Shown here: positions 1 to 42,871 of the stretch, piece after piece | Layout: each line of letters starts with the position of its first letter | How positions within the stretch are numbered: the stretch's first letter is position 1 | NCBI GenBank assembly: GCA_018303205.1 | Contig: JAGVYP010000034.1 | Span: forward strand, 1 to 42,871 | Direction of reading: 5' to 3' | Length of the DNA: 42,871 nucleotides | From: Candidatus Woesearchaeota archaeon | Lineage (GTDB): Archaea; Nanobdellota; Nanobdellia; Woesearchaeales; JAGWAF01 | Notes under the pieces: generated by a model | Seen by the model: the letters and a program-made list of their open reading frames with translations, nothing else | Database searches by the model: none | Told to the model about the DNA's origin: nothing | Program-made: the position numbers and the translations under genes

Positions 1-537
1 TAAAAAATCAGCTCTTCGTATTTGAATGCCGTCTGTTTGTATAGTGAGGGTATTATCCTGACCGAGTTTTGCAACTAAATTACCGTTATGTCTACGTGTT
101 TCTCCTATTTTTGTTCTGTCTAAAGACAAAGGATGTGCTTGAGAAAAACGAGCGATATCAACAGGATAAGCTCTGAAGTGCGATTGATCATGAGTTCTTA
201 ACAAAACAGGATCAGTAAATAATACAGAATGATGTGGTTCCAATTCAGTTTTATAATCAGGATATTCTCTTAAGACACCTTCCCATGCAACTTGCTCCAA
301 GAATATAAAAGAACCCGAAGGAACTGCTGGGCGTTCGATAGGAAAATAATGCAAAGTTCCTCTGAGAGGATCATAAGCTATACTTCCGAAAAGAAAAGAA
401 GGAAAGTAAGAATGTGCTTCCCTTTTTTCTGCAGTGTGCAGTTTCATAAGAAGGGAACGAACAGATTCAGGACTTTCAGGTTTCTGATAGTAACTTTGAA
501 CAGCTTCTGTGAGATTTTGTGATGAAAGTTTTGACAT
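1..537 (-). CDS. Hypothetical protein, 3' end outside the window
   Basis: An uninterrupted reading frame runs from an ATG at 537 to the window edge, 179 codons without a stop. The product begins MSKLSSQNLTEAVQSYYQKP and has no membrane segment, signal peptide or motif that I recognise. It is mixed polar/aromatic and looks soluble. A TATA-like stretch (TTTTTATATAG on the minus strand, about 561-571) lies about 27 nt before the ATG, which fits a nearly leaderless archaeal transcript and supports this start. It is divergent from the ribosomal protein operon. The gene is real by frame length and promoter; its function is unknown. Confidence 0.6.
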   Translation of the reverse strand, partial: MSKLSSQNLTEAVQSYYQKPESPESVRSLLMKLHTAEKREAHSYFPSFLFGSIAYDPLRGTLHYFPIERPAVPSGSFIFLEQVAWEGVLREYPDYKTELEPHHSVLFTDPVLLRTHDQSHFRAYPVDIARFSQAHPLSLDRTKIGETRRHNGNLVAKLGQDNTLTIQTDGIQIRRADFL

Positions 538-773
538 AAAAAGTTATGAAATACAGGAGCTATATAAAAATTAAGGTCTGGACCATCCTTTATCATGTTT
601 ATAATTCTTATCTTGTTTTTGTTTTATCTTTTATGGTAAAGCTTATTTTTTGATTTTTGTTTGAGAATTTTTTTATAAAAAATGGAGAATAAGGAAAAAT
701 AAGGAAAACTTTTACATCTGAAATTAAAGAACAATAGAATTAGTAACAATATAGAAAATAATATTGGATAGCA
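538..773. other. AT-rich divergent intergenic region
   Basis: No open frame of useful length is seen. The left end holds the TATA box of the minus-strand gene. The rest is T- and A-rich with no repeat or hairpin that I could support. Confidence 0.5.
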
Positions 774-848
774 AATTTTATAAACCAAACCCAAATCCAG
801 AAGGTATCACCCAAGTACTAGTGGCAAAAGCTGACTAGGAGGGTCAAC
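774..848 (+). promoter_or_regulatory. Promoter and structured leader of the uL1 operon
   Basis: A TATA-like box (ATTTTATAAACC, about 775-786) is followed by a leader of roughly 40 nt. In the leader, CTAG at 818-821 pairs with CTAG at 835-838. Between them GGC-AAAA-GCT forms an upper stem, separated from the lower stem by an asymmetric T/GA internal loop. The 3' strand of the hairpin runs into the Shine-Dalgarno sequence AGGAGGGT (837-844), six bases before the ATG. Archaeal L1 is known to repress its own mRNA by binding an rRNA-like stem with an asymmetric loop. This hairpin is a candidate for that site, but that is inference. Confidence 0.5.
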
Positions 849-1586
849 ATGGAAAAAAAAGAAGTACAGCAAGCACTACAAACACTTAAAACAAATTCTC
901 CTCAACGCAAGTTTAAACAATCCATAGACCTTATTATTACCTTAAAAGAGCTGAACTTAAAAAAACCCGAAGAACAAGTTGACGTCTTTGTAGCATTAAG
1001 CCATACCACAGGAAAAAAAAGAAAGATATGCGCACTCATAGGACCAGAACTCAAAGAACAAGCAACCAACACATGCGATCATGTTATTCTCTCAGACGAA
1101 TTTGAAAGAATAGCAACCAATAAAAAAAATGTCAAAAAACTCGCAAGCCAATACGACTTCTTTATCGCACAAGCAAACATCATGACACAAGTAGCAAAAC
1201 ACTTTGGTAGAATATTTGGCCCTAAAGGAAAAATGCCCAACCCCAAAGCAGGATGTGTTGTCCCTCCTAACGCAAATCTTACACAACTTGCTCAACGATT
1301 ACAACAAACTGCACACCTCAAAGCAAAAACAGAACTTGCGACAAAAGTAAGAGTAGGAACAGAAGACATGAAAGAAGAAGAAGTCATGGACAACATTCAA
1401 AGCATCTACGCAGCACTCCTCAGAACATTACCCAATGAAAAAAATAATGTCAAACAAGTCATGCTCAAACTCACCATGGGAAAACCCGTTGTTGTAGGAA
1501 AAGTACAAGAAGACACCACCAAAAAAACAAAGAAAAAAATAGTACAACCTAAAGAAACAACAGAAACTGCAGAGGTGCAAGCATGA
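849..1586 (+). CDS. rpl1: Large-subunit ribosomal protein uL1
   Basis: This is archaeal ribosomal protein L1, which forms the L1 stalk and helps release deacylated tRNA from the E site. The diagnostic segment FGRIFGPKGKMPNPKAG lies near residues 118-134, and the two-domain order is intact. At 245 residues it is longer than the usual ~215-220 because of a lysine-, threonine- and glutamate-rich C-terminal tail of about 25 residues. A strong Shine-Dalgarno sequence (AGGAGGGT) fixes the start. The stop overlaps the uL10 start by 4 nt (ATGA), so the two are translationally coupled. The order uL1-uL10-P1 is the standard archaeal operon, usually preceded by uL11, which is not upstream here. Confidence 0.97.
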   Translation: MEKKEVQQALQTLKTNSPQRKFKQSIDLIITLKELNLKKPEEQVDVFVALSHTTGKKRKICALIGPELKEQATNTCDHVILSDEFERIATNKKNVKKLASQYDFFIAQANIMTQVAKHFGRIFGPKGKMPNPKAGCVVPPNANLTQLAQRLQQTAHLKAKTELATKVRVGTEDMKEEEVMDNIQSIYAALLRTLPNEKNNVKQVMLKLTMGKPVVVGKVQEDTTKKTKKKIVQPKETTETAEVQA

Positions 1587-2428
1587 GCTACACCACTAAA
1601 GCAGCACCCCAAAAAAAAGAAAGCGTAAAAAAATTTGTTCACCTCCTCAAAGAATACCCTATTATCGCAGCAGTGAATATGGAAAATCTTCCAGCAAAAC
1701 AACTGCAGCACATACGACAGGTACTCCGCGGAAAAGTAGAACTGGTCATGACCAAAAGAAGGTTGATGAAACTTGCCATTGAACAATGTAAACAAGAAAA
1801 ACCAGGCTTAGAAAAAATTGAAACACAACTCAAAGGCATGCCCGCATTGCTCTTTACCAAAGACAATCCTTTTACACTCTATAAAACCATAAAGAAAAAC
1901 AAATCAAAAGCACCTGCCAGAGCAGGACAAATAGCACCCAGCGAGATTATTGTTCCTGCAGGACCTACCGGATTTTTACCAGGACCTATTATCGGAGAAT
2001 TAGGAGCCTTAGGAATAAAATCAAAAGTAGACCAGGGAAAAATTACCATTGTCCAAGACAGCGTAGTTTGCAAAGAAGGACAAGTGATCTCAGCACCTTT
2101 AGCAGCAATGCTCACACGATTAAACATTAACCCTATGGAAGTAGGACTTGACATTACTGCAGTCTATGAAAAAGGAACTATCTTTGACAAAAAAGTACTC
2201 GACATTGACGAAGAACAATTCAATAAAAACTTACAACAAGCAATTAGATGGGGAATGAATTTGTCTGTCGAAACAGCATTCCCAACCAAAGAAAATAGGG
2301 AGCTCCTCATCCAGAAAGCATATCGTGACGCAAAAGGACTTGCACTCGAATGCGCGATTTACAATAAAGAAGTGATAGAAGAGTTGCTTGCAAAAGCATA
2401 CCGGCAAGGAAAAACCTTACAACCATGA
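1583..2428 (+). CDS. rpl10: Large-subunit ribosomal protein uL10 (P0), lacking the acidic tail
   Basis: This is the stalk base protein P0, which binds 23S rRNA beside uL11 and carries the P1 dimers. The N-terminal RNA-binding domain and the inserted domain (GPTGFLPGPIIGELGALGI at about 130-148) are clear, followed by helical P1-binding spine sequence near residues 215-275. Archaeal P0 is usually about 300-340 residues and ends in a charged hinge plus the same GLGALFG-type peptide as P1. Here it stops at 281 residues without either. A structured repeat begins at the stop codon itself, so the tail may have been lost by insertion of that element. Translation is coupled to uL1 through a 4-nt overlap. 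Confidence 0.95.
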   Translation: MSYTTKAAPQKKESVKKFVHLLKEYPIIAAVNMENLPAKQLQHIRQVLRGKVELVMTKRRLMKLAIEQCKQEKPGLEKIETQLKGMPALLFTKDNPFTLYKTIKKNKSKAPARAGQIAPSEIIVPAGPTGFLPGPIIGELGALGIKSKVDQGKITIVQDSVVCKEGQVISAPLAAMLTRLNINPMEVGLDITAVYEKGTIFDKKVLDIDEEQFNKNLQQAIRWGMNLSVETAFPTKENRELLIQKAYRDAKGLALECAIYNKEVIEELLAKAYRQGKTLQP

Positions 2429-2579
2429 AGGTCACCGTCCTCAGGTCAAAGAAATGCACTATAATCACGATCATCAAGGTCATCACCTTGGAGTACAACC
2501 AGAAAATTGAGCGATTCATGCAGCTCAATTTTCGCGAAATCTGCGATCAACGAAGCAGTAGATCTCCGTGATGACCTTC
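2427..2579 (-). repeat. Family 1 structured element, copy A1
   Basis: Read on the minus strand, this 153-nt copy has an 11-bp outer stem (AAGGTCATCAC at 2578-2568, partner at 2486-2476) and GGAG pairing with CTCC. It also has the hairpin CTGC-loop-GCAG with GATC in its loop, and a 10-bp stem AAAATTGAGC/GCTCAATTTT closed by the conserved loop TGCATGAATC. A 48-nt tail then ends GACCTGAGGACGGTGACCTTC-like. It differs from copy A2 at only 4 of 153 positions, in inverted orientation 9 kb away. It starts inside the uL10 stop codon and separates rpl10 from rpl12. Confidence 0.85.
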
Positions 2580-2667
2580 ATAAAAGAAGTGAAAAATAAA
2601 GATTGACAAAAAATTATAAGAAAAAATTGAAAAGAAAAAAAGATAACACTTATGGAGGTAAACAACC

Positions 2668-2994
2668 ATGGAATACATCTATGCAGCATTGCTGATCCAC
2701 AAAGCAGGCGGCAAAGTAGAAGAAGCAAAAGTCAAAAAAGTATTAGAAGCAGCAGGAATAAAAGTTGATGAAGCACGTGTGAAAGCACTCGTAGCATCCC
2801 TTGATGGCGTAAACATTGATGAAGCTATCGAGAAAGCTGCAAGCGTCGCAGTCGCAGCACCTGTTGCAGCAGCTCCAACAACTGGCGGAGCAGCAGCAAG
2901 CGGAGAAGCAAAGAAAGACGAAAAGAAAAAAGAAGAAGAAGACAAGAAAGCAGCTGAACAAGCATCAGCAGGGCTAGGAGCCTTGTTTGGGTAA
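2668..2994 (+). CDS. rpl12: Large-subunit ribosomal protein P1 (archaeal L12)
   Basis: This is the acidic stalk protein P1, which dimerises through its N-terminal helices on uL10 and recruits translational GTPases with its C-terminal tail. The sequence shows the N-terminal four-helix region ([16 protein letters not shown]), an alanine-rich hinge at about residues 57-75, a charged segment of lysine and glutamate, and the GLGALFG tail. The length of 108 matches the family. The start is set by GGAGGT (about 2655-2660). An AT-rich stretch (AAATTATAAG, about 2609-2618) could be its own promoter, which would matter because the repeat element interrupts the operon upstream. Confidence 0.97.
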
Positions 2995-3038
2995 AAACGT
3001 TTGAGCAGCATGTTTTTTTCTTTTTCCTATAGGCACTC

Positions 3039-3929
3039 ATGGACAAAGGTAGTTTATACGAGCAACAAAACCTTTTAAAGCAGGAATTACATAGCCTTCG
3101 CACCCAGCTTAAAGATTGGAAAGATCAAAAAGAGAATGCATATCAGGAAAAAGAAGCTCTTTCTCAACAGATTATCAAACTTATTCAGGAAGTAAAACAG
3201 CTCAGAGGAAAAAGGAATATTCTTACTGATGAAGTAGCGGAAAAAAAGAAGACACGGGAAGAACTCAACAAAGCAGTAAAAGAAAAAGTAGAAGGATTAA
3301 AGACCTTTAAAGAACAGCATCAAGATGTTTTGAAGAGAAAAGAGCCTCATGAACGAGAAGACAGTCCTGATTTTCTCCAAAGACACATGCAACAGTTAGA
3401 AGAAAAAATAGAAACAGAAGTCATGAGCTTTGAAAAAGAAAAAAAACTTATGGAACAAATCAAGACATTACGAAAAAAGTATCTTGCTCTCAAAGAAGGA
3501 AGCACCGTTTTTAAACAACTTCACGAGACTTCTAAAGAAATCAAAAAGCTCAAAAGAGACGCTGATACCTCACATCAAGATCTGCAAACCAAAGCAAAAA
3601 CAAGCCAAGAAATTCATGAGCAAGTTATGAAAAAAAGCAGGGAAATTGAAGAACTCAAAAAAAAAGAAGAAGAAAAGTATGTTGTCTTTGCTGAGAAGAA
3701 AAAAAAGTATTATGACCTCGTCGTTCAGGTAAAGAGTAAATCTGAAGAACTGGAAGCAATTGAAGAAAAACTAGGAATAGAAAAACAACAGAAGAGAAAA
3801 GAAGAAGAGAAAAAAGAAAAAGAGAAAATAGCTCATTCTGCAGAAGAAGTCCACGCAAAAATGAAACGAGGAGAGAAATTAACCAATGAGGACTTGCTTA
3901 TTTTACAGGCAAGTGACGAAGAAGAGTGA
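3039..3929 (+). CDS. Coiled-coil protein, COG1340-like
   Basis: The 296-residue product is almost entirely charged heptad-like helix rich in K, E and Q, from about residue 10 to 270. It has no globular domain or signal and ends in NEDLLILQASDEEE. This matches the uncharacterised archaeal coiled-coil family COG1340, whose members often sit near translation genes and are suspected to work with ribosomes. It follows rpl12 by 44 nt on the same strand, so co-transcription is likely. No enzymatic residues can be pointed to. The family call rests on composition, length and context. Confidence 0.75.
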   Translation: MDKGSLYEQQNLLKQELHSLRTQLKDWKDQKENAYQEKEALSQQIIKLIQEVKQLRGKRNILTDEVAEKKKTREELNKAVKEKVEGLKTFKEQHQDVLKRKEPHEREDSPDFLQRHMQQLEEKIETEVMSFEKEKKLMEQIKTLRKKYLALKEGSTVFKQLHETSKEIKKLKRDADTSHQDLQTKAKTSQEIHEQVMKKSREIEELKKKEEEKYVVFAEKKKKYYDLVVQVKSKSEELEAIEEKLGIEKQQKRKEEEKKEKEKIAHSAEEVHAKMKRGEKLTNEDLLILQASDEEE

Positions 3930-4014
3930 AACGTTCTAAGCACACTTTTTGAAAATTTTACTTTTATTTTATAGAGAATAAAAAAGATAGTTTACAAAAA
4001 AGAAGGAATACTGT

Positions 4015-4191
4015 TTAATTTTTCTTTGTTAAGAATTCTGTATAATGGCATTTGCCACAAGTAACTCTATCTTTATGTTGCGCTAAGAAATGACCTTGGC
4101 CACACTTGGGACAGGTTCTGTTTCTTGCCCTTCCTTTGTCATAGAGTTTAGAGACGGTGTATGCTTTTCCTTTTTTTTCAGTTTTTGCCAT
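4015..4191 (-). CDS. rps27ae: Small-subunit ribosomal protein eS27a (eS31)
   Basis: A 58-residue frame starts at ATG 4191 and ends at TAA 4015. It reads [20 protein letters not shown] and continues with a zinc ribbon: C27-x2-C30 and C45-x2-C48, in the contexts [12 protein letters not shown] and [10 protein letters not shown]. This is the archaeal form of ribosomal protein S27a, without the ubiquitin fusion seen in eukaryotes. It usually follows eS24 in one operon. Here a family 1 structured element sits between the two genes, in the eS27a leader. Only a weak ribosome binding site is visible. Confidence 0.95.
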
Positions 4192-4253
4192 GGTGTCACG
4201 TGTTTATTTTTTTATGATTCTTTTAATTTTTAGTATTTTTATTTTTTAATGCT

Positions 4254-4354
4254 GCAACATTGCGGAGATACACTGCTCCGTTGATCGCAGATAACGCGTC
4301 GAACACCCTGCATGAATCGGGTGTTCTCCTGATCCTACTCCAAGGCAATGTTGC
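4254..4354 (+). repeat. Family 1 structured element, copy B
   Basis: Outer stem GCAACATTGC (4254-4263) pairs with GCAATGTTGC (4345-4354). Next come GGAG/CTCC, hairpin CTGC-TCCGTTGATC-GCAG, then ACGCGTC, stem GAACACCC/GGGTGTTC around loop TGCATGAATC, and TCCTGATCCTA. All stems are fully paired and differ in sequence from those of copies A, C and E, while the unpaired core is the same. It lies in the interval between eS24 and eS27a. Confidence 0.85.
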
Positions 4355-4369
4355 TAAATAATAAGGGTG

Positions 4370-4744
4370 TTATTCCTTTTTTTCTTCTGCAGATGTTGCT
4401 TGTTTCTCTTCTACGGCTTTTTTCTTTTCTTCCACAGCTTTTTTACGAGCTTCTTCTGCAGCTTTTTGCTCTGCTCGACGCTGTTTTCGAGGGATAATCT
4501 CTATTTTTTTCACTGCATCTTCATTATCATAGACATACGCTTTTATTTTTGCTTTGTTCTTTCGATATTGGGTATAAATATGACGAACTTTGACTAAACT
4601 CTCTTTTGATTTTAGCTCATGTGCAATTTCTTTTGCAATTTCTACATTAGAAGGCGTTGCTTTTTCTCCAAAATCAGATTCTGCTTCTACCCTTGTTCTT
4701 GCAAGGAGATTATTTTTGTATTTATTCGTGATGGTTAGGGTCAT
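4370..4744 (-). CDS. rps24e: Small-subunit ribosomal protein eS24
   Basis: This is eS24, a small-subunit protein of archaea and eukaryotes. Residues 1-85 show the family fold signature: an early beta strand (TLTITNKYKNNLLARTRVE), TPSNVEIAKEIA, then VRHIYTQYRKNKAKIKAYVYDN. The 124-residue length includes a C-terminal alanine-, lysine- and glutamate-rich helix of about 35 residues that the core family lacks. Its start is 1 nt from the end of rpo7, so the two are co-transcribed. In many archaea spt4 lies between rpo7 and eS24; it is absent here. Confidence 0.93.
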   Translation of the reverse strand: MTLTITNKYKNNLLARTRVEAESDFGEKATPSNVEIAKEIAHELKSKESLVKVRHIYTQYRKNKAKIKAYVYDNEDAVKKIEIIPRKQRRAEQKAAEEARKKAVEEKKKAVEEKQATSAEEKKE

Positions 4745-4745
4745 G

Positions 4746-5336
4746 TTATTTCTTCTCCTTTACGTCTTTTTTCGTCTCTTTTGATTCTTTTTGTTCTTTG
4801 GGTTTATTTTCTTCTTCAATCCATTCAAGTTTTCCTAATCCTTGTTGTCTCATGGTTAAGCCTAACTTAGGATTGGTTACTTCTTTAAAAGATACTGCGA
4901 TAACACGTGCAAGGCAGATATCATTTACTTTGAGAGCTCTATTGGTTTCCTTCCCTGTTAAGACTTTATCTTTTGCAAAACTGACAAAATCATCCATGGT
5001 TTGTGAGATATGGATCATACCGTCCATAGGTCCTAGTGCAATGAAGGCTCCGAAATCTGCAATATCTTTGATATTTCCTGGAAGGACTTCTTGCAATTCA
5101 GGTTTAAAAGTGATGACTTCAAAGAGTGCTTCATAGTAGGCAGCACCGTCTCCTGGAATAATTTTTCCTTCTTTAATTTCTTTCAAGCCAAAAACATCAA
5201 TAACAATGCCTAATTCTGCATCGATGTACCCATCATATTTTTGTTTTATAGCTTTGATTACAGATTCCTCTACCTTAAGATCAAAAAAACGTGGCGGGAC
5301 TCGGATATGGTCTTTTAGTTCAGTACGATAAAACAC
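4746..5336 (-). CDS. rpo7: DNA-directed RNA polymerase subunit Rpo7 (RpoE')
   Basis: This is the Rpo7 stalk subunit of archaeal RNA polymerase, the Rpb7 homologue. It pairs with Rpo4, binds emerging RNA and helps open the promoter. The N-terminal domain begins MFYRTELKDHIRVPPRFF. The C-terminal S1/OB domain contains PGDGAAYYEALFEVITFKP and GAFIALGPMDGMIHIS at about residues 96-120. The length of 196 is normal. The start codon is GTG at 5336, preceded by GGGG. A TATA-like CTTTTTAAAG on the minus strand near 5370-5380 marks the promoter. It heads the rpo7-eS24 transcript. Confidence 0.95.
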   Translation of the reverse strand: MFYRTELKDHIRVPPRFFDLKVEESVIKAIKQKYDGYIDAELGIVIDVFGLKEIKEGKIIPGDGAAYYEALFEVITFKPELQEVLPGNIKDIADFGAFIALGPMDGMIHISQTMDDFVSFAKDKVLTGKETNRALKVNDICLARVIAVSFKEVTNPKLGLTMRQQGLGKLEWIEEENKPKEQKESKETKKDVKEKK

Positions 5337-5497
5337 AGTAAATACCCCTGTTAAGGGTTGACTTCCTCTTTAAAAAGCTTGTGGAAAGGAGTGTCAATAC
5401 TATTTATTTACTATATTGTTGTTTATTTTTTTTATTTATTTTTGACCTGATGATCACCACCTCGAGAGGGGTATGACGAAAAAAAAGATTATTTTCT

Positions 5498-5908
5498 CTA
5501 CATGATCTCCAAGTGCGTTTTTCCTTTCATGACAATACAAGGAACACCCCTTTTTTTCAAACGCTCTCTTAACTGTTTGTCCTGCGTGGCAATCATCGTA
5601 TGAAAAGGCTGCGCATGAGCAATCGCAAAAAGAAGATCATCAACATGATGCGTATTTTTTCTTTCTTGAAGCAACGAAGTATCTTTGATTTGTATACCAT
5701 TTTTCTTTATGATTTCCAAGGCCAAGCGTGCCGCAGTTTTATGCAATCCTTTTTGTTCTTCAACAATCTTTTTTATTTCTGTCATAGTCTCATCAAGAAC
5801 AAGAAGAAGATATTTTTCGTGCAGAATGCGTTCTATCTCATCAATAATATTTAATGCGTATTGCCCCGGTAAGAGCAAAAAATTAGTGTCAAGAAAAATC
5901 TGTTTCAT
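5498..5908 (-). CDS. PIN-domain protein, FCF1/COG1412-like
   Basis: This is a 136-residue PIN-fold ribonuclease. The acidic metal-binding set is visible: D7 in MKQIFLDTNFLLLP, the central DETMTEIKK region, and D91/D92 in HHVDDLLFAIA followed by IATQDKQLRERLKKRGVP. The length and the N-terminal motif fit the archaeal FCF1-like group (COG1412), relatives of the eukaryotic pre-rRNA nuclease Utp24, better than toxin VapC. This family is often found next to rpo7 in archaea, as here. The start overlaps the stop of the upstream lipoprotein gene by 4 nt. No antitoxin gene is adjacent, which argues against a VapBC pair. Confidence 0.85.
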   Translation of the reverse strand: MKQIFLDTNFLLLPGQYALNIIDEIERILHEKYLLLVLDETMTEIKKIVEEQKGLHKTAARLALEIIKKNGIQIKDTSLLQERKNTHHVDDLLFAIAHAQPFHTMIATQDKQLRERLKKRGVPCIVMKGKTHLEIM

Positions 5909-6726
5909 AGTTGAAAAGGATCACCACACTCACAAGCATGCACATATCCCCAAGCTAAACCTAAATTATCAACGATATGCTGATAGCGACCCATGTTATA
6001 GTTCTCTATACTATTCCCTAAATTTCTTAACGCACCTGTTTTAGCATCTTCTTGTTCACACGTCATTTTTTGATAACCGACATTTGCAAAGACAAAATGT
6101 GCAGAAAGAACCTTTTCTAGAGCTTGACCCGCAGGAACCTGCAACACTTGAGGACAGGTAACACTTGGATATTCAAAGAATTGTGCTTCAGCATCATCAG
6201 ATGCGTTAATAACTACCTTCCCTGCTTTTTTCTTTTTGAAAACCGCTATGTAATGATTCTCTTCTTCAGTAGCATTCACCAAAACTGCATCATCAACAAT
6301 GCAAGATAAATTTTCCAAGAGCCTAACTGCATGCATCTGCGCAAAAACAAAAGGCTTGATAGTAGTACAGGAAAGATCCTGTTGTTCATTAAACAAAGAA
6401 GGATCAAGCGTTTGAGTGATATTAGCTATTGCAAATGCAAGCATTTCCTTCTCCTTCTTGGTAAGCGTGTCTGTAGGAACCGCTTGTAAGAGTGAGAGTG
6501 CGCTTTCTCTTAATTCCCGTGCAGAACAACCCTGTTTTCCTACAGGTTCAAGCAAAGGTGTTGTAGAACATTCATCCAAAGTGTCCTCAATACCATCTTG
6601 ATCTGCATCAGGAATTTTAATCTCTTCAATCGGTTGTTCCTGAGTACAAGCAGAAAGCAGAAGTAAAAAGAAGAAAAGTGATACAAGAAGAAAGATCAAA
6701 AAAGAACGAGGGATTAACACTGACAT
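5905..6726 (-). CDS. Predicted surface lipoprotein with TSP3-like calcium motif
   Basis: I prefer the ATG at 6726 over the one at 6744, because it gives a clean signal: basic start, a 17-residue hydrophobic run, then lipobox LLSAC with Cys27. A calcium-binding thrombospondin type 3-like segment follows (DADQDGIEDTLDEC, residues 40-53). The remaining ~220 residues are Cys-containing and end WGYVHACECGDPFQL. It overlaps the upstream surface-protein gene by 13 nt, and its end overlaps the PIN gene by 4 nt. The C-terminal W-x-Y-V-x-A-C-x-C pattern also ends the upstream protein, so the two are probably divergent paralogues. Function is unknown; a cell-envelope role is inferred. Confidence 0.7.
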   Translation of the reverse strand: MSVLIPRSFLIFLLVSLFFFLLLLSACTQEQPIEEIKIPDADQDGIEDTLDECSTTPLLEPVGKQGCSARELRESALSLLQAVPTDTLTKKEKEMLAFAIANITQTLDPSLFNEQQDLSCTTIKPFVFAQMHAVRLLENLSCIVDDAVLVNATEEENHYIAVFKKKKAGKVVINASDDAEAQFFEYPSVTCPQVLQVPAGQALEKVLSAHFVFANVGYQKMTCEQEDAKTGALRNLGNSIENYNMGRYQHIVDNLGLAWGYVHACECGDPFQL

Positions 6727-7559
6727 GCTATGACGTAATTCCATGCATTACGATAATTCCAACTAGCTTTTAAATATTGTTGTTGTTCTAACGCTTCCCG
6801 TGCTAAAGCTAATGCATTTTGTCCTTGAACTCTTACTTTTTCATCCACACAAGAAGCATCAACGGCAGCAGCAGCAAGCACATCTTCAGCTTTCATGATC
6901 AACTGAAGAGCTTCACCTGCTTGAGAAAGCTCAGGACAATTAAGATATCCCCTGTCATCAAAATCAACAGTAGGAGCATACTTACTCTCGTCTTCTTGCC
7001 TAAATGCAACAACACTCTTATCATAAGTTACTCTGCCACCATACGCATTATCTTCTAAAGGAATACAACCTAAAAATGCTAAGGCATCCATGGCTTCCCT
7101 ATCATTCCTAAAGAACCTGTCAGAGCATTGAGAAATAGTCCTGTGCATAAGACTAGAAACAGCGAGATTATATTTTACACGCGCTGGATTTGATAAAGAA
7201 ACATAAGGAATAGATTGCACACGCTGTAATGCAGCTAGATAGGCTCCCTTTGCCTGATAAGAGGGATCTAAGATAAGTAAGGAACTCTCAGTTTCTCTTT
7301 CTTTTCTTTCAACTGAAGAAGGAACTACTTCCTCTGGTATACTCTGCTCCTCTTCAAAGTCTTTTCCTTCTTCCTGGTCTGTCTTTTCTTCTTCAAGAAT
7401 TGCCTCTTGTTGAGAAGAAGGTTGTGTTGGAATTTCTTTTTGAGGTATCACTTGAGGTAAAAAAGAGGTGATCATAAACCAACTCAAAACACCCAAAATG
7501 ATTAAGAGCAAAAACAAGACAAAAAAACCAATTCCTTTACTTTTTTCGTTTACCATCAC
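6714..7559 (-). CDS. Membrane-anchored surface protein with C-terminal CxC
   Basis: The 281-residue product has one N-terminal membrane helix (about 10-33) and a Glu/Gln/Ser-rich linker (35-95). A helical outer domain follows with scattered cysteines, ending NAWNYVIACQC. The C-terminal region (REALEQQQYLKASWNYRNAWNYV) resembles a TPR-like helical pair. The terminal C-x-C is shared with the downstream lipoprotein. It is the first gene of the minus-strand cluster that runs into the PIN gene. I recognise no catalytic motif. Confidence 0.65.
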   Translation of the reverse strand: MMVNEKSKGIGFFVLFLLLIILGVLSWFMITSFLPQVIPQKEIPTQPSSQQEAILEEEKTDQEEGKDFEEEQSIPEEVVPSSVERKERETESSLLILDPSYQAKGAYLAALQRVQSIPYVSLSNPARVKYNLAVSSLMHRTISQCSDRFFRNDREAMDALAFLGCIPLEDNAYGGRVTYDKSVVAFRQEDESKYAPTVDFDDRGYLNCPELSQAGEALQLIMKAEDVLAAAAVDASCVDEKVRVQGQNALALAREALEQQQYLKASWNYRNAWNYVIACQC

Positions 7560-7680
7560 AAACCTCTTTTTATCTCGTTTTTCTCTTTTTTCAGGATTTG
7601 AGTTTATTAAAGTTTCGGGATATTAGAAGATCTAAAAGAGGGTACAAAGCTTTTTATAGCAAACAAAACTAAGAAAGACT

Positions 7681-8901
7681 ATGATGAGTGCGAAAGCAGT
7701 TTTAGAAAAGATCAAAGAAGAAATAAGACCTGATGCACAGCAGATGAAAGAAGTAGAAGATCTCATCAAAAAGATAGCACTTCTTCTCAAAAAACAAAAG
7801 CTCAAAGCAAAGATCCAAGCAGGAGGCAGCTACGCTAAAGGGACCTTTTTGAAAAATATCCATGACATTGACCTTTTTGTAGCATTTGACCTTCTCTACA
7901 AAGGAAAAGACATTTCTACCCTCCTTGAAAAAGTATTGAAGCCCTTAAAAGCAATACGCCTCCATGGAAGCAGGGACTACTTTCAAATCAAAAAAGGGTA
8001 TTCTGTTGAAATTATTCCCGTATTAGACATCAAAAAAGCAACAGATGCTGAAAACGTAACGGATTTTTCCCTACGACACGTAACTTGGATGAAAAAAGAA
8101 GGAAAAGGACAAGAAGATGACATACGTCTTGCAAAACAGTTCTGCAAAGCAGCAAAAATCTATGGAGCAGAAAGTTACCTCTCAGGATTCTCAGGACATG
8201 TCCTTGACATTTTAATTATTTATTATAAAGGATTTCTTAACCTTCTCAAAAAATCAAGAACCTGGAAAACACAACAGGTCATTGATTATTATCAGGTTCA
8301 TAAAGGAAAAGCAAAATTAAACATGAACACCTCAAAATTACACAGCGGACTTATTGTGGTAGACCCTGTACAACCAGGAAGAAATGCTGCTGCTGCATTA
8401 TCAGAAGAAAATATGAAAAAATTTCAGGAAAGAGCTGCAACATTTTTAAAGCGTCCCTCCCCTGATTTTTTTATCGAAAAAAAAATTGACCAGGAAGCTC
8501 TCAAAAAGAAAAAAGCCCTGATGATTAATGCAAAAACCGAAGAAGGAAAAAAAGATGTCATCGGAGCAAAAGCAGTGAAAGTATTCCAGTACTTGAAAAA
8601 CAAGATAGCAGAGTCTTTTGGTATACAAGAAAGCGGATGGGAATGGAATGATCACTTTCTGATGTGGTTTATACCAGAACAACAAAAGCTTTCTTCTATC
8701 CAAGAACATGAAGGACCTCCTCTTGATAAAAAAGACCATGCCCTTATCTTTAAGAAAAAATACAAAAAAACAAAAATAAAAAACGGAAGAATTATTGCAT
8801 ATGTCAAAAGAACCCCTCTCACCTTAGAAGAATATGTTACGCCACTTCTCAAACAACCCTATGTGAAAGAAAGGGTAGCTACGATTAAAATAATAAGATA
8901 A
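7681..8901 (+). CDS. cca: CCA-adding tRNA nucleotidyltransferase, class I
   Basis: This enzyme adds or repairs the 3'-CCA end of tRNAs using CTP and ATP without a template. The archaeal class I signature is clear: GGSYAKGTFLKNIHDIDLFV at about residues 48-67, with D62 and D64 as metal ligands and E110 (SVEIIPVLD) as the third carboxylate. The 406 residues cover the nucleotidyltransferase, central and C-terminal domains, slightly shorter than the usual ~440. A TATA box (CTTTTTATAG, about 7650-7659) 25-30 nt before the ATG suggests a leaderless transcript. Neither tRNA gene in this window encodes CCA, so the enzyme is needed. Confidence 0.95.
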   Translation: MMSAKAVLEKIKEEIRPDAQQMKEVEDLIKKIALLLKKQKLKAKIQAGGSYAKGTFLKNIHDIDLFVAFDLLYKGKDISTLLEKVLKPLKAIRLHGSRDYFQIKKGYSVEIIPVLDIKKATDAENVTDFSLRHVTWMKKEGKGQEDDIRLAKQFCKAAKIYGAESYLSGFSGHVLDILIIYYKGFLNLLKKSRTWKTQQVIDYYQVHKGKAKLNMNTSKLHSGLIVVDPVQPGRNAAAALSEENMKKFQERAATFLKRPSPDFFIEKKIDQEALKKKKALMINAKTEEGKKDVIGAKAVKVFQYLKNKIAESFGIQESGWEWNDHFLMWFIPEQQKLSSIQEHEGPPLDKKDHALIFKKKYKKTKIKNGRIIAYVKRTPLTLEEYVTPLLKQPYVKERVATIKIIR

Positions 8902-8910
8902 GATTGAAAC

Positions 8911-9024
8911 TTACGCTGTGCCTATCATAACCAAAACAACAACAGCAACAAGAGAAACAATAGCAACAAAAGCTGTAAGCAAGATATGTTCATCACCTTG
9001 TTTTTCTAAACGTAATTTTGCCAT
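8911..9024 (-). CDS. Small single-helix membrane peptide, 37 residues
   Basis: A 37-residue frame with a good ribosome binding site (GAGGTGA, about 9034-9040) starts at ATG 9024: MAKLRLEKQGDEHILLTAFV, then 16 hydrophobic residues. The short basic start, KQG, then an acidic residue and a hydrophobic helix resembles a class III (type IV pilin-like) signal, but it is too short to be sure. The gene sits 5 nt after the neighbouring surface protein gene on the same strand, so the pair is an operon. Confidence 0.5.
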   Translation of the reverse strand: MAKLRLEKQGDEHILLTAFVAIVSLVAVVVLVMIGTA

Positions 9025-9029
9025 AGCAT

Positions 9030-9380
9030 TCACCTCTTACACAAGACCCTTTCTCCCCTGGATTTTGCTATCCAATTGGGATGATGATATAAACGAGAAC
9101 CTTCACTTCTACACAACACATCACTACACGCATCAGCAGGTAGATTTCCCGCAACAAAAGACAATGCGCCATAGGTATAAGGCATCTGTTGTACACAGGT
9201 ACAAACTTGACAAGTTTGCAAACCAGAAGATGTTGCTACCACATTTCCTGTAATACCTGACAAACCTTGCAAGACTTCTCCAGCAGTAGTTTTATCTTCA
9301 AGGTAGATCTTCGTAAATGCAACGATGCCTACAATAAGAACAATTGCGAGAATAGCATTAATGTACGGATGAGTATCCAT
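9030..9380 (-). CDS. Small membrane-anchored Cys-rich surface protein
   Basis: The 116-residue product has an N-terminal helix (about 8-24, INAILAIVLIVGIVAF) and an outer domain with six cysteines, including the cluster CQVCTC at about residues 57-62. A TATA-like CATTTAAATACCC lies about 25 nt upstream on the minus strand. The paired cysteines suggest disulfides or metal binding outside the membrane. It is followed within 5 nt by the 37-residue membrane peptide gene. No family is recognised. Confidence 0.55.
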   Translation of the reverse strand: MDTHPYINAILAIVLIVGIVAFTKIYLEDKTTAGEVLQGLSGITGNVVATSSGLQTCQVCTCVQQMPYTYGALSFVAGNLPADACSDVLCRSEGSRLYHHPNWIAKSRGERVLCKR

Positions 9381-9430
9381 ATTCTCATTTCATAAACTGG
9401 GTATTTAAATGTTACGAAAAAAAGGGAAAT

Positions 9431-9584
9431 TATGAAACCCTCCTAAATTTTCAATCTTTTGATGTTGTTGTGTAGATTAGCTACTCCTTCGATCGTAGAT
9501 TTTGCGTCGAATGACCTGCATGAATCGGTCATTCTCCTGATCTTACTACAAGGCAACAACATCAAAAACGAATAGGGTTTCATA
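9431..9584 (+). repeat. Family 1 structured element, copy C, with an extra outer stem
   Basis: An outermost stem TATGAAACCCT (9431-9441) pairs with AGGGTTTCATA (9574-9584). Inside it, GATGTTGTTG (9461-9470) pairs with CAACAACATC (9554-9563). Then GTAG pairs with CTAC, hairpin CTAC-TCCTTCGATC-GTAG follows, and stem GAATGACC/GGTCATTC closes loop TGCATGAATC. Relative to copy B, both GGAG/CTCC and CTGC/GCAG have changed with compensating partners. It lies just upstream of the minus-strand surface gene and next to a family 2 element. Confidence 0.85.
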
Positions 9585-9598
9585 TTATCCGAAAAAAA

Positions 9599-9764
9599 GG
9601 GTGTGTCCCAAATCTCACTATCGTTCGGGTTAGCAGCTTCTCGTGTAGCTCTTCTTTTTGTTGATAAGTGCCATTTCCCGTCTGGAGCATCCCCTTTGTC
9701 ACTCTTTATCTTTCTTGTTTACACACTCGACCTTATGCTGCTAACCGACATTTGGGACACACCC
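9599..9764 (-). repeat. Family 2 structured element, copy 1
   Basis: Terminal stem GGGTGTGTCCC (9599-9609) pairs with GGGACACACCC (9754-9764). The inner stem GGGTTAGCAGC pairs with GCTGCTAACC. Between the terminal and inner stems lie the asymmetric strands ATCTCACTATCGTTC and GACAT. The inside reads, on the minus strand, ATAAGGTCGAG, then TAAACAAGAAAGATAAAGAG and GTGACAAAGGGG. It is an inverted copy of the element on the other side of nurA and ends 49 nt before the nurA start. Confidence 0.8.
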
Positions 9765-9813
9765 GAAAAAAAAACAGAGAAACACTTTTATAGAGCTTTG
9801 AAATCATCAGAAT

Positions 9814-10791
9814 ATGGAAGAACAAACTTTAAGAAGGATCTTTCAAGAACTCTGCGAACGCCTGCAAACAAAAGGAAAAGAACTTCTTTTTCCAGACCAG
9901 AGCAGGAAAGCTGTTCTTGACCAAACCTTATTTCAAAAAATACCACCAAAAAAGACACAACAAAGCATAACTTTTATTGACGCTGGAAACGCAGAACTGG
10001 TTTCTAGTCCTTCCTTTTCTTTGCAGATGATACGGCTCTGCGCAACAACCTATGAAGGAAGAGAAGCAAAAGAAAACAAAGCAAAAGAATTCTTTGTGCT
10101 CATTGTCCTTCAAGAAAAAGAAAACACTTTTTGTTATACCATTTCCACGTTTGGAGCTGACTATCAGTTTCCCTCTTATCATGCCTTTGACCCTTTACTC
10201 ACGCAAGGAAAACATAGGGCAACACCCCAAGTGATAACAGATCATGTAAGAACCCTCAGTGAACTTTTCTTTATGCAAGAACTTCAAGGAGAAATCCTTA
10301 TAAGAGATGGTGACCTTGACTTGATTCATGAAGAAGAAAAAAGAATGCTAAAAGCATTGATAGCAACTAAAAAAATCGGTGGACTAGCAAAGACCAATAG
10401 CGTAATTACAAACACGGGAAACAGTGCTGCACCCGTACTGCAGCATCTTGCTCCGAAAGGAACCTGGTGGTATCCACTCGGAAAAGATGAGAGGGGTATT
10501 TTCTCCTTCTTTGTAAAACTCCATCCGCTGAGTGAATACATCTTTCGCTTGGATCTGCACGAAGGGCATCCTGAAGAGATACTCTCCTCACTGGAAGAAA
10601 TTTCTAAGGATCCCCTCTTTCTAGGATATCCCTATGCTTTACTTGCAGCTGATCGTTATGCAAGAATAAGCAATCAGGAAAAAGAGATGATGATCATGAA
10701 ATTTTTAACCTTAGCAGGAAAAGATGCCCTCATCCTTAAACCTTATCTGAGAACACAGGATGCACATGCACTTCTTGATAAGGTTAGCTAG
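9814..10791 (+). CDS. nurA: NurA-family nuclease
   Basis: NurA is a 5'-3' nuclease that works with the HerA ATPase in end resection for archaeal recombination. Conserved acidic sites are present: D56 in TFIDAGNAEL (usually DGS), D165/D167 in ILIRDGDLDL, and D280 in GYPYALLAADRYARIS, plus GLAKT near 190. The length of 325 is normal. A TATA box (CTTTTATAG, about 9785-9793) lies about 25 nt before the ATG. No herA, mre11 or rad50 is next to it, which is unusual since nurA normally sits in that operon. Instead it is bracketed by inverted copies of a structured repeat, which hints that gene and repeats may have moved as a unit. Confidence 0.85.
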   Translation: MEEQTLRRIFQELCERLQTKGKELLFPDQSRKAVLDQTLFQKIPPKKTQQSITFIDAGNAELVSSPSFSLQMIRLCATTYEGREAKENKAKEFFVLIVLQEKENTFCYTISTFGADYQFPSYHAFDPLLTQGKHRATPQVITDHVRTLSELFFMQELQGEILIRDGDLDLIHEEEKRMLKALIATKKIGGLAKTNSVITNTGNSAAPVLQHLAPKGTWWYPLGKDERGIFSFFVKLHPLSEYIFRLDLHEGHPEEILSSLEEISKDPLFLGYPYALLAADRYARISNQEKEMMIMKFLTLAGKDALILKPYLRTQDAHALLDKVS

Positions 10792-10859
10792 GCAAAACTT
10801 TGTTTTAAAATTTAATGTATACTTTTTAATGTATAAAAAGGAATTGAAATGCGGAAAAG

Positions 10860-11066
10860 CAGGCTCTGTCCTAAATGTCGGTTAGCAGCATAAGGTCGAG
10901 CTTTCTAGACAAAGACGATAAATAGTGACAAGGGGGAAGTCCCTCAGATTTTTAAGAAAAATCTGGTAAAAACAGGTGCGGCATAAAGCCACACGAAAAA
11001 GTGGGCTTGAGCGAAGCGAAACCCAGCTGCTAACCCGAACGATAGTGAGATTTAGGACAGAGCCTG
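10860..11066 (+). repeat. Family 2 structured element, copy 2
   Basis: Terminal stem CAGGCTCTGTCC (10860-10871) pairs with GGACAGAGCCTG (11055-11066); its sequence differs from copy 1 but is fully compensated. Inner stem GGTTAGCAGC/GCTGCTAACC is the same. The core ATAAGGTCGAG, then GATAAATAGTGACAAGGGG, matches copy 1. Copy 2 also has extra hairpins: CAGATTTTT/AAAAATCTG around AAG, and GGC/GCC within GTGCGGC-ATAAA-GCCACAC. It is 207 nt against 166 nt in copy 1. Confidence 0.8.
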
Positions 11067-11123
11067 AAAAGCAGAAAAATTTATATATCACCATAGATAA
11101 AAATGACAAAAGGAGGGGATTTT

Positions 11124-11462
11124 ATGGATGAACGAATAGGTCATTATTCTTTTATTGTAGGAGTAATCATTGCCATTGTTGCAGGATTATTTCCCCAAAT
11201 GATGGAAAGTACAGCTCTGCTACTCCTTGTTTTAGGTTTAATAGTGGGCTTTTTGAATGTGAGTGGAAGAGAAAGCAGTGGGTTTTTGATAGCTGCCATC
11301 GCATTGCTCGTTGCTGGTGGAGTAACAAACTTTTCTGTTATCTCTTGGCAAGGATTAGGAGCTATTCTCGAGTCTATCTTGACTAATATCACGAATTTTG
11401 TTGCACCTGCAGCTGTCGTGGTGGCAATCAGAGCAGTGTTTGCTTTAGCTGCTGAACGATAG
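11124..11462 (+). CDS. Small multi-span membrane protein
   Basis: The 112-residue product beginning MDERIGHYSFIVGVIIAIVA has three or four hydrophobic segments (about 8-22, 27-45, 50-66, 90-110) and few charges. An in-frame ATG at 11103 exists, but AGGAGGGG at 11111-11118 precedes the ATG at 11124 at the right distance, so I chose 11124. A TATA box (TTTATATATC, about 11072-11081) lies about 27 nt before 11103. Homologous small membrane proteins are common in DPANN genomes, but I know no function. Confidence 0.65.
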   Translation: MDERIGHYSFIVGVIIAIVAGLFPQMMESTALLLLVLGLIVGFLNVSGRESSGFLIAAIALLVAGGVTNFSVISWQGLGAILESILTNITNFVAPAAVVVAIRAVFALAAER

Positions 11463-11592
11463 AACTTATTTTTTTATCCGTTTCTTTTGATATATTTTTT
11501 TCTTTTCTATTTTTTCAATTTGTTTATCTTCTATTTTTAATCCATTTTATTATTTTTTTATTTTCAAAATAGTTTATTTTTCTCTTCTTCTT
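11463..11592. terminator. T-rich convergent 3' region
   Basis: This stretch after the plus-strand membrane protein gene is a long pyrimidine-rich run with many T tracts. That matches archaeal intrinsic termination, which needs only oligo-U. No coding frame is seen. Confidence 0.5.
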
Positions 11593-11745
11593 GAAGGTCA
11601 TCACGGTGATCTACTGCTTCGTTGATCGCAGATTTCGCGAAAATTGAGCTGCATGAATCACTCAATTTTCTGGTTGTACTCCAAGGTGATGACCTTGATG
11701 ATCGTGATTATAGTGCATTTCTTTGACCTGAGGACAGTGACCTTT
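11593..11745 (+). repeat. Family 1 structured element, copy A2
   Basis: This is a 153-nt copy nearly identical to A1 (4 differences) in the opposite orientation. The differences include GGAG to GGTG, which breaks one pair of the conserved short stem, and a change at the closing pair of the TGCATGAATC hairpin. About 10 nt further on, TACTCCAAGG (about 11756-11765) repeats the 3' core of the element and looks like a remnant of an older copy. It lies between convergent genes. Confidence 0.85.
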
Positions 11746-11799
11746 TTTGTTTTTACTCCAAGGTAAACTCACAAAACTTGATAGTGTTCTTAGAAGTAT

Positions 11800-12330
11800 T
11801 TATTGTTGGAGTTCTTTTCTGAGCTGATATTCTAATTCGTTGCATCTCTTTTGCAGATCATCGAGCTTTACTTTCTTTGCAGGATTAATCTGACCATGCT
11901 CATGATCCCATTTTAAGGTATTTAGCTTGTCTCGTAGTGCTGCAAGCTCTTCTCGAATCTGTAATGCATCTTTAGAAGGCACTTTTGTTTTTTCTTCAGA
12001 CTCGTCTTTTTCTTTCATCATTTCTCTAAAAAAAGAACGTGTGCCCTTGTTTTTTCGAGAGCGCTTTTTGACTTCCTGGGAGCCTTCTTCGTCTAAGGCT
12101 TTTTCAGTTTTTTGATGGTCTGCTTTCTCTTTTTCTTCTTCTGCAAGTACTTGAGCAGCTTCTTGTTCTACTTCTTCTTTGAGGATTTTCCCTCTTGCTT
12201 CCTGCTCTGTTTTTTCTTGATGAGTTTCTTCTTCTGTAGGAGAATAGGACTCTGGTGAAGGCACTTCTGCAGGTGCTTCCTGAGCTTCTGGAAATCCTTT
12301 TTCAGATTCTGTTTTTTGTGGTTCGTCCAT
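11800..12330 (-). CDS. Acidic, low-complexity protein with C-terminal coiled coil
   Basis: The 176-residue product is dominated by Glu, Lys and Gln. Residues 1-100 look disordered (PEAQEAPAEVPSPESYSP). Residues 119-176 form a heptad-like helix (LQIREELAALRDKLNTLKWD), then HEHGQINPAKK and another helix. No known domain is seen. The conserved-looking C-terminal helix pair suggests a protein-protein interaction module. It follows pcm on the same strand after 72 nt. Confidence 0.6.
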   Translation of the reverse strand: MDEPQKTESEKGFPEAQEAPAEVPSPESYSPTEEETHQEKTEQEARGKILKEEVEQEAAQVLAEEEKEKADHQKTEKALDEEGSQEVKKRSRKNKGTRSFFREMMKEKDESEEKTKVPSKDALQIREELAALRDKLNTLKWDHEHGQINPAKKVKLDDLQKRCNELEYQLRKELQQ

Positions 12331-12402
12331 ACGTTGAAAAGAGTAAGGATGTGATATATAAAGACTATGGTTAATTTATTTACAATATACAAAATAATAA
12401 AG

Positions 12403-13017
12403 TTATTCTTGAAGCTCTACAAAAGCAAAATCACCTAAGGATTCTTCTGTTATTCTCCCTTTTTCCTTGATGACACGCACCATCTTCTGTATTCCTACTC
12501 CTACAGGAATAAGAAGGACTCCTTTTTCTTTGAGCTGTTCTATCAGAACAAGAGGAATGTTTTTACAAGCAGCAGTTACCACAATCTTATCATACGGTGC
12601 TTTTTCTGAAAAACCTTGCATGCCTGTGGTGTGAACAATGCTCACATTCGTAATGCCAAGCTCTGTAATTCTTTTCTTTGCCTCACAGACAAGATCACCG
12701 TTCACTTCAAGAGAAATAACTTCTTTACAGAGCTTACTTAAGAGTGCAGCATGATATCCAGAGCCTGTACCGATCTCAAGTATCTTATCCTCTTTTTGAG
12801 GACAAAGCCAGGATAGCATGAGCATGACTGTTGTTGGCTGGGAAATAGTAGAATGCTGAGCAAGGGGAAGTGGCTCATCTGCATATGCAAGATCTCTTAA
12901 CTTTTGGGGAACAAAATGTTCTCTGGGAATAGCAAGAAAAGCGTGCAGAATATTCTCAGAAATTCCCTGCGCTTTCCAGTGTGCAACTAATCTCTTTTTT
13001 TGTTCAGCAAAATTCAT
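12403..13017 (-). CDS. pcm: Protein-L-isoaspartate O-methyltransferase
   Basis: This enzyme repairs age-damaged proteins by methylating L-isoaspartyl residues with S-adenosylmethionine. Motif I, ILEIGTGSGY, is at residues 79-88, preceded by the family signature AYADEPLPL...STISQPTTV at about 45-64 that positions the substrate. DKIVVTAA and IPVG further down match later motifs. The length of 204 is typical. Its start overlaps the end of the tRNA G10 methylase gene by 4 nt, so the two are one operon. Confidence 0.95.
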   Translation of the reverse strand: MNFAEQKKRLVAHWKAQGISENILHAFLAIPREHFVPQKLRDLAYADEPLPLAQHSTISQPTTVMLMLSWLCPQKEDKILEIGTGSGYHAALLSKLCKEVISLEVNGDLVCEAKKRITELGITNVSIVHTTGMQGFSEKAPYDKIVVTAACKNIPLVLIEQLKEKGVLLIPVGVGIQKMVRVIKEKGRITEESLGDFAFVELQE

Positions 13018-13979
13018 TTTTCAAGCACCACAATCCTTCTGGTCATGGATTGATGTACTGGAATAAGAAAAGTATGGTGTATTTTAAAATATTTTTTTAT
13101 GAGCTGCACTGTTTTGGGATGATCTTTAAAACAAATTACTGCACGATACTTCAGAATCTTTTTCAAATTTGAAAAAAAATCTTTATAGAGATGCGTGCTA
13201 ATGTTCTTAGTCATCTTTCCATAGGGAAGATCAGTAACAACATATGCTATGCTCTTTTTTATTTTTGTTGCATCCTGTTGCTTTACTTTTGCTGTGTTGA
13301 CATGGAAACATTCCAGATTAATTTTTGTGCGAACAACCATCCATTTGTCAATATCATCACCCTGACTTTTTAATCCCATGTCATGGGCTTCCAATAAGGT
13401 TCCTCCTGTACCCATAAAAGGGTCTGTGATGAGTGCATCTTTTTTTCCCTTCAATGCAAGGTTGATCATTGCTCGTGTTATTCTTGGATGCATGGCACTC
13501 GGATGTTGAGCTGCACGATTATGCGCCTTTCTATCATCAAAATCGTGATGAACTTTATACAAAGTTTGACAAACGTAAACCTGATCATGAATAAGGTATA
13601 CTTCAATCAAAGTAGTTGGAGTGTCAAGGTTAATTTTCTTTTTTTTCAATGGAAAAAGAATTGCCGCAATAATCTCTTTATAAAAAGGATGTAAATCTCG
13701 TCTTACTCTGATACAAATATCCTTTTTATAGACAGTATTCCAATCATATTTTTTGATATCTTCAAGTAAGCTTTCTCTTCTTGAGATAAACAAAACCGTG
13801 CTTATCTTTTTAGTAAATGCTATTCTTTTTTTCATGAACTCCCATTTTTTTCGGGAGATAGGATTTTTGAGGAGAACAAAATGATTGAGAAAAAGAAAAT
13901 CAGGATTATCAAAAAAAGAAAGAAGCTCTTGCTGAGCGAGATCAAGGTATTGTTGGGAAAGCTCAAAAAGAGTTTGCAT
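13014..13979 (-). CDS. tRNA (guanine-10 N2) methyltransferase, Trm-G10 type
   Basis: This is a SAM-dependent methylase of the archaeal Trm-G10/Trm11 family (COG1041), which methylates N2 of G10 in tRNA. It has a THUMP-like N-terminal half, then HPSAMHPR at 159-166, SAM motif DPFMGTGGTLLEA at 186-198, and catalytic TDLPYG at 249-254. An open frame extends to 14084, but that would run into the divergent gene starting at 14053. The ATG at 13979 has a TATA-like CTTTTTATTG about 27 nt upstream, so I chose it (321 residues). Confidence 0.88.
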   Translation of the reverse strand: MQTLFELSQQYLDLAQQELLSFFDNPDFLFLNHFVLLKNPISRKKWEFMKKRIAFTKKISTVLFISRRESLLEDIKKYDWNTVYKKDICIRVRRDLHPFYKEIIAAILFPLKKKKINLDTPTTLIEVYLIHDQVYVCQTLYKVHHDFDDRKAHNRAAQHPSAMHPRITRAMINLALKGKKDALITDPFMGTGGTLLEAHDMGLKSQGDDIDKWMVVRTKINLECFHVNTAKVKQQDATKIKKSIAYVVTDLPYGKMTKNISTHLYKDFFSNLKKILKYRAVICFKDHPKTVQLIKKYFKIHHTFLIPVHQSMTRRIVVLEK

Positions 13980-14052
13980 AAGGTTCTTCTTTTTTGTATC
14001 AATAAAAAGCTTGCCACTGGTTTTATAAAGGAAAAGTAATTCCTTCTTTTCT

Positions 14053-14424
14053 ATGAGCGTTACTGAACAGGTGCAAAGAGCCATTAAACAATTGAAGTTA
14101 CCACTTAATCTTCCACCAGAAACAAGAGTTCCTGTGCTTCTTTTTCCGAGAGAAAATCCTGAATTAACAAGTAGACTACAAGAAATAAGCAGGGAGGGTA
14201 TTCATGGCAGCAGAGTACCAGAAGAAGATATTATTACCATTTTTAGAGAACAACTAGCTGATCTTAAACAGTATTTTGATGAACATGGAATAATGGATTA
14301 TAAGATGAATCTTGCAGCAAATGCTGTCCAAGCATCACTCACCATAGAACAGATAAGAGCTCTTTTAGAAGGAGGCTATGCAAGTGCTGTACAACTCCAA
14401 GACGTTACAGGAGGAGGCTGCTAA
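14053..14424 (+). CDS. Hypothetical protein, 123 residues
   Basis: The product begins MSVTEQVQRAIKQLKLPLNL and looks soluble and helical, with no cysteine until the final residue: it ends DVTGGGC. A TATA box (GGTTTTATAAAGG, about 14018-14030) lies about 25 nt before the ATG, so a leaderless mRNA is likely. It is divergent from the tRNA G10 methylase and convergent with the next gene, whose stop codon abuts its own. No family is recognised. The glycine-rich C-terminus is notable, but I do not assign a modification role. Confidence 0.55.
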   Translation: MSVTEQVQRAIKQLKLPLNLPPETRVPVLLFPRENPELTSRLQEISREGIHGSRVPEEDIITIFREQLADLKQYFDEHGIMDYKMNLAANAVQASLTIEQIRALLEGGYASAVQLQDVTGGGC

Positions 14425-15015
14425 TTATTTTTTCTTTTTCACAGCCCAATAAATTAAGTAAAGAACAATAACTAATTCTATAAACATGACTATGGGACGG
14501 ATTACCCTATTCATTGCATCAAAATACATTGCAGTACCGATGAAAAGCGTGATTAAACCTCCAATAATAAAACCAGGGCCAATAATCTCAGCAAACTCTC
14601 CTTTGACTAAGGGAGTCGTAATGCCAAGCACAATAGCAAGGATTGCAAAAAGACAAGCAATCAAGAAAACCCATAACTTGTATTCAGAATTTGCATCATC
14701 ATATCCTTTCTGGCATGTTTCACAATAATACTCAGCAGGACAACCTTGCGCATCTGTTTTTCTCTGCATTTGCCCATCTTGATCATTACACGTTTTTTGT
14801 TCTACTTCAGTAGGATACGCATAGGTATCATTGCCACACATCGAACCATATTCTTTAGAAGGTTCTGTATAGGCATATCTTGGTCCTGCTTGGTTCATAC
14901 AATAGTCATTATACTCAGGTTCTTCAAGTACTGCATAGATAAATGAAAAAGCAAAGATAGAGAAGATGATAGCTACAGCAATGAACATCGTATACTTTTT
15001 GATGTTGGGGTTCAT
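14425..15015 (-). CDS. Membrane protein with extracellular Cys-rich loop
   Basis: The 196-residue product has an N-terminal helix (about 9-30) and a polar loop with cysteines at about 39, 60, 80, 92, 98 and 101 (PAEYYCETCQKGY). Three helices follow (about 114-134, 143-165, 172-190), then a basic KKKK end. Even cysteine spacing suggests disulfides in the outer loop. It resembles the lineage-specific membrane proteins frequent in Woesearchaeota-like genomes. Function is unknown. Confidence 0.6.
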   Translation of the reverse strand: MNPNIKKYTMFIAVAIIFSIFAFSFIYAVLEEPEYNDYCMNQAGPRYAYTEPSKEYGSMCGNDTYAYPTEVEQKTCNDQDGQMQRKTDAQGCPAEYYCETCQKGYDDANSEYKLWVFLIACLFAILAIVLGITTPLVKGEFAEIIGPGFIIGGLITLFIGTAMYFDAMNRVIRPIVMFIELVIVLYLIYWAVKKKK

Positions 15016-15105
15016 AGTAATAACAACAAAGAACTGATATATAAGCTTATTTTTTCACTATACAAAAAGAAATCTTTAAATAGGGGAAACCCTGAAAAAA
15101 CCATT

Positions 15106-15414
15106 ATGCGAGGACGACCTGTAAAGTCAGATATCAGACAAAGGCTAGTGGAAATTCTTTCCTTTCTCAAAAAAGGATACGGATATGAAATTCACAAAGT
15201 ATACTGCAAAATTTTTCCCAAATGCAGCAGGGAAGTAGTGTATTACCATCTTCGCAAAGGTGTCAAACTCGGAGAGTTTCTCGTAGAACAAGTCAAGGAA
15301 GAAAAAGGCAATTACTCCTGGGGACCCTCAGTGATGAAAACGTACTACAAGCTAGGACCAAAATCAACCGTACGAAAAGATCCTGCAGTCAAAGAATTCT
15401 TTGAAAAGAAATAA
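15106..15414 (+). CDS. Archaeal winged-helix DNA-binding protein
   Basis: The 102-residue protein starts MRGRPVKSDIRQRLVEILSF and continues GYGYEIHKVYCKIFPKCSREVVYYHLRKGVKLGEF, a PadR-like winged helix with recognition helix around residues 42-58. It then has EKGNYSWGPSVMKTYYKLGP, typical of a conserved archaeal protein known only as an HTH regulator. A TATA box (CTTTAAATAGG, about 15074-15084) lies about 25 nt before the ATG. No linked effector domain is present, so its signal is unknown. Confidence 0.75.
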   Translation: MRGRPVKSDIRQRLVEILSFLKKGYGYEIHKVYCKIFPKCSREVVYYHLRKGVKLGEFLVEQVKEEKGNYSWGPSVMKTYYKLGPKSTVRKDPAVKEFFEKK

Positions 15415-15493
15415 GTTACGCACATACCTATTCCTTTTTGTTTTATAAAAAGATAACTAAAACTATATAAACAGAAAGGTAAGATAAAGTAGT

Positions 15494-16234
15494 ATGAAGA
15501 CTAAAGTTTCTATTACCATTGATGAAGACTTGTTAAAACAAATAGAGGAACTTGCCAAAAAACAAGGCATCAACCGTTCCTTGTACATGGAAAAACTCAT
15601 TATGCAACACACGAGAGAAGTTCCTGTAATCATTTTAGCAACAGATGCAAAAGTAAATGGAAAAGACAAAGCGCTTTGCAATTTCAAAGAAAAGAAACTT
15701 ATTGAACACCAATTGTATTATTTGAAAAATGAAGGATTTACAGAAATTTTTGTCTCAACAGATTCTTTAGACCTCAAAAAATACCTTGAAAAAGAACAGA
15801 GGGAAGTAAAAATATTTTTTGAAAAACAAAAAATAGGAAGCGGAGGAAGCATAGCAGAACACGCAGAAAAAATAGGAAGAAGATTTATCTTCATGTACTG
15901 CGATGAACTCTATGAACTCAACTTACAAGAGCTTGTCAAATTTCATATACGAAACAAAGCAGGATTAACTCTTGTCTTACAATCAGCGGCAAAACCCTCT
16001 CAGTATGGAGTAGCTGTGCTTGAAGGCTCTTCTGTATTACGCTTTGAAGAAAAACCAGGCAAAGCAGCTTCCCACTTAATATTTACAGGACTAGGAATCA
16101 TTGACTTGGCTATTGCTCGCAAATTAAAAAAAGGAAAACTCGAATTACAATTAAACGAAATAGAAAACAAATACGGTTACCTTTACGAAGGATTCTGGAA
16201 AACCTTTGATGAAGAGAAGGACTTCAAAAGTTAG
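15494..16234 (+). CDS. RHH DNA-binding domain fused to nucleotidyltransferase-like domain
   Basis: Residues 1-40 are a ribbon-helix-helix domain (KVSITIDEDLLKQIEELAKK). Residues 44-240 are a sugar-nucleotidyltransferase fold: IILATDAKVNGKDKAL, then KIGSGGSI at about 113-120, YCDELYELN with D137 where these enzymes have the metal-binding Asp, YGVAVLEGS, and FEEKPGK at 184-190. The canonical glycine-rich loop GGxGxR at the start is missing (ATDAKVNGK instead), so catalysis is doubtful and a nucleotide- or sugar-sensing repressor is possible. A stand-alone gene with its own promoter region. Confidence 0.75.
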   Translation: MKTKVSITIDEDLLKQIEELAKKQGINRSLYMEKLIMQHTREVPVIILATDAKVNGKDKALCNFKEKKLIEHQLYYLKNEGFTEIFVSTDSLDLKKYLEKEQREVKIFFEKQKIGSGGSIAEHAEKIGRRFIFMYCDELYELNLQELVKFHIRNKAGLTLVLQSAAKPSQYGVAVLEGSSVLRFEEKPGKAASHLIFTGLGIIDLAIARKLKKGKLELQLNEIENKYGYLYEGFWKTFDEEKDFKS

Positions 16235-16379
16235 GCACAAGGAAAAAAAGTCTGTTTTTTGTTTATTCTTATTATTTTTTTTATAAAAAAGATAAAAAAC
16301 AAATTTTAAAAAATATAAAAAATTTCAAACAAAAATACAAAAAGTAGAGAATAAATTATAGAAAAATGGATAAAAAAAA

Positions 16380-16766
16380 TTAGAGCATAGACATTTCAAC
16401 TTCTTCAACTTCAGCAGCTAGCATTTGCATTTTTTGCAAAAGAACTAAAGCAGCTTTTTCTTCTTTATTATCCAATTCTAACAAAGCAAGTTCTGCAAGT
16501 TGTTTGAGGGTAATCACATCAGAGTTCTGTCGCAATAAACCTTGATCATGCTCATCTAAACGTACTTGTGCTTCTATGAGCACCAGTTCCTTTTCATCCT
16601 TTGCAATAAAATCATGGATCACTTCTTTTGCTTTTCCATCACTGCCATTTTGCAAATCACGAATAGCCTTTTCCACATCATGCAACATATCCTGTACCCA
16701 AGACTGCACAATCCTGGTTATCTTCTTGCTCATTTCTTGCCTTTTGAGGCTGTCATGGATTTGCAT
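16380..16766 (-). CDS. Hypothetical helical protein downstream of TrmB
   Basis: The 128-residue product is predicted all-helical and acidic, ending AAEVEEVEMSML. A second in-frame ATG (MSKKITRIVQSWVQ, 11 codons in) is a plausible alternative start. It follows the TrmB-type regulator by 24 nt on the same strand and is probably co-transcribed. The convergent 145-nt gap on its 3' side is A- and T-rich without other content. No domain is recognised. Confidence 0.5.
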   Translation of the reverse strand: MQIHDSLKRQEMSKKITRIVQSWVQDMLHDVEKAIRDLQNGSDGKAKEVIHDFIAKDEKELVLIEAQVRLDEHDQGLLRQNSDVITLKQLAELALLELDNKEEKAALVLLQKMQMLAAEVEEVEMSML

Positions 16767-16790
16767 ACCCTTTTCTCTTTGTTGACCTAT

Positions 16791-17543
16791 TTATTTCTTT
16801 GCAATTTTCCAGAGTGTGTTAAAATAGGTTTTGAAAGATTGAACGACTTCATCACTTTCTAAGAGGAATGCTCTGGGGTCTTTGGTTAAAAAGAAAATAA
16901 AAGCTTTTCTTTTATAGAAAACAATGCTCATGTTAGAAACAAAATATTGAGGGAGATATCTTATTTCTGAGCATATTTTCGTTGTTTCGACAAGATTTCC
17001 CTTTGTTTCGAAATTAGCTAACATGTTTACTTTAATTTTTTTCTTTGCACGTTCAGCGTGAAAATTATAAAAAAAAGATCTTATTCCTGGCGCATCAACA
17101 CCGTAGTATGCACCCATAACAAAATATTCCTCTCCTGATTTAAGCTCGTCAAGAATATTTCTGAAAAAATTAGAAATGGCTTTAAAACCTTCGTACAAGG
17201 TTGCTTCTGTTTTTTGCTGGCTCTGTTTTTGTTGTTGTTCAAGTTGTGGAAGAAATTGCTTTGCAATCATTTTTTGCTCTTGCAGTTCCTGTTCTTTATT
17301 ATCAAGAAAATCAAGTACTCTTCTTGGTTCCATAGCTTTAAAATGCTTGGTCTTTGCCTTAATCACATGACCTACTAATCCTTTCTTTTCTAACCTGTCT
17401 AGGATCTTATACACTTTTGATGAAGAAACTCCTGCTTCTTTTGCCAAAGATCCTGTTTTTGTAGCTCCTAAGGTGAGCAAAGCAAGATATACTTTGGATT
17501 CGCCTTCTGATAGTCCAATCTGCTGCAGAAATTGGGAGTTCAT
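16791..17543 (-). CDS. TrmB-family transcriptional regulator 1
   Basis: Residues 1-75 are a TrmB-type winged helix (QIGLSEGESKVYLALLTLGA, then SSKVYKILDRLEKKGLV), followed by a short coiled coil (75-110). The C-terminal domain (ATLYEGFKAISNFFRNIL) is of the phospholipase D-like type that binds sugars in euryarchaeal TrmB proteins. Length 250. It is transcribed away from the phosphatase/swivel operon across a 105-nt region with palindromes, so it is the likely regulator of that operon. A second TrmB-type gene lies at 23563. The effector is unknown. Confidence 0.85.
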   Translation of the reverse strand: MNSQFLQQIGLSEGESKVYLALLTLGATKTGSLAKEAGVSSSKVYKILDRLEKKGLVGHVIKAKTKHFKAMEPRRVLDFLDNKEQELQEQKMIAKQFLPQLEQQQKQSQQKTEATLYEGFKAISNFFRNILDELKSGEEYFVMGAYYGVDAPGIRSFFYNFHAERAKKKIKVNMLANFETKGNLVETTKICSEIRYLPQYFVSNMSIVFYKRKAFIFFLTKDPRAFLLESDEVVQSFKTYFNTLWKIAKK

Positions 17544-17586
17544 ATCTTTAAAGAAGACGCTTTCTTCTTAAATCTTTCTATTACGA

Positions 17587-17638
17587 CCCCCTGAGGGGAC
17601 AATAATATTAATAAGCTTGCATGTCCTTATTAATAAGG
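17587..17638. promoter_or_regulatory. Divergent control region with two palindromes
   Basis: CCCCTGAGGGG (about 17588-17598) and CCTTATTAATAAGG (17625-17638) are perfect palindromes or short inverted repeats between the TrmB regulator and the divergent operon. A third half-like motif, ATATTAATAAG, lies between them. The second palindrome runs into the ribosome binding site AGGGGTG. Binding by the TrmB protein is inferred from position only. Confidence 0.5.
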
Positions 17639-17648
17639 GGTGATAGTG

Positions 17649-18293
17649 ATGATGAAAAGCAAAACCATAGGCCTCTGTGTAGGTAATATCCAACGCAGTG
17701 CTACCTTTGAAGCAGTAATGAACCATGCTCTGCAGGAACAAGGTATTCAAGACATGGAAATTACTTCTGGAGGTATCTTAGTTGAGAAAATTCTCTCCAA
17801 CCAAACTCCTTTACATGTTCAAATCAGAATGCTTGAAGCAGGATTACGTTATGGACTTGTAAGACCTGCACTTGAAGAGCGTGTGAGAGAAATCGTTGCT
17901 CGAGGAACAGAACAAGAACACACTAATGAGATCAGAGTTTTATATGGGGAAGTACGACCTCTTGTTCATGGATATAATTTAAATTTTCGCAACCAAGCAC
18001 TTTCTGAAGTTGGTATTACTTCATTTCCTAAACCTTACAAACCATTTGATCCAAAGCTCGGATGGGATCTTATCTTGCCCATGGTAGAAAGAGATGTAGG
18101 TAAAGTAGAGCAAAGATATCATGACGCAAGATTAACAGTTCCCATTCTTCAAACCTATGGCTCGTTAGTAGGAAGAGAAGAGCTACCGGATAGGATACAT
18201 TCTGAGCTTACGGGAGCAAGAGAAGTCGTTACATACTTTATGGACACAAGAAGAAAAGCAATTGAAAGAATAAGGGAAGTGTATAGAAAATGA
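17649..18293 (+). CDS. Low-molecular-weight phosphotyrosine phosphatase-like protein
   Basis: With the start at ATG 17649 (AGGGGTG seven bases upstream; an earlier GTG at 17640 is in frame), the protein opens MMKSKTIGLCVGNIQRSATF. C10-VGNIQ-R16-S17 is the CX5RS phosphate-binding loop of low-molecular-weight phosphatases and arsenate reductases, with the usual Asn at position 13. The rest, about 214 residues, is longer than the ~150 of the family and poorly conserved; DPKLGWD near 135 may supply the acid. It overlaps the first swivel-domain gene by 4 nt, so phosphate removal is probably linked to those phosphohistidine proteins. Confidence 0.72.
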   Translation: MMKSKTIGLCVGNIQRSATFEAVMNHALQEQGIQDMEITSGGILVEKILSNQTPLHVQIRMLEAGLRYGLVRPALEERVREIVARGTEQEHTNEIRVLYGEVRPLVHGYNLNFRNQALSEVGITSFPKPYKPFDPKLGWDLILPMVERDVGKVEQRYHDARLTVPILQTYGSLVGREELPDRIHSELTGAREVVTYFMDTRRKAIERIREVYRK

Positions 18294-19816
18294 AAACTTT
18301 CAGAAAAATGTTTGGCATCACGATGGGATTATGCAGAGCTAACTTGTATATGCCAACGCATGTCTTTAACACAGCAGACGTTATAGGCAAGGGGCATAAT
18401 GACATTGTGTTTACTATTAAAAATGAAAAAAATACGGGTTACTTCAGTGAAGATGTTATCAAAGACATCGGAGTACAGGGATTATCTGTTTTGAAGTCAA
18501 AAGAGTTTGTAGAACAGAATCAAAAAGAAGTGGAACAAAAAGGTGAAGAACTCTTAGATTTTGTTGCTTATCTTAACGCTTTACCTTTAAAACACATAAA
18601 AAAAGAAGAGTTAGTGAGATTGCACCATACCTTGTTTGTCAAGATACAAGAAATGTTTGGTTATTTTAATGTTTCTCAGCCTTGTATCTCCTTTGCTATA
18701 GAAAATGAAATCACTCGCCATATAACTCTTGCTAAAATAAACGCTGACACGCACTATCAGATCTCTACAACGATGTTGAAACTTGATAAAACAACGATGA
18801 TTGAAGAGGAAGAAAAAGACCTGATCAGAATAGCGTTGAAGATCAAAGAAGATACGGAGTTGCTTTATTTTTTTAAAGAAGAAATAAACCTGGTGATACC
18901 TAGATTAAGAAAGCATTTGCTCTATCATGATCTGCTTCTTCACGAAAAAAAATATGCTTATCTTGCCTCTTCTGAAAACTTTGATGAGTTTGATCAGAAA
19001 TATTTTATTGAAAGATTGAAGGACCTTGTTCAAAAATCAAAGGAAGAACTAGAAGAAGAAATAAATAAGAAAATCCCTAATGAATCAATATTAAAAAAAG
19101 AAAGACAAGAAGTTGTACAAAAATATCAGCTTTCTCAAGAACTTGTCCATTGGTTTGATGTTGCTAGAATTTATTCTCATCAAAGAATGCTCATTAGGAT
19201 TTATTGGACACATGCTATACATACCTTGGGAAAAATTTTACGTGAATGTGCACGACATCTGAACATCAGTGAAGTTGATATTCAATATCTTTTGAAAGAA
19301 GAAATGGAAAAAGGATTGTTAAAGAACAAAAAAATACATCAAGAGGAGATAGAACAAAGAAAACAGTTTTGCGTATATGGTATTTTTGACAGGCAAGAAC
19401 CGTTCCTCTACACGGGAAAAAAAGCAGAAGAATTTTACGAACAGTATTTGAAAGAAGAAATAGAAAATCTGGACATGGTTAAAGGTATGGTTGCCAGTAG
19501 AGGCATCAAAAGAGGAAAAGTAAAAGTACTCGCTTATGGAAAAAATATGGTACAACAAATGGAACATATGCAAGAAGGAGATATTCTTGTTACAGGAAAT
19601 ACCAGACCGGATATGATCTTAGCGTTAAAAAAAGCTTCGGCAGTAGTTACTGACGAAGGAGGTATTTGTTCTCACGCTGCATTAGTATCCAGAGAATTTG
19701 GAATTCCCTGCATTGTAGGAACAAAAAATGCAACAAAGATATTTAAAGATGGAGATTATATTGAAGTTGATGCAGAGAAAGGAATCGCGATGAAAATTAA
19801 AGATAAAGAAGGATAA
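18290..19816 (+). CDS. Protein with C-terminal PEP-utiliser mobile (phosphohistidine) domain, 1
   Basis: This 508-residue protein ends in the mobile phosphohistidine domain of PEP synthase and pyruvate phosphate dikinase: GDILVTGNTRPDM, VVTDEGGICSHAALVSREFG with catalytic-type H462, and IPCIVGT, KDGDYIEVDAEKG. Residues 1-420 are mostly helical and charged, with no ATP-grasp motif and no PEP-binding barrel. It overlaps the upstream phosphatase-like gene by 4 nt and is followed by two paralogues. The conserved His should accept phosphate from a partner encoded elsewhere. The N-terminal part could be the substrate-binding or partner-binding region. Confidence 0.85.
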   Translation: MKTFRKMFGITMGLCRANLYMPTHVFNTADVIGKGHNDIVFTIKNEKNTGYFSEDVIKDIGVQGLSVLKSKEFVEQNQKEVEQKGEELLDFVAYLNALPLKHIKKEELVRLHHTLFVKIQEMFGYFNVSQPCISFAIENEITRHITLAKINADTHYQISTTMLKLDKTTMIEEEEKDLIRIALKIKEDTELLYFFKEEINLVIPRLRKHLLYHDLLLHEKKYAYLASSENFDEFDQKYFIERLKDLVQKSKEELEEEINKKIPNESILKKERQEVVQKYQLSQELVHWFDVARIYSHQRMLIRIYWTHAIHTLGKILRECARHLNISEVDIQYLLKEEMEKGLLKNKKIHQEEIEQRKQFCVYGIFDRQEPFLYTGKKAEEFYEQYLKEEIENLDMVKGMVASRGIKRGKVKVLAYGKNMVQQMEHMQEGDILVTGNTRPDMILALKKASAVVTDEGGICSHAALVSREFGIPCIVGTKNATKIFKDGDYIEVDAEKGIAMKIKDKEG

Positions 19817-19819
19817 GCA

Positions 19820-20878
19820 ATGATATCAAAATTTGAAGCATACCAAAAGAGGAATTGGACAAAGATCTTTAGTGGTTATTGGAGTATTCTCACTTGCTCT
19901 TATTTAGGTTTAGAACATAGTAAAATCATTAAAGAGACCTTAGGATTTGGCTTAGATACTGTTATTGTTATCATTCGAAAAGGATGGAGTTCATGCTATT
20001 ATGACAAATCAGAGTTAGAAACATTTGGAAATCAACTTGCTAAACACGTTAAGAAAAATCCTGAAATTGTTGATTCTTGGTGTGCTCAAGTAAAAAAAAA
20101 TACTGATAATCTTAAAAAAGTGATGAACCAGTCGCAAGGTAAAAATATAAGTTTAAGTGAGTTTAAAAGTTTTCTCACTCTGCTCCATGGTTATGTACCA
20201 CCTTATGTATCAGTAAAACAAATAGCAAATTTTCTTTCTAAAGAAAAACTACAAAAAATTCTCCCTGTACTTGATGAAAGTCGTCTTTACTCTGAAGATC
20301 TGTATACACAGGTTGAAAAGTTTATGCAATCACTAGCAGAAACGATAAGCAAAAAAACAGGTTATCCTACACATCTTGTTTTATCTTGCACAAAAGAGGA
20401 ATTTGAAACCTATCTACAAAAAAAAGTTTTACCTCATAAAAAGGTACTAGAAGAGAGATATAAATCATGTGGTTTTATTTTTAGAAATGGAGAATATGAT
20501 CTAATCAGTGGTTATACTGTAAAAGATCTTGAACAGCAGTTATTAGGCGATATGAATCAAATAATGATCAAAGGACAAACAGCGTATCCGGGAAAAGTAA
20601 AAGGAAGGATTAAAATCATTTTTGATCCGCAGAATGTTACTGATTTCAAAAAAGGTGACATCTTAGTAACAGGGATGACAAGACCTGAATATGTTCCCCT
20701 TATGGAAAAAGCTGCTGCTATCGTAACTGATGCAGGAGGAATCCTTTGCCATGCCGCTGTTGTAGCGCGAGAAATGAAAAAACCTACTCTCGTGGGAACA
20801 GAAAAAGCCACAAAGGTTTTTAAAGATGGTGATCTTGTGGAAGTAGATGCGACACGAGGCATCATGCGAAAGCAATAG
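19820..20878 (+). CDS. Protein with C-terminal PEP-utiliser mobile domain, 2
   Basis: The 352-residue paralogue begins 3 nt after the previous gene. Its swivel domain occupies about residues 255-350: GKVKGRIKIIFDP, GDILVTGMTRPEYVPL, VTDAGGILCHAAVVAREM with H311, and KDGDLVEVDATRG. The N-terminal 240 residues are helical and share only local patterns with its neighbours (such as W-x-x-x-x-x-x-Y segments and KKTGYPTHLVLSCTKEEF). No kinase or PEP-binding domain. It has the same TDxGGxxxHAA motif as its two paralogues, so all three should be phosphorylatable. Confidence 0.85.
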   Translation: MISKFEAYQKRNWTKIFSGYWSILTCSYLGLEHSKIIKETLGFGLDTVIVIIRKGWSSCYYDKSELETFGNQLAKHVKKNPEIVDSWCAQVKKNTDNLKKVMNQSQGKNISLSEFKSFLTLLHGYVPPYVSVKQIANFLSKEKLQKILPVLDESRLYSEDLYTQVEKFMQSLAETISKKTGYPTHLVLSCTKEEFETYLQKKVLPHKKVLEERYKSCGFIFRNGEYDLISGYTVKDLEQQLLGDMNQIMIKGQTAYPGKVKGRIKIIFDPQNVTDFKKGDILVTGMTRPEYVPLMEKAAAIVTDAGGILCHAAVVAREMKKPTLVGTEKATKVFKDGDLVEVDATRGIMRKQ

Positions 20879-20881
20879 ATC

Positions 20882-21982
20882 ATGGCACTAGACTATCTTA
20901 AAGAAAAAATTGATTGGATGAAATATATTGAAAGAAGAAATCCTCCTTTTTATGTTAATTTTTATCATAAAAACTATGCTGAAACTCTTTTCAAGCTCAC
21001 TGGATTCAAATTTCAGCATCAATTAACATTCTACAATGGGAAAACGTATGTACATTATCGATCTGCAAAAGAAATGCGAGCTTCTGACAAGCATTTTTTA
21101 AAACTCATGAAAAAATCTCCCGAGAAAGTCAGAGCTTGGCATCAAAAAGCATTGAACCTTCTTAAAAAAGAAGAAAAACTGATTAAACAATTTTCTACGG
21201 GAATAACAACACGTTACATTAAAGAACATTATCAAGAAATAATTGCATTGCTGTATAAGCTTTTCTTGTACCTTACGGTCTTACCTTTTATGATTTTGTA
21301 TGCTAGTGATGCTGCTTTAGCAAAAGGTGAAGATAAGAAAAGATTGAGAGAATTTATAGAAAAATACCAAGCATTTCGCAGAAGAAATCGCCACGTGTTA
21401 TATCCTGTCCTTGATCGTCTTTGCAAAGCAGCTCGTGAAGTAGCAGGTTGGAGTGATTTTCACGATTTTTCCTATTTTACCATAGAAGAGATAGGTCATG
21501 TTTTCAAAGGAAAACCATTTCCTACAAGAAAAGAAATTGCTCAAAGAAAGAGATACTGCACTTTTTATTATGATCCAGAAAAGAAAAGAGTAATGTTCAA
21601 TTATGATCCCTCTTTCTTGGAGAAAATTGGAATTTATTCTGAAAAAGAACACAAGAAAAATGAATTACGAGGTATTTCTACTTACCCGGGAAAAGTAAAA
21701 GGAAGAGTTTGTATCCTTAATAAACCAGAAGAGATGAAAAAATTCAAAGAAGGAGATATTATTGTCTCAACGAGTACAACACCTATGCTAACGCCTATTC
21801 TCAAAAGGTGCAGTGCTATTGTTACCGATGAAGGAGGTTTAACGTGTCACGCTGCTGTCATTTCAAGGGAATTGAAAATTCCTTGTGTAATAGGCACAAA
21901 GCATGCTAGTAAAATTTTCAAAGATGGAGATATGATTGAAGTCAATGCTAAGAAAGGGATTGTAAGAAAGATATCGTCTTAA
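20882..21982 (+). CDS. Protein with C-terminal PEP-utiliser mobile domain, 3
   Basis: The third paralogue (366 residues) begins 3 nt after the second. The C-terminal swivel domain reads YPGKVKGRVCILNKPEEM, GDIIVSTSTTPMLTPILKR, VTDEGGLTCHAAVISREL with H323, and KDGDMIEVNAKKG. The N-terminal part is basic and helical, different from the other two, so each protein may present the same phosphocarrier to a different partner. The stop abuts that of the convergent trmJ gene. Confidence 0.85.
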   Translation: MALDYLKEKIDWMKYIERRNPPFYVNFYHKNYAETLFKLTGFKFQHQLTFYNGKTYVHYRSAKEMRASDKHFLKLMKKSPEKVRAWHQKALNLLKKEEKLIKQFSTGITTRYIKEHYQEIIALLYKLFLYLTVLPFMILYASDAALAKGEDKKRLREFIEKYQAFRRRNRHVLYPVLDRLCKAAREVAGWSDFHDFSYFTIEEIGHVFKGKPFPTRKEIAQRKRYCTFYYDPEKKRVMFNYDPSFLEKIGIYSEKEHKKNELRGISTYPGKVKGRVCILNKPEEMKKFKEGDIIVSTSTTPMLTPILKRCSAIVTDEGGLTCHAAVISRELKIPCVIGTKHASKIFKDGDMIEVNAKKGIVRKISS

Positions 21983-22678
21983 TTACGGTTTTATTTTTTG
22001 CTTTACTTTCTTAAAAAATCCCATCAAGGTATAGGCTTCTCTTTTGGTAAGAAAGGATTTTCCTATAACCCTTTTCCAGACTTTTTGCTGAATCTCCTTT
22101 TTTGGTTTTGAAGAAAAAGAGAAGTAATTGAGAACCTCGGCATGAAGTTTGATGACTTGCTCTTTTTCCCTCTCTGAAGCTATGGTGATTTTTTCATGGG
22201 GCTTTATCTTCTTATTTTTTTTAAAAATTTCATAGAGAACAATACTTACAGCATGACTTAAGTTTAATGCTTGGTATTTTTCAGAAGAGGGAATCGTAAC
22301 ACAAAAATCACATTGCTGAATTTCTTCATTGGTTAAACCACTACTCTCCCTACCAAAAACAATGCCAAGATTTATTTTTTTATGAGCTATGATCTCTACA
22401 AGTTGTTCAGGACTTAAAGGAGCTCTTGACACATTAAAATCATTACCCCCTTTTGCTGTGGTTGCAATAAGTGTATGCATTTTTGGTATTGCTTTAACAA
22501 TTTTTGCCTTTTCTAGAACAGAATGCGCTTTCATTGCCCTCTTTCTCGCCTCAAGAGACAGATGATTGCATTTGGGTTTCACAAGAATCAGTTCTGTTAC
22601 GTCAAAGTTCTTCATTACTCGCGCAACAGCTCCTATATTTTCAGGACCTTCAGGCTCAACAAGGATAAGAGAGATCAT
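21983..22678 (-). CDS. trmJ: TrmJ-type tRNA 2'-O-methyltransferase (SPOUT)
   Basis: This is a SPOUT-class methylase that modifies the ribose at position 32 of tRNA with SAM. Signatures: LVEPEGPENIGAVARVMKNF at the start, IVFGRESSGLTNEEI at about 107-121, and YQALNLSHAVSIVLYE at about 134-149, which forms the trefoil knot. The C-terminal ~70 residues are a basic helical extension as in TrmJ. Length 231. It stands alone on the minus strand between the swivel operon and an unknown gene. Confidence 0.9.
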   Translation of the reverse strand: MISLILVEPEGPENIGAVARVMKNFDVTELILVKPKCNHLSLEARKRAMKAHSVLEKAKIVKAIPKMHTLIATTAKGGNDFNVSRAPLSPEQLVEIIAHKKINLGIVFGRESSGLTNEEIQQCDFCVTIPSSEKYQALNLSHAVSIVLYEIFKKNKKIKPHEKITIASEREKEQVIKLHAEVLNYFSFSSKPKKEIQQKVWKRVIGKSFLTKREAYTLMGFFKKVKQKIKP

Positions 22679-22717
22679 GGAAGAAGATGAAATGAATTGA
22701 TTTATAAAAGTTTAGCA

Positions 22718-23467
22718 TTAAAATGTTAATTTTCCTTCAATTCCTGTAGTGAGTGGTAAAGGAGAAAAACCAGTTTCTGCAGGATTATAAACATCAAAAG
22801 CGACTAATATTTCTTCTTGATAATTTACGGTTCCTTGCAGACCTTTCATTCTTAGTTGTGTTAAACTATACTTGCGTAACTTTGAAAAAACATCAGAGTT
22901 GCTAGATCTAGAAAATCTAGCTATTTCAAATTGTATAGTGAGAGAAGCAACAAGATTTCCATTTTCTACGCAAACAACATAACAAAAACCTAAACTCCTT
23001 AATTCATCAATTAACCTTTGATTTTTAACAAAATCTATGTCAAGATGAATGTCCCCATCATGTTTTCTATAATTTTTTGGAGATCTATTTTCTATCATTA
23101 AACGTCCTCCACTTTCTTCTCCTGTATCTAATGATGCTAACTGTTGATGATCTAAAATAGCTTCAGCTCTTCTATATTCCGCTTCAAGAAGAAATGGTAC
23201 ATTATATTTTTTAAGAAATGCGTGTGCATCATCATAGCGTCGTTGCATTGCTCGATTTGAAATATTATCTGTTGTTGTTAAATACTGAGAAGCAATAAAA
23301 GCTAAATCACAACCAAGACTTAGAATTACAGGTTCTATCTGAAAACCATTATCTACTAAACGAGCAGCTATCTGAGTTATAATTCTTTTATCTAAAGATG
23401 TAGGAACTGCGGCATGAAGATGAGCTGATGGCTGCTTTATTCTAAAAAAATCTCGTTCTAAAGTCAT
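22718..23467 (-). CDS. Hypothetical protein, 249 residues
   Basis: The product begins MTLERDFFRIKQPSAHLHAA and appears soluble, mixed alpha/beta, without signal or membrane helix. Polar clusters such as HDGDIHLDIDFVKNQ and FCYVVCVENGNLVASLTIQF suggest a beta-rich centre, and the C-terminus has YQEEILVAFDVYNPAE. I recognise no family. It lies 39 nt upstream of trmJ on the same strand and could be co-transcribed, and it is divergent from the second TrmB regulator. Confidence 0.55.
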   Translation of the reverse strand: MTLERDFFRIKQPSAHLHAAVPTSLDKRIITQIAARLVDNGFQIEPVILSLGCDLAFIASQYLTTTDNISNRAMQRRYDDAHAFLKKYNVPFLLEAEYRRAEAILDHQQLASLDTGEESGGRLMIENRSPKNYRKHDGDIHLDIDFVKNQRLIDELRSLGFCYVVCVENGNLVASLTIQFEIARFSRSSNSDVFSKLRKYSLTQLRMKGLQGTVNYQEEILVAFDVYNPAETGFSPLPLTTGIEGKLTF

Positions 23468-23562
23468 AGTTATAAGAACCTAGATACCTATATAAAACTT
23501 ATATCCCCCTTGATGAGGAGTAGTTGCAAAGTTTTAAATAGAAGCTCAATTTTCTTGTATGT

Positions 23563-24309
23563 ATGGATACACACATTTTAGAGCAAGCAGGATTTACTCA
23601 AGGAGAAATTCGCGTCTATCTTGCTCTGCTTGAGTTGGGAGAAACAACAACTGGACCTCTTATTGATACTTCTCATATTTCTAGCTCTAAAGTCTATGAA
23701 ATTCTTGAAAAACTGATTCAAAAAGGATTAGCAAGTTATGTTATCAAAGGAAAAATAAAATATTTTCAGCCTGGTTCTCCAAAAAAAATTATAGATTATC
23801 TCATAAAACAAAAAAGGAAATTTGAAGAAAATGAAGATAAAATAGGAAAGTTAATACCTGAGTTAATAGCAAAGCAACAAATAACGGAAGAAACACAAAC
23901 AACAGCTGTCTATGAAGGTTTTGAAGGTATCAAAACCGTTTTTAATAAAATTTTAGAGATGATGCAAAGAGGTCAAGAATATTATGTGTTTACCGTTGAT
24001 GAAGAAATTTCTTCAGAAGAATTGCGTTTGTTTTTTATAAATCATCATGCAAAAAGAGTAGAGAAGGGAATAAGAGTAAAGCTGCTTTCAAAAAAGTCTT
24101 TACAAAAAAAAATAAGGGATCAATACCCAAGATATAGGCTCTCTGAAAGAAGATTTGTTGATAAAGCATTCCCTACGGGGATATTTATTTTCAAAGATCA
24201 TGTGATGCATTTTATTTATAAACCTAAAACAACTCTTATCGTAATTAAAAGTAAACAAACGTATGAAAGTTACAAAAAGTTTTTTTTAGAATTATGGAAT
24301 GCTGTATAA
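23563..24309 (+). CDS. TrmB-family transcriptional regulator 2
   Basis: The 248-residue paralogue of the regulator at 16791 has the same layout: a winged helix at residues 1-75 (QAGFTQGEIRVYLALLELGE, SSSKVYEILEKLIQKGLA), a coiled coil, then TAVYEGFEGIKTVFNKIL and a sensor-like domain. A TATA box (AGTTTTAAATAG, about 23531-23542) lies about 25 nt before the ATG. The two regulators bracket the swivel-domain operon and trmJ, so they may both act on this region; the target is not visible from sequence. Confidence 0.85.
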   Translation: MDTHILEQAGFTQGEIRVYLALLELGETTTGPLIDTSHISSSKVYEILEKLIQKGLASYVIKGKIKYFQPGSPKKIIDYLIKQKRKFEENEDKIGKLIPELIAKQQITEETQTTAVYEGFEGIKTVFNKILEMMQRGQEYYVFTVDEEISSEELRLFFINHHAKRVEKGIRVKLLSKKSLQKKIRDQYPRYRLSERRFVDKAFPTGIFIFKDHVMHFIYKPKTTLIVIKSKQTYESYKKFFLELWNAV

Positions 24310-24320
24310 AAAAAGATTAT

Positions 24321-25511
24321 TTATCCAAAAAAGCCATAAAACATCAAGATAAGAAGAGTAAACAAGAAGACAAAAGAAATGTATTTCCAAATGGCATGAG
24401 CTTTCTTTTTGTCTTTCATCATACATTCTAAAGCTGTCTTTAACATTCTGCCACCGTCAATAGGACCTAAAGGAACCAAATTAAAAAGGCCAATACCGAG
24501 ATTGAGCAAGAAAAGCCAATAAAATAAGCCCGTAATCCAAATAAGGATATTAGGAAGCCATGAGCCATATTTTTCTTTTACTTCTTCTTTGATATCAGAA
24601 GATTGTTTTACATACACTCCTAAGTAGGGATCATCGCCATCTCCTGGCTTTTCCTTTAAAGTAATTTGATACGTTGTTCTATTTGTTGTAAGAGCAATGG
24701 TTTCTCCTGCTTTGACTTCTTCATCAAGAAAATCTTGAAAAGTTTCAAGTTCTCTCATTTCCTTGCCATTCATCTTGGTAACCACTTCTCCTACATGCAC
24801 GCCAGCATCTTCAGCAGGACTTGTTACATTATCAACAAGATAGTATCCTGTAATCTCAACACCGGTTTGTTCTACTAAAGGGTTGACTGCGCCGTACACT
24901 AAAAGCGCAAAGATACCCAAAGAAAGAAAACCTAGAATGATATTTGAAAAAGGACCAGCAGCAAAAACAGCTAATTGATGGGAAACCTTTTTCTTTCCCA
25001 TGATCTTTTCATCAGGCTCAACAAATGCTGCAGGAATAATAGGAACGAGCACTCCTAAAAAAGCAAAACCACTTGAAGTAACAGGAATCTTATGAGCACG
25101 GGCAACAACACCATGGGAAAACTCATGCACAGTTGCAATAATGAAGAGAGAAATGATCCAATAAAAGAAAGGAACATAGAAAATACCCTCAGCCTTTATC
25201 GGCAAAACAGGAACTACACCCGGAACAGCTTTTTCAAGAACAAAAAGCTCAGTAAGATTTTTTAATAACTCAAAAGCAAGCAAAGCCATACCTATAAAAC
25301 CAACAATGATACCTATAAAACCAAGCACTTTGATAGTTCTCGGCCATTTTGTTGCAAGCTTGTCCATCCAAGATAAACCAAGCTTTGTTCTCAGCATAGC
25401 AAAATAGAAAAGAGGAAAAAAACCCTGCCACTGAATCTTCTTTCTTTTTTGAAAGATAAAAATGCTGAGAAGAATAACAAAAATAATTGCGGCAATTGAT
25501 TCAGGATCCAT
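24321..25511 (-). CDS. Site-2-type membrane metalloprotease (M50)
   Basis: This intramembrane zinc protease cuts membrane-anchored substrates. The metal site is complete: HEFSH with H129, E130 and H133 in helix ATVHEFSHGVVARAH, and NLVPLGPIDGGRM with D352 as third ligand. A PDZ domain (about 215-300, SPAEDAGVHVGEVVTKMNG) sits between the catalytic helices, giving about six membrane segments in 396 residues. The start lies 3 nt after the end of eL40 on the same strand, so it is probably the last gene of the aIF5A-eL40 transcript. The substrate is unknown. Confidence 0.92.
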   Translation of the reverse strand: MDPESIAAIIFVILLSIFIFQKRKKIQWQGFFPLFYFAMLRTKLGLSWMDKLATKWPRTIKVLGFIGIIVGFIGMALLAFELLKNLTELFVLEKAVPGVVPVLPIKAEGIFYVPFFYWIISLFIIATVHEFSHGVVARAHKIPVTSSGFAFLGVLVPIIPAAFVEPDEKIMGKKKVSHQLAVFAAGPFSNIILGFLSLGIFALLVYGAVNPLVEQTGVEITGYYLVDNVTSPAEDAGVHVGEVVTKMNGKEMRELETFQDFLDEEVKAGETIALTTNRTTYQITLKEKPGDGDDPYLGVYVKQSSDIKEEVKEKYGSWLPNILIWITGLFYWLFLLNLGIGLFNLVPLGPIDGGRMLKTALECMMKDKKKAHAIWKYISFVFLFTLLILMFYGFFG

Positions 25512-25514
25512 GGT

Positions 25515-25676
25515 TTATTTCTTTCGTTTTGGTCTAAAGTTGTGGGCACCACAATTTTTACACGTTACCTTCTTTGCCAATACCTTAGCCATCGATGTTT
25601 TAAGTACAGACTTGCAGCCCTTACAAACAAACTTATTTTTGAAAAGACGAACATCTGCTTCATGAAATTTTACCAT
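25515..25676 (-). CDS. rpl40e: Large-subunit ribosomal protein eL40
   Basis: A 53-residue frame starts at ATG 25676: MVKFHEADVRLFKNKFVCKG, with zinc ligands C18-x2-C21 and C39-x2-C42, ending CGAHNFRPKRKK. The basic end and the CxxC-x17-CxxC ribbon match archaeal L40e. It lies between aIF5A (10 nt upstream) and the site-2 protease (3 nt downstream) on the same strand, a compact three-gene unit. Confidence 0.88.
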   Translation of the reverse strand: MVKFHEADVRLFKNKFVCKGCKSVLKTSMAKVLAKKVTCKNCGAHNFRPKRKK

Positions 25677-25686
25677 GTGTTTTCAC

Positions 25687-26091
25687 CTAATCGGGTTTTA
25701 TTTGCTTCATAACTCTATCGCTTAAAATAACCCAGTATAAAATGTTTGATCCTTCCTTACATTCTGTCTTTAACTCTTCTGGGATGATCATATCAAAAGT
25801 TTCATATGTTTCAGAATCCATGACATTAGCACTATTACCATGGATGGATAAGACTTGAGCTGTTTTCTTTTCAATGACTGGAACATCAATATTATCATGA
25901 CCTGGAAGAACAACAACCCTTTTTTTATCATCAATAAGACCAACACCGGTTAAACGCACCTTTGCGTGACCATGCTTTCCTGGCCTTGAAGTTTGTGTAT
26001 CCACAACCTTACAAGCAAAACCTTCAATAACCACATAGTTACCTGGCTTTAAAGTTCCAATAGACGCTTGTTTTGTACTTCCTTCGGTCAT
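25687..26091 (-). CDS. Translation factor aIF5A
   Basis: aIF5A relieves ribosome stalling, for example at proline stretches, and carries a hypusine-type lysine. The modification loop SRPGKHGHAKVR is present with K39, and the C-terminal OB fold runs from about residue 70. I chose ATG 26091 (134 residues) over the in-frame ATG at 26118: AGAGGAAGAG precedes it, and the TATA-like TATTTATAAAG about 26130-26140 would place the transcript start at or after 26118. No deoxyhypusine synthase is in this window. Confidence 0.95.
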   Translation of the reverse strand: MTEGSTKQASIGTLKPGNYVVIEGFACKVVDTQTSRPGKHGHAKVRLTGVGLIDDKKRVVVLPGHDNIDVPVIEKKTAQVLSIHGNSANVMDSETYETFDMIIPEELKTECKEGSNILYWVILSDRVMKQIKPD

Positions 26092-26169
26092 AGACTCTTC
26101 CTCTCTACCCGTGGGCATGGGTTTCTTTATAAATATTGCGGTGGAAATTTAGGAAAGCCCTTATCCGGT

Positions 26170-26568
26170 CTAATTTTTGAATTTTTCAATCAAGACCTTC
26201 AAATCGAGGAGCATTTGGGATGCCTCTTCTTGAGTAACCGTTTTTCCATAATAGTTAATACCATTCCTTACTTTTCTTGCATTATCAAAAATATCTCCTT
26301 CCATGGAAAAGTGAAGAATCTCTTTTAAGAACGCTGTATAACATTCATGATTGTAAATCTTAAAGCCTTTTTCCATTGCAACGCATTCAAGATATTCTCT
26401 TAAAGCATCATAGAGGAGGATAATTTTTCCTATGAAAAGATGCTCAGGCAGTGCATTTGCAGATTCTATTTTTAGCTGTGCAATTTCTTTTGTAGATTTT
26501 ATGAAATTAACATCTTTTGAAACATTTTTTACTATTCTTGTTTTTATGCACGCTGTCCAATCTGTCAT
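26170..26568 (-). CDS. HEPN-domain protein of a HEPN-MNT pair
   Basis: This 132-residue all-helical protein carries the HEPN signature RKVRNGINYYGK near residues 98-109. The second position of the classic R-x4-6-H nuclease motif is Tyr/Gly rather than His, so ribonuclease activity is uncertain. It overlaps the nucleotidyltransferase gene by 4 nt, the usual arrangement in HEPN-MNT toxin-antitoxin systems, where the HEPN protein is the toxin and the MNT protein silences it by nucleotidylation. Confidence 0.8.
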   Translation of the reverse strand: MTDWTACIKTRIVKNVSKDVNFIKSTKEIAQLKIESANALPEHLFIGKIILLYDALREYLECVAMEKGFKIYNHECYTAFLKEILHFSMEGDIFDNARKVRNGINYYGKTVTQEEASQMLLDLKVLIEKFKN

Positions 26569-27080
26569 GACCAGACCCCCCTGAGTTTATATCCACTCAG
26601 AATATTATTTAAGAGCTCCTTATTTTTTACATCGTCCTTATTTTTGAAGATAAAAAGCTGTATTGTTCTACCTAATTTTTTTTCAAAAGTATTCAAAGAA
26701 ATCTCTTTTTTTGTCGGGGTGAAGATGGCAAGATCAATATCTGAATTTGGTGTTACTTCAGCTTTTGATAATGAACCAAAGAGTATGACGACAGAAGAAA
26801 AAAATTCATTCGAAAGAACCTTAAGCAATCCTAACTTTTCAAACATAAGTCTCCAGTATATCCTTTGGATATCAACAAAAACAGGACTGTCTTTATCGGT
26901 ATAATAATAGAAATACTGCTTATCTATTTCCTTCTTTAACACGCCTTCATGGTGGTATTCTTCTAAGAGCTTTGATGCTGTGGGTGCACTTATTTTTTGT
27001 AGTCTTGCGAATTCCCGAACATGGATTCTTCTATAATTATCGTTAAAAAATGGCTTTAAATCGTTAAATAATTTTAACAT
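26565..27080 (-). CDS. HTH-MNT nucleotidyltransferase (antitoxin-like)
   Basis: Residues 1-62 form a winged helix (VREFARLQKISAPTASKLLE, then a wing with KQYFYYYTD). Residues 85-171 are a minimal nucleotidyltransferase with GSLSKAEVTPNSDIDLAIF: G102-S103 and the metal-binding pair D114/D116. The third carboxylate of active enzymes is not obvious near IQLFIF. It precedes its HEPN partner with a 4-nt overlap. Four palindromic sites around its promoter suggest that the winged helix represses its own operon. Confidence 0.85.
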   Translation of the reverse strand: MLKLFNDLKPFFNDNYRRIHVREFARLQKISAPTASKLLEEYHHEGVLKKEIDKQYFYYYTDKDSPVFVDIQRIYWRLMFEKLGLLKVLSNEFFSSVVILFGSLSKAEVTPNSDIDLAIFTPTKKEISLNTFEKKLGRTIQLFIFKNKDDVKNKELLNNILSGYKLRGVWS

Positions 27081-27158
27081 CTGTTAAATAATATTGACAC
27101 TACTATATAAAGATTTCTATTGTTAAAATAAAATTACAAGTGTTAAATTAAATTTACA
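27062..27158. promoter_or_regulatory. Four 18-bp operator-like palindromes at the HEPN-MNT promoter
   Basis: Sites at 27062-27079 (inside the first codons), 27082-27099, 27121-27138 and 27141-27158 follow TGTTAAA-n4-TTnACA; the first reads this way on the minus strand. Starts are spaced 20, 39 and 20 bp, so they form two pairs. The minus-strand TATA-like TCTTTATATAG (about 27105-27115) lies between the pairs. The 20-bp spacing places dimers on the same face of DNA. Autoregulation by the HTH-MNT protein is inferred. Confidence 0.7.
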
Positions 27159-27167
27159 ATTTGGTAA

Positions 27168-27587
27168 TTAGAATTTTTTTCTTTTTTTGATAATGCTCGT
27201 AATTACTACAAAAGAAACACTTCCTAGCAAACCAGCTGCCATATCGCTTAAGGCATCCAAAATATCAGGAGAATACCATTTCAACTGTTCTGAAAGATCG
27301 GGTAAAGAAATCCAAAGCAAAAACTCAAAAATCTCCCAGACAAAACTACCCAGAAGAGCAAAGCTTAGAACAGAAAAAATAAACAAAAAAGAAGAGGGCT
27401 TTGAGGAAAAATAATCATGCCTTTGAGCGGTATACACAAAAATCATAGCTAAGAATAGACCACCGAGAAGATGCTGTGGAATATCAATGAGCACTTCACC
27501 AGAATACAGATCATAAAAAACTGCAAAGATATGAATAGATAAAATAATAAGAAAGACCATAATCAAATGGAAAAACTTTGTTTTCAT
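27168..27587 (-). CDS. DUF2238/VanZ-like membrane protein
   Basis: The 139-residue protein has four membrane segments (about 6-26, 40-53, 66-90, 112-133). The pattern PQHLLGGLFLAM, then WEIFEFLLW and DILDALSDMAAGLLGS, matches small membrane proteins of the DUF2238 type, in which acidic and histidine residues line the membrane core. The biochemical role of that family is not established. Expression is probably driven from the A/T-rich region at 27590-27625 (CTTTATAAAAA on the minus strand). Confidence 0.65.
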   Translation of the reverse strand: MKTKFFHLIMVFLIILSIHIFAVFYDLYSGEVLIDIPQHLLGGLFLAMIFVYTAQRHDYFSSKPSSFLFIFSVLSFALLGSFVWEIFEFLLWISLPDLSEQLKWYSPDILDALSDMAAGLLGSVSFVVITSIIKKRKKF

Positions 27588-27654
27588 AACGTGATAAAAA
27601 AAGCTTTTTTTATAAAGATGAGTTATGATAAGATGAATAGAGGGCCATACCCAA

Positions 27655-27691
27655 TTTTTAGATTTGAGACTACGAACGACGAAAAAGCCCC
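27655..27691 (+). repeat. Left arm of an inverted repeat around a surface-protein gene
   Basis: TTTTTAGATTTGAGA (27655-27669) and GAAAAAGCCCC (27681-27691) recur in reverse complement at 28745-28731 and 28686-28676, on the other side of the gene at 27788. The spacer between the two blocks is 11 nt here and 44 nt on the right. A short TAGAGG/CCTCTA pair frames the left arm. Confidence 0.5.
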
Positions 27692-27787
27692 CCTAATAAC
27701 TTCCTCTATTTCCCTTTTGCTTATTGGAAAAACAAAACATTAAAATAGTCTAAGACTTGAAATCCCATAGAACAGAGGTGTTATATC

Positions 27788-28513
27788 ATGAAAAACAGCT
27801 CCAATTTTATTGTCCTTTCAATTGTTGCTATAGTTGCTATAGTATCTTTAGTTATCCTTACCACTGGAAATTCACAATCTTTTCGTGTAGGTTCATCTGA
27901 TGATCTCGTTGGTGAAGCCAAATATGCTACGAGTTCTACGTCGCAAGGAGAATTTTCACAAACAGAAGATGTATATCTAACACAAGATAGGTTCTATGAA
28001 CCAGAAAATTATTTTAGTTGTGATTCAGATAAAGATTTATCAAATATTGTATATTTAAATCCTGTAGATTCACTAAAGCTTGGTGGTCAACTTGTTTTAG
28101 AGACTGTTCCTAATAAATGTGGTGAACCTGATAAGTGTTGGAGGGTAGATGAGTTGACTACTTCTTTTTATAGGGACGGTACAACTAAAACTTCAAGAAA
28201 AAAGGGTGAACAGCATGGATGTTCAAAACCAGAATGTAAATGTGATTTTAGCGTTTCCGGAGATGAAACAAAATTAGGACTTCCTACATCTATTCACTAT
28301 GGTCCAGATCCAGACTTTTATGAATCAGACCCTTACCTCCCAGATCCAGAGCAAGCTCCTCCAGGATGGTATGGCGATGACGATCCAAATCAACCAGATA
28401 CCACAAGTTGGATATTCCTCTTTGAATTTGGAGAAGATGATAATGAACCTCCAGCTGATCCTTGGAAGAAGGAAGTTCAAACTGTTGGAGTTTTGAATCC
28501 ATGTACAACTTAG
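27788..28513 (+). CDS. Membrane-anchored surface protein, Cys- and Pro-rich
   Basis: The 241-residue product starts MKNSSNFIVLSIVAIVAIVS, one N-terminal membrane helix, followed by an outer domain with paired cysteines (CGEPDKC, CSKPECKC) and a proline/aspartate-rich stretch (about 175-230, YGPDPDFYESDPYLPDPEQ). The helix type resembles that of the surface protein at 40026. SD-like GAGGTG lies before the ATG. The stop codon TAG forms the first bases of the outermost stem of a family 1 element, and the gene sits between arms of a separate inverted repeat. No homologue is recognised. Confidence 0.6.
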   Translation: MKNSSNFIVLSIVAIVAIVSLVILTTGNSQSFRVGSSDDLVGEAKYATSSTSQGEFSQTEDVYLTQDRFYEPENYFSCDSDKDLSNIVYLNPVDSLKLGGQLVLETVPNKCGEPDKCWRVDELTTSFYRDGTTKTSRKKGEQHGCSKPECKCDFSVSGDETKLGLPTSIHYGPDPDFYESDPYLPDPEQAPPGWYGDDDPNQPDTTSWIFLFEFGEDDNEPPADPWKKEVQTVGVLNPCTT

Positions 28514-28658
28514 AGCCTATCTCACTAGGTGAGAATCATTGCGTAGACTTGCTGCTCCTTTGATCGCAGATACTACCAAAATCGAGCTGCACCAATCGCT
28601 CGATTTTGTGATCTTGCTACAAGGCAATGATTCTCACGCACCAACTGGGATAGGTTCT
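28512..28658 (+). repeat. Family 1 structured element, copy E, with extra outer stem
   Basis: Outer stem AGAGCCTATC (28512-28521) pairs with GATAGGTTCT (28649-28658). The next stem GTGAGAATCATTGC pairs fully with GCAATGATTCTCAC. Then GTAG/CTAC, hairpin CTGC-TCCTTTGATC-GCAG, and AAATCGAGC/GCTCGATTT around TGCACCAATC. This is the only copy with CC in place of TG in that loop. It starts inside the stop codon of the upstream gene. Confidence 0.85.
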
Positions 28659-28675
28659 TAATCTTTTCTTTTTTC

Positions 28676-28745
28676 GGGGCTTTTTCACTCCGTATTTTTG
28701 GTCAGAAGCTTCGGCTTCTTCCTTTCTTTTTCTCAAATCTAAAAA
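28676..28745 (-). repeat. Right arm of an inverted repeat, with hairpins
   Basis: This is the reverse-complement counterpart of 27655-27691. Between the two conserved blocks it contains AGAAGC-TTCG-GCTTCT, a UUCG-type tetraloop hairpin. Just beyond it, towards the SprT-like gene, CGTTCGGTCGTTGCGACGACG can form a further hairpin. It may serve as the 3' end of the minus-strand gene at 28790. Confidence 0.45.
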
Positions 28746-28789
28746 CTCTCACATTCGTTCGGTCGTTGCGACGACGTGCATAAAGAGAA

Positions 28790-29473
28790 TTACCTTCTAA
28801 AAAACCTAAATAATCCTCGTGATGCTCTTTTCTGTTCTTGAGGTTTTCTTGGCAAATACTTCAATCGCCTTTCGCAGTTTTCTGCATTTTCAAATCTTGC
28901 TTCGTCCTCCCTAAATGCAAAGGTATGAGAATGGGATCTTCCTGCCTTATGGGAAAACTTATGTTTTTTATGCAACATCTCATGATATAAAACATATTCG
29001 AGCAGTTCTTCATCAGATTGTAAGGCTTTGCTTATCGTAATCATATCAGAACCATAATCATAACTTCCCAGTTTTCGTGTTGAATAGGATCCCCAGACAA
29101 GATTAGGCTTGTCTAACATGTTTCCTAAATATTTTTCATTTACACTGTTAAAATGGGCTAAAAGAACAGTATCTACCTTATCCTTAGGAACAGCAATATG
29201 TACATGTTTGAGAAAATTATGATAGACTTCCATGTTGTACGTTTTTATTGTTTTATTTTTGAAAAGTTTAGACAATAATTCTTGTAAGAGACCTATTTTG
29301 ATATCTTTGCTTACTCCCCTCCATTGTTTGCTTAACTTAAAAGTAAGATGTTGAGAACGCAAAGACACATTTGCATTATAACCTTTAAAATGACCAGAAT
29401 AATTCACATTTGCTACGAATGTAAATTCTTTTTCAGGATACAACCCCTTATATGCTTCTTCTACCATGTCCAT
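28790..29473 (-). CDS. SprT/M48-like zinc metalloprotease domain protein
   Basis: The 227-residue protein carries HExxH: YHEMLHKKHKF with H164, E165 and H168, followed by SHSHTFAFREDEARF, where SprT-like proteases place a third His ligand. The preceding sequence SKALQSDEELLEYVLYHE fits the SprT/YgjP-type family, metallopeptidases that act on DNA-protein crosslinks or are uncharacterised. The N-terminal 120 residues are basic and beta-rich. No signal peptide, so it is cytoplasmic. Confidence 0.75.
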   Translation of the reverse strand: MDMVEEAYKGLYPEKEFTFVANVNYSGHFKGYNANVSLRSQHLTFKLSKQWRGVSKDIKIGLLQELLSKLFKNKTIKTYNMEVYHNFLKHVHIAVPKDKVDTVLLAHFNSVNEKYLGNMLDKPNLVWGSYSTRKLGSYDYGSDMITISKALQSDEELLEYVLYHEMLHKKHKFSHKAGRSHSHTFAFREDEARFENAENCERRLKYLPRKPQEQKRASRGLFRFFRR

Positions 29474-29504
29474 AGATGAAAGAAAAAGAAAGCAGTTTTT
29501 ATAC

Positions 29505-29843
29505 TTATGGCTCTGATTCTTTAGTGTTAGAAGGTAAAGCCCATCCTAAAAGAAAATCAAGAATCTGATCTGTACATTTCATTCGATGAGGAACTCGTGT
29601 TTTTTGTCTGTGCTCCATTATTTCACATCCTTCCATGAGTAAACCACCAAGAGTTACCCCTGTTACAGCTGCAGCAAATTCTCCTGGACGTTGATAGAAA
29701 AAACCCATTGAATAACCTAATGTTAATGCTCCTTCCATAACAACAACAGTTGACCAATTTCCTACACGAGAAGTCAATAAACGATCAGATAATGAAGCAG
29801 CAGAGTGCTGTGTCTCTAATTCATAAGTTGTTTGCATGTTCAA
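29505..29843 (-). CDS. Small membrane-associated hypothetical protein
   Basis: The 112-residue product has two moderately hydrophobic segments (about 29-48 and 56-72, WSTVVVMEGALTLGYSMGFF and AAAVTGVTLGGLLMEG) and a basic segment. It lies 31 nt upstream of the SprT-like gene on the same strand, so the two may be co-transcribed. No family is recognised. Confidence 0.5.
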   Translation of the reverse strand: MNMQTTYELETQHSAASLSDRLLTSRVGNWSTVVVMEGALTLGYSMGFFYQRPGEFAAAVTGVTLGGLLMEGCEIMEHRQKTRVPHRMKCTDQILDFLLGWALPSNTKESEP

Positions 29844-29889
29844 AAAAGAAAGCTAAGGTTATTTAAAAAACTACTGCACCATAATTTAC

Positions 29890-30090
29890 TTAAATCGGAT
29901 TACGGAGATTTGCTGCTCCGCGGGAAACGAGTTTCTCGCGGCTCAAAAATCTTCGATTTTTTGAGCGTCCCTCTCAGATTTTGCGAAAATTGAGCTGCAT
30001 GCACTTAAAAATCTTTGATTTTTAGTGCCTTCCGTTTCACTCCAGGAATCGCTCAATTTTCTGGTCTTGCTCCAAGGCAATCCTCTTTAA
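29890..30090 (+). repeat. Family 1 structured element, copy F, with hairpin insertions
   Basis: Outer pairing TTAAA-TC-GGATT with AATCC-TC-TTTAA, then GGAG/CTCC and the stem AAAATTGAGC/GCTCAATTTT. The CTGC hairpin loop is expanded by about 50 nt containing two hairpins (GGGAAAC-GAG-GTTTC-like, and CTCAAAAATC-TTCG-ATTTTTTGAG). The TGCATG|AATC loop is split by about 45 nt including CACTTAAAAATC/GATTTTTAGTG. The right end overlaps the aRF1 stop codon. Confidence 0.8.
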
Positions 30091-32717
30091 CTCTGCACTT
30101 GCTCATAACGAAGAATAGCAGCTACTCTTCCCATTTCTCTCAATTGTACACCTTCCCGTGTTTCTGTAGAAATAAGCTTTACCTGCGTACCCATCTTTTC
30201 TGCTTCTACTTCAAATTGTTCAATAACAGTATCCGGACAATCTTCTGATAAAAGAACAGTATCCACAACCCCTTGTTTCACAAAGGCCATCACCTGATTT
30301 TCACCATATGATACAATTCCTTCTCGTGTTGCAAGCAAGGTAAAAAACTTTTGCATGATCTTTTTTTCGTCTGCAATTTCTTCCTCAGCAAGAAGATCAT
30401 CACTCTTGTCCACAAGCTCATTCAAACCAAACTCTCCCGTATAACTTAAGTCTTTAACACCAATAATCTTTTTTTTCAGATCTCCCGTAATATAATCTTT
30501 ATTCAAAAAATCCTGAGTTGTAGTAGAAGGACCCCCAATAATAATCCCCTTCAAACCTGCCATAGGAAGAAACTGCTCTTTCATGTAATCAGCAACTTTT
30601 TTGTAATGCTCAATTTTAGCACCTTCTCTTAATCGTGCAAAACGAACACTGGAATTATGCACGAAGACTCCATTTGCTATGAAATTTTGATTTTTTACAG
30701 ATATATCCATCATAGGGGTTGTTCTACCTGTTTTTTCTATGCTCTCTATTTTAACAGGAATAAAAGGATAATCATGAAATTCCTTCAGTTTGTTATACAA
30801 TTTTTTATCCTGGATATATCCTAAAATTGAGCTTTTGAAGGTTTCCTTTCCTATCATTCTTTCATTTCTGAAAAAATTAGTAACTTTTGGAAAATCTTGC
30901 ATGTTGTATCCTGCCTTTTCAATCACTTGTCTTATTATACTTCCAGGAACAATTAATTGTCTAGTCTTGGTGACGTTAGATTTTTCATTGATTACTTGTT
31001 CTAATTTTCTTATTTTTTGAGGAGCATCGAAATTGATATCTCTTTTGAAGAATTGCAAGGACTTTTTTTCAGTAATGCATACGGTAAACCTAGGATTATC
31101 ACTATAAGGATTTCTTCGGTTATCATACTCCTGAAGTGAACTGATAACACTAAACCTCAACAGCGCTAATTGAATCTGCTGAGCTAATTTTTTGTTGTTG
31201 ATACCTAAACCTATTCCTCTTTCTAAGTTGACATAACCATCTGCATCAAAAAATCCTTTTAAGAAAGCTCCAAGAATCTTGTTTGGTGAAAGAAGAATTT
31301 TTTTGGGGATTTCAGAATTTACCGCTTTTTTCAATTCTGGAAATTCTTCCTGTATTAGCCTTACCAAAGGTCTGCTTGTAAATCGTATCTGATGATAATT
31401 TTTACTTTCTCGAAATGCGTATGTTGAATATATTTTAAAAAAATGATCATATTTTTTCTTATACTTGAGAGCTACTTCCTTTTCCTGTTCAAAAAAAGTA
31501 ATACGATCTTTTTCAAGTGAGCCATCGCCTAGAAAATAACCTAAAAATTGAGCAAAATCTTTATTTAATACTTCAGGAAGTTTTATGTTTCTGTAGAGGG
31601 AAGGTTGGGTATATTTTTCAAGAAAATCATGAAAAGGTATATCAAGAGCTTTACAGATTTTTTGAAGGGTATCTCGTCTTAGATTTCTCTTTCCAAGCTC
31701 AGTTACAGAAATAGCAGTTTGTGTTAATCCGATCTTTTTTGCTAGAACTTTCTGGTCTAAATTCTTTTCCTGTCTTCGTTTCTTCATAAATTCTTGACCT
31801 TGTTTGTTAAGAATAAATCCGTTATAATATTGAAGAGCATTGATCTTTTGACGAACTCCCTTAACATTTATTTTTTCAGGCATGATCAAATGATCTCCTA
31901 CCTGTAATTCTTCAGAAGCTTTTTCAATAATACCTTGATCACTTGCCACAAAAAAAACATGATCTTTAGAAGACTGGATTTCCAAGCGTGGATATTTAGT
32001 TATGATCTTGTATATTTTTTTCTTACTTTTGAATACTCCTGTTATGCGAGAATCATCTAATGTAAAATTCTTAAATTGCGCTGATTTTACAATGAGTGGA
32101 TTATGAAGCTTATCCATGGTGAGAAGAGAACCGTCTGCAAGTTGAACATGGGTATCATAAGAAAGGCATTGTCCTCCTGCACGCGTTTTTCCAGGAACAT
32201 GGGAATGCGTTTGTGTAAGAGGAATAATGGTTTTTCCCTTCAACAAAGCAATCATCGCATCCCTTCTATCCAAGACAACTAAGCCGTAGACTTCCTTTGA
32301 CTCCAAAAGAGACTTTAAAGGTTCTAAAACAAATTCTTTATCACAACGATACACTCTCAAATTCAAAGGAACAGGAGGCTCAATACTCCAGACTCTTACA
32401 TCTGACTGACCTTCACGTTCTGCTACATTTCCAGAAAAAGCAGCAAGACCATGAGGAGGAGTTTGTTTGAAAAGCTTAAGATGTTGAACCATCTTTTCTA
32501 ACGCATCAGTAACGTTCTTTCTCGTAGAAGTAGACTTGATATTGGTTGCAGTACCTTGCTCTTGAGCCAATTGAGTATTCACTTTATTGATGTCATATCC
32601 AGCTGGAATGTATACCGTAACTAATTCAGTATGCCGTCCTCTATAACCTTCAAGATCTTTAACAAACTTCTTTAAGTTATGACGCTGTTTAGCGTCTAAT
32701 TTCTGGGTTTTATCCAT
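30087..32717 (-). CDS. prf1: Peptide chain release factor aRF1 with intein
   Basis: aRF1 reads all three stop codons and triggers peptide release. The exteins total 371 residues: N domain 1-138 with stop-codon elements (GTATNIKSTSTRKNV at 55-69), M domain with the catalytic GGQ at 181-183, and C domain binding aRF3/ABCE1 partners. The intein (residues 184-688) begins directly after GGQ with Cys184 and ends HN, followed by Ser689 (SSVRFARLREG). The protein must splice before it can hydrolyse peptidyl-tRNA. A TATA box (CTTTATATAACC on the minus strand, about 32740-32751) about 25 nt before the ATG indicates a leaderless mRNA. Confidence 0.96.
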   Translation of the reverse strand: MDKTQKLDAKQRHNLKKFVKDLEGYRGRHTELVTVYIPAGYDINKVNTQLAQEQGTATNIKSTSTRKNVTDALEKMVQHLKLFKQTPPHGLAAFSGNVAEREGQSDVRVWSIEPPVPLNLRVYRCDKEFVLEPLKSLLESKEVYGLVVLDRRDAMIALLKGKTIIPLTQTHSHVPGKTRAGGQCLSYDTHVQLADGSLLTMDKLHNPLIVKSAQFKNFTLDDSRITGVFKSKKKIYKIITKYPRLEIQSSKDHVFFVASDQGIIEKASEELQVGDHLIMPEKINVKGVRQKINALQYYNGFILNKQGQEFMKKRRQEKNLDQKVLAKKIGLTQTAISVTELGKRNLRRDTLQKICKALDIPFHDFLEKYTQPSLYRNIKLPEVLNKDFAQFLGYFLGDGSLEKDRITFFEQEKEVALKYKKKYDHFFKIYSTYAFRESKNYHQIRFTSRPLVRLIQEEFPELKKAVNSEIPKKILLSPNKILGAFLKGFFDADGYVNLERGIGLGINNKKLAQQIQLALLRFSVISSLQEYDNRRNPYSDNPRFTVCITEKKSLQFFKRDINFDAPQKIRKLEQVINEKSNVTKTRQLIVPGSIIRQVIEKAGYNMQDFPKVTNFFRNERMIGKETFKSSILGYIQDKKLYNKLKEFHDYPFIPVKIESIEKTGRTTPMMDISVKNQNFIANGVFVHNSSVRFARLREGAKIEHYKKVADYMKEQFLPMAGLKGIIIGGPSTTTQDFLNKDYITGDLKKKIIGVKDLSYTGEFGLNELVDKSDDLLAEEEIADEKKIMQKFFTLLATREGIVSYGENQVMAFVKQGVVDTVLLSEDCPDTVIEQFEVEAEKMGTQVKLISTETREGVQLREMGRVAAILRYEQVQS
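30654..32168 (-). mobile_element. Intein with LAGLIDADG endonuclease and XRE-type HTH, in prf1
   Basis: This in-frame 505-residue insertion splits GGQ|SSV of aRF1. Splicing blocks are visible: block A CLSYDTHVQLADGSLLTMD, block B SKDHVFFVAS, and block F/G MMDISVKNQNFIANGVFVHN, with +1 Ser. Homing endonuclease motifs are LGYFLGDGSL (residues 392-401) and LKGFFDADGYV (486-496). Between block B and the first of these, residues about 304-366 form a Cro/C1-type helix-turn-helix (DQKVLAKKIGLTQTAISVTE), which may aid DNA recognition. Both LAGLIDADG acidic residues are kept, so the endonuclease may be active. Confidence 0.93.
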
Positions 32718-32847
32718 AACAAAAAGGGAGGAGGAGGGTTATATAAAGGTTTGGAAGCTTTTTCTGAAAACTATTCGGAGAAAATGTTCAAATAGGAAAA
32801 TACTTTCAATTTCTTTGAAAAAAACAATGGAAATATCGAAAACATGT

Positions 32848-32993
32848 CAAAAACCACCAATCTATGATTGGTGGCATGTATCGACATGCCACTATCAATA
32901 GTGGTTCAATAGTGGTTTTTGAGCACGCCAAAATTCCACATATTCCTTCATGGTTTACGAAGTAAACCACCATTCAAAGAATGGTGGAATTTT
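32848..32993. repeat. Pair of nested-hairpin elements
   Basis: Element one: CAAAAACCAC (32848-32857) pairs with GTGGTTTTTG (32912-32921). It encloses CCACCAATC/GATTGGTGG, GGCATGT-ATCG-ACATGCC and CCACTATC/AATAGTGG alternatives. Element two: AAAATTCCAC (32930-32939) pairs with GTGGAATTTT (32984-32993) around GGTTTAC-GAA-GTAAACC and CCATTC-AAAG-GAATGG-type hairpins. Both are cloverleaf-like with the same plan. They lie between aRF1 and tRNA-Leu; no protein is encoded. Confidence 0.6.
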
Positions 32994-33052
32994 TAGCGTT
33001 TCAACTTTCTCGTCGATAGATATATGAAGACTTGAATCTAAAGAAAAAATAC

Positions 33053-33166
33053 GCCGGCGTCGGTTAACCCGGTATATCGCAAAGTTGAGAGCTTTGTATC
33101 CTTTGGGATGTCAGGGTTCAAAAAGCTTTCGGTCTTACCGTTGGTTTGAAACTCCCTGCGCCGGCG
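33053..33166 (+). tRNA. tRNA-Leu (anticodon GAG) with a T-loop intron
   Basis: Acceptor GCCGGCG (33053-33059) pairs with CGCCGGC (33159-33165). Anticodon arm CAAAG-TTGAGAG-CTTTG gives GAG at 33087-33089. A long variable arm with ATCC/GGAT makes it type II. T-stem CAGGG/CCCTG encloses a 37-nt loop. Removing 30 nt (33123-33152) leaves TTCAAAT. The junction is a canonical bulge-helix-bulge: TTCA pairs with TGAA, bulges AA|A and AC|T, inner helix plus CGGT-CTT-ACCG. The discriminator base is G, where tRNA-Leu normally has A. No CCA encoded. Confidence 0.85.
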
Positions 33167-33179
33167 TATTTTATTCTGT

Positions 33180-34118
33180 TTACGGTAAAAAAGTCAGTTT
33201 TTTGTACTCTTGAGAAAAGAAAATGATTTTCCTGATATTTTTGAACTTTGACCTTAGTTCGTTGAGTAAGGACTCTAACTCTGTCCTGTCTTTGACTTCA
33301 ACCTCAATTTCGATATCGCAGGTTCCTATAATCTTTTGCAGCCATACCACATTTTTGTTTTGATTTGCCCACGCTTCAATTTTATTGAGATTTTCATTAG
33401 TTTCCAGATAAATTTCTAAAAAATAATTCATGAAACCTAATTTGATGAAATCAATTTCTGCCCGATAACCTAGGATAACCACTTTCTTTTCCAAAATTTT
33501 TATTTTATTTGAAACTGTCGTTTGAGGTATCTTCAAATTTTGAGCAATTTGTACCGTTGAAAGTCTTGCATCATTTGCTAATTGTTTTAATATTTTAAAA
33601 TCGATTTCATCATATTGCACTTTTTCTGTTGGCTCTAACGAACGTTGCAGTTCATGATGGGAATTGCCAAACAAATAATCTTTAGGATATTGACGAAAAG
33701 TACAGATGATGGTATGTTGATAACTGACAAGCTTTTTTCCAAGTTTTCTCTTGATTTTTTTTATTACTTCTTCAATATCGTACACTGATTTTTTCCAAAG
33801 AAAAATACCATACAGGTATTGACGATCCATTCTAAAGATTAAGCCTGCATTGATTTCTATATCTAAGAACTGAACAAATTCTTTTTCTTCTGCCTCACTT
33901 AATTCTTCCATATCAAAATATAATCTTGAAGTATGATAACCTAACTTGTACATATCCAAAACGGGAAAATATCTTTTGATAATACCCTGCTCTTCCAATT
34001 TTTTAATTCTGTACGCTACAACGTCCTTATTTGATTTGACTTGCTTTGCGATCTTGTTTATGGGAGTTCTTCCCTTCCAGTCTAAAACCTGCAAGATACT
34101 TATGTCTAATTTGTCCAT
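33180..34118 (-). CDS. Tandem-duplicated Lrp/AsnC-type transcriptional regulator
   Basis: The 312-residue protein has two winged-helix domains of the Lrp/AsnC family: residues 1-55 (DKLDISILQVLDWKGRTPIN) and about 168-225 (DEIDFKILKQLANDARLST). Each is followed by an alpha/beta region. The last, residues 235-310, resembles the RAM effector-binding domain (IEIEVEVKDRTELESLLNELR). Normal Lrp proteins have one such unit of about 150 residues. The protein's minus-strand TATA (ATTTATATATAAC, about 34136-34150) lies just before the start. It is divergent from a small unknown gene, with an inverted repeat between. Confidence 0.85.
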   Translation of the reverse strand: MDKLDISILQVLDWKGRTPINKIAKQVKSNKDVVAYRIKKLEEQGIIKRYFPVLDMYKLGYHTSRLYFDMEELSEAEEKEFVQFLDIEINAGLIFRMDRQYLYGIFLWKKSVYDIEEVIKKIKRKLGKKLVSYQHTIICTFRQYPKDYLFGNSHHELQRSLEPTEKVQYDEIDFKILKQLANDARLSTVQIAQNLKIPQTTVSNKIKILEKKVVILGYRAEIDFIKLGFMNYFLEIYLETNENLNKIEAWANQNKNVVWLQKIIGTCDIEIEVEVKDRTELESLLNELRSKFKNIRKIIFFSQEYKKLTFLP

Positions 34119-34160
34119 GAATCCATATATTTAACAGTTATATATAAATATTTTGGTAAA

Positions 34161-34185
34161 AAGATTAATTTTTTATGTTAATCTT
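34161..34185. promoter_or_regulatory. Inverted repeat in the Lrp-regulator divergent region
   Basis: AAGATTAA (34161-34168) and TTAATCTT (34178-34185) form an 8-bp inverted repeat with a 9-nt spacer, between the divergent TATA region of the Lrp-type gene and the plus-strand gene at 34233. It is a plausible autoregulatory operator, but nothing beyond symmetry and position supports it. Confidence 0.4.
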
Positions 34186-34232
34186 TAATTATTAACAACA
34201 AGTCTTATGTTTATTAGAGAGGATGAATAAAA

Positions 34233-34535
34233 ATGGAAAGAAAAAGAACTTTAGAACTTGTAGCTGTTGAATCAGATGTCGCAATACTTTTTCAGTATAG
34301 CTATGTTACGAGTCAGCATGATATTGAACTCATTTTAGGAAAAGCGAATTATGAAGGAGACTTTCATAATTTAAATGGTAGTCGTTGCGGAACTATTCGT
34401 TCATTACATTATGAGCCCCTAGGAATCGAGCATGCTATTCTTCATAGAGTAACCCTCACATTCGGAGAATTCAATGAACTGGGAAGACCAAGAAAAATTC
34501 AAGAAACAAAAACTTACGATCCGGTTAGTGAGTGA
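34233..34535 (+). CDS. Hypothetical protein, 100 residues
   Basis: The product begins MERKRTLELVAVESDVAILF and looks beta-rich and soluble (HAILHRVTLTFGEFNE), with no recognised motif. The ribosome binding site GAGAGGAT lies 8-10 nt before the ATG. It is divergent from the double Lrp regulator and may be its target. It ends 77 nt before tRNA-Pro, whose own TATA-like CTTTTTAAAG (about 34580-34589) lies between. Confidence 0.55.
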   Translation: MERKRTLELVAVESDVAILFQYSYVTSQHDIELILGKANYEGDFHNLNGSRCGTIRSLHYEPLGIEHAILHRVTLTFGEFNELGRPRKIQETKTYDPVSE

Positions 34536-34612
34536 TTAGGTTGAATAAAACCGAAAGTGCTCCTTTTCAAAAGAGTAAGCTTTTTAAAGAGGTGGTCATT
34601 CCAGAGAGGAGA

Positions 34613-34707
34613 GGGGCTGTAGGGTAGCTTGGTTCATCCTTTCTGGTTTGGGACCAGACGACCCCAGTTCAAAAAGGTCCAGCACCTTGAAAGTCTGGGC
34701 AGCCCCA
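34613..34707 (+). tRNA. tRNA-Pro (anticodon TGG) with a T-loop intron
   Basis: Acceptor GGGGCTG (34613-34619) pairs with CAGCCCC (34700-34706), and A73 is at 34707. Anticodon arm TCTGG-TTTGGGA-CCAGA gives TGG at 34649-34651. T-stem CCCAG/CTGGG encloses 27 nt. Removing 20 nt (34674-34693) leaves loop TTCAAAT. The intron forms the same bulge-helix-bulge as in tRNA-Leu: TTCA/TGAA, bulges AA|A and AG|T, inner helix AGGT-CCAGC-ACCT. TATA-like CTTTTTAAAG lies about 25 nt upstream. The eL43 gene starts 7 nt after it. Confidence 0.92.
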
Positions 34708-34714
34708 TTTTACC

Positions 34715-35059
34715 ATGGAAGAAAAAAAACAGATTGAGACCATCAAACGATTCGGAGCTCGTTATGGAAGAACACTACGAGAACGACTCGCAGCTGTAGA
34801 AATTCTCCAGAAACAAAAACACAAATGCCCTTATTGTGCTTATCATTCTGTCAAAAGATCATCCGCAGGAATCTGGGAATGCAAGAAATGCTCTGCAAAA
34901 TTCACCAATAGAGCTTATACCTTGGAAAAACCAAGCAAAAAAGCAGATGAGATTGAACAGGGTACACAGAAAGATATTGAAATCATTTCAAAAAAAGAAA
35001 AATCAAGCACCTATAAAGATGTGGTAGGAGTTATAGAAGAAACTCAAGAGGAGTCTTAA
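34715..35059 (+). CDS. rpl37ae: Large-subunit ribosomal protein eL43 (L37Ae)
   Basis: This zinc-ribbon ribosomal protein opens with RFGARYGRTLRERLAAVEI and has ligands in CPYCAYHSVKRSSAGIWECKKC (two CxxC pairs, about residues 38-59). The usual length is ~90; here 114 because of a C-terminal acidic/lysine-rich tail of about 30 residues. It starts the plus-strand unit eL43-Rpo12-Pcc1-like-prefoldin-UPF0147, a common archaeal order. With only 7 nt after the tRNA-Pro end, it probably shares the tRNA transcript or is leaderless after tRNA processing. Confidence 0.93.
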   Translation: MEEKKQIETIKRFGARYGRTLRERLAAVEILQKQKHKCPYCAYHSVKRSSAGIWECKKCSAKFTNRAYTLEKPSKKADEIEQGTQKDIEIISKKEKSSTYKDVVGVIEETQEES

Positions 35060-35060
35060 A

Positions 35061-35198
35061 ATGGTAAACTATACCTGTTTCCAATGCAGTAAAAAAATAG
35101 GCATAGAAAATATGGGCAAACGCATACGATGCCCTTATTGTGGAAGCAAAATGCTCTATAAGTCACGTTCTACCATAACCCATATCAAAGCACGATGA
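35061..35198 (+). CDS. rpo12: DNA-directed RNA polymerase subunit Rpo12 (RpoP)
   Basis: A 45-residue zinc-ribbon subunit of archaeal RNA polymerase that bridges Rpo3 and Rpo2. The sequence MVNYTCFQCSKKIGIENM continues with GKRIRCPYCGSKMLYKSRS; C6-x2-C9 and C24-x2-C27 bind zinc. The ending ITHIKAR matches the family. It begins 1 nt after eL43, and its stop TGA overlaps the next ATG (ATGA), so the operon is translationally coupled. Confidence 0.95.
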   Translation: MVNYTCFQCSKKIGIENMGKRIRCPYCGSKMLYKSRSTITHIKAR

Positions 35199-35398
35199 AT
35201 CACAAGGTTACTATCCCGAAAGACCTGCAAAAGATTCTCAACCATAACGATTTTCCTGAGCAAACGATCCAACAAAAAAAGAAAGGAAACAAAATTCAGA
35301 TGACACTTACAGGAAAAAATTCAAAAAAAATACAACAACACACTACTTCCATACAACAAGCAGAAAAAATTTATACCAAAATGAGGAAATTCCTATGA
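35195..35398 (+). CDS. Short protein, possible KEOPS subunit Pcc1-like
   Basis: The 67-residue product is MNHKVTIPKDLQKILNHNDF, a beta region (KKGNKIQMTLTGKNSKKI), then a helix (TSIQQAEKIYTKMRKFL). In many archaea a Pcc1-like gene lies between rpo12 and the prefoldin beta gene, and the beta-then-helix pattern fits, but the sequence is short and divergent. Pcc1 dimerises the KEOPS complex that makes t6A in tRNA. The call is mainly from position. 4-nt overlaps on both sides show tight coupling. Confidence 0.5.
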   Translation: MNHKVTIPKDLQKILNHNDFPEQTIQQKKKGNKIQMTLTGKNSKKIQQHTTSIQQAEKIYTKMRKFL

Positions 35399-35724
35399 GC
35401 AAAGAAGATACGCAAGAACAATTACAAAGGCTCCAATTAATTGAGCAAAATGCTCAGCAACTCCTCATGCAGAAACACCAATTTAAGAGCCAATTAAACG
35501 AAATTGAATCTGCACTTACCGAGTTAGAAAACACACCTGAAGCATACAAGATAGTAGGCAATATCATGGTCAAAACAACACAACAAGCCCTTAAAAAAGA
35601 ACTCAGCGAAAAAAAAGAAATGGTAGAACTACGCATAAGCACCTTAGAAAAACAAGAACAACAGCTCAGAGAAAAAGCAGAAAGCTTACGCAAAATCGTT
35701 GTTGGAAAACTAGAGGAGAAGTGA
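35395..35724 (+). CDS. pfdB: Prefoldin subunit beta
   Basis: Prefoldin beta forms the hexameric chaperone that passes unfolded proteins to the thermosome. The 109-residue protein shows two long helices (about 5-45 and 70-107) joined by a beta hairpin region with the family motif TPEAYKIVGNIMVKTT at about 47-62. The conserved KIVG...V motif separates it from the alpha subunit. It is in the usual place after rpo12 and a Pcc1-like gene. The alpha subunit is not in this window. Confidence 0.9.
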   Translation: MSKEDTQEQLQRLQLIEQNAQQLLMQKHQFKSQLNEIESALTELENTPEAYKIVGNIMVKTTQQALKKELSEKKEMVELRISTLEKQEQQLREKAESLRKIVVGKLEEK

Positions 35725-35729
35725 GGAAG

Positions 35730-35972
35730 ATGACAGACGCCATTGCAGAAGCAATTCTTGCACTAGAAGAACTCAAAGAAGACACCAATCTTCCTAAAAA
35801 TATGAAACAGAAAATTATGCAGATTATTACCGATTTACAAACCAAGGGGAAATCAAGCTTGAGTATTAGTAAAATCGTGAATGCACTTGAAGAAATCAGT
35901 GAAGACATGAATTTACAATCTTATACAAGAACTCAGCTTTTTAACATTGTAAGCATTTTAGAAGCAGTTTAA
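35730..35972 (+). CDS. UPF0147 family protein
   Basis: An 80-residue helical protein of the uncharacterised archaeal family UPF0147: MTDAIAEAILALEELKEDTN, then LPKNMKQKIMQIITDL, ALEEISEDMNLQSYTRTQLF and a hydrophobic end. It often follows prefoldin beta in archaea, as here. An in-frame GTG at 35721 overlaps the pfdB stop, but ATG 35730 with GAGG just upstream is more likely. Its stop shares bases with the convergent MscS stop. Confidence 0.85.
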   Translation: MTDAIAEAILALEELKEDTNLPKNMKQKIMQIITDLQTKGKSSLSISKIVNALEEISEDMNLQSYTRTQLFNIVSILEAV

Positions 35973-36526
35973 TGTGTGATGATCCTTTCTTTGAGAACAG
36001 TTTGATGAGGAACAACGATGAGATCGCCACATTTTGTTTTTAATCGTGTTTCAACAAGAGATACTTGGAGAACGGTTCCTTCGATCTTTCCTAGGGTAAC
36101 ATGATCCCCTTCTTTAAACAGTTTTTTTTTAGAAAGTTTAAAGCCTGCAAAGACATTAGGAATAAAATCTTTAATGCTCATGAGAGAAACCATGAGGAGC
36201 ACAACCAAGAGAAGAGAAATGAGAACATAAACAACGGTTGTAGTAACACCTATTTGATTTAATGCAAGGATAATAGCAAAAATAGAAATAATATAAGAGA
36301 GCCCATTGGAAAGGTGTTCTTCACCTTTTATCTCTAAACGTGTTGCACGATGGAGCATCTCATTCAACTCAAGTTCATGTAAAGCATGATAGCCTAACTT
36401 TTTACACATTCTTCCAATAATAAAGCCAATAAGAACAATAATCACTGCTACGATAATACGGGTCATCCAGGTGGAAAGACCATCAGTAAATGTTCCTAAA
36501 AGGGAAAGGATCATACACTTATTCAA
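35969..36526 (-). CDS. Small MscS-type mechanosensitive channel
   Basis: The 185-residue protein has three membrane segments (about 18-38, 73-93, 97-117). The pore-lining region runs into the MscS beta domain KDFIPNVFAGFKLSKKKLFKEG, then GTVLQVSLVETRLKT and VVPHQTVLKERI. MscS-type channels open when membrane tension rises. The length is near the minimum for the family, without the vestibule of E. coli MscS. A second in-frame Met at codon 5 is an alternative start. Confidence 0.85.
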   Translation of the reverse strand: MNKCMILSLLGTFTDGLSTWMTRIIVAVIIVLIGFIIGRMCKKLGYHALHELELNEMLHRATRLEIKGEEHLSNGLSYIISIFAIILALNQIGVTTTVVYVLISLLLVVLLMVSLMSIKDFIPNVFAGFKLSKKKLFKEGDHVTLGKIEGTVLQVSLVETRLKTKCGDLIVVPHQTVLKERIITH

Positions 36527-36563
36527 TCAGAGATCTTATTTAAAGCTTGTTACAGAAAAACAC

Positions 36564-36686
36564 GCTGTACCGTCCTCAGGTCGAGCGATTTGTCTGATAT
36601 GATAGACCAAGCTGGAGGGGTTGCTCCCTTCGGGACCTCAGCGATACATAGACGTAAAGAATTACTTCGCTCGAAGATGGTACAGC
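36564..36686 (-). repeat. Structured element D, related to the tail of family 1 copy A
   Basis: Terminal stem GCTGTACC (36564-36571) pairs with GGTACAGC (36679-36686), and CGAGCG (about 36582-36587) pairs with CGCTCG (36669-36674). Inside are hairpins GTCT-GATATGAT-AGAC, GCTG-GAGG...CCTC-AGC and TCCC-TTCG-GGGA, giving a multibranched fold of 123 nt. On the minus strand it ends GACCTGAGGACGG before the outer stem, the same 13 nt found at the tail of copies A1/A2 (A2 with one change). CTCGACCT is also shared with family 2. It lies 99 nt before the DRG gene start. Confidence 0.65.
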
Positions 36687-36785
36687 ATCAAAAAATAAAT
36701 CTAAGAAGAGAACAGAAGAACAAAGAGAAGATTTTGACTGAAGCGACAATAAAGCTTTTTAAACAAGACTGTTTCCTAGCAAGAG

Positions 36786-37782
36786 ATGAGCAAGAATAAA
36801 GCATTAGCAAAAGGAAAAAAGAAAGATGCTGTAGAAATAGCAGAAAGAAAAAAAGCAACTTCTTCAGAAAAAATAAAAGAATTTGAAGCAGAACTCGCAA
36901 AAACCAAGTACAATAAGAGAACCCAATTCCACATAGGTCTTGTCAAGGCAAAAATAGCAAAACTCAAAGAAAAAGAAGCAGCACGGGGAAAGGGAGGGGG
37001 AGGTAGTGAGGGTTTTACCGTACGAAAATCAGGAGATGCTACCGTCGTTCTTCTCTGATTTCCTTCAGTAGGAAAATCTACCCTCTTGAACAGCTTAACG
37101 AACGCAAATTCACCCGTAGGAGCATACGCTTTTACTACAGTAAGTGTTATTCCAGGACTTCTCGAATACAATCACGCAAAAATTCAAATCCTTGACGTTC
37201 CTGGAATCGTGTACGGAGCTGCAAGCGGAAAAGGAAGAGGGAAAGAAGTACTCCAAGTCATTAGAAACGCAGATTTGATCCTGATCATTATTGACGTGTT
37301 CCATCCCGAACACCATCAAGCTTTGCTTAACGAGGTGTATGAAACAGGAGTACGATTAAATCAAGAAAAGCCTGATGTGAAAATTACCAAAAAATCACGA
37401 GGAGGCATCTTAGTGGGAAATACAGTTCCCCTTCATTTTATAGACAAAGAAACCATCGAAGCTATGGCACGAGAAATGGGATTAGTTAATGGTGAAATTC
37501 TCATAAGAAGTGATATCACCCCAGAACAACTTATCGACGTTATTGAAGGAAATAAGATTTATACTCCTGCAATTACGGTTTTGAACAAAATAGATCTCGT
37601 GGACGATCATAAAGGATGATAGTACTATCCGATCAGTGTGTGAAAAATTACACAAGGATTTTGTAACCAAATTCAAATTTGCAAGAATCTGGGGAACATC
37701 AGCAAAATTTGAAGGACAACAATTTCATAAACTAGACCACAGACTCCAAGACGGAGATATTTTGGAGCTCCACATACGATGA
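36786..37782 (+). pseudogene. Broken DRG-family GTPase gene
   Basis: DRG (developmentally regulated GTP-binding) proteins are ribosome-associated GTPases with N-terminal helices, a GTPase domain and a C-terminal TGS domain. Here 90 codons (ending SGDATVVLL) are followed by an in-frame TGA at 37056-37058, then FPSVGKSTLLNSLTNANSPV in the same frame. The TGA replaces the Gly codon before the P-loop. The frame continues through G2-G4 (VLNKIDLV) to DDHKG and stops at 37617. The TGS part then resumes in another frame at about 37621 (STIRSVCEKLHKDFVTKFKF...DGDILELHIR), with roughly 70 residues missing. Confidence 0.9.
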
Positions 37783-38180
37783 AATTTACCTGTCACGGAC
37801 ACCCTCATATGAAAGCAAGCCATGCAAGCACCTTTGAATTCACAAAAGAAAAAGAAATGACAACCCAAGGAACATGTATTCTAGGAGTCCATTGTGATTT
37901 CTCTTTAAAAGAAATAGAGAAACTTATAGAAGAAAATGATTTTATTGAAGGAAAAATAAAAATAGAAAAAGAAACAGTGTCGTTTTTTTCAAAAATAAAC
38001 AAAGACTTTTGCCATCAGAAAGAAATCGTATTTCGGAAAAGCGGTTTTCTCTCAGAACGCACCCTGGGAATTTTTTGTGACAAAAGCGCTCATGATCTTT
38101 CAAGAACCATGAGAAAAATGATAAAAAATAAAAACCAAAACATAGAGGTGGAACTCCTTGGCAAGAAAAACACTGAGTAA
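37779..38180 (+). CDS. DUF371 protein
   Basis: The 133-residue protein matches the archaeal family DUF371 (COG2090): MKFTCHGHPHMKASHASTFE, then EMTTQGTCILGVHCDFS at about 26-43 and KSAHDLSRTMRKMIKN near the end. The role of the family is unknown. Its ATG overlaps the stop of the DRG pseudogene, so the pre-existing operon order was DRG-DUF371-PUA, and reading through the broken gene may reduce its expression. It overlaps the PUA gene start by 23 nt. Confidence 0.85.
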   Translation: MKFTCHGHPHMKASHASTFEFTKEKEMTTQGTCILGVHCDFSLKEIEKLIEENDFIEGKIKIEKETVSFFSKINKDFCHQKEIVFRKSGFLSERTLGIFCDKSAHDLSRTMRKMIKNKNQNIEVELLGKKNTE

Positions 38181-38616
38181 GTCAGATATCAACACCTGGA
38201 ATAAGAAAATTCAAGAAAATTATAGCATAGAAGACTTTCTTGACAAAAAAGAAAAAATAGAAATAGAAGATGAAAAATTTATAGTCATCAATAATGAAAA
38301 AGCATTCTTCTTGGAAAATGAAAAAATAATCCCTACTTTAAAATTTCTTCAAAAAAAAAATATTTTGAAAAAAGTAACTGTTGACATGGGAGCTGTTAAA
38401 TTCGTTGTCAATGGAGCAGACATCATGAGGCCGGGCATTGTTTTACTTGAAGAACGTATTATGAAAGATTCCTATGTTGTTATTGTTGACGAGAAAAATA
38501 AAAAACCATTATCTGTTGGAAAAATGCTCTTTACAGGAGAAGAAGTTTTATCTATGAAAACGGGAAAAGTCATTAAGAATATACACTGGATAGGAGATGA
38601 CTTATGGAAGAGTTAA
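38158..38616 (+). CDS. PUA-domain RNA-binding protein, MCT-1/COG2016-like
   Basis: The 152-residue protein has an N-terminal pre-PUA domain (residues 1-70) and a PUA domain from about 72 (VDMGAVKFVVNGADIMRPGI, then VGKMLFTGEEVLSM). This layout is that of the archaeal homologue of MCT-1/Tma20, linked to translation initiation or recycling. The start is TTG at 38158, chosen because GAGGTGG precedes it. The last 163 nt recur at 39843-40015. The copy at 38158 is the intact one. Confidence 0.85.
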   Translation: MARKTLSKSDINTWNKKIQENYSIEDFLDKKEKIEIEDEKFIVINNEKAFFLENEKIIPTLKFLQKKNILKKVTVDMGAVKFVVNGADIMRPGIVLLEERIMKDSYVVIVDEKNKKPLSVGKMLFTGEEVLSMKTGKVIKNIHWIGDDLWKS

Positions 38617-39632
38617 CGATTTATTTTTATCTCAGCGTATTTTTTCCCTTGTACACGAGCTATAGCTTCATTAATAGATGTATGACCTAGTCCAGCAACA
38701 ATAGCTAATGGAGTAAACGGTTGTGCATATTCCATCCATGCTCTGCTTCTTCCCTCTATAACAATAGTGTCAAATTCTTGTAAAACATGAGTGATAAAAC
38801 CATTACCCCTATAATGAGATGCAGGATGTTTTGCGATGCCTTCCCTATATGCTATGTTCTGAAGAAATTCAGCACTACTAGCAAAAGAACGAAATAGAGC
38901 TTGAAGAGAAGCATCGCTTGTTTTAGATGCGTAACTGTCCATATGCTCTACAAAAGCATATTTATTTTCAAAAAAATAATGAAGAAGACGATTTACCATG
39001 ATCTCGGAGGTATCTTGAAACAATGCTGGATCTTCTAAACCAATAACTTCAACTCCTTTTTCTCGGAGAGGTTTCACAAAGTTAAATTGATTCCCTACTT
39101 GCCTGTTAGAGTAAGCAAAACTATAAGCATTAAGTAACAAAAAAGTTATTGCATCTATATTTTCACATAGTCCCTTTACTTCTTCTTGAGGTATAGCTCC
39201 TTTTAATCCAAGTATTTTTATCGTTTGCATATTTTTTTGAGGATCAAAAAAGGAAGTTATCTCCTCCCATAATGCTTCTCTTGCCGCTAGATGTGCACGA
39301 TAAGGTGGTTCTAATGCAGCATACACTTTATCGTCAATAACACCTTGCGGAAGACCTTCCAAACCAACCCTCTCTACTCCTGAAAGTTCTACTACACGAA
39401 CTATATCTTCCGTAGGTGTCTTGTAATGATCGACTCCAAAGAATAGATAATCGAATTCTTCCTTTTTTTGATCTTCTGTTGATAATAATAGACGACCTCC
39501 TATCAATGCAAGTAATGTCGTTCCTCCTGCAATGCCCAGTGCTGTTCTTCGAGAAATGAGCTTAGAAGGAAGAGCCTGCACAGGAGTCCTTTTTTCCTCC
39601 CCTCTTGTTTGTTTCTTTTTGGTCATCAGCAT
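38613..39632 (-). CDS. Predicted Tat-exported protein, function unknown
   Basis: The 339-residue protein starts with a basic stretch and SRRTALGIAGGTTLLALIGG (about 27-46), a Tat-type signal with twin arginines, then an outer domain of about 280 residues. Segments such as VERVGLEGLPQG and LAIVAGLGHTSINEA recall TraB/ChaN-like folds, but I would not assign the family. Only one gene with a Tat-like signal is seen here; no tat genes are in view. It lies between two copies of the PUA 3' end, inside a repeated cassette. Confidence 0.6.
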   Translation of the reverse strand: MLMTKKKQTRGEEKRTPVQALPSKLISRRTALGIAGGTTLLALIGGRLLLSTEDQKKEEFDYLFFGVDHYKTPTEDIVRVVELSGVERVGLEGLPQGVIDDKVYAALEPPYRAHLAAREALWEEITSFFDPQKNMQTIKILGLKGAIPQEEVKGLCENIDAITFLLLNAYSFAYSNRQVGNQFNFVKPLREKGVEVIGLEDPALFQDTSEIMVNRLLHYFFENKYAFVEHMDSYASKTSDASLQALFRSFASSAEFLQNIAYREGIAKHPASHYRGNGFITHVLQEFDTIVIEGRSRAWMEYAQPFTPLAIVAGLGHTSINEAIARVQGKKYAEIKINR

Positions 39633-39842
39633 CTCTTAAGAGGGAAACTATATTTAAAGGTGAGCTGAGCAGATACTTACGGCAATCTCCTGTTATCGCA
39701 TAATGATTATTTTGCCTTATAAAATACGCATTGTTACAACTTGTCGCAATCAAAAGCAAATGCATAAGATTCGCATTCTTTACATGATCTACTTGTTTTT
39801 GATCACTCAAAAACATACCTTGAGGAGTATACCCCACTCCTG
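39633..39842 (-). other. Promoter and residual sequence between cassette units
   Basis: On the minus strand CCTTTAAATATAG near 39645-39660 is the TATA box of the Tat-exported protein gene. CTTACGGCAATCTCCT at 39676-39691 matches the 3' end of the PUA gene at 40897 (15 of 16 bases). The remaining ~150 nt contain an open but unrecognised minus-strand frame that may be a gene remnant. Confidence 0.5.
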
Positions 39843-40016
39843 TTACTTGAAGAACGTATTATGAAAGATTCGTATGTTGTTATTGTTGACGAGAAAAATA
39901 AAAAACCATTATCTGTTGGAAAAATGCTCTTTACAGGAGAAGAAGTTTCACTTATGAAAACAGGAAAAGTCATTAAGAATATACACTGGATAGGAGATGA
40001 CTTATGGAAGAGTTAG
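39843..40016 (+). pseudogene. Duplicated 3' end of the PUA gene
   Basis: This segment repeats 38453-38615 at an offset of 1,390 nt and encodes LLEERIMKDSYVVIVDEKNK to the end and a TAG stop. Differences from the intact gene are few: TCC to TCG and ACG to ACA (silent), and LS to SL near the end. It has no start codon of its own. The near-silent differences suggest the copy came from a functional gene, perhaps of a related strain. Confidence 0.85.
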
Positions 40017-40025
40017 TTTTTCTTT

Positions 40026-40865
40026 TTAGGGTGGGGTTCTTTCACAAATAGCAACACTAGATTCTGTTATATCACTTACCCCGGGTACTCCCCCAAGAGC
40101 AGTTCCATCTAACGCTGTATTAATATCAGATAATTTACTTATAGCTGCTTGTTGTTTTTCTTCCAAAGACTGATACGTTGGAAAAAATACAAAAGCATCA
40201 CCACTAACACTTCCATCAGCGATAGAACCAAGCGAAAGAAGTTGCCCAAGAGACCAACTGTCTGTAGCAATTTCAGGCTCTTTAAAAGATGCATCACCAA
40301 TCCATCTTGGTAACTTATCTTCTTTAATATGTTTAACAATTTGATCATAATTAGCCTGCGCTCTCGCAAGTCCATGAGGATCATTTTTGAATTTTGCAGG
40401 ATCTGGCTTAAACTTATCAAGCTTACCTCCTACATTATCCTCAAAAAAGTCATAGTTATCTTCCACCTTTTTCCAATAATCTTCCCAATAACCTAACTCT
40501 TCTTTAATTGATTCAATCCTTTTAGCTTTTTCTTCAGGTGTTTCTTCCTCTGGAGGATTATCTTCTTCATCAAATCGAGAATTGTACATCCCCTTAAACC
40601 AATTTTTATTCGGTACAAATGCAGAAATCTCAGTACTATCCTGACTTGATAAACTTGGATAATTGTATGCTTCACTACGTTCCTCCTTCCAAGAGATCTC
40701 AGAATATTGTGGATTTCCCCCAACTTTAGTAATCTCACCTTTTGCTGCTTGCCCCACTTTTGTTTCTGAAGGCGTAAAAGGACTCAATATGACTAATGAA
40801 CCTACTATTGCAACAATAACTACAACAAGTAAAGGTAAGAATTCAGACAAAGATTGTTTGGTCAC
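40026..40865 (-). CDS. Membrane-anchored surface protein
   Basis: The 279-residue product has an N-terminal helix (LPLLVVVIVAIVGSLVIL, about 10-27) and an acidic, helical outer domain (EEDNPPEEETPEEKAKRIESI at about 98-118), ending SSVAICERTPP. The helix type matches the surface protein at 27788. TATA box TTTAAATATAG (about 40882-40892, minus strand) lies 17-27 nt upstream. It occupies the second unit of the repeated cassette in the same position as the Tat-exported protein in the first. No family is recognised. Confidence 0.6.
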   Translation of the reverse strand: MTKQSLSEFLPLLVVVIVAIVGSLVILSPFTPSETKVGQAAKGEITKVGGNPQYSEISWKEERSEAYNYPSLSSQDSTEISAFVPNKNWFKGMYNSRFDEEDNPPEEETPEEKAKRIESIKEELGYWEDYWKKVEDNYDFFEDNVGGKLDKFKPDPAKFKNDPHGLARAQANYDQIVKHIKEDKLPRWIGDASFKEPEIATDSWSLGQLLSLGSIADGSVSGDAFVFFPTYQSLEEKQQAAISKLSDINTALDGTALGGVPGVSDITESSVAICERTPP

Positions 40866-40896
40866 ACTCTTTTTTAAGGAATGCTATATTTAAATC

Positions 40897-41355
40897 TTAC
40901 GGCAATCTTCTCGTTTTGGGATAGAAATTCAATAATTTATTTTCTTTCTTTATCGATGTTCCGATAATGTCTCTTTTCGTTCTTAGAATAATATAACCTT
41001 CAAGATCAGTTTCTTTTTCTAAATCTTTTCCTTGAAGATAAGAAAGTGCTTCTTCTTCTGCTATTTCAAGAACATGTTGAGTAGCAGTCTTTCCAATCAG
41101 TTGTGCACCTTCAATGCTTGGCCTAAAATCTTTTTCCTGCAATTCACCCAGATACAAACCAATCGTGTTGATATTAAAGTTTTGAAAATGAATCTGGGCA
41201 ATTTCAGGGTTAGTAATAAAAACTTTATTTTCTTTGGTATTCAGAAAAAAAACAAGATTTTCATCAAGCTCTGCACCCCATTGCTCCCTGATGAGATTCC
41301 TAATTTGTTTAATCTCTTTCGATTTGAGAACTTTTAGATTTTTAAGGCCTGACAT
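40897..41355 (-). CDS. PUA-like RNA-binding protein, COG3270-like
   Basis: The 152-residue protein ends FRPSIEGAQLIGKTATQHVL...YLQGKDLEKETDLEGYIILRTKRDIIGTSIKKENKLLNFYPKTRRLP (shown in parts), the PUA-like C-terminal domain seen in archaeal NOL1/NOP2-type rRNA methylases and in stand-alone form (COG3270). The N-terminus IKQIRNLIREQWGAEL is the preceding helix pair. A methylase domain is absent. The divergent HAD gene shares the TATA region 41365-41385. The last 16 nt are repeated at 39676-39691. Confidence 0.75.
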   Translation of the reverse strand: MSGLKNLKVLKSKEIKQIRNLIREQWGAELDENLVFFLNTKENKVFITNPEIAQIHFQNFNINTIGLYLGELQEKDFRPSIEGAQLIGKTATQHVLEIAEEEALSYLQGKDLEKETDLEGYIILRTKRDIIGTSIKKENKLLNFYPKTRRLP

Positions 41356-41409
41356 ACTTAAGGGGGTGAAGAAGAGGTTTTATAAATATTTGGTAATTCT
41401 TTTGATAGA

Positions 41410-42021
41410 ATGATCAAAGCTGTTATTTTTGACTGGAGCGGAACACTCAGCAATAACCTATTTGCATTCAAACAAGTATGCGATAGGATCTTTACAAAAT
41501 TTGGGAAGAAACCTATTTCTCTTGAAGAAATACGAGAAAAATTTGAAACTCCTTACATGAAATTTTGGAACACCTACCTGCCAGAACTAAGTAAGGAAGA
41601 ACAGGATAAGCTCTATGAAGAAGCAATACATGAAGCAGAAGAAGCTTTTCTCTTTGATGGTGTTTTAGAGGTAATTCAGGAACTTCATAGAAAAGGAGTT
41701 CAATTATTCGTTATAAGTTCAGATCCTTATTCAAAACTTCTTCTAGAAGCAAAAGAGTATGGAATATCTGATTTTTTCTTAGAACTGATTGGGGGAGTGC
41801 ATGAAAAAGAATACGCTTTGTTATCCCTTATCAAAAAATATGATCTTGACAGATCAAAAACAATTTTTATTGGGGACACCTGTGGTGATATTCGTGCAGG
41901 AAAAAAAGCAGGAGTAACAACAATCGGAATAAGCTGGGGATTTAATGTGAAAGAAAAACTCCTTGCTGCAAAACCTGATTTTATCTTTGATGATATTCGA
42001 GAAATAAAAAAACTGTTCTAA
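41410..42021 (+). CDS. HAD-family phosphohydrolase-like protein
   Basis: The 203-residue protein belongs to the HAD superfamily: motif I FDWSGTLS with nucleophile D8, helical cap (about 15-90), motif II VISSDPYSK, and motif IV GDTCGDIRAGKKAGVTTIG. The residue two after the nucleophile is Ser (DWSGT), where most phosphatases have Asp as acid/base; this resembles subgroups other than phosphoglycolate phosphatase. A leaderless start after TATA box GGTTTTATAAATA (about 41372-41384). It overlaps the convergent aIF5B stop by 4 nt. Confidence 0.85.
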   Translation: MIKAVIFDWSGTLSNNLFAFKQVCDRIFTKFGKKPISLEEIREKFETPYMKFWNTYLPELSKEEQDKLYEEAIHEAEEAFLFDGVLEVIQELHRKGVQLFVISSDPYSKLLLEAKEYGISDFFLELIGGVHEKEYALLSLIKKYDLDRSKTIFIGDTCGDIRAGKKAGVTTIGISWGFNVKEKLLAAKPDFIFDDIREIKKLF

Positions 42022-42871
42022 ACACCCCATACGGGATTTTGTTCTCTCATGATCTGAGCTATCTCTTTCAAAACTTGCTTTTCATCAGCTGTTAAGAATT
42101 GTTTATATTCTTTTAAGATTCTAAAATCATGTTCAGAAAGTACTGTATAAAGAACATCATCTTCATGCAATTGCCTGCCCATCGTAACATTGGTTAAAGA
42201 AGCTGCCAATTGCTTTCCTTTCTCTGCAGTTTGCACTGCTTTCTTTTCATGCTGCATACCTTTTAAAGTTGTTAATGCTTCTCCTTTTTTATTCATCAAT
42301 TGTTCATTATTTTTTAATGTTCCCCCTAATACTTCAATGCCCACAATTGCAGGATTCGTTTGTCTGAAGATAAAACCTTTTAAAATTTGCAATTTAGCAG
42401 GTCTCGTTACCGTTTCTAGTTCTTTCGCTTCTTGTTTTTTTCTTTCTTCTATTTGCCATTTTTCAAAGTCATCCAAAAGACTATAAATGATGTTATGCGT
42501 GATCACTTTTACTTTATCAGGAGCAGGAACTTCACTCATGACATTAAAACCTAAGATAACTGCAGTTAATGGGTCAGTTTCATAATTTGTTTCGGCATCA
42601 ACAATATTTTTTTTCGTAATATTTCCGATACTTGCATGCCTAATGGGAACATTTTTTTCTTTCAAGATCCTCTCTAAAGCTTCTAAGCCTCCTAAGGAAT
42701 CGGCTTTGAGAATAATTCCTTTCTCTTGCGTTTCAATAAGAATTTCATTTACTTCTTTTTGCACTTGAGCTTTTATAGATTTCAAATCCTCTTCTTTTTG
42801 AACAGAAAGCAAAGGCATACCCACTAAAGCGCCTTCTAATTCTTTGGCTGCGATATTTACACCTGTCGCTG
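42018..42871 (-). CDS. Translation initiation factor aIF5B, C-terminal part (partial)
   Basis: The frame runs off the window's right edge and ends at 42018, giving about 284 residues. It begins within domain II/III (TGVNIAAKELEGALVGMPLL) and continues through the aIF5B helix and domain IV (GFIFRQTNPAIVGIEVLGGT, AASLTNVTMGRQLHEDDVLY). aIF5B joins the ribosomal subunits with initiator tRNA and also delivers the 60S-like subunit. The GTPase domain lies outside the window, and its fate cannot be seen. Confidence 0.93.
   Translation of the reverse strand, partial: ATGVNIAAKELEGALVGMPLLSVQKEEDLKSIKAQVQKEVNEILIETQEKGIILKADSLGGLEALERILKEKNVPIRHASIGNITKKNIVDAETNYETDPLTAVILGFNVMSEVPAPDKVKVITHNIIYSLLDDFEKWQIEERKKQEAKELETVTRPAKLQILKGFIFRQTNPAIVGIEVLGGTLKNNEQLMNKKGEALTTLKGMQHEKKAVQTAEKGKQLAASLTNVTMGRQLHEDDVLYTVLSEHDFRILKEYKQFLTADEKQVLKEIAQIMREQNPVWGV

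Follow-up and report, generated by a model that had tools for sequence, protein, structure and literature searches.

Two related copies flank nurA

In a Woesearchaeota genome, two structured repeats flank the gene nurA in inverted orientation. This raises the question of whether they move the gene as a composite mobile unit, act as a pair of structured RNAs, or stand beside it by coincidence. We analyzed the whole stretch of DNA around them (42,871 nucleotides; hereafter, the window) together with the remainder of its genome (G000; 1.42 Mb in 74 contigs) and related archaea. We find that the two copies, A and B, are very probably separate insertions of a tiny non-coding MITE (a non-autonomous transposon) moved by IS5-type transposases, and that its interior is a folded module of a widespread family.

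The two copies have one common core and unlike paired outer stems. Each folds more stably than its dinucleotide shuffles (z of -5.3 for copy A and -9.1 for copy B), with 0 of 200 shuffles equaling the native value in either case. The sequence GGTTAGCAGCATAAGGTCGAG occurs exactly twice in the window, against a chance expectation of 0. Between the outer stems, GGGTGTGTCCC and GGCTCTGTCCT, there are three differences, all of them compensated. In copy B, an extra hairpin module stands in place of the 3' half of the core tip. These results bear out what the first-pass annotation had described: two related structured copies around nurA, terminal stems that differ with compensation, and no gene but nurA between them. 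The annotation had overlooked the 9-bp duplications, the MITE directly upstream of copy A, and the third core copy. The exact limits of both copies, defined here from target duplications, and the neighboring features are as follows.

9415-9423: left target duplication of the upstream MITE, CGAAAAAAA
9424-9589: upstream MITE, a member of the other repeat family in the window (core GATCG..CTGCATGAATC), ends GGGAAATTATGAAACCCT / AGGGTTTCATATTATC
9590-9598: left target duplication of copy A, CGAAAAAAA; also the right duplication of the upstream MITE
9599-9763, minus strand: MITE copy A (from fold and duplications)
9599-9613, partner 9750-9763, minus strand: terminal inverted repeat of copy A, GGGTGTGTCCCAAAT
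9628-9746, minus strand: structured core of copy A, with P1 (GGTTAGCAGC/GCTGCTAACC), P2, P3 and a three-strand tip (R1, 133 bits)
9764-9772: right target duplication of copy A, CGAAAAAAA
9814-10791, plus strand: nurA, 325 aa (PF09376, 22.5 bits against a cut-off of 21)
10853-10861: left target duplication of copy B, GGAAAAGCA
10862-11064, plus strand: MITE copy B (from fold and duplications)
10862-10876, partner 11050-11064, plus strand: terminal inverted repeat of copy B, GGCTCTGTCCTAAAT
10880-11035, plus strand: core of copy B (R1, 39 bits)
10945-11025, plus strand: hairpin module of copy B, CTCAGATTTTT..GAAACCC, found again, in both orientations, within other repeats of the genome
11065-11073: right target duplication of copy B, TGAAAAGCA (8/9 match)
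36565-36685, plus strand: third copy of the core within the window, P1 CTGTACCGTC, class 2 (R1, 60 bits), at which no IS5-type ends were seen

Two different MITEs thus lie head to tail at 9415-9772, with the target word CGAAAAAAA present three times; the second insertion therefore used the duplication left by the first. The family of the upstream element is itself structured, again with differing paired stems, and recurs across the window (2480-2574, 4258-4350, 9457-9567, 11589-11701, 28536-28630, and 29972-30077).

nurA is a resident gene between two independent insertions

The arrangement around nurA resembles a composite transposon: one gene has a copy on either side of it, the two being inverted, and the 41-nt outer arms are 93% matched (9598-9638 against 11025-11065; 92% for 9726-9764 against 10862-10900). 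The first-pass annotation had raised the possibility that nurA and both elements form one composite mobile unit, a reading that we consider highly improbable. The end types of the two elements differ, and we saw no common duplication around the whole block. Copies A and B arrived separately, because each has its own, different 9-bp duplication. Furthermore, in two relatives from the same family (G002 and G003), nurA is followed by the same gene, for a small membrane protein, and the locus is free of core elements; such relatives, with the gene in place and the elements absent, are what the annotation had named as evidence against its proposal. On the separate duplications and these empty sites, we reject a composite nurA transposon.

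nurA is a resident gene, with its gene order preserved in relatives. The match in G002 extends to the pilin-like gene upstream. With the insertions subtracted, the intergenic gaps in our genome are 84 and 99 bp, and those in G002 are 91 and 59 bp. As far as the read flanks show, nurA also lies apart from herA-mre11-rad50 in both relatives. Two ordinary MITE insertions thus came to lie around nurA by coincidence.

The elements have transposon ends and target duplications

About 15-20 copies are present in the genome. Complete elements are 99-276 bp long; a transposase gene would not fit, and none is found inside. Paired terminal inverted repeats of about 15 nt form both ends. The first-pass annotation had suggested looking for target duplications, and we find direct 9-bp repeats at the edges of all 11 complete copies (8-9 of 9 bp at the stated limits). 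Eight of the 11 are perfect at 9 bp and copy B matches at 8/9, while the duplications of copy A (CGAAAAAAA) and C4 (TTTTTCTTA) are perfect with the right end placed one base shorter. As a control, cross-paired flanks from different copies reach a maximum of 7/9. If the elements are mobile, strains without copy A or copy B are expected to carry a single CGAAAAAAA or GAAAAGCA, respectively.

The terminal stems fall into discrete sets. One, GGCTCTGTCCTAAA, marks nine MITE sites as well as the termini of an IS, and another, GGGTGTGTCCCAAA, marks five sites; a reversed control pattern of the end sets gives zero matches in the genome. The annotation had held that variable terminal stems argue against simple transposon ends. 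This does not stand as worded, as a given stem type does not change among the several copies that have it and is flanked by duplications. It does capture that, across the superfamily (about 51 end 10-mers), ends vary beyond those of an ordinary transposon.

IS5-family elements of the same genome share three of these end sets

Three of the MITE end sets, including that of copy B, are also found on three IS5-family elements of the genome. The terminal repeat of copy B is the end of an IS present in three collapsed copies: six contig ends (C18, C19, C23, C29, C59, and C64) carry the two ends of this IS, with termini GGCTCTGTCCTAA, and its flanks join pairwise by perfect 9-bp duplications (GGAAAGAGC, ATTCGGTTA, and TGGGCAATC). 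The assembly therefore breaks at a three-copy IS, and by these duplications C18-C23, C29-C19, and C64-C59 are adjacent. Homology links the right end of the collapsed IS to the beginning of a transposase remnant in another genome (G032). Full-length relatives belong to the IS5 family, IS5_2 (NF033579, E = 3.7e-44; PF01609, E = 1.9e-19), and have ends such as GGCTCTGTTCAAAA with a 9-bp duplication. From the right-end homology to the remnant and from the relatives, we infer that the collapsed IS, the interior of which is unassembled, is probably an IS5-family element. An initial assignment to the IS6 family, based on terminal bases, was replaced by IS5 after the transposase search.

The other two IS5-family genes are assembled. 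One, on C1, has ends GGCTCTGTAGAAAA, a type also found on core copies at C62 and C14. The second belongs to a complete element (C66:14233) with ends GGCTAATATGAAACCCT, the type carried by the MITE directly upstream of copy A (9424-9589). No element with the GGGTGTG end of copy A was found in the genome. Judging from these shared ends, resident IS5-family (DDE) transposases would move the MITEs in trans.

A covarying core is widespread in one archaeal order

Cores from the genome that carry different ends can be aligned, and their inner stem, two more helices and tip covary. The annotation had proposed a covariance search, and a model of 119 positions built from these cores has matches in 69 of 241 genomes from the order and in 56 of its 170 genera. 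Up to at least 15 core copies occur per genome, and outside the family the strongest matches reach E values near 1e-16. Sampling across the whole phylum gave 54 matching genomes, every one of them from this order. The exact tip pattern matches at least 94 stretches among GTDB genome contigs. The 80 matches listed all come from MAGs of archaea, with titles that nearly always read Woesearchaeota, Nanoarchaeota or "archaeon" (one reads Thaumarchaeota), and no bacterial genome is among them. The exact core pattern has 0 matches in viral contigs, so we set aside viral carriage.

Among 99 distinct core sequences, 94.5% of cells are paired, double changes occur in 24 of 26 pairs, and covariation scores 0.611, compared with no more than 0.115 when the alignment is slid, figures that overstate independence because alignments were fitted to the model and same-genome copies are related. 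Loop nucleotides are also conserved (GACAARRGGG..CGGRRAADGTC). A known Rfam RNA family was considered and rejected: at the gathering score, Rfam 15 yields 0 matches for the window, and a permissive search of 10 loci returns only two flanking tRNAs and weak unrelated matches. We found no paper on DPANN MITEs or on this core fold in the literature searched, and the core family in Woesearchaeota-type archaea is apparently undescribed.

The core tip consists of three strands that change together. In the 68 distinct tips, the partners of the pyrimidine strand are the downstream purines (m2-d4 in 67/68, m3-d3 in 67/68, and m4-d2 in 64/68). The upstream purines mirror their downstream counterparts (U1=d4 in 66/68, U2=d3 in 67/68, and the third position in 66/68), and the strands switch jointly between A.U-A and G.C-G. 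This pattern would fit an antiparallel purine-motif triple or, alternatively, two mutually exclusive hairpins. An ordinary apical hairpin (P4), formed by the first purine strand and the pyrimidine strand, is a poorer fit, with U1-m4 pairing in 45/68 against 67/68 for m2-d4.

Transposon ends are interchangeable around the core

Prokaryotic MITEs are usually viewed as IS elements that have lost internal sequence and whose interiors are dispensable. In this family, it is the interior that is conserved and the ends that change, so that the question of who serves whom becomes testable. Sufficient flank is available for 122 copies, of which 67 have paired ends where expected, about 18 nt outside the inner stem. 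These 67 have 51 distinct first ten-mers, some of which differ only by end placement. Duplications matching at 8-9 of 9 positions flank 33 of the 67, over many genera, compared with 0.2% when right flanks are swapped. A small hairpin, CGA-GC..GC-GAG, lies in the 3' bulge between the inner stem and the end, where by eye it recurs with compensation.

A second class of cores has the inner stem CGxxACCGTC and ends GTAATACTTCAGC or GTATTTGTTTAGCT, unrelated to the IS5-type ends. In a few copies examined by eye, these are flanked by 8-bp duplications (TCAAAAAC twice, and AAAAATTG); cores with such ends and 8-bp duplications lie at L095 1501-1790 and L185 764-879. The second-class ends point to a putative second transposase.

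This element family is out of the ordinary, with a constant covarying core and changing transposon ends. We think it probable that the folded module is selected for its fold, read by a protein or through its own chemistry, and that it outlives its carriers by gaining new transposon ends. More tentatively, with the balance still against it, we propose that the folded module with its purine base-triple tip may be the true unit of selection. It would survive across the archaeal order by exchanging IS5-type (9-bp) and second, unrelated (8-bp) ends for those of resident transposases, possibly as a single-stranded DNA hairpin.

Folded DNA, RNA, or no function

The first-pass annotation had also suggested that the copies are a pair of structured, ncRNA-like elements. 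The structured part of this claim holds, with core helices that covary across 56 genera; the core may act either as RNA or as folded DNA. Base pairing and gene context bear on the choice. In the paired cells of P1-P3, G.U makes up 2.2%, with 61 G.U against 33 A.C, while tRNA stems of the same loci have 12 G.U in 137 (8.8%) and 0 A.C, a comparison that covers only 15 tRNAs and is confounded by the neutral decay of dead copies. Copies between tandem genes are split 26 to 26 by orientation. Copies are enriched between divergent genes (32, compared with 9 between convergent genes). Given the even split between tandem genes, we discard a cis-acting role in untranslated regions; the apparent neighbor bias is only this divergent-gene enrichment. 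Few wobbles and no orientation bias lean toward a role as folded DNA, or toward a strand-neutral process.

That the core is a trans-acting structured RNA (a ribozyme, or a regulatory or protein-binding RNA) hitch-hiking in MITEs is possible but rather doubtful. Strong covariation with conserved loop nucleotides, the many copies over 56 genera, and base-triple-like covariation of the tip would all suit it. An RNA would not be expected to have so few G.U pairs with A.C nearly as frequent, nor to lack an orientation preference between tandem genes and often sit between divergent ones, and the core has no Rfam match in the window or the 10 loci. We find it unlikely, and less likely than an RNA, that the core has no function of its own. 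Template switching in replication would then copy one arm to the other and keep the foldback paired as an old MITE lineage spread, which agrees with the nearly pure Watson-Crick pairing, the strand-symmetric mismatches, and the foldback structure of the whole element. However, positions left unpaired in the tip and loops show conservation across genera, and the same core is found within unrelated end types. The purine strand outside the duplex (U1 and U2) also tracks the paired strands in 66-67 of 68 tips; arm-to-arm copying does not predict this tracking, which thus counts against a functionless core. On balance, we slightly favor reading the module as a single-stranded DNA hairpin exposed in replication, and not as a transcript.

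Relation to known elements

Folded-DNA recombination sites such as the attC of integrons have a conserved structure with little sequence conservation. The cores are similar in that structure is kept and sequence is little conserved, as would be expected of a site that evolves as folded DNA. By eye, the RYYYAAC/GTTRRRY boxes that an integron integrase recognizes were not seen at the arms, and movement here is by IS5-type ends with duplications.

The end types GGCTCTGTCC, GGCTCTGTAG, and GGCTAATATG, together with 8-9-bp duplications, match complete or collapsed IS5-family elements (NF033579, PF01609) of the same genome and order. Unlike IS5 elements, the nurA-flanking copies are without a transposase gene, and the match extends no further than about 15 terminal bases on either side. 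A review of prokaryotic and archaeal MITEs gives archaeal examples from Sulfolobus, Halobacterium, and Haloquadratum and does not mention DPANN archaea (PMC10969869). The MITEs it covers resemble ours in being short, non-coding, AT-rich and intergenic, with terminal repeats, duplications, stem-loop interiors, and presumed movement by resident IS elements. They differ from ours, in which a covarying interior fold is common to many genera and the ends vary.

The core family is abundant in Woesearchaeota-type archaea and offers a tractable folded element in an uncultured lineage. It would also help annotation, as such repeats break assemblies.

Two further repeat features were observed. Hairpin modules (CAGATTTTT..AAAAATCTGGTAAAAAC and GTGGGCTTGAGCGAAGCGAAACCCAC) are common to otherwise unlike repeat families, in either orientation (window 10945-11025; L035, L036, L037, L038, and L040). 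This sharing between different families suggests that the modules are nested mobile pieces. Elsewhere in the window, a 173-nt direct repeat (38443-38615 and 39843-40015; 97% identity) brackets a gene at 38613-39632.
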